NCBI GenBank assembly: GCA_949283375.1
Contig: CASDSM010000015.1
Span: 1-50,105 of the forward strand
Direction: 5' to 3'
From: an uncultured Eubacteriales bacterium
GTDB taxonomy: Bacteria > Bacillota > Clostridia > Oscillospirales > Oscillospiraceae
DNA: 50,105 nt
This document shows, in pieces, positions 1 through 50,105 of this stretch. The translations under genes were made by a program, and so were the position numbers. The notes under the pieces were generated by a model. The model was not told the DNA's origin. It did not search any database and was given only the letters and a program-made list of their open reading frames with translations. The number at the start of each line of letters is the position of its first letter. Position 1 is the stretch's first letter.

Positions 1-96
1 GAAAAAATCCTTGTCCATGAAGCGGTCAAAAGTGAGGACGGAAGCCGGGAACAGGAAGTGGAAATCTTCTACCGCTTTATCGGCAAAATCGAATGA
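1..96 (+). CDS. C-terminal end of a large serine recombinase (partial)
   Basis: Only the last 31 codons are inside the window; the gene enters from the left and stops with TGA at 94-96. The visible tail, ending in EIFYRFIGKIE, resembles the DUF4368 tail of large serine recombinases of the TnpX/TndX type, which excise and integrate transposons and integrative elements of Clostridia by a serine-linked double-strand exchange. The catalytic N-terminus is not visible, so activity cannot be judged. Codon use here is AT-richer than in every neighbour, as expected for a mobile element. The stop lies about 35 bp from a broken regulator gene, which is where such recombinases usually sit: at the very end of their element. 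The family call rests on a short stretch and is moderately sure. Confidence 0.62.
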   Translation, partial: EKILVHEAVKSEDGSREQEVEIFYRFIGKIE

Positions 97-133
97 CACA
101 TCTTGAGATACCCAACAATATCTTTAACTAAGG
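1..133. mobile_element. right end of an integrated element, with the junction near 125-134
   Basis: AT-rich sequence containing the recombinase tail runs to about position 133. It then changes abruptly to GC-rich host coding sequence whose frame begins in the middle of a helix-turn-helix. An in-frame TAA lies at 125-127 and no start codon precedes the host frame. The host side reads ETGLSLPD. Relatives of this regulator normally have a Trp codon (TGG) just before it, while here the codon at 131-133 is AGG. The crossover is therefore probably in or beside the GGGAAACGG stretch at 132-140. The junction position is an inference; the other end of the element is outside the window. Confidence 0.5.
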
Positions 134-790
134 GAAACGGGCCTGAGCCTGCCCGACATCACCCTGCTCGAGCCGCTGGCGGAGGCGCTGGAGGTGACCG
201 TCTCCGAGCTGCTGCGCGGCGAGCGGCTGGAGCAGGCGGTGCCGCTGGAGGAGGTGGAGGCGCTGGTGACCGGCTCACTCGCCCTCACCGGGCAGGAGCG
301 GTCGCTCCGCGCCGCCTCCCGCCGCCGGTGGGGCCTGCGCCTGGCAGCCGTCTGCGTCCTCGCCGCGCTTGAGACCGCCCTGCTCGCGGCCCTCGACCTG
401 CTGGACGGGGAGCTGCTGGAGCTCCTGCTGCTGGCGGAGGGAATGCCCCTCGCCTTTGGCGCGTGGTTCTGCCTCGCGGCGGAGGAGACTCTGCCGGCGT
501 ACTACGACCAGAACCGGATCAGCCACTACGCCCAGGGACCGGTCCGGCTGGATCTCGCGGGGCTGCGGCTGACCAACCGAAACTGGCCCGCCATCCTCCG
601 CGCGGCGCGGGTGAGCCTGCTGGTGATGGCGGCGGCCTATCCGCTGCTCTACGCGCTGGCCGCCGCTCTGCTCGCGCCCCGTCTGGAGAGGGAGGTCTGG
701 CTCTGGACGTGGAACGCCGTGACGCTGGTCTGGCTGCTGGCGGGTATTTTCCTGCCGCTCTACCGCGCCGGCCGGCACGACATGGACTGA
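134..790 (+). pseudogene. XRE-family membrane-anchored regulator, N-terminus lost to element insertion
   Basis: The frame from 134 encodes the last part of an XRE helix-turn-helix (ETGLSLPDITLLEPLAEAL followed by a VSELLRGE hinge). A C-terminal region with about four hydrophobic segments follows, with a polar AYYDQNRIS...RNWPAIL stretch between the second and third. This matches a common clostridial regulator type with an HTH domain and an integral membrane tail, of unknown signal. The first roughly 50 residues of the HTH, including start codon and recognition helix, are missing; the frame is closed upstream by TAA at 125-127. A GTG at 194 could start a product without a DNA-binding domain, but no good Shine-Dalgarno precedes it. 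The gene is most likely inactivated, though it could be restored if the element excises. Confidence 0.72.
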
Positions 791-802
791 GCGAAAAAAG
801 AG

Positions 803-1017
803 AACAGGCTGTGCCAGCCCAATACGGGCAGGCACAGCCTGTTCAGACCGTCGAAAAACTACGCTGAGACTTCCGCGAGAGAGCCGCGGAGGTGCGGAGG
901 AGGGGGCAAAGGGCCCCCTTCGCGTGCAGTCAAAAACGGACGCAGCGTGGCAAAAGACTTTTTTGACACGCTGAACAGGCTGTGCGGCCTGCCTTGGGCC
1001 TGCACAGCCTGTTTTTT
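803..1017. repeat. dispersed repeat unit flanked by two matching hairpins (copy 1)
   Basis: A 130-bp unit (844-973) sits between two hairpins with the same 12-bp arms (AACAGGCTGTGC / GCACAGCCTGTT) but different loops, at 803-843 and 974-1013. The unit starts with GTCGAAAAACTACGCTGAG and ends with GACTTTTTTGACACGCTG. It contains a G-rich then C-rich centre (GGGGGCAAAGGGCCCCC). The same unit recurs at 48349-48507 and, diverged, at 30235-30386. The second hairpin, followed by TTTTTT, can act as a rho-independent terminator for the upstream gene. No coding capacity is supported. Confidence 0.8.
974..1017 (+). terminator. rho-independent terminator
   Basis: The stem AACAGGCTGTGC/GCACAGCCTGTT encloses a second GGCC/GGCC pairing and is followed by TTTTTT. 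It serves the truncated regulator on the plus strand and abuts the stop codon of the convergent amylase gene. Confidence 0.75.
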
Positions 1018-2909
1018 CATGTCGTGCCGGGATGGGGCGCATCCTTCCGGCGGCCCTGATAGTGCAGGATCACCCCGCCCATCCGCTTGACCGGGATGGA
1101 GAGGAGGCCCTCCCGGCTGGCGATATAGCGGTGGCCGCTCTCCAGGTCCACCGCGTGGGGGAAGGGCCAGGGGATGGACACCTGTGAGTCCGCCGTGCCG
1201 TTGTTCACCGCCACGGCGACCCCCTCCTCCGGCAGAGTGCGGGTGTAGGAGATGTGGTTGCGCCGGCAGTCGCCCCAGGCGAAGTCCCCGCGGCGCAGGC
1301 AGGCGGTCTCCCGGCGGAGCTGGCCCATTTTGCGGTAGAAGCGGAGGATGTCCTGATTCTCCCGTCCCCAGGGGAAGGGGCGGCGGTTGAAGGGGTCCTC
1401 AAAGCCCTGCATCCCCGCCTCGTCGCCGTAGTAGATGGTGGGCGCGCCCGGGAAGGTGAAGAGCACCATCAGCCCGAGCTGCAGACGCCGCCAGCCCCAG
1501 ACGATCTCTGCGGAGGACATGTGATACTTCGCCCGCGTCTCCTTGGACCACTCATAGCGCTGCGAGCCAACGCCGAGGTAGGTGAGGATGCGCAGCGTGT
1601 CATGGGTCCCCAGGGCGTTCATGGCGGAGTAGAAGGCGGAGGGGGGATAGTTCTCCCGGATGGTCTCCATCCGGTTCTGGAAGTGCTCGCCGTTGTCCCC
1701 GAGCAGAAAGTCGATCAGCGCCGAGCGGAAGGGGTAGTTCATCAGCCCGTCGAGGTGGTGGCCGAGGATGTGATGCCGCCGCACGCCGTAGGCGACCTTG
1801 TTGCTCCCGTCCTCCCAGACCTCGCCGATCAGGATGGCGTTGGGGTTCTCCGCGCGCACCGCCTCGTGGATGCCGCGCACAAAGTCGTCCGGCAGCTCGT
1901 CGGCCACGTCCAGCCGCCAGCCGTCCGCCCCGGCGCGCAGCCAGCGGCGGATGACGGAGTTCTCGTCCCCGTAGATGAAGGCGCGGTAGTCCGAGTGGTC
2001 CTTGTTCACCGCCGGGAGGGAGTAGATGCCCCACCACGACTCATAGTCGTCCGGCCAGCGGTGGAACTGGAACCAGTCGTAATAGGGCGAGTCCTTCCCC
2101 TGCGCCGCGCCGCAGTTGGGATAAAAGCCGTCGCCGTTGAAATAGCGGCTGACATAGCCGGTGTGGTTGAACACCCCGTCCAAAATCACCCGGATGCCCA
2201 GCGCGTGCGCGGCCCGGCAGAGGCGGGTGAAGTCCTCGTAGGTGCCCAGCATGGGGTCGATGTGGTCATAGTCCGCCGTGCCGTAGCGGTGGTTCTCCGC
2301 CGCCTCAAAGATGGGGCAGAAGTAGATGGTCTCCACCCCGAGCGAGGCGATGTAGTCCAGCTTCTGCTCCACCCCCTTCAGGCTGCCGCCGAAGAAGTCG
2401 CGGTTGCGCACCTCGCCGTTCTCGTTGGGCCGCCACTCCGGCTCGTCGTCCCAGCGGCCGTGCACCGTCCGGCTGCCCACCATGCCGAAGGGGTTGGGCA
2501 CCTCTGTGCGGCAGAAGCGGTCGGGGAAAATCTGGTAGCACACGCTCTCGCCAAACCAGGAGGGGACCACGTCCGTCGGGTCGTAGACGGTGAGCTGATA
2601 GGGGCCGAGCTCCTTGCTCTTGCCGCCCAGCGTCTCCAGGCGGAAGGAGTACCACACCAGCCCGGCATAGTCCCCCACCGGCAGCGAGCCGGTGAAGAGG
2701 TCCACGCCCAGCTCGGTGTCCGTCCAGACGAGGGGGCGCTCCTCCACCCGGTTGTTGTCAAACTCATAGCAGGCGCGCAGCACGCCGCGGGAAAAGCCCT
2801 CCTGCCGTTGGGGTCTCAGGGTGAACTCCACCACCGTGCCGGAGGGGACTGCCCCGTAGGGGCGCTTATATGCCAGGTCTCGGGACTGGTAGATCTGATC
2901 GTCATACAT
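1017..2909 (-). CDS. GH13 alpha-glucan hydrolase (neopullulanase/cyclomaltodextrinase group)
   Basis: Predicted cytoplasmic alpha-amylase family enzyme that hydrolyses maltodextrins, cyclodextrins or pullulan fragments; there is no signal peptide. Of 630 residues, about the first 120 form a beta domain like that of maltogenic amylases. The barrel follows with all four conserved regions: DGVFNHTG near 246, GWRLDVADE near 328 (nucleophile Asp), GEVWE near 360 (acid/base Glu) and GTHDT near 435 (transition-state Asp). A short beta domain closes the protein. The ATG at 2909 is chosen because AGGAG lies 9 nt upstream; the frame stays open to 2981 but without a ribosome binding site. The gene stands alone, with its own extended -10 promoter. 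Family membership is sure; exact substrate is not. Confidence 0.9.
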   Translation of the reverse strand: MYDDQIYQSRDLAYKRPYGAVPSGTVVEFTLRPQRQEGFSRGVLRACYEFDNNRVEERPLVWTDTELGVDLFTGSLPVGDYAGLVWYSFRLETLGGKSKELGPYQLTVYDPTDVVPSWFGESVCYQIFPDRFCRTEVPNPFGMVGSRTVHGRWDDEPEWRPNENGEVRNRDFFGGSLKGVEQKLDYIASLGVETIYFCPIFEAAENHRYGTADYDHIDPMLGTYEDFTRLCRAAHALGIRVILDGVFNHTGYVSRYFNGDGFYPNCGAAQGKDSPYYDWFQFHRWPDDYESWWGIYSLPAVNKDHSDYRAFIYGDENSVIRRWLRAGADGWRLDVADELPDDFVRGIHEAVRAENPNAILIGEVWEDGSNKVAYGVRRHHILGHHLDGLMNYPFRSALIDFLLGDNGEHFQNRMETIRENYPPSAFYSAMNALGTHDTLRILTYLGVGSQRYEWSKETRAKYHMSSAEIVWGWRRLQLGLMVLFTFPGAPTIYYGDEAGMQGFEDPFNRRPFPWGRENQDILRFYRKMGQLRRETACLRRGDFAWGDCRRNHISYTRTLPEEGVAVAVNNGTADSQVSIPWPFPHAVDLESGHRYIASREGLLSIPVKRMGGVILHYQGRRKDAPHPGTT

Positions 2910-3040
2910 CGCTCCTGCACTCCTTTCGGCGCGTGATGCTTTCGCCCGCCCCGCCCGTCCGGGCAGAGAGGAGAGCGGCAAACGGCTCCGGGAACCTTAC
3001 CGGGGCGAAAATACGCAAAGCACTGGATTCAGTAAATATT

Positions 3041-3049
3041 ATTATACCA
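3041..3049 (-). promoter_or_regulatory. extended -10 promoter for the GH13 gene
   Basis: On the minus strand TGGTATAAT, a full -10 hexamer with the TGn extension, lies about 130 nt before the GH13 start codon. No good -35 is visible, which is tolerated by extended -10 promoters. Confidence 0.5.
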
Positions 3050-3116
3050 TAGAACCTGTGCCGGAAAAAGATTTTTGAAGGAAATTTTGCATTTTCTTCC
3101 ATTCTGCAGGGCACGG

Positions 3117-5186
3117 TCAGCGCAGCAGCTCGTTTTCTGCCGGCACCTGCTCCAGGGCGGACTGGCCGGAGAAGTAGTATTCCAGGATATCGGCGGCGAT
3201 CACCGCGGTGGCCGCACCCGAGCCGCCCTTCTCCACCGCCACGCAGATGGCGATTTCGGGGTCGTCATAGGGGGCAAAGCAGACAAAGAGGCCGTTGGCA
3301 TTCTCCTGACCGCCCACCTGGGCCGAGCCGGTCTTGGCGCCCACCGTGATCCCCTGCTCCGTCAGCCCGGCAAAGGCAGTGCGGACGGAGGTGGTGCCCT
3401 CCACCACCTCTGCCATGCCCTGCAGGAGGGCGGCGCGGTCTCCCTCCGGGAGGGGTACCTCGCCCATCACCTCCGGCTCATATTCCGCGAGCAGCCCGGA
3501 GTTGTCATAGCGCTTGACGCTCTTGAGCAGATGGACGGCGTGGCGCTCCCCGCCGTTGACCAGGGTGGCGATATAGTTGCAGATCTGCAGCGGGGTGAAC
3601 TGGTTGTCGCTCTGCCCGATGGCGGCGGAGAGGGTGTTGCCGGGATACCAGACGGCGCCCACCCGCTCGCTGTAGTCCGGCCCGGCGTTCACGCCGGTGG
3701 ATTCGCTCAGCTCGATGCCGGTCGCAAGGCCGAGGCCGTAGGCCTGGGCATACTCCGTCAGTGTCTCGATGCCGAGCTGCTCGCCCACGGTGTAGAAGAA
3801 GATGTTGCACGAGTCGCGGATGGCGTCGCTCACCGTCTCCGGCCCGTGGGTGCCGCCGGACTGGCGGTAGATCCAGCAGCGGAAGGTGGTGCCGAGGTAA
3901 TCCATCCAGCCGCCGCAGCGGATGGTGTCCTCCGTGGAGATGATCCCCTCGCTCAGCGCGGCGGTGGCGGTGACCAGCTTGTAGGTCGAGCCGGGGGCGT
4001 AGGTGCCCAGCAGGGCGCGGTTGTAGAGCGGGCGCAGCTCATCGGCGGCCAGCGCCGCATAGTCCTGATTGTAGGTGGAGAGGTCAAAGGTGGGCCAGCT
4101 CGCCGAGGCGAGCACGCTGCTGTCGTTCACGTCGAGCACCACCACGGCGCTGCCGCCCTCGCCGCCGTTGATCTCCGCCGTGTGCTCCTCAAGCGCGCGC
4201 TCCGCCGCCTCCTGGAGGCGGATGTCCAGTGTGAGGGTCACGTTGCTCCCCGCCACCGGCTCCACGGCATAGCGCTCGCTGAGCAGGGTGCCGTCCAGAT
4301 CGGTGATGATCTCCGCCGTGCCGGCCGTCCCGCGCAGGTATTCCTCAAAGGCGTACTCCACGCCGGAGAGGCCCACCGTGGCGTTCATCGCGTAGCCCTG
4401 GGCGCGGTAGTTCTCCCCGTCCTCCCAGTTCTCCGCCGAGATGGGCCCGACCTGGCCGAGCAGATGGGCCGCCGCCGCGGTGTGGTAGACCCGCTCGGCG
4501 GCGGTGCGGATCTCCACCCCGCGCAGGCCCTCCTGCTCGACCACAGTGATAAAGTCGATGTCCACATCTCCTGCGAAGTACCAGGTGGTCCAGACGATCT
4601 CCTTCTCGCGGAGATAGCAGGCGTAGAGCACATCGAGCACCTCCATCCCGTCCTCCGCGCCGGTGAGGCCGAAGGTGGCGAGCATGGCGTCGAGCACCCG
4701 CTCCGGGTCGTCCGCAGCGGCGGGCCACTCCATCGCCTCGCAGAGGCGGGCGAAGTTCGTCGCCTGACGGACGCCGTCCTCATCCATGTAGGAGAAGGGG
4801 GCGTCGGAGGTGAAGGCCCAGCCCGCCCCCTCCGCCTGGATGGGGAGCGCGCCGCTGTTCCAGTCCCGCCCCTGCGCCCGGCAGAGGGCGATCAGGCGGC
4901 GCACGGTGGCCACCTGATGGGCATAGTCCCCCATCGCGCCGACGTCCAGCTCTGCGTTGTAGACCGTCCGGTTGCTCACCAGCACCCGGCCATAGCGGTC
5001 GGTGATCTGGCCGCGGCCCGCCTCGACGGTCTCGCGGGTGACGATGGTGTTGGCGGCGGTGGAGGCGTCGATGTCGATGCCGTGCGTGATCTGCGCGTCA
5101 TAGAGCAGGGCGAGGAACAGGGCGGACATGATGAGGGCAAAGACGGCGAGCATACCGCTGCGAAAGCGGAAGATTCGGTATTTCAT
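3117..5186 (-). CDS. class B penicillin-binding protein (PBP2/MrdA-like transpeptidase)
   Basis: Membrane-anchored peptidoglycan DD-transpeptidase that cross-links stem peptides outside the membrane; beta-lactams acylate its serine. The 689 residues begin with an uncleaved membrane anchor (about 10-30). A PBP dimerisation domain containing GQITDRYGRVL near 60 follows. The transpeptidase domain has the three motifs in order: STYK near 400 (nucleophile Ser), SCN near 458 and KTG near 617. GSTYKLVTA and KTGSAQVGG are typical of the PBP2/MrdA group that serves elongation or sporulation. No mreBCD or shape genes adjoin, so the exact division or elongation role is open. The start at 5186 begins the anchor directly (MKYRIFRFRSG). 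A weak extended -10 (TGCTATGAT) lies at 5274-5282 on the minus strand. Confidence 0.93.
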   Translation of the reverse strand: MKYRIFRFRSGMLAVFALIMSALFLALLYDAQITHGIDIDASTAANTIVTRETVEAGRGQITDRYGRVLVSNRTVYNAELDVGAMGDYAHQVATVRRLIALCRAQGRDWNSGALPIQAEGAGWAFTSDAPFSYMDEDGVRQATNFARLCEAMEWPAAADDPERVLDAMLATFGLTGAEDGMEVLDVLYACYLREKEIVWTTWYFAGDVDIDFITVVEQEGLRGVEIRTAAERVYHTAAAAHLLGQVGPISAENWEDGENYRAQGYAMNATVGLSGVEYAFEEYLRGTAGTAEIITDLDGTLLSERYAVEPVAGSNVTLTLDIRLQEAAERALEEHTAEINGGEGGSAVVVLDVNDSSVLASASWPTFDLSTYNQDYAALAADELRPLYNRALLGTYAPGSTYKLVTATAALSEGIISTEDTIRCGGWMDYLGTTFRCWIYRQSGGTHGPETVSDAIRDSCNIFFYTVGEQLGIETLTEYAQAYGLGLATGIELSESTGVNAGPDYSERVGAVWYPGNTLSAAIGQSDNQFTPLQICNYIATLVNGGERHAVHLLKSVKRYDNSGLLAEYEPEVMGEVPLPEGDRAALLQGMAEVVEGTTSVRTAFAGLTEQGITVGAKTGSAQVGGQENANGLFVCFAPYDDPEIAICVAVEKGGSGAATAVIAADILEYYFSGQSALEQVPAENELLR

Positions 5187-5332
5187 AGTCGCATGGGGCC
5201 CCCTGTCCCCGGACGGCGCGCGGCGGCAGGGCGGCGGGGCCGCCCGGGTGCCGGAGTGGATCCAGTACGCATTATCATAGCATAGCGGCGGGGAAAAGTA
5301 TAGAAAATTCTCGCCGCTCCAACAAAAGCGGG

Positions 5333-5372
5333 GCGGCCCGCCGCAGAATCATTCGTTCTGCGACGGGCCGCA
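5333..5372 (-). terminator. terminator downstream of pyruvate:ferredoxin oxidoreductase
   Basis: On the minus strand a 16-bp stem, GCGGCCCGTCGCAGAA with its near-perfect complement (one mismatch) around a 7-nt loop, begins about 30 nt past the stop codon. It is followed by CCCGCTTTTG. Confidence 0.7.
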
Positions 5373-5403
5373 TAAAGATGCGATGCGATTTTCAGACTGC
5401 GGA

Positions 5404-8934
<3,531 letters not shown>

Positions 8935-9025
8935 GGTTTGGTCTCCTCCTTCAACTGGCAGTGATTCCACGATGGACGAAACAGGCATAACTTCCAAAAT
9001 GGAATTCGTGCGCGTTTACACCGAT

Positions 9026-9054
9026 ATGATACCAGTTATTGCGGTATTTGTAAA
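9026..9054 (-). promoter_or_regulatory. sigma-A-type promoter of nifJ inside an inverted repeat
   Basis: Minus strand TTTACA (9049-9054), 17 nt, then TATCAT (9026-9031), preceded by TGG. The promoter is framed by GTTTACA (9014-9020) and its complement TGTAAAC (9049-9055), one arm overlapping the -35. TACCAGTTA occurs at 9030-9038 and again at 9094-9102. This arrangement suggests a regulator binding site but does not match a motif I can name. Confidence 0.6.
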
Positions 9055-9232
9055 CACGGAAATGTAGGAATCGGCCTGTTTTTTTGTGCTATCTACCAGT
9101 TAGCGGTAACTTACCTGTATGCTTTTTGACATACTTCTCCAATGCGGGGCGGCCGCGCGGGGCGCTTGCAATCCCACTTTCTTTCCGGTATCATAGAGGA
9201 AAATGAGATTTTCAGACGGCGGGGTGATTTGG

Positions 9233-10750
9233 ATGGTATCCCATATCCGTTCCCTTGCATTGGAAGGAATTTATGGCTACGAGGTGGCGGTGGAGTGCGA
9301 TCTCGCGCGCGGCCTGCCCGGGTTTGAGCTGGTCGGCCTGCCGGGCGCGGCGGTGCGCGAGGCGCGCGACCGGGTGCGCTCGGCGGTGAAGAACGCGGGC
9401 TTCCGCTTCCCGGAGGGGCGGATCACGGTGAATCTCGCCCCGGCCGACCGGCGCAAGGACGGGACGGTCTACGACCTGCCCATCTCCGTCGGCCTGCTGA
9501 GCGCCTGCGGGCAGATCTTCGCGGAGCTGGAGAACTGTGCCTTTCTGGGTGAGCTCTCCCTCTCCGGCCAGGTGCGGCCGGTGCGCGGGGTGCTGCCGAT
9601 GGCGCTGGCGGCCCGCGCCCTCGGCGTGCAGGAGCTCTATGTGCCCAAAGAGAACGCCCCCGAGGCCACGCTGGCCGGGGGACTGACGGTCTATCCGGTG
9701 GAGGAGCTGGGCCAGCTCGCGGACCATCTCTGCGGCCGGCGGCGGCTCGAACCCGCCCCGGTCTGGACGCCGGAGCCCTCCGGCGGTCCCCTGCCCGACT
9801 TTGCCGACGTGAAGGGGCAGGAGCAGGTGAAGCGGGCAGCGGAGATCGCCGCCGCGGGGGGACACCATCTCCTCCTCGTCGGCCCGCCCGGCTCGGGCAA
9901 GAGCATGATCGCCCGGCGCATCCCCTCGATTTTGCCGGAGATGACGCGGGACGAGGCGCTGGAGGTGACGCAGCTTTTGAGCATCGCCGGCCAGCTGCGC
10001 GCCGACCGGCCTCTGGCGGACCGCCGCCCCTTCCGCGCCCCGCACCACACCGTCTCCGCCCCCGCCCTCGCCGGCGGCGGGGCGCAGCTGCGCCCGGGGG
10101 AGATCTCGCTCGCCCACCGCGGAGTGCTCTTTCTGGATGAGCTGCCGGAGTTTGCCCGCGACACGCTGGAGGTGCTGCGCCAGCCGCTGGAGGACGGGCA
10201 GGTCCAGGTCTCCCGCGTGGCGGGGACGGTGACCTATCCCAGCCGCTTCATGCTGGTGTGCGCGATGAATCCCTGCAAGTGCGGCTGGTACGGCTATAAC
10301 GCTGCGCGCTGCCGCTGCTCGGCCGGCGAGGTCCGGCGCTATCTCGGCCGCCTCTCCGGGCCGCTGCTCGACCGGATCGACTTACAGGTGGAGGTGCCCG
10401 CCCTCGACTTCGAGGCCCTCTCTCAGCGCCGGCCGGGGGAGACCTCCGCGGCGATCCGCGCGCGGGTGGAGGCCGCGCGGGAGCGCCAGCGCTGCCGCTT
10501 CGGCCCGGACGGCCCGGACTGCAACGCCCACATGGGCCAGCGGGAGCTGCGCGAGCACTGCGCCCTCGACGAGCGGGCCTCCGCCGTGCTGCGCGGGGCA
10601 TATGACCGTCTGGGCCTCACCGCGCGCAGCTACGACCGCATCCTCCGCGTAGCGCGCACCATCGCCGACCTCGCCGGAGAGGAGCGCGTCGGTGCGCGCC
10701 ACCTGGCCGAGGCGATCGGCTACCGCACCGTCAAGGCGCTAACGGTCTGA
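9233..10750 (+). CDS. comM: YifB/ComM-family Mg-chelatase-like AAA+ ATPase
   Basis: AAA+ ATPase related to ComM, the hexameric helicase that promotes branch migration during natural transformation in some bacteria; its role in Clostridia is less clear. The 505 residues start with the ChlI-like domain (RGLPGFELVGLPGAAVREAR). The Mg-chelatase ATPase core follows, with Walker A GPPGSGKSM near 216 and Walker B LFLDELPEF near 299. A C-terminal domain contains CNAHMGQRELREHC. The cysteine-containing stretch NPCKCGWYG near 345 is conserved in this family. I chose ATG 9233 (MVSHIRSLALEGIYGYEV) because family members begin this way; an ATG at 9203 adds ten residues and has AGAGG just before it, so it remains possible. 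Confidence 0.92.
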   Translation: MVSHIRSLALEGIYGYEVAVECDLARGLPGFELVGLPGAAVREARDRVRSAVKNAGFRFPEGRITVNLAPADRRKDGTVYDLPISVGLLSACGQIFAELENCAFLGELSLSGQVRPVRGVLPMALAARALGVQELYVPKENAPEATLAGGLTVYPVEELGQLADHLCGRRRLEPAPVWTPEPSGGPLPDFADVKGQEQVKRAAEIAAAGGHHLLLVGPPGSGKSMIARRIPSILPEMTRDEALEVTQLLSIAGQLRADRPLADRRPFRAPHHTVSAPALAGGGAQLRPGEISLAHRGVLFLDELPEFARDTLEVLRQPLEDGQVQVSRVAGTVTYPSRFMLVCAMNPCKCGWYGYNAARCRCSAGEVRRYLGRLSGPLLDRIDLQVEVPALDFEALSQRRPGETSAAIRARVEAARERQRCRFGPDGPDCNAHMGQRELREHCALDERASAVLRGAYDRLGLTARSYDRILRVARTIADLAGEERVGARHLAEAIGYRTVKALTV

Positions 10751-10758
10751 GGAAAGAA

Positions 10759-10804
10759 AAAGGCCCCGCCCGGCAGCAAACGCAGTACCGGACGGGGCCC
10801 TTTT
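10759..10804. terminator. bidirectional terminator between comM and the superoxide reductase gene
   Basis: Stem GGCCCCGCCCGG/CCGGACGGGGCC (one G-T pair) around a 14-nt loop, with A-runs before it and TTTT after it. It can stop transcripts arriving from both convergent genes. Confidence 0.75.
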
Positions 10805-10811
10805 GCCCGCC

Positions 10812-11186
10812 TCAGGCCTTCCAGAGCCCGTGCAGGTTGCAGTAGGCGTAGACCGCCGTGGGCGCGTCGTCCTCCGCGAGGTGGAAGATCGCGCGCGGCG
10901 CCTCGCCGGGGGCCAGATGCCGGCGCTGACAGCCGCGGCGGGTTTCCAGCGCGATCCACTCGATAGAGTGCGCCTCGATCATGGGGTGCTCCGCCTCGCC
11001 CACCTGGACGGTGACCGTCTGAGCGGACGTCTCATAGACGGGGACATGCTTCTCCGCCGCCCCGTCCGTCGTGCCGGGGACCAGCCGTTCCATCTGCGCG
11101 CCGCAGCAGCAGAGCGCCTCACCCCCGTCGCGCACCACCTCGACCAGGCTGCCGCAGTGTTTGCAGCGGTAAAAAGCCAATTCCAT
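10812..11186 (-). CDS. desulfoferrodoxin-type superoxide reductase
   Basis: Reduces superoxide to hydrogen peroxide without releasing oxygen, a defence typical of anaerobes; cytoplasmic, with electrons usually from rubredoxin. The 124 residues show the N-terminal desulforedoxin iron site (Cys8, Cys11, and Cys27-Cys28; an extra Cys26 makes a CCC run). The catalytic Fe(His)4Cys site follows: His47, His67, His73, Cys116 and His119 in CNLHGLW. The Glu-Lys pair beside His47 (EKHVP) is the usual active-site lid. It is the second gene of a pair with the NifX-like gene 48 bp upstream, and probably co-transcribed with it. AAGGAGG lies before the ATG. Confidence 0.95.
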   Translation of the reverse strand: MELAFYRCKHCGSLVEVVRDGGEALCCCGAQMERLVPGTTDGAAEKHVPVYETSAQTVTVQVGEAEHPMIEAHSIEWIALETRRGCQRRHLAPGEAPRAIFHLAEDDAPTAVYAYCNLHGLWKA

Positions 11187-11234
11187 AGCGATACCTCCTT
11201 GACCGTGTGAGATGTCCCGGACCGCGCGCGGCCC

Positions 11235-11648
11235 TCAGCTGTGGCAGTCCCCGCCGTGGCAGCCCTCGTGCGACCCGTGATGGCCGCAGGTGTGGCCCTC
11301 CTCGTGGCCGTGGGCGTGGTGGTCGCAGTTGGCCTCGGCGCTGTAGGTGAGCGTCCCGGCCAGCAGGGCCTCCACCGCCGCGTCCGCGCTGCCGGACACC
11401 CCACCGTAGAGGGCGACGCCCGCCTCTGCCAGCGCGCGCTGCGCCCCGGGGCCGATGCCGCCGCAGATGAGGGCGTCCACACCCTGCCCGGCCAGCAGTC
11501 CGGCCAGCGCGCCGTGGCCGCTGCCGCCGGAGGAGATCACCTTGGAGGAGACTACCGTTCCATCCACCGCCTCATAGAGACGGAACTGCTGCGTATGGCC
11601 AAAATGCTGAAAGATCTGGCCGTTGTCGTAAGTGACTGCGATTTTCAT
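11235..11648 (-). CDS. NifX/NifB-type Fe-Mo cluster-binding family protein with His/Cys-rich tail
   Basis: The first 105 or so residues form the dinitrogenase iron-molybdenum cofactor (NifX/NafY-like) domain, beginning MKIAVTYDNGQIFQHFGHT. In non-nitrogen-fixers these small proteins are thought to carry or protect iron-sulfur clusters; precise function is unknown. The last 30 residues are unusual: about eleven His and four Cys in a glycine-rich stretch (HHAHGHEEGHTCGHHGSHEG), which looks like a metal-binding tail. The ATG at 11648 has GGAAAGGAAG before it; the frame extends to 11684 without a start signal. Pairing with superoxide reductase suggests metal or redox stress handling, which is inference. 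The promoter is at 11750-11778. Confidence 0.85.
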   Translation of the reverse strand: MKIAVTYDNGQIFQHFGHTQQFRLYEAVDGTVVSSKVISSGGSGHGALAGLLAGQGVDALICGGIGPGAQRALAEAGVALYGGVSGSADAAVEALLAGTLTYSAEANCDHHAHGHEEGHTCGHHGSHEGCHGGDCHS

Positions 11649-11749
11649 AAGAGATGCTTCCTTTCCAACCGGCCGGCACGGCATCGCATCGCCGCGCCGG
11701 AGCCTGCCCGGAGCCTGCCGTGCGGGCCGCTGGCCGGGGTTCTGCCCTC

Positions 11750-11778
11750 ATTATAGTGCGCATCCGGTCGGGTGGCAA
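11750..11778 (-). promoter_or_regulatory. promoter of the NifX-like / superoxide reductase pair
   Basis: Minus strand TTGCCA (11773-11778), 17 nt spacer, TATAAT (11750-11755), about 100 nt before the NifX-like start codon. The rest of the 378-bp gap to rpsF (11649-12026) holds the rpsF promoter and leader; nothing else is evident. Confidence 0.75.
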
Positions 11779-11914
11779 GCTCTCAGGGCATCAGGGCCGC
11801 CGCCCTGCGGATAGTATGACGCCATCGGAGGAGGAACATACGGCCGGAAGCGCCCTCTGCAGCGCAAAAGAGGGGACTGCGTGGGATATTTTTTGAAAAA
11901 CAGGCGGTTTTTCC

Positions 11915-11942
11915 TTGACAAGCGCGGCAAATCTGATAGAAT
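11915..11942 (+). promoter_or_regulatory. promoter of the rpsF-ssb-rpsR operon
   Basis: TTGACA (11915-11920), 16 nt, TAGAAT (11937-11942), about 85 nt before rpsF. An A/T-rich tract with TTTTTTGAAAAA lies just upstream, as in strong promoters of translation genes. Confidence 0.8.
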
Positions 11943-11979
11943 AAAACAGCACGGCCTCTCACGGGGCCGGACTTCTCTT

Positions 11980-12001
11980 GCCCTTACCGGCAGGTAAGGG
12001 C
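11980..12001 (+). promoter_or_regulatory. rpsF leader hairpin, candidate S6:S18 autoregulatory element
   Basis: An 8-bp stem, GCCCTTAC with GTAAGGGC, closes a loop reading CGGCAG, so a CCG trinucleotide sits at the stem-loop border shortly before the ribosome binding site. Bacterial rpsF leaders carry a hairpin with a CCG element bound by the S6:S18 dimer, which represses the operon. The position and CCG fit, but the full consensus was not checked. Confidence 0.5.
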
Positions 12002-12026
12002 CATTTGTCCATAAGGAGGTGCAAAT

Positions 12027-12323
12027 ATGGCAAAGGTTTCCGGTAAGTATGAGGCGATGTATATCCTCGACGCCGCTCTGGCGGAGGACGCCGTCGCCGC
12101 GCTGGTGGAAAAGTTCAAGTCTCTGGTGGAGCAGAACGGCACCCTCAGCGAGGTCAACGAGTGGGGCAAGCGCCGCCTGGCCTATCCCATTGATCACAAG
12201 AACGAGGGCTACTATGTGCTCATGACCTTCGAGTCCGCTCCCGCTTTCCCGGCGGAGCTGGCGCGTAACTTCCGTATCACGGACGGCGTCATCCGCTCCA
12301 TGGTCGTGGATCTGGGCGAGTGA
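12027..12323 (+). CDS. rpsF: 30S ribosomal protein S6
   Basis: Ribosomal protein S6, which pairs with S18 on the platform of the small subunit. The 98 residues show the typical start KYEAMYILDA and the central WGKRRLAYPIDHKNEGYYV. First gene of the rpsF-ssb-rpsR operon, the standard bacterial order. AAGGAGG precedes the ATG by 7 nt. Expression is probably fed back through the leader hairpin. Confidence 0.98.
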   Translation: MAKVSGKYEAMYILDAALAEDAVAALVEKFKSLVEQNGTLSEVNEWGKRRLAYPIDHKNEGYYVLMTFESAPAFPAELARNFRITDGVIRSMVVDLGE

Positions 12324-12336
12324 GGGAGGCTCTGGC

Positions 12337-12828
12337 ATGCTCAATCGCATCATTCTCATGGGCCGTCTGACCCGTGATCCCGAGCTGCGCCGCACCCAGT
12401 CGGGCACGGCGGTGGCGTCCTTCTCGCTGGCGGTGGACCGCGACTTTGCGGACAAGGCCACGGGCAACCGCCCGACCGACTTCATCGACATCGTCGCATG
12501 GAGGAACACGGCGGAGTTTGTCAGCCGGTATTTCTCCAAGGGCCGCATGGCCGTGGTGGAGGGCCGCCTGCAGATCCGCGACTGGCAGGACCGCGACGGC
12601 AACCGTCGCCGCAGCGCCGAGGTGGTGGCGGATAACATCTACTTCGGCGACTCCAAGCGCGACGGCGACGGCGGCGGCCGCTCGAACTACGCCCCCCAGG
12701 CCGGCGGCAGCTATGCCCCGCAAGGCGGCGGCTACAGCCCGGCGGCACAGAGCAGCTATGCTCCCGGTCCGGCGGCGGTCTCCGAGTTTTCGGAGCTGAG
12801 TGACGACGACGGCGAACTGCCGTTCTGA
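12337..12828 (+). CDS. ssb: single-stranded DNA-binding protein
   Basis: Binds and protects single-stranded DNA in replication, recombination and repair. The 163 residues contain an OB-fold of about 110 residues, starting MLNRIILMGRLTRDPELR. A Gly/Ser/Tyr/Pro-rich linker follows, then the acidic partner-binding tail DDDGELPF. Length and tail are normal for a tetrameric SSB. It lies 13 bp after rpsF with GGGAGG before the ATG, so it is co-transcribed and links SSB supply to translation capacity. Confidence 0.98.
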   Translation: MLNRIILMGRLTRDPELRRTQSGTAVASFSLAVDRDFADKATGNRPTDFIDIVAWRNTAEFVSRYFSKGRMAVVEGRLQIRDWQDRDGNRRRSAEVVADNIYFGDSKRDGDGGGRSNYAPQAGGSYAPQGGGYSPAAQSSYAPGPAAVSEFSELSDDDGELPF

Positions 12829-12879
12829 ACGGACGCGGGCTGACGCCCCGTCCCATCTCAAGGAAAGGAGACTTTTTCC

Positions 12880-13113
12880 ATGGCTTTTGACAAATCGCGC
12901 AGCCGCAAGCGCAGAAAGGTCTGCGCCTTCTGCGTGGATAAGGTCGAGCAGATCGACTATAAGGATACCGGCAAGCTGCGCCGCTATCTGTCCGAGCGGG
13001 GCAAGATCCTCCCCCGCCGCACCACCGGCACCTGCGCCATGCATCAGCGCCAGCTCACCGTGGCCATCAAGCGTGCCCGTCAGGTGGCCCTGCTGCCCTA
13101 TGTGAACGACTGA
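12880..13113 (+). CDS. rpsR: 30S ribosomal protein S18
   Basis: Ribosomal protein S18 of the small subunit platform. The 77 residues include the signature [19 protein letters not shown] and end in a basic helix with RQVALLPYV. The two Cys near residues 16 and 19 mark the C+ (potentially zinc-binding) paralogue type. Last gene of the operon, with AGGAAAGGAG before the ATG, and followed by a strong terminator. Confidence 0.98.
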
Positions 13114-13136
13114 CCGTACAGCACCGGTCAATCAGA

Positions 13137-13167
13137 AAAGCCCGCGGAAGCGCTTCCGCGGGCTTTT
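13137..13167 (+). terminator. terminator of the rpsF operon
   Basis: A nearly perfect 31-nt palindrome with arms AAAAGCCCGCGGAAG and its complement, ending in TTTT, lies 24 nt after rpsR. Confidence 0.9.
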
Positions 13168-13215
13168 GTCTATCCAATTTTCGACAGCCTGGCGTGTCGG
13201 GCTTTGCCGATATGC

Positions 13216-13254
13216 AAAGCCGCGGAGGAGTTGCAATGTTCCCCCGCGGCTTTT
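13216..13254 (-). terminator. terminator downstream of the 13317-13853 membrane protein gene
   Basis: Arms AAAGCCGCGG / CCGCGGCTTT around a 19-nt loop. It is flanked by A and T on either side and so may work in both directions, but it is placed to end the minus-strand gene. Confidence 0.6.
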
Positions 13255-13316
13255 CTGTTCAGACTGATGTTGTACCTTCGGCCTGCACCGGGCCGCGCGG
13301 GCGGGATGCGGCGGCC

Positions 13317-13853
13317 TCAGCGGATGCGGACGAAGGATCTGCCGTTGTCCGTCAGGACGCCGATCTTCTCCCCGCCGGCGCTGTACACGTCGTTGTCAAA
13401 CACATAGACGGTGTTGCCGTTCTCATCCACCATCTCCCGCGGACCCACGAGCTTCCAGACAAAGCCGAGGAAAAAGATGCCGGCCTTGACCGCGATGCCC
13501 ATGCCGGAGATCACCATGCTGATGATGCAGCGGTCCTTGAGCATGGGCGGGCACTTGGCCAGCGTGGTCCAGTAGAGCAGGATGCCGATCGCCAGGCAAA
13601 TCGCGCCGCCGGTCAGATAGAGGAAAACAGAGCCGATGCCGCTCACGTCCTCCGCCAGCTGGGGGACGAACAGAGAGGCGATGGGAATGAGGATCAGGAG
13701 GACGCCCGCCAGCGTGAGGTCAAGCGCCAGGTACGCCTTGACGCGGCCATAGACGCCGAAGGCCCTGTAGAGACCGGTGACGGCGCTCTCCTGAAATGCG
13801 CAGATGATACAGAGCACCGCAAAGATAATCAAAAGAATCGTCAGAAAAACCAT
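13317..13853 (-). CDS. hypothetical membrane protein
   Basis: I do not recognise a named family. The 178-residue product has about four hydrophobic segments: residues 1-20, 42-64, 75-95 and 108-133. They are separated by short polar loops. A soluble C-terminal tail of about 40 residues follows (VDENGNTVYVFDNDVYSAGGE) and looks like a small beta unit. It is monocistronic, with its own promoter at 13905-13934, a GGAGG sequence before the ATG and a terminator. Base composition matches its neighbours, so it seems to be native. No function can be inferred from context. Confidence 0.8.
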   Translation of the reverse strand: MVFLTILLIIFAVLCIICAFQESAVTGLYRAFGVYGRVKAYLALDLTLAGVLLILIPIASLFVPQLAEDVSGIGSVFLYLTGGAICLAIGILLYWTTLAKCPPMLKDRCIISMVISGMGIAVKAGIFFLGFVWKLVGPREMVDENGNTVYVFDNDVYSAGGEKIGVLTDNGRSFVRIR

Positions 13854-13904
13854 AGTAATAACCTCCTCCTTCTCTCTTTAAGCGGACTCCAGCCGCTTTC
13901 GGCC

Positions 13905-13934
13905 ATGATAGGACAGGAGAAGAAAGGCTGTCAA
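13905..13934 (-). promoter_or_regulatory. promoter of the 13317-13853 membrane protein gene
   Basis: Minus strand TTGACA (13929-13934), 18 nt, TATCAT (13905-13910), about 50 nt before the start codon. Confidence 0.7.
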
Positions 13935-14031
13935 GTGTGGATGATTCGAAAATCGAAGCAGGGGAAGAAAAACAGCCTTTTTGCTGGCAGAAACAGGGCA
14001 TAAAACAGGAGGTATTTCGTGCCAATGTGAA

Positions 14032-14067
14032 ATAAAAACTGCAATTTGGAAAAAATGAAGTTTTTAT
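14032..14067. other. AT-rich inverted repeat downstream of prfC
   Basis: Nine-bp perfect arms ATAAAAACT / AGTTTTTAT lie 18 nt apart in an AT-rich gap. It may be a weak termination signal for prfC, but it has no GC stem. Confidence 0.3.
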
Positions 14068-14126
14068 ATAAAAATCATATGCGGCGGGCTGCCGATAAAA
14101 TCAAATGATATGGTCAGATGGCCGTA

Positions 14127-15725
14127 TTACAGCCGCGCGCCGCCGAACTCGGAGAGGGCGAGGGCCTTGTTCTTGTCGAGCACCCACTGGATGGACCAGG
14201 GGGCGGAGAAGAGCATCAGCCGCTCCCCACGGTAGTCCTCCACGATCTTCACGTCCTGGCCGTCGCCGAGAATGAGCTCATCCATCGGCACGTCGCAGCG
14301 GTCGATCCAGCGGACGTACTCGTAGGGGAGGTTCTCCATCACGAGGTCCACCTTGTATTCATTCTTGAGGCGGTACTCGAAGACGTCGAATTGCAGCGTG
14401 CCCACCACGCCGACGATGACCTCCTCCATGCCGGTGTAGGGGATCTTGAAGATCTGGATGGCGCCCTCCTGGGCGATCTGCTCGGTGCCCTTGATGAACT
14501 GCTTGCGCTTGAGGGTGTCCCTCGGCCGCACGCGGCGGAAGTGCTCCGGGGCAAAGGTGGGGATGGGGTCAAAGCAGAACTTCTGTCCCGGGGCGCAGAC
14601 GGTGTCCCCGATGGAGAAGATGCCGGGGTCGAACACGCCGATGATGTCCCCGGCGTAGGCCTCTTCGATGATCTCCCGCTCGGCGGCCATGAGCTGCTGC
14701 GGCCGCGACAGACGCAGCTTGCGCCCGCCCTGGACGTGGTAGACCTCCCGCTCGGCGTCAAACCGGCCGGAGACCACGCGCAGGAAGGCGATCCGGTCGC
14801 GGTGGGCCTTGTTCATGTTCGCCTGGATCTTGAAGACGAAGGCGGAGAAGGCGCTGTCAAAGGAGTCCACCTCCACATCCCCCGCCAGACGTGGCAGCGG
14901 CGGGGTGGTCATGTGGAGGAACTCCTCCAGAAAGGCCTCGATGCCGAAGCTGTTGAGGGCGGAGCCGAAGAACACCGGCGAGAGCTTGCCCGCGCGCACC
15001 GCCTCCAGGTCGAGCTCCTCACCCGCCCCGTCGAGCAGCTCCAGCTCGTCGCGCAGCTGGGAGAGGTGCCCCTCGCCGATCACGCCGGGGAGGTCGGGGT
15101 CGTCCACGGAGAAGGTCTGCGCCACGGCGGCCTTCGCGCTGCCCTGGGCGATGAAGTGCAGCACCTGCCGCCGCTGGCGGTCATAGACGCCCTGGAAGTC
15201 CCGGCCGCAGCCGATGGGCCAGTTGACCGGACAGGTGTCAATCCCCAGCTCGTGCTCGATCTCCTCGCACAGGTCGAAGGGGTCGCGGGCCTCGCGGTCC
15301 ATCTTGTTGATGAAGGTGAAGATGGGGATGCCGCGCATCGCGCACACCCGGAAGAGCTTGCGCGTCTGCGCCTCGACGCCCTTGGCCGCGTCGATCACCA
15401 TCACGGCGGAGTCGGCGGCCATCAGGGTGCGGTAGGTGTCCTCCGAGAAGTCCTGGTGGCCCGGCGTGTCCAGGATATTGATGCAGAAGCCCTGATACTG
15501 AAACTGCATCACCGAGCTGGTCACCGAGATACCGCGCTGCTTCTCAATCTCCATCCAGTCGGAGGTGGCGGCGCGGGCGTTGCGCTTGCCCTTGACCACG
15601 CCCGCCTGGTTGATCGCCCCGCCGTAGAGCAGGAACTTCTCCGTCAGCGTGGTCTTGCCGGCGTCGGGGTGCGAGATGATGGCAAAGGTGCGGCGGCGGC
15701 TGATTTCGGCCTGATAGTTGGACAT
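14127..15725 (-). CDS. prfC: peptide chain release factor 3
   Basis: Translational GTPase that removes RF1/RF2 from the ribosome after termination and contributes to quality control of mismatched translation. The 532 residues contain G1 SHPDAGKTT near 18, G2 in RGISVTSSV, G3 DTPGHQDF near 85 and NKMD near 139. Domains II and III follow, in which FFGSALNSFG and PSFAPEHF-like motifs typical of RF3 separate it from EF-G; the closely related TypA and LepA lack these. GGAGG lies upstream of the ATG. It stands alone, divergent from the decarboxylase gene, with its own promoter. Confidence 0.96.
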   Translation of the reverse strand: MSNYQAEISRRRTFAIISHPDAGKTTLTEKFLLYGGAINQAGVVKGKRNARAATSDWMEIEKQRGISVTSSVMQFQYQGFCINILDTPGHQDFSEDTYRTLMAADSAVMVIDAAKGVEAQTRKLFRVCAMRGIPIFTFINKMDREARDPFDLCEEIEHELGIDTCPVNWPIGCGRDFQGVYDRQRRQVLHFIAQGSAKAAVAQTFSVDDPDLPGVIGEGHLSQLRDELELLDGAGEELDLEAVRAGKLSPVFFGSALNSFGIEAFLEEFLHMTTPPLPRLAGDVEVDSFDSAFSAFVFKIQANMNKAHRDRIAFLRVVSGRFDAEREVYHVQGGRKLRLSRPQQLMAAEREIIEEAYAGDIIGVFDPGIFSIGDTVCAPGQKFCFDPIPTFAPEHFRRVRPRDTLKRKQFIKGTEQIAQEGAIQIFKIPYTGMEEVIVGVVGTLQFDVFEYRLKNEYKVDLVMENLPYEYVRWIDRCDVPMDELILGDGQDVKIVEDYRGERLMLFSAPWSIQWVLDKNKALALSEFGGARL

Positions 15726-15807
15726 CGCAGATATACCTCCCCAAACGGGCCAGACGGCGTCGCGCGCCGCGGCGGTTCAATCATGTCCGGTAAAGTCACA
15801 GTTACTC

Positions 15808-15836
15808 ATTATATCGGCCGGAGGGCGAAAAAGCAA
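15808..15836 (-). promoter_or_regulatory. promoter of prfC
   Basis: Minus strand TTGCTT (15831-15836), 17 nt, TATAAT (15808-15813), about 80 nt before the prfC start. Confidence 0.7.
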
Positions 15837-15871
15837 GAGAGACTCCGCCCACCGGCGCTGTCCCGGCAAAA

Positions 15872-15893
15872 TTTCGCCTTTCGAAAGGCGAAA
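15872..15893. repeat. 22-bp perfect palindrome TTTCGCCTTTC/GAAAGGCGAAA
   Basis: A perfect palindrome in the divergent gap between prfC and the decarboxylase gene, upstream of both promoters' -35 boxes. A shortened version recurs at 17511-17530 (TTTCGCCGCGAAAGGCGAAA). It could be a dispersed hairpin repeat or an operator; its location outside either transcript argues against a terminator role. Confidence 0.5.
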
Positions 15894-15907
15894 AGCGAGA
15901 ATCACTC

Positions 15908-15936
15908 TTGCATATAAAGTCGAAAAACGCTACTAT
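15908..15936 (+). promoter_or_regulatory. promoter of the diaminopimelate decarboxylase-like gene
   Basis: TTGCAT (15908-15913), 17 nt, TACTAT (15931-15936). The roughly 80-nt leader holds a hairpin with CTCCCGGC/GCCGGGAG arms at 15960-15996. It is far too short for a lysine riboswitch. Confidence 0.65.
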
Positions 15937-16020
15937 GTAGAAGAGACAGTTCAAGCATGCTCCCGGCCGCCGTCCCGTGTTGCGGCCTGCCGGGAGAGCG
16001 ATAGAAGGAGCGAACCACCG

Positions 16021-17280
16021 ATGCAGAAAGTACCGTTTGTCACCCTGCCCCAGCTCCGGGAGATTCGGGAGAGCTACCCGACGCCTTTCCATATCTACGA
16101 CGAGGCGGGCATCCGCCGCACGGCCCGCGACGTCAACCGCGCCTTTGCCTGGAATCCCGGCTTCCGGGAGTATTTTGCCGTCAAGGCCACCCCCACCCCC
16201 GGCATCCTGAAGATCCTGCGCGAGGAGGGCTGCGGCGTGGACTGCTCCAGCCTGACCGAGCTGATGATGAGCGACCGCTGCGGCTTTGCCGGTGGGGAGA
16301 TCATGTTCTCCGCCAACGAGACCCCGGCGGAGGAGTACGTCCTCGCGGCCAGGCTGGGCGGGACCATCAACCTGGACGACATCACCCATGTGGACTTCCT
16401 CGAGCGCACCCTGGGCTATATCCCCGAGCGCATCTCCTGCCGGTATAACCCCGGCGGGGTCTTCCAGCTCGGCGAGAGCAAGGAGGGCTTCCAGGTGATG
16501 GACAATCCGGGCGATGCGAAGTACGGCATGACCCGCCCCCAGCTCTTTGAGGCCTACCGGATGCTCAAGGCGAAGGGGGCGAAGGAGTTCGGCATCCACG
16601 CCTTCCTCGCCTCCAACACCCTCTCCAACGACTACTATCCCGCCCTGGCCGGGCAGCTCTTCGAGCTGGCGGTGGACCTGCAGCGGGAGACCGGCTGCCA
16701 CGTCTGCTTTATCAACCTCTCCGGCGGCGTCGGCGTGGACTACCGCCCGGACCAGCCGGCCAACGACATCTTCGCCATCGGCGAGGGGGTGCGCCGCGCC
16801 TATGAGCGGGTGCTCGTCCCTGCCGGGATGGGGGATGTGGCGATCTACACCGAGATGGGCCGCTTCATGCTCGCCCCGCACGGCCATCTGGTCACCACCG
16901 TCCTGCACGAGAAGCACACCTACAAGGAGTATGTCGGCGTGGACGCCTGCGCGGCCAACCTGATGCGCCCGGCGATCTACGGGGCCTATCACCACATCAC
17001 CGTCATGGGCAAGGAGGACCGCCCCTGCGACCACAAGTATGACGTGGTGGGCTCCCTGTGCGAGAACAACGACAAGTTCGCCATCGACCGGATGCTCCCC
17101 GAGATCGACATCGGGGATATCCTCGTCATCCACGACACCGGCGCGCACGGCTTCTCCATGGGCTACAACTACAACGGCCGCCTGCGCTCGGCGGAGCTGC
17201 TGCTGCGCGAGGACGGCTCGGTGGAGCTGATGCGCCGCGCAGAGACCCCGGAGGACTACTTCGCCACCCTGGTCTGGTAA
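16021..17280 (+). CDS. lysA: diaminopimelate decarboxylase-like PLP enzyme
   Basis: Fold-type III pyridoxal-phosphate decarboxylase, most likely converting meso-diaminopimelate to lysine. The 419 residues include the cofactor lysine in YFAVKATP (Lys55), the glycine-rich phosphate-binding SGGVGVDYRP near 238, and a C-terminal beta domain with GSLCENNDKFA supplying the active-site Cys. Where textbook LysA has a HIGS motif, this protein has GIHAFLASNT, as in a known clostridial subgroup annotated as LysA; a related substrate therefore cannot be excluded. The ATG at 16021 follows GAAGGAG. No other lysine-pathway gene adjoins. A terminator ends the unit. Confidence 0.85.
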   Translation: MQKVPFVTLPQLREIRESYPTPFHIYDEAGIRRTARDVNRAFAWNPGFREYFAVKATPTPGILKILREEGCGVDCSSLTELMMSDRCGFAGGEIMFSANETPAEEYVLAARLGGTINLDDITHVDFLERTLGYIPERISCRYNPGGVFQLGESKEGFQVMDNPGDAKYGMTRPQLFEAYRMLKAKGAKEFGIHAFLASNTLSNDYYPALAGQLFELAVDLQRETGCHVCFINLSGGVGVDYRPDQPANDIFAIGEGVRRAYERVLVPAGMGDVAIYTEMGRFMLAPHGHLVTTVLHEKHTYKEYVGVDACAANLMRPAIYGAYHHITVMGKEDRPCDHKYDVVGSLCENNDKFAIDRMLPEIDIGDILVIHDTGAHGFSMGYNYNGRLRSAELLLREDGSVELMRRAETPEDYFATLVW

Positions 17281-17309
17281 TACCCACGCGATCAAAGATA
17301 CGTCGATTT

Positions 17310-17341
17310 CCCCCGGAGACGCCCGTCTCCGGGGGTTTTTT
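17310..17341 (+). terminator. terminator of the diaminopimelate decarboxylase-like gene
   Basis: Arms CCCCCGGAGAC / GTCTCCGGGGG around GCCC, followed by TTTTTT, 30 nt after the stop codon. Confidence 0.92.
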
Positions 17342-17402
17342 GTCCGAAGATATCAAAAGCGGCGACCGGATGGCCGCCGCCTCTGATATGAAAGGAGGAA
17401 AA

Positions 17403-17588
17403 ATGAAAAGAGAGAGTTTGCAATCCCTGCTTGCAAGAATAGAATACCAGTCAGTTGTTACAAAAGTTTGTGAGAAAATGTTACCAAACTATAACGGCAA
17501 AACTTTTTTCTTTCGCCGCGAAAGGCGAAAAAGGGGAAAACGGCAGCCGGGGTGGAGCTGCCGTTCCCAACATTGGAGGATAGAATGA
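17403..17588 (+). CDS. possible small ORF in an AT-rich islet
   Basis: A 61-codon frame with a strong AAAGGAGG 6 nt before its ATG. The product is basic, with MKRESLQSLLARIEYQS at the start and a KTFFFRRERRKRGKRQ stretch, and resembles nothing I know. Codon use lacks the strong third-position GC preference of all neighbours. It lies inside an AT-rich segment (about 17380-17720) with repeated TGTTACAAAAGTT motifs, so it may be a remnant of a mobile element rather than a working gene. Confidence 0.3.
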   Translation: MKRESLQSLLARIEYQSVVTKVCEKMLPNYNGKTFFFRRERRKRGKRQPGWSCRSQHWRIE

Positions 17589-17667
17589 AAAGAAGCTGCT
17601 GTCTCTTGCTGATAATAGCATAGCAGGGAGATGTTACAAAAGTTAGGGTGGAGATATTACAAAAGTA
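17456..17667. repeat. spaced TGTTACAAAAGTT repeats in an AT-rich islet
   Basis: The 13-mer TGTTACAAAAGTT occurs exactly at 17456-17468 and 17632-17644. A looser version (TATTACAAAAGTA) lies at 17655-17667 and ATGTTACCAAACT near 17478. Spaced short repeats like these are found near the ends of some insertion sequences, for example IS21-like ones, but no transposase remains. The 454-bp gap between the lysA-like gene and tadA otherwise holds only the small ORF. Confidence 0.5.
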
Positions 17668-17734
17668 TGAAAGAGACGCTGATTCAATCGGCAAAATCCG
17701 CCGCTTGGCGGATGGCAATTCATTCAGCGGTTTC

Positions 17735-18196
17735 TTACATTTCCCCCTCCCGGCGCAGCGCGGCAAAAAAGTCCCGCAGCAGCGCCCGGCAGTCCGCCGC
17801 CAGCACTCCGGCGGTGATCTCCGCGCCGGGGGAAAAGCCCTCCAGCTCCAGGTGCAGGCGCGAGCCGCAACAGCCGGCCGCCGGGTCGTCCGCCCCGTAG
17901 ACCACCCGGCCCAGCCGGGCGTTCCAGATGGCCCCGGCGCACATCGGGCAGGGCTCCAGGGTGACGTAGAGCGCGCAGTCGTGCAGCCGCCAGCGCCCCA
18001 GCGTCCGGCAGGCGTCGCGGATGGCCTCCACCTCCGCGTGGGCGGTGGCGTCCCGGTCCGCCTCGCGGCGGTTGCGGCCCCGCCCGACCACCACGCCGTC
18101 GCGGACGACGACGCAGCCCACCGGCACGTCGCCGCCCTCCTCTGCCTCGCGGGCGAGGGCGAGGGCGAGGGACATATATTGCTCGTCTGCCGTCAT
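17735..18196 (-). CDS. tadA: tRNA-specific adenosine deaminase
   Basis: Deaminates A34 of tRNA-Arg(ACG) to inosine, allowing wobble decoding of arginine codons. The 153 residues show the zinc deaminase signature: HAE at residues 53-55 (His ligand and catalytic Glu) and PCPMC at 82-86 (two Cys ligands). The family features GAIWNARLG and a C-terminal helix are present. I chose the ATG at 18196 because AGGAGG lies 7 nt upstream; a longer frame to 18247 lacks a site. Divergent from mntP with only a 64-bp gap, in which both promoters must lie. Confidence 0.95.
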   Translation of the reverse strand: MTADEQYMSLALALAREAEEGGDVPVGCVVVRDGVVVGRGRNRREADRDATAHAEVEAIRDACRTLGRWRLHDCALYVTLEPCPMCAGAIWNARLGRVVYGADDPAAGCCGSRLHLELEGFSPGAEITAGVLAADCRALLRDFFAALRREGEM

Positions 18197-18260
18197 AGCG
18201 GTGCCTCCTGTCCTACAAGCGCTCCCGGCGGCATAGGATAGCGCCAAAGGGGGCGGGGAG

Positions 18261-18809
18261 ATGGGTTCTGTGTGGCTGCTGGCGCTCAGCCTGGCGGTGG
18301 ACGCCTTTGCCGCCGCGGTCTGCTGCGGCGTACAATGCCGCGCTGCGCCCGCGCGCGGCGCGGGAAAGATCGGGCTGTGGTTCGGTGGCTTTCAGGCGGG
18401 GATGACCCTCGCCGGCGGCCTCTTTGGGACCCTGCTCAGCCGCAGCCTCTACCGGGCGGGGGCGGTGCTCTCCTTCGGCCTGCTCGCCTGGCTGGGGATG
18501 CGGATGGTGATCGAGAGCTTCTTCCCCACAGGGGAGCAGGGGGAGGCGGGACCTCCCGACCTGACGGCGGCCACCCTCGCCCCGATGGCCCTCGCGACCA
18601 GCTTGGACGCCCTGGCGGCGGGGGTCTCACTCGGCTATCTGGAGGGGGAGCTGTTCCGCTCCGCCGTGGTGATCGGCCTGGTCGCCTTTGCCCTCTCCGC
18701 CCTCGGGGCGCTGCTGGGCCGCCGGGTAGGGCAGGGACTCCAGCGGTGGGCGGGCGCGGCGGGCGGCGGGGTGCTGCTCTGGCTCGGCCTGCGGGTGCTG
18801 GCGGGGTGA
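18261..18809 (+). CDS. mntP: putative manganese efflux pump
   Basis: Six-helix membrane protein of the MntP (DUF204) family that exports Mn2+ to prevent toxicity. Of 182 residues, the two halves are related and each has the family's acidic motif: LALSLAVDAFAAAV near 7-20 and MALATSLDALAAGVSLGY near 110-127. Length is normal. GGGGAG immediately precedes the ATG, an unusually short spacing. No yybP-ykoY manganese riboswitch fits in the 64-bp gap upstream, so its control must differ from that of many other mntP genes. Confidence 0.92.
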   Translation: MGSVWLLALSLAVDAFAAAVCCGVQCRAAPARGAGKIGLWFGGFQAGMTLAGGLFGTLLSRSLYRAGAVLSFGLLAWLGMRMVIESFFPTGEQGEAGPPDLTAATLAPMALATSLDALAAGVSLGYLEGELFRSAVVIGLVAFALSALGALLGRRVGQGLQRWAGAAGGGVLLWLGLRVLAG

Positions 18810-18825
18810 TTGCCGGGAAATTGAC

Positions 18826-19200
18826 GTAGGGGCGCACCGTGTGCGCCCGTCCGGAAAAGCGCCCGTCATCGCGGGCGCACGGGGTGCGCCCCTACGGGTG
18901 TCCATTTCATGGGAGATGCAGCGCGGATATGCCAAAGACGACGGTTTGTCATCAAATTGTAAAGGCGCGCCCGTTGAGGGGATGGCGGTATTCCAAAAAG
19001 GTGCATGGTACGCCCCTCATCCGACGCGGCTGACGCCGCGCCACCTTCCCCCAGAGGGGGAAGGCTTTTTGTCCAGCGCGGCCCCATGCCTTCCCCCTGG
19101 GGGGAAGGTGCCCCCGCAGGGGGCGGATGAGGGGGTGAAGGCCGCGCCCGCCCGGGAACGCCCCGTCATCGCGGGCGCACCATGTGCGCCCCTACAAGGA
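18826..19200. repeat. composite intergenic repeat, first block
   Basis: Two repeat types are interleaved. Type A is a GTAGGGGCGCACC ... GGTGCGCCCCTAC hairpin element (18826-18895, with a half copy ending GTGCGCCCCTAC at 19162-19196). Type B begins near 18966, contains GGTGCATGGTACGCCCC, a GACGCGGCTGACGCCGCGC palindrome and runs of CCTTCCCCC/GGGGGAAGG, and ends near 19150. Both recur in the second block. Such units are widespread non-coding repeats in gut Clostridia. Open frames crossing this region have no ribosome binding site and are artefacts of the repeat. Confidence 0.85.
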
Positions 19201-19281
19201 CCGCACCTTCACCCGAAAAGGCTTAAAAGGCGACGCATTCCAGGGCGTTCCCTGCGGGTTCTGTCGGGATACGAACACCCC

Positions 19282-19460
19282 GTAGGGGCGCACCGTGTGC
19301 GCCCGTCCGGAAAAGCGCCCGTTGCGGGTATGGCGGTATTCAGAAAAGGTGCATGGTACGCCCCTCATCCGACGCGGCTGACGCCGCGCCACCTTCCCCC
19401 GGAGGGGGAAGGTGCCCCGCAGGGGCGGATGAGGGGGCGAAGGCCGCGCCCACGCCCACA
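19282..19460. repeat. composite intergenic repeat, second block
   Basis: Repeats the type A start (GTAGGGGCGCACCGTGTGCG at 19282) joined to a nearly identical type B unit (about 19314-19455) with the same order of motifs as the first block. The joint from A into B is also repeated. The stretch 18810-19475 contains no gene. Confidence 0.85.
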
Positions 19461-19475
19461 GACGAACAGACAAAT

Positions 19476-20459
19476 TTACCCGAGTTCCCCGGCCATGCCG
19501 GCCAGCAGGCTCACCCAGCCCTCCCGGCGCCGCTCTTCCAAAATGGTCCACCCTGCCGCGCGCAGGGCGTCTGCCACGTCGCCGGCGCGGTGCTCGATGA
19601 TGCCGGAACAGAGAAAGCGTCCGCCCGGAGCGAGAAACGCGGGCACCACCGGCGCCAGCGGGATGATGACATCCGCGATGATATTGGCCAGCACAATCTC
19701 ATACCGGCCGGCGAGCTGCTCCTGAAGTTCCGCGTCGTTAACAATATCGCCGGTGCAGACGCGGAACTCCGCCCCGATGCCGTTGCAAGCGGCGTTCTCC
19801 GCCGCGACGCGGGAGGCCTTGGGGTCGATGTCGCACCCGGCGGCCCCGGACGCGCCCAGACGGAGGGCGGCGATGGAGAGGATGCCGCTCCCGCAGCCGA
19901 GGTCGAGCACGCGGTCGCCCGGCCGGACGCAGCGCTCCAGCCCCTCCAGACAGAGCTGGGTGGTGCTGTGCGACCCGGTGCCAAAGATCAGCCCGGGATT
20001 GAGGTAGAGGGCGGTCCGCCCCTCGGGGACGGGCTCCTCCCGCAGCCACTCGGGGACGATATAGAGCCGCTCCCCGACGGGGAAGGGCTGGTAGTACTGC
20101 TGCCAGTTGTGCGCCCAGTCCTCCTCCTGGAGGCGGGCGGTGCGGACGGCGAGCGTCCCGACGTCCGCCTCGGTGCGCGCGCGAAAACCCTTCAGCCCGG
20201 CGGTGATCTCCGCCAGGCGCGCGCGGCCGTCCTCGTCGTCCGTCAGGTAGAACTTCACGCGGGAGACCCCGCGCAGCGCGGCGCGCAGGCCCTCGTCCAC
20301 GTCCGACCAGGCGGCGCGGTTCTCATCCTCAAACTGCTCCAGGTCGCGCTCGTCCTCGAGCACCAGGCCTGCAATGCCGCAGGCGGTGAGGTAGGCCGCC
20401 AGCGCCTCCAGGGCGCCGGAGCGGGTGTCGATGCTCACTTCCAGCCAAATTTGATCCAT
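19476..20459 (-). CDS. prmA: ribosomal protein L11 methyltransferase
   Basis: SAM-dependent enzyme that trimethylates ribosomal protein L11. The 327 residues comprise an N-terminal substrate-recognition domain (MDQIWLEVSIDTRSGALEAL) and a C-terminal Rossmann methyltransferase. The latter has the PrmA-specific GTGSHSTTQLCLEGLE near 160, motif I VLDLGCGSGILSIA near 180, and the NIIADVI motif near 245 that corresponds to the N-x-x-A loop. AAGGAAGG lies before the ATG. It is divergent from the helical hypothetical gene. The 3' end abuts the repeat block. Confidence 0.96.
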   Translation of the reverse strand: MDQIWLEVSIDTRSGALEALAAYLTACGIAGLVLEDERDLEQFEDENRAAWSDVDEGLRAALRGVSRVKFYLTDDEDGRARLAEITAGLKGFRARTEADVGTLAVRTARLQEEDWAHNWQQYYQPFPVGERLYIVPEWLREEPVPEGRTALYLNPGLIFGTGSHSTTQLCLEGLERCVRPGDRVLDLGCGSGILSIAALRLGASGAAGCDIDPKASRVAAENAACNGIGAEFRVCTGDIVNDAELQEQLAGRYEIVLANIIADVIIPLAPVVPAFLAPGGRFLCSGIIEHRAGDVADALRAAGWTILEERRREGWVSLLAGMAGELG

Positions 20460-20561
20460 TGGGAAAACCTTCCTTTCGCCCTCCTTCGCCGCGCTGTGGG
20501 AATGATTCCGCCCGCCGGGCGCAAACTAACGGCGGACCCATGCGGGGACAGAAGGAGGAAC

Positions 20562-21053
20562 ATGATGGAAATGACAAATGAATGCGCCCTCTTGCAGGAG
20601 ATCTATCAGGGCGCGGCGATGGGCGGCGAGTCCATCCGCCTACTCCTGCCCAAGGTGAAGAACGCGCGCTTCCGCTCCGACCTGCAGACGCAGGAGCGGC
20701 AGTACCGCGACACCGCCGCGCAGGCGGAGGAGCAGCTCAAAGAGCGCGGCGAGTGCCCGCGCGAGCTCCCGCGCGACCGGCAGGCGATGCTCTGGCTGGG
20801 GGTGCAGGGCAAGACCCTGCTCAATCAGGAGACGAGCCACCTCGCCCGCCTGATGATCGAGGGGAGCAATATGGGCATTGTCACCCTCACCGGCGTGCTC
20901 AACAGCTTTGGCAGCAGCCAGGACAACCCCGCTCAGAGCCAGACGGAGGCGCAGCTCGCCGGTGAGGCGAAGAACCCCGCCGTCCGCCTCGCCCGGGAGA
21001 CCATCCGCCACGAGCGGGACAACATCGACCGGCTGAAGGTCTATCTGCAATAA
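20562..21053 (+). CDS. hypothetical helical protein, possibly ferritin-like bundle
   Basis: A 163-residue soluble product with no family I can name. It is almost entirely predicted helix, with polar Gln/Glu/Arg-rich segments (LQTQERQYRDTAAQAEEQL near 42-60 and LARETIRHERDNIDRLKVYL at the end) separated by a more hydrophobic middle. The four-segment pattern suggests an up-down bundle of ferritin-like shape, but I see no clear metal-ligand ExxH pairs. GAAGGAGGAA precedes the ATG, so it is very likely translated. It is divergent from prmA and convergent with the methyltransferase gene, 6 bp away. Confidence 0.75.
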   Translation: MMEMTNECALLQEIYQGAAMGGESIRLLLPKVKNARFRSDLQTQERQYRDTAAQAEEQLKERGECPRELPRDRQAMLWLGVQGKTLLNQETSHLARLMIEGSNMGIVTLTGVLNSFGSSQDNPAQSQTEAQLAGEAKNPAVRLARETIRHERDNIDRLKVYLQ

Positions 21054-21059
21054 GGGAGA

Positions 21060-22184
21060 TCAGGTCTTGCCGAACTGGTAGAGATCGCACTTGAGCATCC
21101 CGTTGTAGAGCTTGCGGCGGCGTCTGGCCTTTTGACCAAAGGCGTGCTCCAGGTCCTCGTAGGAGGAGAGGATGCTCACGCCCCATCCCTCCGGGAGCAG
21201 GCGGGCCGCCGCGCCGAAGTCGTGGTAGAGCCTGCCTGCCTCCTCCGGGGTGAGCAGCCGCTCGCCGTAGGGCGGATTGGTGACCACCCGCCCGTAGGGC
21301 TCATGGGCGTAAAAGCGCCGGGCGTCGGCGACCTCAAAGCGGACGGTGTCCTCCACCTCCGCCTTGACGGCGTTCTCCTGGGCGATGCGCACCGCCCGCG
21401 GGTCGATGTCGCCGCCCCAGATGTCATAGCCGCGGCGGTACTCCCGGTCCATCGCCTCCTCCACCGCGTCCATCCAGATGGACTGGTCAAAGACGGGCCA
21501 GCGCTGGGCGGCGAATCGGCGGTTCAGGCCGGGCGCACGGTTTTTCGCGATCAGCGCCGCCTCGATGCAGATGGTGCCCGAGCCGCAGAACGGGTCACAG
21601 AACGGGTCCAGCCCCCGGTAGCGGGCCAGCAGCACCAGCGCGGCGGCCAGCGTCTCGCGCAGGGGGGCCTCCACGCCGACGGCGCGGTAGCCGCGCTGGT
21701 AGAGCCCCGCCCCCGAGGTGTCCAGACAGAGCAGGACCTCGTCCTTCAAAATGGAGAACTGGATCTGATAGGTCTCCCCTGTCTCCGGCAGCCACTCCAC
21801 CCCGTAGGCCTGCCCCAGGCGCTGGGAGACCGCCTTTTTCACGATGGACTGGCAGGCGGGCACCGAGTGGAGCTGGGAGGAGAGGGAGTACCCCTTGACG
21901 GGGAAGGCCCCGTCACGCGGGATGATCCCCTCCCAGCGCACCGCGCGCACCCCCTGAAAGAGCTCCTCGAAGCTCTCGGCGTGAAACTCCGCCAGCACGA
22001 GCAGGACGCGCGCCCCGCAGCGCAGGCCGATGTTCATCCGCGCCAGGTCTCCCAGACTGCCCCTGCAGAAGACGCGGGCGTTCTCCGCGCGCACCTCCTC
22101 CAGGCCGAGTTTTTTCAGCTCGTCGGCCACCAGCCGCTCGAGCCCCATCAGGCAGGGCACCATAAATTTCATCCGGTGCTGCAT
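21060..22184 (-). CDS. THUMP-domain RNA methyltransferase (RlmL/YpsC type)
   Basis: SAM-dependent base methyltransferase, most likely acting on 23S rRNA as the N-terminal half of E. coli RlmKL does on G2445. The 374 residues start with a ferredoxin-like/THUMP region (about 1-160, residues KKLGLEEVRAENARVFCRG). The methyltransferase domain follows, with DPFCGSGTICIEAALIAKN near 186 and the catalytic TNPPYGERL near 298. Length matches the B. subtilis YpsC class. Starts at 22184 or 22172 are both possible. Target assignment is by family only. Confidence 0.9.
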   Translation of the reverse strand: MQHRMKFMVPCLMGLERLVADELKKLGLEEVRAENARVFCRGSLGDLARMNIGLRCGARVLLVLAEFHAESFEELFQGVRAVRWEGIIPRDGAFPVKGYSLSSQLHSVPACQSIVKKAVSQRLGQAYGVEWLPETGETYQIQFSILKDEVLLCLDTSGAGLYQRGYRAVGVEAPLRETLAAALVLLARYRGLDPFCDPFCGSGTICIEAALIAKNRAPGLNRRFAAQRWPVFDQSIWMDAVEEAMDREYRRGYDIWGGDIDPRAVRIAQENAVKAEVEDTVRFEVADARRFYAHEPYGRVVTNPPYGERLLTPEEAGRLYHDFGAAARLLPEGWGVSILSSYEDLEHAFGQKARRRRKLYNGMLKCDLYQFGKT

Positions 22185-22318
22185 ATGACCTCACATCCTT
22201 TGCCCCCAGTATAGCGGAAACGCCCTGAAATGTATAGACCTTGTCTGAAAACAGAAAAGGCGAACCGGGCGGCGGTCAGGTGGAAAGATTTAATCTTGTG
22301 AAATGCTGCCGCTTTCTG

Positions 22319-22347
22319 TTGCCTTTTGCTTTGCGACATGATATGAT
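22319..22347 (+). promoter_or_regulatory. promoter of the nfeD-SPFH pair
   Basis: TTGCCT (22319-22324), 17 nt, TATGAT (22342-22347), 33 nt before the NfeD start codon. Confidence 0.7.
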
Positions 22348-22379
22348 AAAAACAACCTTCTGAAAGGGGGAATCTGCAC

Positions 22380-22814
22380 ATGTCGCCATCCCTGTTCTGG
22401 GTGATCGCCATCTTTGTCTTCGCCGTGGCGGAGGCGGCCACCGTGGGGCTGGTCTCCATCTGGTTTGCCGTCGGCGCGCTGGCCGGGTTTGTGGTGAGCT
22501 TTTTCACCGGAAATCTGTGGATTCAGGCGGGTGTCTTTCTGCTGGTGTCTTTTTTGGCGCTGGTGGGGATCAAGCCGCTGGCCGACAAGTTTTTTACATC
22601 CCGCGGCCACCAGCCCACCAATGCCGACCGCGTGCTCGGGCAGGAGGGTGTCGTGCTCGAGGCGGTGTGCAACCTGGAAAACCGCGGCCGGGTGCAGGTG
22701 CTGGGCCAGGACTGGACCGCCCGCTCCGAGACGGGGGAGGACATCCAGGCGGGCGCCACCGTCACCATCTGCCGCATCGAGGGCGTGAAGCTGTTCGTCG
22801 CGCCGAAGCCCTGA
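22380..22814 (+). CDS. NfeD-family membrane protein
   Basis: Partner of SPFH/flotillin-like proteins in membrane microdomains. The 144 residues contain two or three membrane helices in the first 75. A small OB-fold follows (EGVVLEAVCNLENRGRVQV ... WTARSETGEDIQAG), the typical short NfeD layout without the protease domain. It lies 41 bp before the SPFH gene and is surely co-transcribed. AAAGGGGG precedes the ATG. Confidence 0.92.
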   Translation: MSPSLFWVIAIFVFAVAEAATVGLVSIWFAVGALAGFVVSFFTGNLWIQAGVFLLVSFLALVGIKPLADKFFTSRGHQPTNADRVLGQEGVVLEAVCNLENRGRVQVLGQDWTARSETGEDIQAGATVTICRIEGVKLFVAPKP

Positions 22815-22855
22815 ACGTACATCCATCTGTCTGAGAGGAAAGGAGCGTATCTCCC

Positions 22856-23776
22856 GTGGAATTCATTCCGATTTTGATCCTGGTGGTCATCGTACTGCTC
22901 ATTCTGGCGAAAAACGTCGTCGTCGTGCGCCAGTCGCGCGCGTATGTGATCGAGCGCCTCGGCGCGTTTCACAGCGTGTGGGGCGTGGGCATCCACTTTA
23001 AGATCCCGTTCATCGAGCGGGTGGCCAAGGCGGTCTCCCTGAAGGAGCAGATCGCCGACTTCCCGCCCCAGCCGGTGATCACGAAGGACAACGTCACCAT
23101 CCAGATCGACACGGTGCTCTACTTCCAGATCACCGACCCCAAGCTCTACACCTACGGCGTGGAGCACCCGATGCCCGCCATCGAGAACCTGACCACCACC
23201 ACCCTGCGCAACATCATCGGCGAGCTGGAGCTGGACCAGTCCCTCACCAGCCGCGACATCATCAACGCCAAGATGCGCTCCATCCTCGACGAGGCGACCG
23301 ACCCCTGGGGCATCAAGGTCAACCGCGTGGAGCTCAAGAACATCCTCCCGCCCAAGGAGATCCAGGACGCGATGGAGAAGCAGATGAAGGCCGAGCGCGA
23401 GCGCCGCGAGCAGATCCTCCAGGCCGAGGGGCAGAAGCAGAGCCAGATCCTCGTCGCCGAGGGCGAGCGGCAGTCCGTCATCCTGCGCGCCCAGGCGGCC
23501 AAGGAGGCCAAGCTCCTGGAGGCGGAGGCGAACGCCCAGGCCGTCCTCAAGGTGCAGGAGGCCACCGCACAGGCCATCCGGATGCTCAACGAGGCCGCGC
23601 CGAGCGACGCGGTGATCAAGATCCGCGCCCTCGAGGCGTTCTCTGCCGCGGCAAACGGCCGGGCGACCAAGATCATCATCCCCTCCGAGATCCAGTCCCT
23701 CGCCGGGCTGGCGGAGAGCCTGCGCACCGTGGCCGCCTCCGGCGAGCCGGAGAGCGCCCCTGCCCCCAAGAAGTAA
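22856..23776 (+). CDS. SPFH/band 7 (stomatin-like) protein
   Basis: Membrane-anchored scaffold of the stomatin/prohibitin superfamily, forming oligomers that organise the membrane and its proteases. The 306 residues begin with one membrane segment (FIPILILVVIVLLILAK). The SPFH domain follows (about 25-190, VRQSRAYVIERLGAFHSVW), then an Ala/Glu-rich coiled coil (about 180-265). It starts with GTG at 22856; AGGAAAGGAG lies upstream. NfeD plus stomatin pairs are a conserved operon. Closest to the paraslipin/QmcA type by length and the LKNILPPKEIQDAMEKQMKA stretch. Confidence 0.94.
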   Translation: MEFIPILILVVIVLLILAKNVVVVRQSRAYVIERLGAFHSVWGVGIHFKIPFIERVAKAVSLKEQIADFPPQPVITKDNVTIQIDTVLYFQITDPKLYTYGVEHPMPAIENLTTTTLRNIIGELELDQSLTSRDIINAKMRSILDEATDPWGIKVNRVELKNILPPKEIQDAMEKQMKAERERREQILQAEGQKQSQILVAEGERQSVILRAQAAKEAKLLEAEANAQAVLKVQEATAQAIRMLNEAAPSDAVIKIRALEAFSAAANGRATKIIIPSEIQSLAGLAESLRTVAASGEPESAPAPKK

Positions 23777-23801
23777 TCTCCGTCCCCAGCGACAGCAGTC
23801 C

Positions 23802-23841
23802 GGCGGCCCGGCGCGGGAGCACTTCCCGCCGCGGGGCCGCC
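23802..23841 (+). terminator. probable terminator after the SPFH gene
   Basis: Nested arms GGCGGCCC/GGGCCGCC and GCGGGA/TCCCGC form a strong hairpin just after the SPFH stop, followed by a weak T-containing stretch (ATGATTTTA). Confidence 0.5.
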
Positions 23842-23935
23842 GCATGATTTTAATCCAATTTTTAACCGGGACAAAGGCGGAATTCATCCCGTCCGGGTAT
23901 ACTGGTGTCAATCAGACCGGAAAGGAAGAGGCACG

Positions 23936-24520
23936 ATGGAAGAGAAGATCACATTGGAGCAGGTGGAGCGGCTGCGGTCGCTCTCCGGCGCCTCCTATGC
24001 CGACGTCAAGGCGGCGCTGGAGGCGTCCGGCGGAGATCTGCTCGACGCGCTTATCTGGCTGGAGCAGGCGGGGAAGATCCCCGACGCGCAGGTGGGGGCA
24101 TATTCCACCCGCGCGGACGCCCCGGCCGGGGGACGCGCCGCCTCCCGCGCCGGGGGCGCAGCCGGGCGCTGCGCGCCGGAGGAGGAGGCCCGCCGGCGGG
24201 AGGAGGAGCGGCGCGAGCAGGCCCGCACCGCCGGGCGGACCCTCAAGCGCTGGCTGGTGGACAACCGGCTGGAGGGCTACCACCGGCCGAGCGGACGTGA
24301 GCTGCAAATTCCGGTGGGGGTGGCGCTGGTGCTGCTGGTGTTGGCGTTCTGGCTGGTGCCGGTGCTGCTGATCGCGGGCTACTGCCTCGGCTGGCGCTAC
24401 CGCATGGCCGGTCCCGACCTCGGCCGGGAGGACGTGAACGAGGTGATGGACAACCTCAACGACACCGCCGGGGACGTGGTGGAGAGCGTGCGGCGAAACT
24501 TTTTTGACGGGAAGAAATGA
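23936..24520 (+). CDS. DUF4342 protein with N-terminal UBA-like domain
   Basis: The 194 residues start with a UBA/TS-N-like three-helix domain (ITLEQVERLRSLSGASYADV ... ALIWLEQAG), the ubiquitin-associated fold also used by EF-Ts. A charged Ala/Arg/Glu-rich linker follows (about 55-105). Then comes the DUF4342 segment, with one or two membrane helices near 125-150 and a soluble tail with VNEVMDNLNDTAGDVVESV. Function is unknown. It precedes a response regulator by a few bases and is likely part of the same transcript, so it may take part in that membrane-stress response; this is inference. Confidence 0.85.
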   Translation: MEEKITLEQVERLRSLSGASYADVKAALEASGGDLLDALIWLEQAGKIPDAQVGAYSTRADAPAGGRAASRAGGAAGRCAPEEEARRREEERREQARTAGRTLKRWLVDNRLEGYHRPSGRELQIPVGVALVLLVLAFWLVPVLLIAGYCLGWRYRMAGPDLGREDVNEVMDNLNDTAGDVVESVRRNFFDGKK

Positions 24521-24532
24521 GGATCGGTGGCG

Positions 24533-25201
24533 ATGGCGAGAATACTCATTGTGGAGGACGAGGAAAAGCTGGCCCGGATGCTCGAGCTGGAGCTGACGCA
24601 CGAGGGCTATGAGACGGAGAAGGCCTGTGACGGCCGGACCGGGCTGGAGAAGGCCCTCTCCGGCCGGTTTGACCTGGTGCTGCTGGACATCATGCTCCCC
24701 CGGCTCTCCGGCATGGAGGTGCTGCGCCGCCTGCGCCGGGCGGAGGAGGGGCACACCCCCGTCCTCCTGCTCACCGCGCGCGACGCGGTGATGGACAAGG
24801 TCTCCGGGCTGGACGCCGGCGCGGAGGACTATATCACCAAGCCCTTCGCCATCGAGGAGCTGCTTGCCCGCATCCGGGCAGGACTGCGCAAGCGCGGCAG
24901 CGCGGCGGCGGCCTCCCCGGCGCTCACGGTGGGCGCCCTCTCCCTCGATGCGGCGGGGCGGACGGTGACGCTGCACGGCGCGCCGGTGACCCTCACCCGG
25001 CGGGAGTTTGACCTGCTGCAATACCTGATGGAGCACGCGAACCATGTGCTCACCCGGGAGCAGCTGCTCAGCCAGGTCTGGGGCTACGACTATGCCGGGG
25101 AGACCAACGCCGTGGACGTCTACGTCAGCTTCCTGCGCAACAAGCTGGGCGCGGGTGTGATCGAGACCGTCCGCGGCGTGGGCTACATCATGCGGCGCTG
25201 A
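24533..25201 (+). CDS. OmpR/PhoB-family response regulator
   Basis: Phosphorylation-controlled transcription regulator. The 222 residues comprise a receiver domain with acidic pocket EDEE, phospho-acceptor Asp in LVLLDIMLP near 51, Thr in LLLTAR and Lys in ITKPF near 101. The winged-helix DNA-binding domain follows (LTRREFDLLQYLMEHANHV ... NAVDVYVSFLRNKLG). I start at ATG 24533 (MARILIVEDE) rather than the GTG two codons earlier. It sits 12 bp after the DUF4342 gene and 16 bp before its kinase. The target genes are not visible. Confidence 0.96.
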   Translation: MARILIVEDEEKLARMLELELTHEGYETEKACDGRTGLEKALSGRFDLVLLDIMLPRLSGMEVLRRLRRAEEGHTPVLLLTARDAVMDKVSGLDAGAEDYITKPFAIEELLARIRAGLRKRGSAAAASPALTVGALSLDAAGRTVTLHGAPVTLTRREFDLLQYLMEHANHVLTREQLLSQVWGYDYAGETNAVDVYVSFLRNKLGAGVIETVRGVGYIMRR

Positions 25202-25217
25202 GCGGGGAGGGGACGGC

Positions 25218-26333
25218 ATGGCGCGACGAAAAGCGATGCTGGACGGCATTGTCCGGCAGATCAGCACGAAGCTCTTTTTGCAGGATCTGGCCTGCTTCCT
25301 CCTGCTGGATATCGCCGTCTTTCTCCTGCTCGGCTACAGCTCCTGGGCCTGGCGGGCGCTGTGTACGGTGGAGTTTCTCATTCTGGCCTTCTTTCTCAAC
25401 CAGAACAGCAAGCTCATCCGCTCCATGCTTGCCCCGCTGGAGGCGATGGGGGAGACGGCGGACGTCCTCGGACAGAGTGAGCTGCGCCCGGAGGACCTGG
25501 AATACCTCATCGCCCGGCTGGACAACATCAACGTCTCCCACCTCGGCAGCCGGGTGAATGTCCCCCAGAGCCGGGAGCTGGCGGGGCTGACGCGGGCGAT
25601 CAACGCGATGCTCGAGCGCATCGACCAGGGCTATCAGGCCCAGGCCCGCTTTGTCTCCGACGCCTCGCACGAGCTGCGCACCCCCATCGCCGTCATCCAG
25701 GGCTACGCCAACCTCCTCAGCCGCTGGGGGAAGGACAACCCCGCCGCTCGCGAGGAGGCGATCGACGCCATCGTGCAGGAGTCGGCCTCCATGGCCCGGA
25801 TGGTGGATCAGCTCCTCTTCCTCACCCGGGGGGACAACGACACCCAGACCGTCCGCCTCGAGCAGACAGATCTCACCCTCCTGGCCGACGAGGTGGCGCG
25901 GGAGACCTCTCTGCTGGAGACCGGACGGAATATCTCGGCACAGCTCGACCCGCTGGTGCTGGTCCGGGCGGATGCGGGGCTGATGAAGCAGGCCCTGCGC
26001 GTGCTGGTGGACAATGCGGTGAAGTACACCTCCGACGGCGACGAGATCCGCATCACCCTGCGCGCCGGGGAGGGCTATGCCCGCCTGTCGGTGAGCGACA
26101 GCGGGCGGGGGATCCCGCCAAAGGAGCTGGCGGCCATCTTCCGCCGCTTCTACCGCACGGAGGAGTCGCGCAGCCGGGAGACCGGCGGCAGCGGCCTCGG
26201 CCTCTCCATCGCCCACTGGATCGCCCAGCGCCACGGCGGCTGGATCGAGGTGGTCAGCCGCCCCGGCGCGGGGAGCCGCTTCACCCTGGTCCTCCCGCTC
26301 GAGCGGCTGGAGGAGGGGACGGAAAACAGATAA
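25218..26333 (+). CDS. sensor histidine kinase without a large external sensor
   Basis: Membrane kinase that phosphorylates the preceding response regulator. Of 371 residues, two helices near 22-42 and 46-66 are joined by a very short loop, so there is almost no extracytoplasmic domain. A linker follows (about 70-140), then the HisKA domain with SHELRTPIAVIQGY (phospho-acceptor His near 153). The ATPase domain has DNAVKYTSDG, DSGRGIPPKE and GGSGLGLSIAHW. A kinase of this shape probably senses a membrane or protein signal, as in intramembrane-sensing kinases; the DUF4342 or SPFH proteins nearby are possible partners (inference). Confidence 0.95.
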   Translation: MARRKAMLDGIVRQISTKLFLQDLACFLLLDIAVFLLLGYSSWAWRALCTVEFLILAFFLNQNSKLIRSMLAPLEAMGETADVLGQSELRPEDLEYLIARLDNINVSHLGSRVNVPQSRELAGLTRAINAMLERIDQGYQAQARFVSDASHELRTPIAVIQGYANLLSRWGKDNPAAREEAIDAIVQESASMARMVDQLLFLTRGDNDTQTVRLEQTDLTLLADEVARETSLLETGRNISAQLDPLVLVRADAGLMKQALRVLVDNAVKYTSDGDEIRITLRAGEGYARLSVSDSGRGIPPKELAAIFRRFYRTEESRSRETGGSGLGLSIAHWIAQRHGGWIEVVSRPGAGSRFTLVLPLERLEEGTENR

Positions 26334-26340
26334 CACAGCT

Positions 26341-26374
26341 GCGGCGGGGAGCGTCTCATTTCGCTCCCCGCCGC
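26341..26374 (+). terminator. hairpin after the two-component operon
   Basis: A 13-bp stem GCGGCGGGGAGCG / CGCTCCCCGCCGC with a 8-nt loop begins 8 nt past the kinase stop. It lacks a clear T-run on the plus strand, so termination is not certain. It is followed by GTGTCAAAAAAGG, resembling one end of the dispersed repeat. Confidence 0.5.
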
Positions 26375-26450
26375 GGCGTGTCAAAAAAGGCTCGCCGGGT
26401 TTGGCCAGCAGGGCGAAACAGCTTCAGCAGATGCAGGCATTTGTCTGGCA

Positions 26451-26882
26451 TCATCTCCGCCGCACCACGTTTTCCGAGATGTCGCCCAGCGCCCTGGCCG
26501 CCTCCGCCTCGTAGCGGCGGCTGCGCACGAGGTCGCCGAGGGAGAGCATCCCCACCACGCGCCCGCCCTCCGTGACCGGCAGGCGGCGGACCTGATGGCG
26601 GCTCATCCGCAGCAGGGCCTCCTCACAGCGCTCTCCGGGGGAGAGGGTCTCCAGCTCCCGCGTCATGATATCGCCCACCGGCACACGGGAGGGGTCCTCC
26701 CGCGCGGCGACGCAGCGGGTGACGATGTCCCGGTCGGTGACCACGCCGAGCAGCGCCCCATCCTGCGCGCAGACCGGCAGCAGGCCGAGGTTGTGCCGCG
26801 TGAGCAGCCGGGCCGCCAGGGCGGCGGACTCCTCCGGCGTGATGGAGACAACGTGGCGGCACATCATATCTTTCACTTGCAT
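26451..26882 (-). CDS. tandem CBS-domain protein
   Basis: Small regulatory protein of two CBS motifs (a Bateman module), the kind that binds AMP, ATP or other adenosine ligands. The 143 residues begin MQVKDMMCRHVVSITPEES. The first CBS has LLPVCAQDGALLGVVTDRD near 36-54, and the second has VRRLPVTEGGRVVGMLSLGD near 97-116. There is no attached enzyme, so it acts through a partner or ligand that cannot be read from the sequence. GGGAGG precedes the ATG. It stands alone. Confidence 0.93.
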   Translation of the reverse strand: MQVKDMMCRHVVSITPEESAALAARLLTRHNLGLLPVCAQDGALLGVVTDRDIVTRCVAAREDPSRVPVGDIMTRELETLSPGERCEEALLRMSRHQVRRLPVTEGGRVVGMLSLGDLVRSRRYEAEAARALGDISENVVRRR

Positions 26883-27060
26883 CTTTCACACCTCCCGCCC
26901 CATGCCGGCGCGGGCGGACAGGAGCGGCGCCGCCCGCGCATGGGGAATTCCTGCTGTCAGTATGCCCCGCGCGGGCGGCGTTATTCCGCGTGATTTTGTG
27001 ACAGCTGATCGGCCCTGCCGGCGAGGGTGCGCAGGAGGGTGCTAACGCTCCCGTCCGGTG

Positions 27061-27068
27061 CATACACT
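27061..27068 (+). promoter_or_regulatory. possible sigma-E-like -10 for yabP
   Basis: CATACACT, which matches the -10 of mother-cell sigma-E promoters, lies 32 nt before the yabP start codon. yabP is sigma-E dependent in Bacillus. The -35 region is not convincing. Confidence 0.35.
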
Positions 27069-27099
27069 GAGAACAGCACCATGGGAGGGGGTCTGTGCT

Positions 27100-27390
27100 A
27101 TGGCGATGACGGGCGGGAATGGACTGGCAGAGCAGGCGGTCCGGCACCATATTTTACTGGAGAACCGGGACCGGCTGGCGGTCTCCGGTGTGGAGGAGGT
27201 GGAGCGCTTTGACGAGAACGAGGTGGTCCTCGCCACCGCGCTGGGGGCGCTCATCATCCGCGGGGAGAATCTGCACATCGAGCAGCTCAGCCTGGACGGC
27301 GGAGAGCTGAAGGTAGAGGGGGCGGTGGACTCGATGACCTACGAGGCGCCGCAGGAGCGCCGCGGCTTCTGGTCCCGCCTGCTCGGGTAG
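27100..27390 (+). CDS. yabP: sporulation protein YabP
   Basis: Spore coat/cortex assembly protein, made in the mother cell. The 96 residues contain the YabP/YqfC beta-rich fold: HHILLENRDRLAVSGVEEVERFDE, then the family ALGALIIRGENLHIEQLSLD and GELKVEGAVDSMTYE. I chose ATG 27100 because GGGAGGGGG lies upstream; the frame could begin at 27058. First gene of yabP-yabQ-divIC-yabR, an order conserved in endospore formers. Confidence 0.96.
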   Translation: MAMTGGNGLAEQAVRHHILLENRDRLAVSGVEEVERFDENEVVLATALGALIIRGENLHIEQLSLDGGELKVEGAVDSMTYEAPQERRGFWSRLLG

Positions 27391-27393
27391 CCG

Positions 27394-28080
27394 GTGGAGG
27401 TGGAGATTGCCCTCCAGCTGCGCGCGCTGGGCATCAGCGCTCTGGCGGGGCTGGGGGTGGGGCTGCTCTATGACCTGCTGCGCGTCCTGCGCCGCATCCA
27501 CCCCGGCCCCGCCCTGGCGGCGGCGCTCGACCTGCTGTTCTGGTGCGGCGTAGGCTGGGGGGTGTGGAACGTCACGCTCCGGGCGGGAGACGGGCGGGTG
27601 ATGCTCTGGCACTGCGTGGCCATCGCCGCCGGCTGCGCGCTCTATCTGACGCTGGCCAGCCCCCTGCTGCTCCCTGCGGGACTGGCGGCGGCGCGGGCGC
27701 TCGGGCGCGTCTGGCGGCTGGTAACGCTTCCAGTCCGGGCGGCGCTGGCGGAATGGAAAAAATTTTGTAAAATCATAAAAAATCACTTTCCTTCTTGGAA
27801 AAGATGGGTTATGATAGTATCGTTCTGGATCCACAGGCCGAAAAAACGGCCGGTTACTGATGCGAAAGGGGCGCAAATACATGAATTTCAAGCGGAGCAG
27901 CCTCCTGTCCAGGCTGGTGGTGCTGATCCTGCTGGTGTTCGTGGCCATCACGCTGCTCAACGTCCGGGGTCAGATCCAGTCCGCCGAGGCGGAGCTGGCA
28001 CAGTATCAGGCGGCGGTAGACCAGCAGCGGGAGACCAACGCGGCCCTGGAAGAAAACATCGCAAACAGCGCCGATCCTGA
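27394..28080 (+). CDS. yabQ: spore cortex protein YabQ, with an anomalous overrun into divIC
   Basis: Membrane protein needed for spore cortex formation. Residues 1-150 fit YabQ: VEIALQLRALGISALAGLGV, then a GVGLLYDLLRVLRR motif after the first helix, further helices, and a basic KKFCKIIKNHF tail. The frame begins with GTG at 27394 or 27400, 3 to 9 nt after yabP. The open frame then runs on to 28080, overlapping divIC by 200 bp with a Gly/Arg/Pro-rich stretch that is plainly the divIC shadow. Either the natural stop has been lost or a frameshift lies near the A6-T4 run at 27759-27768. The true C-terminus is probably before 27860. Confidence 0.7.
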   Translation: MEVEIALQLRALGISALAGLGVGLLYDLLRVLRRIHPGPALAAALDLLFWCGVGWGVWNVTLRAGDGRVMLWHCVAIAAGCALYLTLASPLLLPAGLAAARALGRVWRLVTLPVRAALAEWKKFCKIIKNHFPSWKRWVMIVSFWIHRPKKRPVTDAKGAQIHEFQAEQPPVQAGGADPAGVRGHHAAQRPGSDPVRRGGAGTVSGGGRPAAGDQRGPGRKHRKQRRS

Positions 28081-28159
28081 CACGGTGCTGGAGGTGGCCA
28101 AGGATAAGATGGGACTGGTGGAGTCGGGAGAAGTGATCTTCTACGACACGACCAACTAA
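27881..28159 (+). CDS. divIC: septum formation initiator DivIC/FtsB-like
   Basis: Bitopic division protein that with FtsL links early and late divisome parts. The 92 residues show a short basic N-terminus, one membrane helix (LVVLILLVFVAITLLNV near 13-29), and an extracellular coiled coil with QIQSAEAELAQYQAAVDQQR. A C-terminal DPDTVLEVAKDKMGLVESGE motif typical of the family follows. I start at ATG 27881 after AAAGGGG; an upstream ATG at 27860 has no site. In Clostridia this gene regularly lies between yabQ and yabR. Confidence 0.94.
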   Translation: MNFKRSSLLSRLVVLILLVFVAITLLNVRGQIQSAEAELAQYQAAVDQQRETNAALEENIANSADPDTVLEVAKDKMGLVESGEVIFYDTTN

Positions 28160-28208
28160 ACAGCCGAGGGAGAGCGGCTGAATTCTCAGGGAGGAAAGAG
28201 AGAACGGT

Positions 28209-28682
28209 ATGGAGTTGGAAGTGGGGGCAATCCTGGACGGAAAGGTGACCGGGATCACCAATTTTGGCGCGTTTGTGTCGCTGCCGGGCGGACGGTCCGG
28301 ACTGGTGCACATCTCGGAGATCGCCTATTCCTATGTCAGTGAAGTGAGCAGCTTTTTGCAGGTGGGACAGGATGTCAAGGTCAAGCTGATCGGCATCGAC
28401 GAGAGCGGGCGGATCAATCTGTCCATCAAGCGGACGCAGCCGCAGCCGGCCCGCCCGGCCCACAGCGGCCCGCGCACGCAGATGTCCGGTCCCCGCTCCG
28501 GCGGCAGCCGTCCGCACGCGGCCAGCCCCAGGGGCGGCCAGCGCCCTGCCGCGGGCCAGAACCGGGAGCCGTCCAGCTTTGAGGATAAGCTCAAGCAGTA
28601 CCTCTCCGAGTCGGAGAGCCGCCTGTCCGACCTCAACCGGAGCGGAGAGAGCCGCAGGCCCCGCCGCAACCGCCGGGGCTGA
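28209..28682 (+). CDS. yabR: S1 RNA-binding domain protein YabR
   Basis: Small RNA-binding protein, related to the S1 domain of polynucleotide phosphorylase and GSP13. The 157 residues have one S1 domain in the first 75 (GAILDGKVTGITNFGAFVSL ... SGLVHISEIAYSY ... INLSIKR). A low-complexity Arg/Pro/Ser/Gln tail ending in RRPRRNRRG follows and probably adds non-specific RNA affinity. GGGAGGAAAG precedes the ATG. It closes the yabP cluster, with a strong terminator after it. Confidence 0.94.
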   Translation: MELEVGAILDGKVTGITNFGAFVSLPGGRSGLVHISEIAYSYVSEVSSFLQVGQDVKVKLIGIDESGRINLSIKRTQPQPARPAHSGPRTQMSGPRSGGSRPHAASPRGGQRPAAGQNREPSSFEDKLKQYLSESESRLSDLNRSGESRRPRRNRRG

Positions 28683-28701
28683 ACGGAGCAGACAGCATAA
28701 T

Positions 28702-28741
28702 AAAACGGGGTCCCCCAGGGAAGAAGGGGGACCCCGTTTTT
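28702..28741 (+). terminator. terminator after yabR
   Basis: Arms AAAACGGGGTCCCCC and its mirrored complement, loop AGGGAAGAA, ending in TTTTT. It is also positioned to end the convergent YihY gene. Confidence 0.92.
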
Positions 28742-28760
28742 GCGGTGGTATGGCGGCCGC

Positions 28761-29636
28761 TCACGCCTCGTCTCCGCCGCCGGAGGGGCGGACGCGGTCG
28801 AAGCGGTGATAGTCGTAGGTGCGCACAAAGTTGAAGATATTCCCCATAATGAGGATATTGCTGCACCAGAAGAGCCAGACCATCATGATGATCACCGATG
28901 CCAGCGAGCCATAGACGGTGACATAGCGGTTGGACATGCCGATGAAGAAGGAGAACAGCTTGGTGCTCGCCACAAGGGCGATGGTGGCCAGCACTGCCCC
29001 GGGCAGGACCTGACGCCGGTGGTGCGGCGTGTGCGCGGTCAGGCGGTAGAGCAGGGCGAGCGCTGCCAGCAGGAGCAGGAAGGGCATGAGCACCTGCGCC
29101 AGCCGCCAGCCGTAGTGCAGCACGGGCATGTCGAGCAGGAAGCGGATCATGCCCATCAGCCAGTCGCCGAGCAGCATGATGAGCAGGCTGCCATAGGCCA
29201 GCAGGAGCAGGAGGACGGAGAAGAGCACAGAGAGCAGCAGGTCCGCCACGCCGCTGCGTGCGCGTTGTCCGAATGCCTCCTGAAAGATGTCCATCAGCCC
29301 CCGGAAGGCGGAGGAGGAGGCGGTGATCGTCATGATGACGCCGCCGCTGAGCAGGGCGATGCCCTGATTGCGGCCGATATAGGACAGGTATTCCTCCAGC
29401 AGGGGGCGCACGTCCTGCGGCACCGCGTCGAGCACCTGTGTGAGCAGAGAGGAGGTCCCTGCCGGCATCATGCCGATGATGGCGGAGACCACGATCAGCA
29501 GCGGAAACACGCTCATGAGCATGTAGTAGGCCAGCTGCGCGCTTGCGCGGGACACATTGAGCTTCAGGTAGAGCTGTGCCAGATCCTTACAGAGCTGCAC
29601 GCCGGACAGCTGGGCCAGCCGTTGTGTGCGGTCCAA
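28761..29636 (-). CDS. YihY/BrkB-family membrane protein
   Basis: Polytopic membrane protein of the YihY/virulence-factor BrkB family; earlier called RNase BN in error, true function unknown. About 291 residues with six helices. Family motifs are AQLAYYMLMSVFPLLIVVSA near 30-50, LLSGGVIMTITASSSAFRGL, and SLASVIIMMVWLFWCSNILI near the end. No ATG fits: AAAGGAGG lies 8 nt before TTG at 29636, which I take as start. Another TTG at 29663 is less well placed. The C-terminal tail is charged and short. It is monocistronic. Confidence 0.88.
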   Translation of the reverse strand: MDRTQRLAQLSGVQLCKDLAQLYLKLNVSRASAQLAYYMLMSVFPLLIVVSAIIGMMPAGTSSLLTQVLDAVPQDVRPLLEEYLSYIGRNQGIALLSGGVIMTITASSSAFRGLMDIFQEAFGQRARSGVADLLLSVLFSVLLLLLAYGSLLIMLLGDWLMGMIRFLLDMPVLHYGWRLAQVLMPFLLLLAALALLYRLTAHTPHHRRQVLPGAVLATIALVASTKLFSFFIGMSNRYVTVYGSLASVIIMMVWLFWCSNILIMGNIFNFVRTYDYHRFDRVRPSGGGDEA

Positions 29637-29719
29637 CAGACCTGCCTCCTTTCTCGGTTGCAAAGGCGCACCGCCTCTGCCGGGTGGGATGTCTTGAGAC
29701 AGTATATGCAGATGTCAAA

Positions 29720-29745
29720 GCACTACGCAGGGACTTCCGCCGGGG
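29720..29745. repeat. fragment of the dispersed repeat family
   Basis: CACTACGCAGGGACTTCCGC resembles the start of the full unit (AACTACGCTGAGACTTCCGC) seen at 844 and 48349. Only about 25 nt are recognisable. Confidence 0.4.
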
Positions 29746-29746
29746 A

Positions 29747-29777
29747 ACAAAAAACCGTCTGCGGACTGCAGACGGTT
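29747..29777 (-). terminator. terminator of rpsT
   Basis: On the minus strand AACCGTCTGC / GCAGACGGTT with a short loop and then TTTTTTG, 20 nt past the rpsT stop. Confidence 0.88.
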
Positions 29778-29797
29778 CTTCCTCCATAACAGGAAAC

Positions 29798-30067
29798 TCA
29801 GTTGGCCTGAATCGCGTTGAGCTTCACAGTGAGCTGGCTCTTCTTGTGCGCAGCCTTGTTCCTGTGCATCAGGCCCTTGGCAGCAGCCCTGTCCACAGCT
29901 TTCACGGCCACTTTGTAAGCGCTATCAGCCTCGCTGCGGTTGCCCTCCGCCACGGCGGCGTCAAACTTCTTCAGCGTCGTCTTCACAGCGGACTTAGCGG
30001 CCTTGTTCTGCATCGCCTTGGTGGCGCTCACCAGCACACGCTTTTTGGCAGACTTGATATTCGGCAA
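29798..30067 (-). CDS. rpsT: 30S ribosomal protein S20
   Basis: Primary 16S rRNA-binding protein of three long helices. The 89 residues begin PNIKSAKKRV and include KSAVKTTLKKFD and AAAKGLMHRNKAAHKKSQL, all standard. The start codon is TTG at 30067, with GAGGAGG upstream. A UUG start is also known for rpsT of E. coli, where it serves autoregulation by free S20. It is monocistronic with its own promoter and terminator. Confidence 0.97.
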   Translation of the reverse strand: MPNIKSAKKRVLVSATKAMQNKAAKSAVKTTLKKFDAAVAEGNRSEADSAYKVAVKAVDRAAAKGLMHRNKAAHKKSQLTVKLNAIQAN

Positions 30068-30133
30068 ACCTCACACCTCCTCTAATAGCATTTTCCGCAT
30101 GTCAGGACAGAATATTCTCCTGTGCGATTAACT

Positions 30134-30162
30134 ATTCTAGCACCCCCTCCGCGAAAAAGCAA
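30134..30162 (-). promoter_or_regulatory. promoter of rpsT
   Basis: Minus strand TTGCTT (30157-30162), 17 nt, TAGAAT (30134-30139) with TGC before it; an A/T-rich tract (TTTTTTTCAAAAAA) lies just upstream. Confidence 0.78.
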
Positions 30163-30234
30163 CCGTTTTTTGAAAAAAATTCCGGCCGGCGCATAAGAAA
30201 TTCTCTCCGGCGGACAATAGAGGGAGAGCAGGGG

Positions 30235-30386
30235 GCCGAAAAACGCCGCGGAGACCTCCGCGGGAGCGCATCGGAGGCGCCCGGAAGGAGCCAACGCCCC
30301 CTTCGCGCGCAGTCAAAGCCGTACCGGAAGTCCGGAAGGGGGTTCCAAAACGGCCGCAGCGCGGCGAAACGACTATTTGACATACC
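30235..30386. repeat. diverged copy of the dispersed repeat (copy 3)
   Basis: It has the same plan as the units at 844 and 48349: a GCCGAAAAACG start, GGAGACCTCCGCG, a central CCCCCTTCGCGCGCAGTCAAA, and an end with GACTATTTGACATA. Many substitutions and no matching hairpins at the sides. It fills most of the 340-bp gap between rpsT and gpr and must contain or displace part of the gpr promoter. Confidence 0.6.
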
Positions 30387-30407
30387 GGCAGAGGGAGGAG
30401 AGAGCCT

Positions 30408-31286
30408 ATGACAGCGCAGCGCACCGACCTTGCGGTGGAGGCCGCCCAGCTCCGGCAGACCGGAGCGGAGGGATCGCTGCCCCCCGGCGTGGAGCGCCGG
30501 GAGCGGGAGACGGAGGGTTGCCCGGTCACAGAGATCGCCATCAGCACCGATGCGGGTGCCAGCGCGGTCGGCAAGCCGCGCGGGCGCTATCTGACGCTGG
30601 ACCTCGCCGGCCTGCTGCGGCGGGAGGCGGAGGCCTTCCCTCGCTCTGCCTGGGCGGTGGCGCGGGAGCTGCGCGGCATCCTGCCCGCTCTGGGCCGGGA
30701 GGAGGCGGTGCTGGTGGCGGGCCTTGGCAATCGCCTGGTCACGCCGGACGCCGTTGGCCCGCGCGCGGTGAGCTACACCGTGGTCACACGACACCTCACC
30801 CGGCATGACCCGGAGCGCTTCGCCCCCTTCCGTCCGGTGGCGGCGGTGGAGACCGGCGTGCTTGGTGCGACCGGGGTGGAGAGCGGGGAGCTGGTGGCGG
30901 CGGTGGTGCGCGAGCTGCGCCCCGCCTGCCTCATCGCAGTGGACGCCCTGGCCGCCCGGTCAGTCCACCGCCTGTGCAGCACGGTCCAGCTCGCCGACAC
31001 CGGCATCATCCCCGGCTCCGGTATCGGCAACGCCCGGCTGGCCCTGAGCCGGGAGACGCTGGGCCTCCCGGTGATCGCCGTCGGGGTGCCGACGGTGGTG
31101 GACGCCGCCACCCTGGCCGCCGACCTCACCGGTCAGGCGGGTGAGGAGGAGTTGGGGCGGATGCTGGTGACGCCGAAGGACATCGATGTGCTGGTCTCCG
31201 ACGCGGCCAAGGTGATCGGCTACGGCGTCAGCCTGGCCCTGCAGGAGGGGCTGGAGATCGCGGACATCGACCTGTTTTTGAGCTGA
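30408..31286 (+). CDS. gpr: germination protease GPR
   Basis: Protease that degrades small acid-soluble spore proteins when spores germinate; made in the forespore as an inactive zymogen. The 292 residues begin MTAQRTDLAVEAA, the expected short propeptide region. Family blocks follow, with STDAGASAVGKPRGRYLTLD, VLVAGLGNRLVTPDAVGPR near 105-123, and SVHRLCSTVQLADTGIIPGS near 184-203. GGGAGGAG precedes the ATG. spoIIP, often the next gene in Clostridia, is absent here. Its upstream gap holds a dispersed repeat copy. Confidence 0.95.
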   Translation: MTAQRTDLAVEAAQLRQTGAEGSLPPGVERRERETEGCPVTEIAISTDAGASAVGKPRGRYLTLDLAGLLRREAEAFPRSAWAVARELRGILPALGREEAVLVAGLGNRLVTPDAVGPRAVSYTVVTRHLTRHDPERFAPFRPVAAVETGVLGATGVESGELVAAVVRELRPACLIAVDALAARSVHRLCSTVQLADTGIIPGSGIGNARLALSRETLGLPVIAVGVPTVVDAATLAADLTGQAGEEELGRMLVTPKDIDVLVSDAAKVIGYGVSLALQEGLEIADIDLFLS

Positions 31287-31361
31287 AAAGAGGAGCGCAC
31301 GGTATGAAACCGCCCGTCCCGGACCAGAATAGGACCACTCTTTACAAGAGGGAGTGGAACG

Positions 31362-33677
31362 ATGAACGCGATCATTCTGGCCGGGGGCGAGGGCGCGCGC
31401 CTGCGCCCGCTCACGGAGGGGCTGCCCAAGCCGATGCTGCCGCTGTTTGACCGCCCGGTGCTCGAGCACCTGCTGCTCCTCCTCCGGCGGCACGGCATCC
31501 GCCGGGCGGCGGTGACGCTGGGCTACCGCCCCGAGGCGGTGACGGACTACTTCGGCGACGGGAGCCGCTGGGGGATGGAGCTGACCTGCTGCACGGAGCG
31601 CACCCCGCTGGGGACGGCGGGCGGCGTGCGCGCCGCGCTGGAGGCGCTGGACGGGGAGGACTGCCTCATCCTGCCCGGCGACTGTGTCTGCGGCTTTGAC
31701 CTCACGGCCTGCATCGCCGCGCACCGCGCGGGCGGGGCGGAGGGGACCATCCTCCTCGCCCGGGTGCGCGATCCGGTGGAGTACGGGCTGGTGGAGACGG
31801 ACGCGCAGGGGCGCGTCATCCGCTTTGCGGAGAAGCCGGACTGGAGCGCCGTCTTCACCGACCAGGTGAGCACCGGCATCTATCTTCTCTCCCGCCGGGT
31901 GCTGGAGGAGATCCCGCCCGGCGTCCCCTGCGACTTTGCCCGCGAGCTCTTCCCCCGCCTGCTGGCGGAGGGGCGGGAGCTGCGCGGGCTTCTGGCGGAG
32001 GGCTACTGGTGCGACATCGGCCGGAGCGAGCGCTATTTGCAGGCGATGGAGGACGCCCTGTCCGGAAAGGTCCGCCTCGACCTGCGCTGCCGCGAGGTGC
32101 GCCCCGGCGTCTGGTCCGCCTCCCTCCTGCCGGAGGACGTCCGCGTGCTCCCGCCCTGCTGGGTCGGCGCGGGGGTGACGCTCGGGCGGGACTGCCTGAT
32201 CGGGCCAAACGCCGTCCTCGGCGGGGGAACGTCGGTGGGAGACGGCTCCGTTTTGCAGCATACCTGTGCGCTGAGCGCGCACATCGGCCCGGGGAACACC
32301 GCCTATGGCGCCCTCCTCGCCCCGGACGTGGAGACCGGACGGGGCGTGGTCCTCGGCGAGGGGACGGTGCTCGGCCGGGGCGCCCGGCTGGGCGCGGGGG
32401 CCATCCTGTGCGCGGGGGTCAGAGTTTGGCCGGGACTCACCGTCCCGCCGCGCGCGCGGCTGAACGCCTCCCTCACCGCCCCGCGCGACCTCGGACGCCT
32501 CGCCTTTGGCGCGGACGGCGTCCTGCGCGGAGTGCTCGGGCGGGACATCACCGCCCGGACCCTGATGACCCTCGGCGGCGTGCTGGCCGGGGAGGGCCGC
32601 TGCGGCCTCGGCTGGGGCGGCGGCGAGGGGGCGCGGACCCTCGCCCTCGCCGCGCGTGCCGGTCTGGCGGCGGCGGGGGGAGACGTCTTCCTCCACGACG
32701 GGAGCACCCCGGCCTCCGCCGCCTGGTGCGCGGGATTTTACGCCCTGCCGGTCTCCCTCTATCTCTGGCAGAGAGGGGAGGAGATCCGCCTCTATCTCTT
32801 CTCAGCTGCCGGACTGCCGCTGAGCCGCGCCCGCCGCCGGAGGCTGGAGGAGCGCCTGCTCGCAAGCGCCCCGCCGGGGCCGGACGCCCAGCCCGCCGGG
32901 CGGCAGGAGCGGCTGCGGGAGGTGGACCGGGGCTATGCACATGCCGCCGCCCGCGCCGGAGGAGAGGGGGCTCTGCCGCCGCTCACGCTCGCGGTGGGGC
33001 GGGACGGGCCGGAGGGCGCGCTGCTCACCGCCAGCCTGGAGCGCCTCGGCTGCCGCCTGAGCGGGGAGCGGGAGGGGACTGCCACCTTTTACAGCCAGTG
33101 GGACGGCTTTGGCCTGTGCGCCCGGGACGAGCAGGGACGCCTCCTGCGGCCGGAGTGGGTGCAGCTGCTCTGCTGTCTCCTCCTGCTCGAGCGGGGGGAG
33201 CGCACCCTCGCCCTGCCGGAGTCCGCTCCCGTCCTCGCCGGGCGGCTGGCGGAGCGCTGGCACGCCCGGCTCCTGTCGCTGGAGCGGGACGGGGAGGAGG
33301 CCCGGTCGGTCTACCGCCGCCTCGCCCCGCTGCGCGATGGCTGCGCCGCCGCCTGCCTGATCGCCGGGACGATGGCCCGCACCGGCCAGTCCCTCGCCCG
33401 TCTGGCCGGGCGGCTGCCCCGGATGGCTCTGCGGCGGCACGAGCTGACGCTGAGCGCCGGATACGGGACGGTGCTGGAGACGCTCACGCGCGCCTATCCG
33501 AAGGCCGAGCGGCTGGAGGCCGGGCTGCGCGTGACGATGGACGGCGGCTCGGTCTATCTCGCCCCGGCTGCGGCCCGCGCGTCGGTGCTCATCCGCGCGG
33601 AGGGCGGCAGCGAGGAGATCGCGGCGGAATTGTGTGATATCGTGAGCCAAAAGATAAAAGAAGTGGACCATTTGTGA
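31362..33677 (+). CDS. sugar-phosphate nucleotidyltransferase fused to a degenerate phosphomannomutase-like domain
   Basis: Residues 1-235 are a complete nucleotidyltransferase, with GGEGARLRPLTEGLPKPMLP near 8-27 and GDCVCGFD for metal binding, so it probably makes an NDP-sugar from a sugar 1-phosphate. Residues 250-345 form a left-handed beta-helix of hexapeptide repeats. From about 380 a phosphoglucomutase/phosphomannomutase-like region follows (FGADGVLRGVLGRD). There the catalytic phosphoserine loop is not recognisable, the usual DGDxDR metal loop reads WDGFG near 579, and the phosphate loop reads RAEGGSEE near 744. The fusion is known from clostridial and actinobacterial mannose-1-phosphate guanylyltransferases; loss of mutase residues suggests a structural or regulatory role here. 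The nucleotide and sugar are uncertain. Confidence 0.85.
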   Translation: MNAIILAGGEGARLRPLTEGLPKPMLPLFDRPVLEHLLLLLRRHGIRRAAVTLGYRPEAVTDYFGDGSRWGMELTCCTERTPLGTAGGVRAALEALDGEDCLILPGDCVCGFDLTACIAAHRAGGAEGTILLARVRDPVEYGLVETDAQGRVIRFAEKPDWSAVFTDQVSTGIYLLSRRVLEEIPPGVPCDFARELFPRLLAEGRELRGLLAEGYWCDIGRSERYLQAMEDALSGKVRLDLRCREVRPGVWSASLLPEDVRVLPPCWVGAGVTLGRDCLIGPNAVLGGGTSVGDGSVLQHTCALSAHIGPGNTAYGALLAPDVETGRGVVLGEGTVLGRGARLGAGAILCAGVRVWPGLTVPPRARLNASLTAPRDLGRLAFGADGVLRGVLGRDITARTLMTLGGVLAGEGRCGLGWGGGEGARTLALAARAGLAAAGGDVFLHDGSTPASAAWCAGFYALPVSLYLWQRGEEIRLYLFSAAGLPLSRARRRRLEERLLASAPPGPDAQPAGRQERLREVDRGYAHAAARAGGEGALPPLTLAVGRDGPEGALLTASLERLGCRLSGEREGTATFYSQWDGFGLCARDEQGRLLRPEWVQLLCCLLLLERGERTLALPESAPVLAGRLAERWHARLLSLERDGEEARSVYRRLAPLRDGCAAACLIAGTMARTGQSLARLAGRLPRMALRRHELTLSAGYGTVLETLTRAYPKAERLEAGLRVTMDGGSVYLAPAAARASVLIRAEGGSEEIAAELCDIVSQKIKEVDHL

Positions 33678-34116
33678 AAACTCGACGGTATACTTTTGAC
33701 ATTTTGCGTGGTATACTGTTATTGACAGGACAGGCGTTGTGGCCCTGTGACGGGCCAGGCAATGCGGCCGACTGAATGTGATGATCCGGGTCAGACAGCG
33801 GTTCCGGCGGGACCGGAGGAAAGACGGCGAGTGCAGGGGCGTCTTTCTCCGGCAAGCCGGGACTGGGAGCTGTTTTGGCCGTGCCGCCTGCGGGCGGTGA
33901 ACGCGCGCGGGGGGACAGTCTGCCTTCCCGGCGGGCGGAACTTTGTCGTGCGTTGATACTGGAATCGTTTCCAGCGCCGTGGCAGCGCACGGACGCCGAA
34001 TACTGTGAACACCGCCGCCGCCGGTTCGGGCGGGGCGAACGGATATCCCGCGCCAAAACGCGGGACTACATCAAAAATATGCCATCTGAAAATCAACGAG
34101 GGAAAGGAGTTATCCA
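33678..34116 (+). other. 439-nt hairpin-rich leader before RNase J, no gene seen
   Basis: No frame here has a ribosome binding site or family similarity. It begins with two copies of GGTATACT followed by TTGACA (near 33687 and 33711). Then come several strong hairpins: GCGTTGTGGCCC with its G-U-tolerant complement near 33734-33766, CCGGAGGAAAGACG with CGTCTTTCTCCGG near 33814-33854, and CTGGAA/TTCCAG near 33960-33975. It may be a structured 5' untranslated region controlling RNase J or an independent small RNA; RNase P, tmRNA and SRP signatures were looked for and not found. Confidence 0.45.
33709..33717 (+). promoter_or_regulatory. possible extended -10 promoter for the RNase J transcript
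   Basis: TGGTATACT is an extended -10 element without a suitably spaced -35. A transcript from here would have a leader of about 390 nt. Confidence 0.35.
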
Positions 34117-35769
34117 ATGGCAGAAAAACTGAAGATTATACCTCTTGGCGGACTCAACGAGATCGGAAAGAACATGACGGTGATCGAGTACAAGGACGAT
34201 ATCATTGTCATCGACTGCGGCATGGGCTTCCCGGATGACGATATGTACGGCATTGACGTGGTCATCCCGGACTACAGCTACCTGATCCAGAATCAGACGC
34301 GCATCCGCGGCATCTTCCTCACCCACGGGCACGAGGACCACATCGGCGCCCTGCCCTATGTCCTGCGCGACATTGACGCGCCCATCTACACCACGCGGAT
34401 GACTGCCGGTCTGGTGGAGCTCAAGCTGGCCGAGCACGATCTGCTGTCCACCACGCGCATCTACACCTGCGAGGCGGGGGACGTGATCCGCGCCGGGGTG
34501 TTCCAGGTGGAGTTCATCCACACGAACCACTCCATCGCCGACGCGGTGGCCTTCGCCATCCGCACCCCGCTGGGCACGCTGATCCATACCGGTGACTGGA
34601 AGATCGACCCCACCCCCATCTCCGGCGGGATGATCGACCTCGCCCGTCTGGGAGAGCTGGGCCGGGAGGGCGTGCTCGCCCTGATGTGCGACTCCACCAA
34701 CGTCGAGCGCCCGGGCTTCACCAAGAGCGAGTCCACCGTAGGGGCCAGCTTTGACGCCCTGTTCAAGGGCTGCGAGGAGCGGATCATTGTCACGACCTTT
34801 GCCTCCAACGTGGACCGCATCCAGCAGGTGATCAATGTCGCCGCGCGCTACGGGCGGCGGGTGGCGGTCTCCGGCCGGAGCATGGAGAACGCCCTCAAGG
34901 TCTCCACCAAGCTGGGATATATGAAGATCCCGGAGGGGGTGCTCGTCGATCTCAACCAGATCAAGAGCCTTCCGAAGGAGAAGATCTGCATCATCACCAC
35001 CGGCAGCCAGGGCGAGGCGATGAGCGCGCTCAGCCGGATCGCCTACTCCAGCCACCGGCAGATCGAGATCCAGCCGGGGGACAAGATCATCCTCTCCGCC
35101 TCCGCCATTCCGGGCAACGAGCACGCCATCGGCAACGTCATCAACGAGCTCTATCGCAAGGGCGCGGAGGTGATCAACGAGCGCAACCGCGACCTGCACG
35201 TCTCCGGCCATGCCTGCCAGCAGGAGCTGAAGATCCTCCACGCCCTGGTGAAGCCGAAGTTCTTCATCCCCGTCCACGGCGAGCAGCGCCATCTGCGCAT
35301 CCACGCCCGTCTGGCCCAGGAGATGGGGATGCGCCCGGACCATATCGTCGTGACCGACATCGGCCATGTGATCGAGTTGACCGCCAAGAGCATCCGCGTG
35401 GGCGGCACCGTCACCTCCGGCCGCATCCTGGTGGACGGCTACGGCGTGGGCGATGTGGGCAGCGTGGTCCTGCGCGACCGCAAGCGCCTGGCGGAGGACG
35501 GCATGATCGTCGTGGTGGTCACCATGTCGGCGGAGAACCATCAGATCCTCTCCGGCCCGGAGATCATCACCCGCGGCTTCATTTACGTCAAGGAGTCGGA
35601 GGAGCTGATGGAGGAGGTGCGGCAGATCGCCTCCCAGGTGCTCTATCAGGCCAAGCCCAACGCCGACTGGGCCACCATCAAGGGGGACGTGAAGCGGGAG
35701 CTCTCCAACTTCCTCTTCCGCAAGGCGCGCCGCAGCCCGATGATCCTGCCGGTCATCATGGAGGTCTGA
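34117..35769 (+). CDS. rnjA: ribonuclease J
   Basis: Dual endo- and 5'-exoribonuclease of the metallo-beta-lactamase/beta-CASP group, central to mRNA decay and rRNA maturation in Firmicutes. The 550 residues contain the zinc motif THGHEDHIGA near 74, DSTNVERPGFTKSE near 190, the beta-CASP domain with GRSMENALK, and HVSGHACQQELKILHAL near 364 with FIPVHGEQRHL. A C-terminal RNase J domain closes it. Length is that of J1/J2; which one cannot be decided. AAAGGAG precedes the ATG. It has a long structured leader and a strong terminator. Confidence 0.96.
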   Translation: MAEKLKIIPLGGLNEIGKNMTVIEYKDDIIVIDCGMGFPDDDMYGIDVVIPDYSYLIQNQTRIRGIFLTHGHEDHIGALPYVLRDIDAPIYTTRMTAGLVELKLAEHDLLSTTRIYTCEAGDVIRAGVFQVEFIHTNHSIADAVAFAIRTPLGTLIHTGDWKIDPTPISGGMIDLARLGELGREGVLALMCDSTNVERPGFTKSESTVGASFDALFKGCEERIIVTTFASNVDRIQQVINVAARYGRRVAVSGRSMENALKVSTKLGYMKIPEGVLVDLNQIKSLPKEKICIITTGSQGEAMSALSRIAYSSHRQIEIQPGDKIILSASAIPGNEHAIGNVINELYRKGAEVINERNRDLHVSGHACQQELKILHALVKPKFFIPVHGEQRHLRIHARLAQEMGMRPDHIVVTDIGHVIELTAKSIRVGGTVTSGRILVDGYGVGDVGSVVLRDRKRLAEDGMIVVVVTMSAENHQILSGPEIITRGFIYVKESEELMEEVRQIASQVLYQAKPNADWATIKGDVKRELSNFLFRKARRSPMILPVIMEV

Positions 35770-35800
35770 CCCCGCAGCACGACACAGAGAGACAAAAAAG

Positions 35801-35847
35801 AGCTGCAGAGACGCCGAAATGGCGCGTCTCTGCAGCTTTCGTTTTTG
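35801..35847. terminator. bidirectional terminator between rnjA and the ABC genes
   Basis: Arms AGCTGCAGAGACG / CGTCTCTGCAGCT around a nested GCC/GGC loop. TTTCGTTTTT follows on the plus strand and an A-rich run precedes it. Confidence 0.88.
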
Positions 35848-35856
35848 GGGGAGATT

Positions 35857-37896
35857 TCAGGTGAGCTGGAACTGGCCGGTATAGAGCTGCCAGTAGCGGC
35901 CCTGGAGGGCGAGCAGCTCCTGATGGGAGCCTTTCTCAATGATCTGCCCCTGCTCGATGACGGCGATGCAGTTGGAGTTGCGCACGGTGGAGAGGCGGTG
36001 GGCAATGACGAAGACGGTGCGCCCCTTCATCAGCGCGTCCATCCCCCTGGAGATGAGCGCCTCCGTCCGGGTGTCGATGGAGCTGGTCGCCTCGTCGAGC
36101 ACCATGATGGGCGGGTCGGCCACCGCCGCGCGGGCGATGGCGAGGAGCTGGCGCTGCCCCTGGGAGAGGTTCGCCCCGTCGCCGGTGACCATCGTCTGAT
36201 AGCCGTCCGGCAGGCGGCGGATGAAGCTGTGGGCGTTGGCCGTCTTGGCCGCCTGAATGCACTCCTCATCCGTCGCGTCCAGCTTGCCGTAGCGGATGTT
36301 GTCCATCACGGTGCCGGTGAAGAGGTGGGTGTCCTGCAGCACGGCGCCCTGCGCCCCGCGCAGCGAGCGCTTGTCGATGTGGCGCACGTCCAGGCCGTCC
36401 ACCAGGATGAGGCCGTCCGAAATCTCATAGAAGCGGTTGATGAGGTTGGTCATCGTCGTTTTGCCCGCGCCGGTGGAGCCGACGAAGGCGATCTTCTGGC
36501 CGGGCTTGGCGTAGACGGTGACATGGTGGAGGACCTCCTTCTCCGGCACATAGCCGAAGTTGACATCGAGGAAGCGCACGTCCCCGCGCAGCTCCACCAG
36601 CTCATAGGCGTCCGCGCCCTCGCCGGCGATGGTACCCTCCGCCGGGCGGGTATAACGCCGGCCGTGCATGTCGGGCACATCCCACTCCCAGCCGTGGTCG
36701 GTCGGGTAGAGGCGGCCGCCCTCCACCTGGGTGGCCTTCCAGGCCCAGAGGCCGCTGCGCTCGCCGGCGGGCAGCTCCCGCAGGGTCCCGTCCGGGTTGC
36801 GCGCGACGCTCACGAGGGTGATCTTGCCGTTGTCCAGCTCGGGCTCGGTGTCCATCACCTCGAAGATGCGCTCCGCGCCCGCCATGGCGGAGAGGAGGTT
36901 GGTCATCTGCATGGAAATCTGGTTGAGCGGCTGGGCCACCTGGCGGGAGTAGTTCAGATAGCTCACCAGCCCGCCGAGGTCAAACCCCGCCAGAATGGCC
37001 AGCGCGCCGCCCGCCGCGGCGGTCAGGGCGTAGCCGATGTTGGAGAGGTTGCCCGCGATCGGCATGATGACGGTGGAGTAGAAGCTCGCCCGGGTGGCGG
37101 CGAAGCGGTAGTTCTCGTTGAGCCGGGCAAAGTCCGCGCGGGCCTGCTCCTCGTGGGTGAAGGCCTTGACCACCTTGAGCCCCTCGATGATCTCCTGGAT
37201 GTTGCCGTTCACCTCGCCGAGGGCCTTCTGCTGTTGGGCGTAGTACTCCCGGCTCCTGCCGCCCAGCCTGCCGAAGACCAGGACGGTGAGGGCCAGAATG
37301 ACCGCCGAGACGAGGAAGAGCACCGGGCTGAGGTAGAGCATCATCCCCACCGTGCCCACAAAGGTGATCACCGAGCTGATGAGCTGGACCACCGACTGCT
37401 CCAGCGCCATCTGCACGTTGTCCGCGTCGTTGGTGAAGCGGCTCATCAGCTCCCCATGGGGATGGCGGTCGAAGTAGCTCAGCGGCAGCTCCTGCAAATG
37501 GTCAAAGAGCTCCTTGCGCAGGGTGTTGCACCCCTTTTGCGCGAGCTGGGCCATCAGGTTGGCCTGGAGGTACATGCACACGGCCGAGATCGCGTAGATG
37601 CCCAGCAATTGCAGCACCGAGGCGAGCAGGCCGGGCAGGTCGCTCTGGCCCGCGAGGGCGGCCTGCTCGATGTTGTTGATGATCGGGCGCATCTGATACG
37701 TCGCCGCCACCGAGGAGACGGAGGCCGCCACGACGCAGAGCATGGCGATCACCAGCCGCAGCGGGCGCTTGGCGAGGTAGCCGAACATGCGCAGCATGGT
37801 CCGGCGCAGATGCTTGGGCTTCTGATAGCCGCCGCGTCCCCGTCCGCCGGGACCGCCGCCGTGTGGGCCGCTGCGGGGCGCTTGCTTCTCAGCCAT
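35857..37896 (-). CDS. ABC exporter half-transporter, second subunit
   Basis: Permease-ATPase fusion of the multidrug/lipid exporter type, acting as a dimer with the upstream gene product. Of 679 residues, a basic Gly/Arg-rich N-terminus precedes six helices (about 45-335). The ATPase has Walker A GSTGAGKTT, signature LSQGQRQLLAIARA and Walker B IMVLDEATSS. An insert of about 75 residues between permease and ATPase (near 345-420, containing RSGLWAWKATQVEGGRLY) is unusual in ABC exporters generally but recurs in this clostridial subgroup. The gene overlaps its partner by 8 nt, so the two are translationally coupled. Confidence 0.95.
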   Translation of the reverse strand: MAEKQAPRSGPHGGGPGGRGRGGYQKPKHLRRTMLRMFGYLAKRPLRLVIAMLCVVAASVSSVAATYQMRPIINNIEQAALAGQSDLPGLLASVLQLLGIYAISAVCMYLQANLMAQLAQKGCNTLRKELFDHLQELPLSYFDRHPHGELMSRFTNDADNVQMALEQSVVQLISSVITFVGTVGMMLYLSPVLFLVSAVILALTVLVFGRLGGRSREYYAQQQKALGEVNGNIQEIIEGLKVVKAFTHEEQARADFARLNENYRFAATRASFYSTVIMPIAGNLSNIGYALTAAAGGALAILAGFDLGGLVSYLNYSRQVAQPLNQISMQMTNLLSAMAGAERIFEVMDTEPELDNGKITLVSVARNPDGTLRELPAGERSGLWAWKATQVEGGRLYPTDHGWEWDVPDMHGRRYTRPAEGTIAGEGADAYELVELRGDVRFLDVNFGYVPEKEVLHHVTVYAKPGQKIAFVGSTGAGKTTMTNLINRFYEISDGLILVDGLDVRHIDKRSLRGAQGAVLQDTHLFTGTVMDNIRYGKLDATDEECIQAAKTANAHSFIRRLPDGYQTMVTGDGANLSQGQRQLLAIARAAVADPPIMVLDEATSSIDTRTEALISRGMDALMKGRTVFVIAHRLSTVRNSNCIAVIEQGQIIEKGSHQELLALQGRYWQLYTGQFQLT

Positions 37897-39634
37897 GCTC
37901 GCTCACTCCTTCCTGCTGGGACCAGTAGATCTCCTGATAGATGGCGTTGGAGGCCATCAGCTCGTCGTGCGTGCCCGCCCCGGCGATGGTGCCGTCATCC
38001 AGGACGATGATCTGGTCCGCCCCCATCACCGAGCTGATGCGCTGGGCGATCAGGATCACCGTCGTGTCCTTCAGGTTCTGATGGAAGGACTCACGGATAA
38101 GCGCCTCGGTCGCCGAGTCCACGGCGGAGGTGGAGTCGTCCAGGATGAGGACGGAGGGCTTGCGCAGCATCGCGCGGGCGATGCACAGTCTCTGCTTCTG
38201 CCCGCCGGAGACGTTCACGCCGCCCTGCTCCAGATAGGTGTCAAACCCGTCCGGGAAGGACATGATGAAGTCGTAGGCCTGCGCGTCCTTCGCGGCCTGA
38301 ATGATCTCCTCTTCTGTGGCCTCCGCGTCGCCCCAGAGGAGGTTTTCCCGGATGGTGCCGGAGAAGAGGACGTTCTTCTGCAGCACCATGCCGACCTTGT
38401 TGCGCAGGGTGTCGAGGGAGTAGTCGCGCACGTTCACCCCGTCCACCAGCACCTCGCCGGCGGTGACGTCGTAGAAGCGGGGGATCAGGTTCACCAGCGT
38501 GCTCTTGCCCACGCCGGTGCCGCCGACGATGGCGACCACCTGGCCGGGCTTGGCGGTGAAGCTGATGCCGTGCAGCACGTCGTCCCCCGTGCCGGAGGCG
38601 CTGTACTTGAAGGCCACGTCGCGGAACTCCACCTGTCCGCGCAGCGCGCGCACCCCCTGATGGCCGATGTCCTGCCCACTCTGGATGTCGGGCACGGCGT
38701 CGAGCACCTCAAAGACGCGCTTGGCGCAGGCCTCAGCGCGGGTGTACTGCAGCAGGGCCATGCCCACCATCATCACGGAGAAGAGGATGTTGAAGATGTA
38801 GTTGAGCAGGCTGGAGAGCTCGCCGATCTCCATCCCGCCCTGGAGGACGAGCACGCCGCCGTGGTAGAGGATGAGCACCGTTGCCGTGGAGACGCCCATC
38901 ATGAGCACCGGGCTCATCATCACCACGCGCAGCACGGCGGAGAGGCCGGCTTTCGTAAACTCGTCGTTGGCGGTGCGGAACTTCTCCCGCTCAAAATCCT
39001 GGCGGACGAAGGCCTTGACCACCCGCACGCCGATCAGATTCTCCTGGATGGTCTGGTTGAGCGCGTCCAGCTTGCGCTGCATCTTCTGAAAGAGGGGGTT
39101 GCAGATGCGCATGAGCGCAAACAGGGTGATCCCCACCACCGGCAGGACCACAAACACCCAGACCGCCAGCCCCGCGTTGATCCACAGGGCCACCCCCATC
39201 GCCATCACCATCATCACCAGCGCGCGCACCAGCATCCGCAGGCAGATAGCCACCACCATCTGGATGTTGGTCACGTCGTTCGTCATCCGGGTGATGAGGG
39301 AGGCGGAGGAGAAGCGGTCGATGTCGGCGAAGGAGAAGGTGCTGATCTTGTCAAACTCCGCCTTGCGCAGGCTCGCGCCCAGGCCCTGGGCCGCCTCGGC
39401 GGCGAAGCGGGCGGAGAAGATGCCGCAGCACATGGAAACCGTGGCCACCACCAGCATGGCCGCCCCGAGTTGGAGGATCACCGGCAGGTTGGACTGGGAG
39501 ATGCCGTCGTCGATGATGCCTGCCATCAGCAGGGGGAGGATCAGCTCGCAGACCGTCTCGAGCGCGACCAGGACGGGGGCGAGGACGGCCGCGCGCCCGT
39601 AGCCCTTCATGAATGGGAGCAGACGTTTGATCAC
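37889..39634 (-). CDS. ABC exporter half-transporter, first subunit
   Basis: Six-helix permease (about 10-300) fused to an ATPase with Walker A GGTGVGKSTLV, signature VSGGQKQRLCIARAML and Walker B LILDDSTSAVD. The Asp-Asp in place of Asp-Glu at the Walker B end means the catalytic glutamate is missing. Such a degenerate site is a hallmark of heterodimeric exporters in which only the other composite site hydrolyses ATP. The protein has 581 residues. It starts with GTG at 39634, overlapping the MarR stop codon (GTGA), after AAGGAAGG. Export of a drug or toxic metabolite sensed by the MarR protein is likely (inference). Confidence 0.95.
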   Translation of the reverse strand: MIKRLLPFMKGYGRAAVLAPVLVALETVCELILPLLMAGIIDDGISQSNLPVILQLGAAMLVVATVSMCCGIFSARFAAEAAQGLGASLRKAEFDKISTFSFADIDRFSSASLITRMTNDVTNIQMVVAICLRMLVRALVMMVMAMGVALWINAGLAVWVFVVLPVVGITLFALMRICNPLFQKMQRKLDALNQTIQENLIGVRVVKAFVRQDFEREKFRTANDEFTKAGLSAVLRVVMMSPVLMMGVSTATVLILYHGGVLVLQGGMEIGELSSLLNYIFNILFSVMMVGMALLQYTRAEACAKRVFEVLDAVPDIQSGQDIGHQGVRALRGQVEFRDVAFKYSASGTGDDVLHGISFTAKPGQVVAIVGGTGVGKSTLVNLIPRFYDVTAGEVLVDGVNVRDYSLDTLRNKVGMVLQKNVLFSGTIRENLLWGDAEATEEEIIQAAKDAQAYDFIMSFPDGFDTYLEQGGVNVSGGQKQRLCIARAMLRKPSVLILDDSTSAVDSATEALIRESFHQNLKDTTVILIAQRISSVMGADQIIVLDDGTIAGAGTHDELMASNAIYQEIYWSQQEGVSEHG

Positions 39635-40119
39635 ATGGGATCCCTTCCTTTCCGGCACGGCTCACCGGCCGCGCCGCCGATTTGATGCAGATTGTCCAGC
39701 ATACGCCGGTAATAGCCGCGCAGCGCCTCCAGCTCCCCGCCGGTGAAGCCGTCGTAGACCTGGCGCTCGATGCGCGTGAAGATCTCGATGCAGTGCGACC
39801 GGGCCGCGCGCCCCTTCTCGGTGAGGATGACGCGCTTCTTCCGCCCGTCCGCCGGGTCGGCGCGCCGGACGACATAGCCCAGCCGCTCAAGCGACTTGAG
39901 CGAGGCCGCCACCGTCGCCGGGGCGAGGCGGAGCTGCCCGGCGAGCTCCGACTGGGCGGGCGGCTCGCTCTCCTCCGCGAGGAGAAAGAGGATCTGCGGC
40001 TGGCCGACATCCTGCAGCCCCGCCTCCGTCAGCGCCGCAAACATCGCGCGCTGTCTGGCGTGCTGGACCTGGAAAAACAGGGAGATCGGGATCTCCGATT
40101 CCGGGGGAAAATGCCCCAT
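39631..40119 (-). CDS. MarR-family transcriptional regulator of the ABC operon
   Basis: Winged-helix dimeric repressor that typically releases DNA on binding a small aromatic or drug-like ligand. The 162 residues contain the HTH (SELAGQLRLAPATVAASLKS near 62-81) and the wing (RADPADGRKKRVILTEKG near 92-109). I take ATG 40119 after AAAGGAGG; the frame is open to 40191 without a site. First gene of the operon with the two exporter subunits. A 17-bp perfect palindrome just upstream is its probable operator. Confidence 0.94.
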   Translation of the reverse strand: MGHFPPESEIPISLFFQVQHARQRAMFAALTEAGLQDVGQPQILFLLAEESEPPAQSELAGQLRLAPATVAASLKSLERLGYVVRRADPADGRKKRVILTEKGRAARSHCIEIFTRIERQVYDGFTGGELEALRGYYRRMLDNLHQIGGAAGEPCRKGRDPM

Positions 40120-40139
40120 CCGACCGCCTCCTTTCGCAT

Positions 40140-40156
40140 CCGAACAAATTGTTCGG
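40140..40156. promoter_or_regulatory. 17-bp palindrome CCGAACAA-A-TTGTTCGG, probable MarR operator
   Basis: A perfect inverted repeat between the MarR transcription start and start codon. It also resembles a Firmicute LexA box (CGAAC-N4-GTTCG) but with a 5-nt centre, so MarR binding is the likelier reading. Confidence 0.65.
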
Positions 40157-40181
40157 GAGCTAACCATTCGTATGCTCATTA

Positions 40182-40210
40182 GTTTTACCACAGACTGCCT
40201 TCCCTGTCAA
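40182..40210 (-). promoter_or_regulatory. promoter of the MarR-ABC operon
   Basis: Minus strand TTGACA (40205-40210), 17 nt, TAAAAC (40182-40187) with TGG before it. Confidence 0.7.
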
Positions 40211-40237
40211 GAGAGGAGCGGTTTCCGGAAATTCCCT

Positions 40238-40251
40238 CGAACATTTGTTTG
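40238..40251. promoter_or_regulatory. LexA box in the lexA promoter
   Basis: CGAACATTTGTTTG matches the Gram-positive SOS box CGAAC-N4-GTTCG with one mismatch and overlaps the lexA -35, as expected for autoregulation. Confidence 0.75.
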
Positions 40252-40272
40252 CGTTTTGGGGCACGCTATGAT
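40245..40272 (+). promoter_or_regulatory. promoter of lexA
   Basis: TTGTTT (40245-40250), 16 nt, TATGAT (40267-40272), with the LexA box over the -35. Confidence 0.65.
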
Positions 40273-40309
40273 ATAGTAGAGGAAACCAACCGGACTATGG
40301 GAGGCTGCC

Positions 40310-40912
40310 ATGAGAACAGAAAAAGAGCTGACGCCCAAGCAGCAGCGCATCTATGACTATATTGTGGACTTCACCGCCCGGAACGGCTATCCCCCCTCCG
40401 TGCGGGAGATTGCCGCGGCGGTGGGGCTCAAGAGCCCCTCCACCGTCCACTTTCACCTCAAGGCCCTGGAGGAGGCGGGGGCCATCGTCCGCGGCAGCGG
40501 CAAGACCCGCGCCATCACCGCCGAGGAGCCCGCCCAGCCGCGGCCCAACCTGGTGCCCCTGGTCGGCAACGTCGCCGCCGGCAGCCCCATCCTCGCCGAC
40601 GAGTGCGTGGAGGACTATCTCCCCTTTGACACCGGCGGGCGGACGGGCGAGCACTTCGCCCTGCGCATCCGGGGCGAGAGCATGATCCGCGCGGGCATCC
40701 TGCCGGGCGACTTCGTCATCGTCCACCAGCAGGAGACGGCCAACAACGGCGAGATCGTCGTCGCCCTGCTCGGGGAGGAGGCCACCTGCAAGCGCCTGCG
40801 CCGGCGCGGCGGAGAGACCTGGCTCCTGCCGGAAAACGAGAGCTATCAGCCCATCGACGGCCGCGAGGCGCGCATCCTCGGCCGGGTGGTGGGAGTCGTG
40901 CGGCACTACTGA
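40310..40912 (+). CDS. lexA: LexA repressor
   Basis: SOS regulator that cleaves itself when RecA filaments form. The 200 residues comprise an N-terminal winged helix (LTPKQQRIYDYIVDFTARNG; SVREIAAAVGLKSPSTVHFH) and a C-terminal S24 peptidase. The latter has cleavage site Ala90-Gly91 in NVAAGSPI, nucleophile Ser124 in GESMIRAG and Lys161 in ATCKRL. GGGAGG lies before the ATG. It is divergent from the MarR operon and autoregulated through the box at 40238. The next promoter begins only 50 bp after its stop, with no separate GC-rich terminator between. Confidence 0.97.
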   Translation: MRTEKELTPKQQRIYDYIVDFTARNGYPPSVREIAAAVGLKSPSTVHFHLKALEEAGAIVRGSGKTRAITAEEPAQPRPNLVPLVGNVAAGSPILADECVEDYLPFDTGGRTGEHFALRIRGESMIRAGILPGDFVIVHQQETANNGEIVVALLGEEATCKRLRRRGGETWLLPENESYQPIDGREARILGRVVGVVRHY

Positions 40913-40961
40913 GGGTCCGGCGCAGTCGAAAAAAGTTTTTGAAAAAACTTTGAAAAAGTGC

Positions 40962-40990
40962 TTGACATTCTGAGCGGCCTGTGCTATTAT
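40962..40990 (+). promoter_or_regulatory. very strong promoter with upstream A-tracts, driving an ORF-free region
   Basis: TTGACA (40962-40967), exactly 17 nt, TATTAT (40985-40990). Upstream lies a phased A/T tract (GAAAAAAGTTTTTG, AAAAAACTTTG, AAAAAGTG), like the UP elements of rRNA promoters. It is among the best promoters in the window. Confidence 0.85.
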
Positions 40991-42268
40991 TAATTCACGG
41001 AACAGAGAAGACCTTCTTCCCCAGGAACCCTCTTCTTCTCCGCACAACAGGAAGCTCAGACCTCCCGAAAAAAGACATCTCTTCCTGAAAAAGAGAATCA
41101 TTTCTCTCTCAAAAGGAAAGAGAGAGGTCAAAAAGGGAAAGGAGAGCTTTCAGTCTCCCAAAAGAGAGCAGGACAGGACGAATTCAGCACCGGAACACCA
41201 AAAACCAATTTCCAAAGACAGAGCAGAGAACTTCCCCCACTTCCCAAAAGAAATGGATTTCTGAAAAGAGAAAAATTTCAAGTCAGGAAAAGCAAAACTC
41301 TCTCAGAAAAAGGAACATTGGACCTCCCTCCCAAAGACAAATTTCATCACCCATCCGGATCAAAAAGAAAATCATTTCAGAAAACGCAACCGAAAAGACA
41401 GATTTTTCCCAGGTCGGGAACAGAGAGACCATTTCAAAGAACAGAAAAGCCAATTCCAGAACATCAGGAGCACATCACTCCGATGATTCAGAAAAAGCAA
41501 TTCCTTCTGAGAAACCGTCATCTGATCAGGCGTCAAGTTCAGAGCGCATCCGAAAATGATTTTCTCCAAGAAAAGGATAAAAGATGAAATCTCTGTCGGA
41601 ATCGGAAAATGTGTTCTGAAATCTGAAATTCCAAACTATTCCTCTCCAAAGGAGCAAATCCCAGACGGAAGACAGACGGAACAGATCTCCCTTTCTGAAA
41701 CATCCAACGCTCAAAACAGGACGAGAAAAACCGCCAGAACTCCCGATGCAGGGCATCTGAGAGCAATGGAAGCAGATTTTTCCCCTGGACAAGTGAGACG
41801 CGATCAACCGGATAAGGAAGGAAATCGCCGAATAACTTCCCCAAAGGACTGTGCGTAGAGAAAGAACCACCGTGCATGTTCCAGGAAACAGGAATCCTTC
41901 TCTGAACCACCGGGCGGAACCGGATCAGCAACGTCAGTGAACTTTTTCCGGCTTTTCCAAGCAAGCACAGCAGCATACCCAAAGCAACACCGGCAGATAT
42001 CCCAGAAGATGCAGACAGATGCATGACACACAGAGGTCATGAAAATCCCAGGCAAAAAAGGCGATATCAGCAAGTCAGCAGATAGCATGCAAGACCAATC
42101 GGAACCGCAAGCTATCAGCCAAAGGGGGCAGCCAACAAACACATGCAGGTAACAGTCACAAAGGAACCGCACCGCTGATCCGGTTCTGCCGTCAGGATCT
42201 TCCGTTTCACCGATAAAACTGCGTGATAGATCCGAACACCAAAATTTCATAAAAGGAGGCCCGGTAAC

Positions 42269-42298
42269 ATGCTGGACCTGAAAAGGAACCGGAAGTGA
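42269..42298 (+). CDS. possible 9-codon leader peptide before the terminator
   Basis: ATG at 42269 has AAAAGGAGG 9 nt upstream and encodes MLDLKRNRK, stopping inside the left arm of the terminator stem. The best ribosome binding site of the whole region thus serves a tiny frame. It could be a leader peptide, a decayed gene start, or chance. Confidence 0.25.
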   Translation: MLDLKRNRK

Positions 42299-42340
42299 CC
42301 TGTATCTGCGACACGCAGGGATACAGGTCACTTCCATTTT
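42291..42340. terminator. strong hairpin terminating the 40.99-42.34 kb transcript
   Basis: A 16-bp perfect stem (GGAAGTGACCTGTATC and its complement) is capped by a second CTGCG/CGCAG stem, followed by ATTTT. It also lies just past the stop of the convergent HAD gene and may serve both. Confidence 0.85.
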
Positions 42341-42357
42341 GCGCGCGCAGCGCCGCC

Positions 42358-43014
42358 TCAGCATGTCCGGGCGAGAAAGGCGCCGAGCGCGTCCAGGTCG
42401 GGGGCGATGCAGACGGTGGGCCAGCCGGCGAAGGCCTCTGCCGGGGTGGTGCCGTTGAGCACGGCGGCGAAGTCGATGCCGGCGCGCTGGGCGGTCTCGG
42501 CGTCTATGACGGTGTCCCCGGCAAAGAGGGCCCCGGACGGCGCGCACCCGGCCTTTTCCAGCGCGAGCAGGGCGGCGTCCGGCGCGGGCTTATAGCGCGC
42601 CACGTCACCGCCACCGATGCAGAAGGCGACGCGGTCCGCCAGCCCCTGCCGCGCGAGCACCTGCTCGATCACCGTGCGCCGCTTTGTGCTCACGATGGCG
42701 GCGAGGATGCCCCTCGCGTGCAGCCAGTCCAGCAGCTCCGCCGCGCCGGGGAAGAGCCGGGTCCCCTCCACTTGGATGGGGTTGGCCACGGCGACATAGA
42801 GACTGCGAAAGAGCGCCTGCCGCGCGGGATCGGTCTCCCCGGTGAGGCGGGTGAAGGCGTTCTCCAGCGTCATGCCGATGGTCGCGCGCACCGCCTCCCG
42901 TCCCGGCCGGGGCAGGCCCATCCGGGCAAAGGCGGTCTCGAAGCCGAGCACAATGCAATCGGTCGCGTCCCCCAGGGTGTAGTCAAAATCAAAAAATACC
43001 GCGCGGTAGGCCAT
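42358..43014 (-). CDS. HAD-superfamily phosphatase (phosphoglycolate phosphatase-like)
   Basis: Cytoplasmic phosphohydrolase of HAD subfamily IA. The 218 residues have motif I DFDYTLGD (Asp9 nucleophile, Asp11), a helical cap, motif II STKRR near 109, the lysine in RYKPAPD near 141, and motif IV FAGDTVIDAE near 164. The overall match is to phosphoglycolate phosphatase/beta-phosphoglucomutase relatives; the substrate is not determined. The motif II serine is followed by a basic KRR. GGAGCG lies weakly before the ATG. It has its own good promoter. Confidence 0.92.
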   Translation of the reverse strand: MAYRAVFFDFDYTLGDATDCIVLGFETAFARMGLPRPGREAVRATIGMTLENAFTRLTGETDPARQALFRSLYVAVANPIQVEGTRLFPGAAELLDWLHARGILAAIVSTKRRTVIEQVLARQGLADRVAFCIGGGDVARYKPAPDAALLALEKAGCAPSGALFAGDTVIDAETAQRAGIDFAAVLNGTTPAEAFAGWPTVCIAPDLDALGAFLARTC

Positions 43015-43071
43015 GGCGCAGCGCTCCTTTCCCAGTTGTCCCGGGTATCCGGGACGGCCTTGGATGAAAAC

Positions 43072-43099
43072 ATCATAGCAGGAAATCTCCGCTTGTCAA
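43072..43099 (-). promoter_or_regulatory. promoter of the HAD phosphatase gene
   Basis: Minus strand TTGACA (43094-43099), 16 nt, TATGAT (43072-43077) with TGC before it. Confidence 0.78.
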
Positions 43100-43212
43100 G
43101 GAGACGGCCCCCGGCGCGATTCCCTCGCTTTCCCCTCCGGCCTCCCCTTATAATCATGTCTGTCCAATCAACTGCAAAGCGGTCTGTTCGCGCGGCAGAG
43201 AGGAGGAAGATC

Positions 43213-45930
43213 ATGAGAGAAGGGGATCATCTCATGCAGCACTGGCACACCCTGACCCCGCGGGAGGCGGCCTCGGCGCTGGAGACCGACCTGGAGCGCG
43301 GGCTGGACCCCGCCGCAGCCGCCCGCCGGCTGGAGCGGTACGGACCCAACCGCATCGAGCGCAGCCGCGGACAGCCCCTCGGCCATCAGGTGCTCGAACA
43401 GCTCACCGACCCGATGATCCTCGTCCTGCTGGGGGCCTGCGTCCTCTCCTGGATCGCCAGCGGCGGGGAGGACGCCCTGGAGTCCGTCATTATCCTGGCC
43501 ATCGTGATCTTCAACGCCGCCCTCTCCATTGCCCAGGAGCGGCAGGCGGAGCGCGCTCTCGCCGCGCTGGAGCGCATGGCCGCCCCGCACGCCACCGCCG
43601 TCCGCGGCGGAGAGGCCCGGCGCGTGCCGGCGGAGGAGATCGTTCCCGGCGACCTCCTCCTGCTCGAGGCGGGGGATCTGGTCCCGGCGGACGCCCTGCT
43701 GGTGGAGACCGCCGGGGTGAAGGCGGACGAGAGCGCGCTCACCGGCGAGTCCCTCCCGGCGGACAAGCGCGCGGGCGCCGCCCTGCCGGAGGACACGCCA
43801 CTGGGCGACCGGGTCAACCTGCTCATCGGCTCCACCGTCGTCACCGCCGGGCGGGCGCGCGCTGTGGCGGTGTCCACCGGGATGGAGACGGAGGTGGGCC
43901 GCATCGCCTCCCTCCTCCAGGAGCAGCGCGCGCAGACGACGCCGCTGCAGCGGAAGATGGCGGAGATCTCGCGCACCCTCTCCTTTCTCTGTCTCTCGGC
44001 CTGCGCGGTGATGTTCGGCGTCGGCCTGCTGCAGGGACGCGACCTGCTGGGAATGTTCCTGATGGCGGTCTCGCTGGCGGTGGCGGCCATCCCGGAGGGG
44101 CTGAGCGCGATCGTGACCATCGTCCTCGCCCTCGGCGTGCAGCGGCTGGCCGCGCGCGGGGCGATCGTGAAGAAGCTCCCGGCGGTGGAGACGCTGGGAT
44201 GCGCGAGCGTGATCTGCTCGGACAAGACGGGCACCCTCACGCGCAACCGGATGACGGTGACGGAGGTCTGGACTGCCAGCGGCCGGGGGGAGCAGCTCGC
44301 CCTCACCATCGGCGCACTCTGCTGCGACAGCGTCCGCCAGGCGGACGGGACGCTGCTCGGCGACCCGACGGAGAACGCCATTGTCGAGGCCGCCGGTGCG
44401 CGCGGCATCTCCCGCGAGGCGCTGGAGGAGCGCTGTCCCCGCCGGGCGGAGCTCCCCTTTGACGCCGTGCGCAAGCGGATGAGCGCCGTCTACCCGATGA
44501 AGCGGGGCGGCGGCTGGCGCGTGATGGTCAAGGGCGCGCCCGACCTGCTGCTGGCCCGGTGCTCCGCCTTTCTGGACGGCGGGGTGCGGCCGCTGGACGC
44601 GGCGGCGCGCGCGCGCATCGAGCGGGAGAACCGCCGGATGGCAGATGGGGCGCTGCGGGTGCTCGGTATCGCCTACCGGGAGATGGAGCGCCTCCCGGAG
44701 GTGCTCGCGCCGGAGACGCTCGAGCGGGAGCTCACCTTCGTCGGGCTGGTGGGGATGATGGACCCGCCGCGCCCAGAGGCGCGGGAGGCGGTGGCCGCCT
44801 GCCACCGTGCGGGCATCCGCCCGGTGATGATCACCGGAGACCACAAGGCCACCGCCGTCGCCGTCGCGCGCGAGCTGGACATCCTTCGCCCCGGCGCCCT
44901 CGCCCTCACCGGCGCGGAGCTGGACTTCATGCCACAGGCCCTGCTGGAGGAGACGGTGGAGCGCTGCGCCGTCTACGCCCGGGTGACGCCGGAGCACAAG
45001 CTGCGCATCGTCCAGGCCCTGCAGAAGCGAGGCGCGGTGGCCGCCATGACGGGGGACGGGGTGAATGACGCCCCCGCCCTGCGCGCGGCGGACATCGGCT
45101 GCGCGATGGGGCAGGGGGGCACCGATGTGGCCCGCGCGGCGGCAGATATGGTGCTCACAGACGACAACTTCTCCACCATCGTCGAGGCCGTCCGGGAGGG
45201 GCGCGGTATCTACGACAACATCCGGAAGGCAATCCACTACCTCCTCTCCTGCAACATCGGGGAGATGGCCGCCGTCTTCCTCGCCACCGTGCTCCGCCTC
45301 CCGCCCCCGCTGCTGCCGGTGCAGCTCCTCTGGTTGAATCTGGTGACCGACTCCCTGCCCGCCCTCGCCCTCGGCGTGGAGCCGGTGGAGCCGGGCGCGA
45401 TGGAACGGCCGCCCCGGGAGGGACGGGCGCCGCTCTTTGACGGCGGCTTTTCCCTCCGCCTCGCCTGGCAGGGGATGCTGGTGGGCGGGTTGACGCTGGC
45501 GGCCTACTTCCTCGGCGGCTTTGTCCTCCCGGGGGCGGGGACGGCGGCGGAGCGGGCGAATACGATGGCCTTCGCCACCCTCACCCTCTCCCAGCTCTTC
45601 CACGCCTACGATGTGCGCAGCGAGCGCGGCGGGCTGCTCTCCATCGGGGTGCTCTCCAACCCGGCGATGAACCGCGCCTTCCTCCTGGGGCTCGGGATGC
45701 AGGGGGCGGTGCTCCTCCTGCCGCCGCTGCAGCGGGTGTTCTCCGTCGTGCCGATGAGCGGCGCGGCGTGGCTGGCGGTGCTCGCCCTCTCCGCCGCGCC
45801 GGTGCCGGTGTGCGAGCTGGTCAAATGGCGCGCCCGCCGGTCCGGCCTGCGCGGGGAGGCCCTCCCCGCCGTCCCCGCCGGGACGGGGGCGAAGGGGACG
45901 GGGCAGAGGGAGGCCGCGCGCCCCCGCTGA
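43213..45930 (+). CDS. P-type calcium-transporting ATPase
   Basis: P-type IIA cation pump that exports Ca2+ (SERCA/YloB type) at the expense of ATP. The 905 residues are in standard order: N-terminal cation ATPase domain (HTLTPREAASALETDLERGL), helices 1-2, actuator with LTGES near 180, helices 3-4 with IPEGL near 295, and phosphorylation site DKTGTLT near 336. The nucleotide domain follows with KGAPDLLL, the hinge MTGDGVNDAP near 613, and the C-terminal six helices. The PEGL and NLVTD residues in helices 4 and 6 fit calcium binding. I choose ATG 43213 after AGGAGG; the frame is open far upstream without a site. A TATAAT at 43149-43154 may be its -10. Confidence 0.94.
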   Translation: MREGDHLMQHWHTLTPREAASALETDLERGLDPAAAARRLERYGPNRIERSRGQPLGHQVLEQLTDPMILVLLGACVLSWIASGGEDALESVIILAIVIFNAALSIAQERQAERALAALERMAAPHATAVRGGEARRVPAEEIVPGDLLLLEAGDLVPADALLVETAGVKADESALTGESLPADKRAGAALPEDTPLGDRVNLLIGSTVVTAGRARAVAVSTGMETEVGRIASLLQEQRAQTTPLQRKMAEISRTLSFLCLSACAVMFGVGLLQGRDLLGMFLMAVSLAVAAIPEGLSAIVTIVLALGVQRLAARGAIVKKLPAVETLGCASVICSDKTGTLTRNRMTVTEVWTASGRGEQLALTIGALCCDSVRQADGTLLGDPTENAIVEAAGARGISREALEERCPRRAELPFDAVRKRMSAVYPMKRGGGWRVMVKGAPDLLLARCSAFLDGGVRPLDAAARARIERENRRMADGALRVLGIAYREMERLPEVLAPETLERELTFVGLVGMMDPPRPEAREAVAACHRAGIRPVMITGDHKATAVAVARELDILRPGALALTGAELDFMPQALLEETVERCAVYARVTPEHKLRIVQALQKRGAVAAMTGDGVNDAPALRAADIGCAMGQGGTDVARAAADMVLTDDNFSTIVEAVREGRGIYDNIRKAIHYLLSCNIGEMAAVFLATVLRLPPPLLPVQLLWLNLVTDSLPALALGVEPVEPGAMERPPREGRAPLFDGGFSLRLAWQGMLVGGLTLAAYFLGGFVLPGAGTAAERANTMAFATLTLSQLFHAYDVRSERGGLLSIGVLSNPAMNRAFLLGLGMQGAVLLLPPLQRVFSVVPMSGAAWLAVLALSAAPVPVCELVKWRARRSGLRGEALPAVPAGTGAKGTGQREAARPR

Positions 45931-45991
45931 CGGCGGTGCGGAGGGGGCCTTTGCCGCCCCGGAGAGGACCGGCAGTTTTGTCACCGCGCAG

Positions 45992-46020
45992 TTGCATCTG
46001 CCCGCAACTTATGGTACCAT
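45992..46020 (+). promoter_or_regulatory. promoter of the GH3 gene
   Basis: TTGCAT (45992-45997), 17 nt, TACCAT (46015-46020) with TGG before it, 70 nt before the start codon. Confidence 0.6.
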
Positions 46021-46091
46021 CTTTCCGCCTGCAAAGCGCAGCGGCGAGTCTGCGGGTATGCACAGACAGAACGGAATCGGAGGTTTTTCCT

Positions 46092-48191
46092 ATGACCTAT
46101 GAACAGGCAAGAGAGCGGGCGGAGGCCCTCGTCGCGCAGATGACCCTGGCCGAGCGGGCCACGCAGCTCCGCTACAACGCCCTCCCGGTGGAGCGCCTGG
46201 GCCTGCCGGCCTACAACTGGTGGAACGAGGCCCTGCACGGCGTCGCCCGCAGCGGCCAGGCCACTGTATTCCCCCAGGCCATCGCCCTGGCCGCCACCTT
46301 TGACCCCGAGCTGATGCGCGCCGTGGGCGGGGTGATCGCCACCGAGGGGCGGGCGAAGTACAACGCCTTCTCCGCGCAGGGGGACCGGGACGTCTACAAG
46401 GGCCTCACCTTCTGGGCGCCCAATGTGAACATCTTCCGCGACCCGCGCTGGGGCCGCGGGCAGGAGACCTATGGCGAGGACCCCTGTCTGACCAGCCGGA
46501 TGGGGGTGGCCTTTGTCCAGGGCGTGCAGGGGGACGGGGAGACCAGAAAGGCGGCGGCCTGCGCGAAGCACTTCGCCGTCCACTCCGGCCCGGAGGCGGT
46601 GCGCCACTCCTTTGACGCCCACTGCTCCCCGAAGGACCTGCACGAGACCTATCTGCCCGCCTTCCAGGCCCTCGTCCAGGAGGCGGACGTGGAGGCGGTC
46701 ATGGGGGCGTACAACCGCGTGAACGGGGAGCCCTGCTGCGCCAGCCCCACCCTGCAGAAGATCCTGCGGGAGGACTGGGACTTCCGGGGGCACTTCGTCT
46801 CCGACTGCGGGGCCATCCGGGACCTGTACGAATTCCACAAGGTCACCGCCAACGACGTGGAGTCCGCGGCCCTCGCGATCAACAACGGCTGCGACCTCAA
46901 CTGCGGCGACGTCTATCAGCGGGTGCTCCGCGCCTATGAGCAGGGCCTCGTCAGCGAGGAGACCATCACCGAGGCCGCCGTCCGCCTGATGACCACCCGC
47001 TTCCGCCTCGGTCTGATCGGCGGGAGCGAGTATGACGCCATCCCCTACACCGCGGTGGAATGTCCGGAGCACCTCGCCCTGGCCCGACGGGCGGCAGAGG
47101 AGAGCATGGTCCTGCTCCAGAACAACGGCCTGCTCCCGCTCGACCGGTCCGCCCTCCGGACGGTGGGGGTGATCGGCCCCAACGCGAACAGCCGCGCCGC
47201 CCTCGCGGGCAACTACCACGGCACGGCCTCCCGCTATGTGACGGTGCTTGAGGGCATCCAGGACTGCCTCGGCGATGACGTCCGGGTGCTGACCTCGGCG
47301 GGCTGCGCGCTCTATGCCGGCCGCACCGAATCGGTCGCCCAGCCCGGCGACCGGCTGGCCGAGGCGGTGACGGTGGCGGAGGCGAGCGACGTGGTGATCC
47401 TCTGCCTGGGTCTGGACGAGACGCTGGAGGGGGAGGAGGGCGACGCCTTCAACAACCACGCCTCCGGAGACAAGACCGACCTCCAGCTCCCCGCCGTCCA
47501 GCGCGAGCTGATGGAGGTGGTCGCACGGACGGGCAAGCCGGTGGTGCTCTGCCTGATGGCGGGCAGCGACATCGACCTGCGCTTTGCCATGGAGCACTTT
47601 GACGCCATTCTCCTGCTGTGGTATCCCGGCAGCGAGGGCGGACGGGCGGCGGCCCGGCTGCTCTTCGGCGAGGTCTCCCCCAGCGGCAAGCTGCCTGTGA
47701 CCTTCTACGAGTCCCTCGACGGCCTGCCCCCCTTCGACGACTACTCCATGCAGGGCCGGACCTACCGCTATCTGACCGGTCATGCGCAGTTCCCCTTCGG
47801 CTACGGCCTGACCTACGGTGATGTCTGCGTGACCGGGGTCCGTGCGGCGGGTGCTGCGCCGGAGGACTTCGCCCTGCGAGTGGAGGTGGAGAACCGTGGC
47901 ACGCGGGACACCGGAGAGGTGGTGCAGGTCTACATCCGGTGCGAGGACTCCCCGCTCAGCCCTCCGCATCCCGCGCTGTGCGCCTTCCGGCGGGTCTTCC
48001 TCGCTGCCGGGGAGCGGCAGGAGGTGGAGATCCCCATCCCGCCCGCGGCCTTCACCGTGGTGGACGAGGATGGTACGCGCCGTATGGATGGCAAGTCGTT
48101 CCGCCTCTATGCCGGCTGCGCCCAGCCGGACGGGCGGAGCCGCGCGCTGACCGGCCATGCGTCTGTGGCGGTGGAAGTCTGCCTGCCGTGA
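46092..48191 (+). CDS. GH3 beta-glycosidase (beta-xylosidase/beta-glucosidase type)
   Basis: Retaining glycosidase releasing terminal beta-linked sugars, probably xylose or glucose, from plant oligosaccharides; no signal peptide, so substrates must be imported. The 699 residues comprise the N-terminal barrel with NWWNEALHGVAR near 39, NIFRDPRWGRGQETYGEDP near 115, KHFAVHSGPE near 158 and the nucleophile Asp in FVSDCGAI near 238. The C-terminal alpha/beta sandwich follows (GVIGPNANSRAALAGNYHG), then a fibronectin-III-like domain. The NWWNEALHG and RWGRGQETYGEDP signatures are most typical of beta-xylosidases. I choose ATG 46092 after CGGAGG; the longer open frame to 45768 overlaps the ATPase gene. 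Confidence 0.94.
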   Translation: MTYEQARERAEALVAQMTLAERATQLRYNALPVERLGLPAYNWWNEALHGVARSGQATVFPQAIALAATFDPELMRAVGGVIATEGRAKYNAFSAQGDRDVYKGLTFWAPNVNIFRDPRWGRGQETYGEDPCLTSRMGVAFVQGVQGDGETRKAAACAKHFAVHSGPEAVRHSFDAHCSPKDLHETYLPAFQALVQEADVEAVMGAYNRVNGEPCCASPTLQKILREDWDFRGHFVSDCGAIRDLYEFHKVTANDVESAALAINNGCDLNCGDVYQRVLRAYEQGLVSEETITEAAVRLMTTRFRLGLIGGSEYDAIPYTAVECPEHLALARRAAEESMVLLQNNGLLPLDRSALRTVGVIGPNANSRAALAGNYHGTASRYVTVLEGIQDCLGDDVRVLTSAGCALYAGRTESVAQPGDRLAEAVTVAEASDVVILCLGLDETLEGEEGDAFNNHASGDKTDLQLPAVQRELMEVVARTGKPVVLCLMAGSDIDLRFAMEHFDAILLLWYPGSEGGRAAARLLFGEVSPSGKLPVTFYESLDGLPPFDDYSMQGRTYRYLTGHAQFPFGYGLTYGDVCVTGVRAAGAAPEDFALRVEVENRGTRDTGEVVQVYIRCEDSPLSPPHPALCAFRRVFLAAGERQEVEIPIPPAAFTVVDEDGTRRMDGKSFRLYAGCAQPDGRSRALTGHASVAVEVCLP

Positions 48192-48318
48192 CCGAGCCGG
48201 CACTTCGCCCTCCTCAGAGCGGCAGACACGCGGATTTCCGGCCTGACGCACTGGGCGCTGCCGCCATATCCAATCAGTCCAATTTGTATGGGAACGCCGG
48301 TTCTTTACGGCATGAAGA

Positions 48319-48537
48319 GAGGCACAGTCCGGTCCTGGACTGTGCCTCAGATGGTCGAAAAACTACGCTGAGACTTCCGCGAGAGAGCCGCGGGGGTGCG
48401 GAGGAGGGGGCAAAGGGCCCCCTTCGCGTGCAGTCAAAACCGTTTTTGGAACTTCTAAGAAGTTTCAAAAACGGACTCAGCGTGGCAAAAAGACTTTTTG
48501 ACACGCTGAGGCACAGTCCGGTCCTGGACTGTGCCTC
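48319..48537. repeat. dispersed repeat unit flanked by a 30-bp perfect hairpin duplication (copy 2)
   Basis: A 159-bp unit (48349-48507) lies between two identical 30-bp sequences (48319-48348 and 48508-48537). Each is a hairpin with arms GAGGCACAGTCC / GGACTGTGCCTC. The unit shares its first 80 nt almost exactly with the one at 844-973 and also its last 30 nt. It carries an extra inverted repeat in the middle (CCGTTTTTGGAACTTC / GAAGTTTCAAAAACGG). Neighbouring sequence 48192-48318 and 48538-48634 contains no gene. Confidence 0.88.
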
Positions 48538-48567
48538 GGTGTTTGAATCAGGCCTTTTGACACGCGA

Positions 48568-48596
48568 AGGCGGCCGAACCGCAGGTTCGACCGCCT
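48568..48596 (-). terminator. hairpin downstream of the decarboxylase beta-subunit gene
   Basis: Arms AGGCGGTCGAACC and its near complement GGTTCGGCCGCCT around TGC, 39 nt past the stop on the minus strand; the following T content is modest (TTCGCGTGTC). Confidence 0.55.
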
Positions 48597-48634
48597 CTGA
48601 TATGGGATGGAAATGGATCGCCTTTTCCGGCCAC

Positions 48635-49816
48635 TCAGCCGAACACCGCCAGCAGGAAGCCCGCGGCCACGGCGGAGCCGATGACGCCGGCCACGTTGGG
48701 GCCCATCGCGTGCATCAGCAGGAAGTTGGAGGGGTTGCACTTCTGTCCCACGACCTGAGAGACGCGGGCGGCCATCGGCACGGCGGACACGCCGGCGGAG
48801 CCGATGAGGGGGTTGATCTTGCCGCCGGAGAGGGCGTACATCACCTTGCCAATCAGCAGGCCGCCCACGGTGGCGAAACAGAACGCCAGCAGGCCGAGCA
48901 CGATGATCTTCAGGGTCTCCAGGCTCAGGAACTGGTCATAGGTCGCAGTGCCGCCCACGGAGATGCCGAGGAAGATGGTGACGATGTCCATCATCGCGTT
49001 CTGCGCGGTGTCAGACAGGCGGTCCACCACGCCGCACTCCTTGAAGAGGTTGCCCAGCATCAGGCAGCCCAGCAGGGAGGCCACGGAGGGCAGCACCAGG
49101 CAGGTGATGATGGTGATCACGATGGGGAAGATGATCTTCTCCGCCTGAGAGACCGGGCGGAGCTGCTCCATCTTGACCTGACGCTCTTTCTCCGTGGTCA
49201 GGGCCATCATGATGGGCGGCTGGATGAGCGGGATCAGGGCCATGTAGGAGTAGGCGGCCACGGCGATGGCGCCCAGCAGGTGGGGGGCGAGGTTCTTGGT
49301 CAGCCAGATCGCGGTGGGGCCGTCCGCACCGCCGATGATGCCGATGGCGGCCGCCTCAGGGCCGCTGAAGCCCAGGGCGATGGCCAGCAGCATGGCCACA
49401 TACACGCCGAACTGCGCGGCCGCGCCCAGCAGCATGCTCTTGGGGTTGGCCATCATGGGGCCGAAGTCGGTCATCGCGCCCACGCCCATAAAGATCAGGG
49501 AGGGATAGATGCCCAGCTTGACGCCCAGATAGAGGATGTCGAGCAGTCCGCCGTCGTGGAGCACGGCGCCCCAGTCCACATCGGCGCTGCCCGAGGCGTA
49601 CCACAGCTCGGGGTGATAGACGCCGGAGCCGGGCAGGTTGGTCAGCAGCATGCCGAAGGCGATGCCGACGAGCAGCATGGGCTCAAACCGCTTGACGATG
49701 CCCAGATAGAGCAGCACGCAGGCGATGATGATCATAATGAGCTGGCGGAAGTCCTGGAAATAGGCAAAGCCGGACTGCTCCGCAAAGCTGCTGAAGATGC
49801 TTCCGATGAATTCCAT
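48635..49816 (-). CDS. sodium-pumping decarboxylase beta subunit (OadB/GcdB/MmdB family)
   Basis: Integral membrane subunit that decarboxylates the carboxybiotin carrier and couples this to Na+ export, creating a sodium gradient in fermenters. The 393 residues carry about ten helices. Family motifs include PSLIFMGVGAMTDFGPMMANP near 155-175, IGIIGGADGPTAIW near 213-226 (re-entrant region, Asp in GGADGPT), and AGVSAVPMAARVSQVVG near 350. The C-terminal ANVAGVIGSAVAAGFLL is typical. AAGGAGG precedes the ATG. The biotin carrier gene lies 13 bp upstream; whether the substrate is oxaloacetate, methylmalonyl-CoA or glutaconyl-CoA depends on genes beyond the window. Confidence 0.94.
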   Translation of the reverse strand: MEFIGSIFSSFAEQSGFAYFQDFRQLIMIIIACVLLYLGIVKRFEPMLLVGIAFGMLLTNLPGSGVYHPELWYASGSADVDWGAVLHDGGLLDILYLGVKLGIYPSLIFMGVGAMTDFGPMMANPKSMLLGAAAQFGVYVAMLLAIALGFSGPEAAAIGIIGGADGPTAIWLTKNLAPHLLGAIAVAAYSYMALIPLIQPPIMMALTTEKERQVKMEQLRPVSQAEKIIFPIVITIITCLVLPSVASLLGCLMLGNLFKECGVVDRLSDTAQNAMMDIVTIFLGISVGGTATYDQFLSLETLKIIVLGLLAFCFATVGGLLIGKVMYALSGGKINPLIGSAGVSAVPMAARVSQVVGQKCNPSNFLLMHAMGPNVAGVIGSAVAAGFLLAVFG

Positions 49817-49829
49817 GCTCGAACCCTCC

Positions 49830-50105
49830 TTAGCTCAAAACGACCAGGGGATCGCCGGTCTTGACGGAGGAGCCCTGGCTGGCGACCACCTGGGCCACCG
49901 TGCCGTCTCTCGGGGCGAGCACCTCGTTCTCCATCTTCATCGCCTCGATGACGGCGAGGATCTCTCCGCTCCGGACGGCCTGTCCGGCGGAGACCTTGAC
50001 GGCCACCACCGTGCCGGGCAGCGGGGCGGTGACGGCCTCGCCGGCGGCGATGGGGGCAGCGGGCGCGGCGGCCGCGGGCGCTGCGGGGCAAGGCCCTTTC
50101 ATGAA
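49830..50105 (-). CDS. biotin carboxyl carrier subunit of the decarboxylase (partial at right edge)
   Basis: The C-terminal 91 residues are visible and the frame runs off the window (an ATG at 50102 is internal in related proteins). An Ala/Pro-rich flexible linker ([12 protein letters not shown]) leads into a biotinyl domain with [20 protein letters not shown], the biotinylation site EAMKMEN (Lys is modified) and [20 protein letters not shown]. It carries CO2 from the carboxyltransferase to the membrane beta subunit encoded just downstream. The delta and alpha subunits are expected to the right of the window. Confidence 0.93.

Follow-up and report, generated by a model that had tools for sequence, protein, structure and literature searches.

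A widespread family of putative free-standing RNA genes of gut Clostridia in which the stop codon of a micro-ORF is paired within the terminator

In the present study, we found that the approximately 1.35-kb unit between lexA and a convergent HAD-family gene in the window (the whole stretch of 50,105 nt of contig CASDSM010000015.1 that was analyzed) is, judging from its sequence, one copy of a widespread family of free-standing RNA genes of gut Clostridia. The upstream neighbor lexA (40310-40912) was identified by its Pfam LexA domains, and the HAD-family gene (42358-43014), which is convergent to the RNA unit, also by Pfam. The family plan comprises a strong promoter, often a Shine-Dalgarno sequence (SD1) with a first micro-ORF of two or three codons (ORF1), a spacer of any length, a second Shine-Dalgarno sequence (SD2) with a micro-ORF of 8-10 codons (ORF2), a terminator (T1) and, in somewhat more than half of the members, a second terminator (T2). 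The copy in the window has SD2 and an ORF of this length with its stop codon paired in T1, by which the family is defined; it is without ORF1, has a spacer of 1.2 kb and shows no visible T2. Mini-ORFs, intrinsic terminators and an attenuator-like overlap of the two are known parts. What appears, as far as can be told, to be new is a family of free-standing RNAs whose design rests on a terminator that locks the RNA's stop codon, and no recognizable description of it was found in the literature searched, which covered few subscription journals.

The most conserved part of the unit lies at its 3' end. A strong Shine-Dalgarno sequence, AGGAGG (42254-42259, plus strand), is followed by ORF2 (42269-42298, plus strand), which reads ATG CTG GAC CTG AAA AGG AAC CGG AAG TGA and encodes MLDLKRNRK; its frame and length are the same in relatives, with synonymous changes within the genus. 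The UGA stop codon (42296-42298, plus strand) forms part of the paired 5' arm of T1 (42291-42340, plus strand), which consists of a 16-bp stem (42291-42306/42320-42335), a 13-nt loop and TTTT at 42337-42340. The sequence-only reading had correctly noted a 16-bp terminal hairpin with a T-containing tail; its description of the unit as free of ORFs has to be withdrawn, because the conserved nine-codon ORF with its Shine-Dalgarno sequence ends inside this very stem. A scan for consensus terminators omits T1 because the 13-nt loop exceeds the limit of 8 nt in the scan. In 164 of 168 distinct members, the pairing includes every base of the stop codon, and the pairing partners covary with the stop codon: UGA pairs with UCA in 105 members, UAA with UUA in 37 and UAG with CUA in five, the remaining fully paired members being G-U variants. 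The stop codon was located in a long stem in 117 of 121 ORF2s, as against 14 of 586 other ORFs of the same loci. In an alignment of 26 sequences, two-sided changes were observed at 17 of the 18 consensus stem pairs of T1. At one locus (L203, genome G189), the stop codon of ORF2 is lost and, by reading, the pairing of the hairpin is apparently kept.

Our best guess, to which we give somewhat less than even confidence, is that the gene produces a free-standing RNA and that ribosomes on the micro-ORFs may govern both where its 3' end falls and how stable it is. Ribosomes entering at SD2 would read some nine codons and could reach the stop codon only by opening T1; T1 would form and terminate transcription only while ORF2 is not translated, and T2 would catch the polymerases let through by T1. 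A ribosome at SD1 would shield the 5' end, another at SD2 would sit just upstream of the 3' hairpin, and ribosome availability would be reflected in the level, the 3' end and the lifetime of the RNA. A 5' Shine-Dalgarno sequence with a mini-ORF has been reported to protect an mRNA in the case of an E. coli operon leader (PMC8708949), a precedent for the proposed protection of the 5' end by SD1 and ORF1. As T1 and T2 are close to each other and read-through adds only about 45 nt, the output of such a switch would be hard to see; the lack of T2 in 49 of 114 copies and in the window copy, that of ORF1 in the window copy, L181 and others, the lost stop codon of L203 and the patchy occurrence within the order also speak against this reading. 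Given the covarying stop codon, gating of termination by translation can be tested directly. A more far-reaching possibility, which we put forward as a tentative suggestion that is rather less than probable, is that the family represents a previously undescribed class of RNA genes fusing translation and termination, namely a stand-alone sensor of translation capacity, in which ribosome supply would set the end and the lifetime of the RNA.

A second canonical terminator on the same strand, T2, is located not more than 110 nt on in 65 of 114 copies, with a median start 21 nt after T1; it is absent in the other 49. With slightly different criteria, T2 was found in 47 of 92 members, compared with 8 of 208 stretches 60-160 nt after other ORFs, a control that represents stretches behind other ORFs and not behind other terminators. 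Of the 114 members, 23 have an opposite-strand terminator at a distance of up to 200 nt. A micro-ORF overlapping an intrinsic terminator, as found here, is the classical attenuator layout, and together with the tandem terminators it may suggest that the unit is a leader-peptide attenuator, or the remnant of one, for the next gene. Leader-peptide attenuators of the trp, erm and bmr type share with this family a short ORF, led by a Shine-Dalgarno sequence, whose translation would melt an overlapping terminator. However, the RNA family is free-standing, has no regulated gene downstream, and often has T2 as well as an ORF1 of two or three codons. A next ORF was present in 91 of 92 members examined, with 52 of these ORFs reading against the RNA and 39 in its direction, and the gene that follows the unit in the window is convergent with it; a co-directional regulated gene is thus not a regular feature of the downstream side. 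A shared neighbor family, including a protein partner next door, was sought at 80 of at least 117 loci and none was found, the largest cluster comprising six loci. Since the neighbors are not shared, the RNA is probably not a leader, and we consider attenuation of a next gene to be very unlikely. As a separate observation, three loci (L042 and L045, in genomes G009 and G006, and L118, in G001) contain RNAs with tandem micro-ORF units, in which an ORF such as MKLDFKSAIK is closed by a short GCGUUA/UAACGC stem that pairs the stop codon, or by the variant GUGUUA/UAACAC, and is then followed by AGGAGG and a three-codon ORF.

At the 5' end, the unit has a sigma-70 promoter, TTGACA-17-TATTAT (40962-40990, plus strand), with the -35 box at 40962-40967, the -10 box at 40985-40990 (both plus strand) and TG before the latter. 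It has 11 of 12 consensus bases with 17-nt spacing, is kept in the lexA-linked relatives, and is the only promoter-like site between 40800 and 42500, where shuffled sequences have 0.6 on average. Upstream of the -35 box, three A-tracts (40929-40934, 40942-40947 and 40953-40957), which read as UP-element-like, extend over 40929-40957 on the plus strand. Both the near-consensus promoter and the preceding A-tracts had been reported in the sequence-only reading, and both were confirmed. Comparable A-tracts are present upstream of the promoters of relatives; as they also precede a tRNA promoter (L049), they are a general feature of strong promoters. In the predicted 5' end of the transcript (40997-41110, plus strand), no Shine-Dalgarno sequence with ATG was found, and the copy in the window is thus without a 5' micro-ORF, unlike many relatives; the first block of the unit is identical to that of the closest copy, in genome G010, at 52 of 75 positions.

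Outside the genus, a sequence reading AGAAAGGGTGATACCAATG TAC AGG TAA, or nearly so, comes after the -10 box of many members; it carries ORF1, which there has two or three codons, with the products MYR, MNR, MYK, MF or MI. With a strict 5' motif that was chosen blind to the ORF and proved to be present in 55 of the 126 core matches, four codons or fewer were counted in 52 of 54 ORF1s, as against 88 of 427 for ATGs of the spacer. In the genus of the window, ORF1 either has more codons, as in MWREAAFR (C32 copy of the source genome) and MYRKYTDG, or is gone, and it is missing from the window copy, L181 and others. Minigenes and mini-ORFs such as axe-txe mg2 and the six-codon ORF of EHEC LEE4, for which protection against RNase by the bound ribosome was reported (PMC8708949), resemble the family in having an ORF of two to six codons behind a strong Shine-Dalgarno sequence in a leader. 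Those examples lie in leaders of protein operons, whereas the RNA family is without a protein gene and ends in a second ORF of about nine codons. The relatives contain an ORF of two to six codons with a Shine-Dalgarno sequence in the form of ORF1; in the window copy none was found, the sole short ORF with a Shine-Dalgarno sequence being of nine codons. Minigenes are also reported to deplete tRNA as peptidyl-tRNA (PMC8708949), and this precedent, the near-consensus promoter and the two or three codons of ORF1 would all fit an abundant RNA acting as a sink for ribosomes, tRNA or an initiation factor through futile, minigene-like initiation and termination on short ORFs. However, each genome has only one to four copies, ORF1 is absent in some of them, and the sequence constraints on ORF2 would be needless for a plain sink, so that we regard this explanation as rather unlikely.

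The product of ORF2 in most of the matches of the order is (M)MLDxKxxxK, with 8-10 amino acids, and four residues separate the L-D-x-K motif from the stop codon in 113 of 123 ORF2s. With a search pattern that did not require a stop codon, 122 of 126 core matches stop within 14 codons, the exceptions being L236, L275, L290 (15 codons) and L299 (contig end). L275, with a synthetase-like start, and L236, with a reductase-like start (both named by reading the translation), are false positives of the pattern. The MLDIK sequence had raised the suspicion that ORF2 is the start of seryl-tRNA synthetase, and this was ruled out by the constant stop codon and the terminator. Within the genus, 31 distinct ORF2s were gathered by a pattern that fixes Asp and Lys and leaves Leu and the codons free; they contain all six Leu codons (in 27 of the 31), GAC in nine and GAT in 22, and AAA in 15 and AAG in 16. 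Such synonymous changes at conserved residues are what would be expected of a coding sequence. They would suit a micropeptide mRNA, in which the product of 8-10 amino acids acts in trans and ORF1, T1 and T2 serve stability and termination, and the near-constant length of ORF2 and the several paralogues per genome are also consistent with it. In some lineages, however, the peptide is swapped (MKLQIDSEQK, MVEPKEAR, MKLEIEHFQN and MIEPKSFGK) with the length and the locked stop codon kept, and the paired stop codon itself would be left unexplained; we therefore find a micropeptide acting in trans possible but doubtful. D-x-K is absent from ORF2 of L200 and L214. Altogether, the short frame of ORF2 appears to be constant and its peptide only partly so.

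The wobble bases of ORF2 are nearly fixed in 37 transcripts found by covariance models (GAT in 37 of 37 and AAG in 36 of 37), all but one of which (L181) are from outside the genus. The set behind this count consisted of 38 such transcripts and six added by hand; the latter were excluded, as was one without a short ORF. Covariance-model hits outside that set were L199, L206, L212 and L214, to which no promoter was assigned, and L200, which was set aside. The near-fixed bases outside the genus seem to point to a demand at the level of RNA or codons that ribosome-gated termination would not explain, and none of the ribosome-gated, micropeptide and sink readings appears to accommodate them well.

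Between the two ends, the unit consists of an A-rich, T-poor, apparently non-coding spacer (41111-42250, plus strand), recognized by its composition and by its divergence from G010 and expanded in this copy. A recount of 41161-41220 gave A28 C15 G12 T5, exactly as had been claimed, and the composition is indeed unlike the surroundings: 41000-42250 has a GC content of 0.46 and an AT skew of +0.37, and outside the unit no stretch of 1251 nt has a GC content below 0.57 or an absolute skew above 0.26. The motifs that had been called recurring are weak, TCAGAAAA occurring three times and CTGAAAAG and CCAATTTCC once each in 41000-42250; repeated 8-mers are in excess there (75, compared with 46 +/- 8 in shuffles), without a clear repeat unit. 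Alignment of the unit with G010 gave 61% identity in 1285 aligned columns and 28 gap runs, the first and last blocks being better kept than the middle, and fourfold-degenerate sites of lexA in the same pair are identical at 68 of 99 positions (69%). None of the six long chance ORFs of the unit had a Pfam match at E 0.01, and only 6 of the 28 gap runs have a length divisible by three, by which a frameshifted foreign gene was rejected. The spacer varies from about 14 nt (L329) to about 1.2 kb (the window copy), the whole length was 234-747 nt in 42 of 44 members measured, and 28 of the 44 have a skew above 0.2 in favor of A over T. Middles of some shorter members are stable (z < -1.5 in 18 of 42, with 25 shuffles each); when a consensus fold was computed for each of two small groups of relatives, hardly any structure proved to be conserved other than at the ends. 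In a C32-type copy (L113, G012:C10), an A-rich, T-poor insertion of its own, like that of the window copy, was observed between the two micro-ORFs.

The range in length from 14 nt to 1.2 kb and the near-neutral divergence indicate that the middle is a poorly conserved spacer and not an OLE-like RNA. As it is the two ends that are conserved, above all the micro-ORF, the A/C bias would mark this spacer; the many short stems or protein-binding repeats that the bias had been taken to suggest were not borne out. The unit had been interpreted as a large ncRNA of the OLE, GOLLD or ROOL kind, and of this interpretation the conserved RNA gene with a strong promoter and without an Rfam family stands. 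The size, the promoter and the lack of long ORFs in the window copy agree with the other part, a large structured RNA; however, Rfam gave no hit, the body diverges near-neutrally and is nearly absent in some relatives, and a conserved, covarying body of about 1 kb was not seen in the two copies of the long form that were compared. With OLE, GOLLD and ROOL the family shares only the length of the window copy and a strong promoter; in contrast to them, it has no conserved body structure that could be demonstrated, and its members are mostly far shorter, as given above. We thus consider a large structured RNA highly improbable. Dual-function small RNAs such as SgrS, SR1 and RNAIII are also free-standing RNAs carrying an ORF; their ORFs specify proteins tens of residues long, and their regions for base pairing are conserved, whereas the present family has 8-10 codons, a stop codon in the terminator and an unconserved body. 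The shortest case, L329, is a whole RNA of about 145 nt with two micro-ORFs, which is below the reach of the usual gene callers. The case also warns that a long transcript that seems free of ORFs can arise when a spacer expands around a very small conserved device.

A DNA search of 59 genomes for conservation of the unit gave matches in 23, many of which are to the A-tract promoter only. In several congeners the match covers roughly the initial 100 nt together with the final 80-130 nt; G010 alone matches over most of the unit's length. The lexA-type element is present in eight further genomes of the genus; it follows lexA in seven of them and lies at the end of a contig in G008, and the units measure about 0.5, 0.8 and 1.4 kb. 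In L034, L035, L037, L038 and L039, the distance from the end of lexA to the A-tract is about 475 nt, compared with about 20 nt in the window. Congeners also have a like promoter before units of 200-600 nt elsewhere, which end in a Shine-Dalgarno sequence, a short ORF and a terminator; in L036, L046 and L047, a copy lies before what reads as an smpB gene, and a tmRNA gene is present on the L046 locus.

The family was then searched by a codon pattern and by two covariance models of the 3' module, R1 and R2. The window copy scored E 1.1e-11 with R1 and E 1.3e-6 with R2, its sequence being in both training sets, and the source genome has three copies of the module (C15, C32 and C12). Within the genus, the module was found in 32 of 32 genomes sampled, with one to four copies each, and the RNA gene occurs in many other Clostridia as well, without an Rfam match. 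Seven genomes of the genus have one weak match only (E up to 3.6e-4); five of these were read, and all have a Shine-Dalgarno sequence, a 10-codon ORF and a locked stop codon. In the order, 54 of 295 genomes matched at E 0.01 or better and 43 at E <2e-4, the latter including a match in G105 (1.6e-4) that looks doubtful; among the 75 matches, 11 (in 11 genomes) have E >=9.7e-4 and may be due to chance. In the family of the window, outside its genus, four other genomes matched in this search, one of them weakly, and the distribution within the order is patchy. The class gave 16 of 391 genomes, the source genome included, and a phylum-wide draw of 299 genomes gave the source genome only, with none of the 298 others; covariance-model searches over 40 genomes used stricter filters, by which weak matches are lost.

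A pattern scan of named genomes yielded at least 117 stretches. Because this pattern fixes Leu, Asp and Lys, it is no test of their conservation, for which the modules of the genus and the transcripts found by covariance models were used. The 80 matches listed are mostly from Oscillospiraceae, Ruminococcaceae, and Clostridia or Clostridiales MAGs, three being named Faecousia, and the one named isolate among them (L236) is the false positive mentioned above. With a strict pattern, no match was found in viral contigs, and a phage origin was rejected. In the 50,105-nt stretch, neither tRNA nor tmRNA was found, and a search of 4227 Rfam families at covariance-model cut-offs gave no match. Twenty loci of relatives gave Rfam matches to tRNA, tmRNA and riboswitches only, and a permissive scan of eight loci gave two tRNAs, the rest being far below the cut-off and mostly microRNA models on the hairpin. 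Elsewhere in the window, a MarR-family gene (Pfam) precedes two large minus-strand ORFs that read as ABC exporters (35857-40191). Double copies on one contig, in tandem or a few kilobases apart, were observed at L187, L197/L238, L204, L249, L266, L270 and L282.
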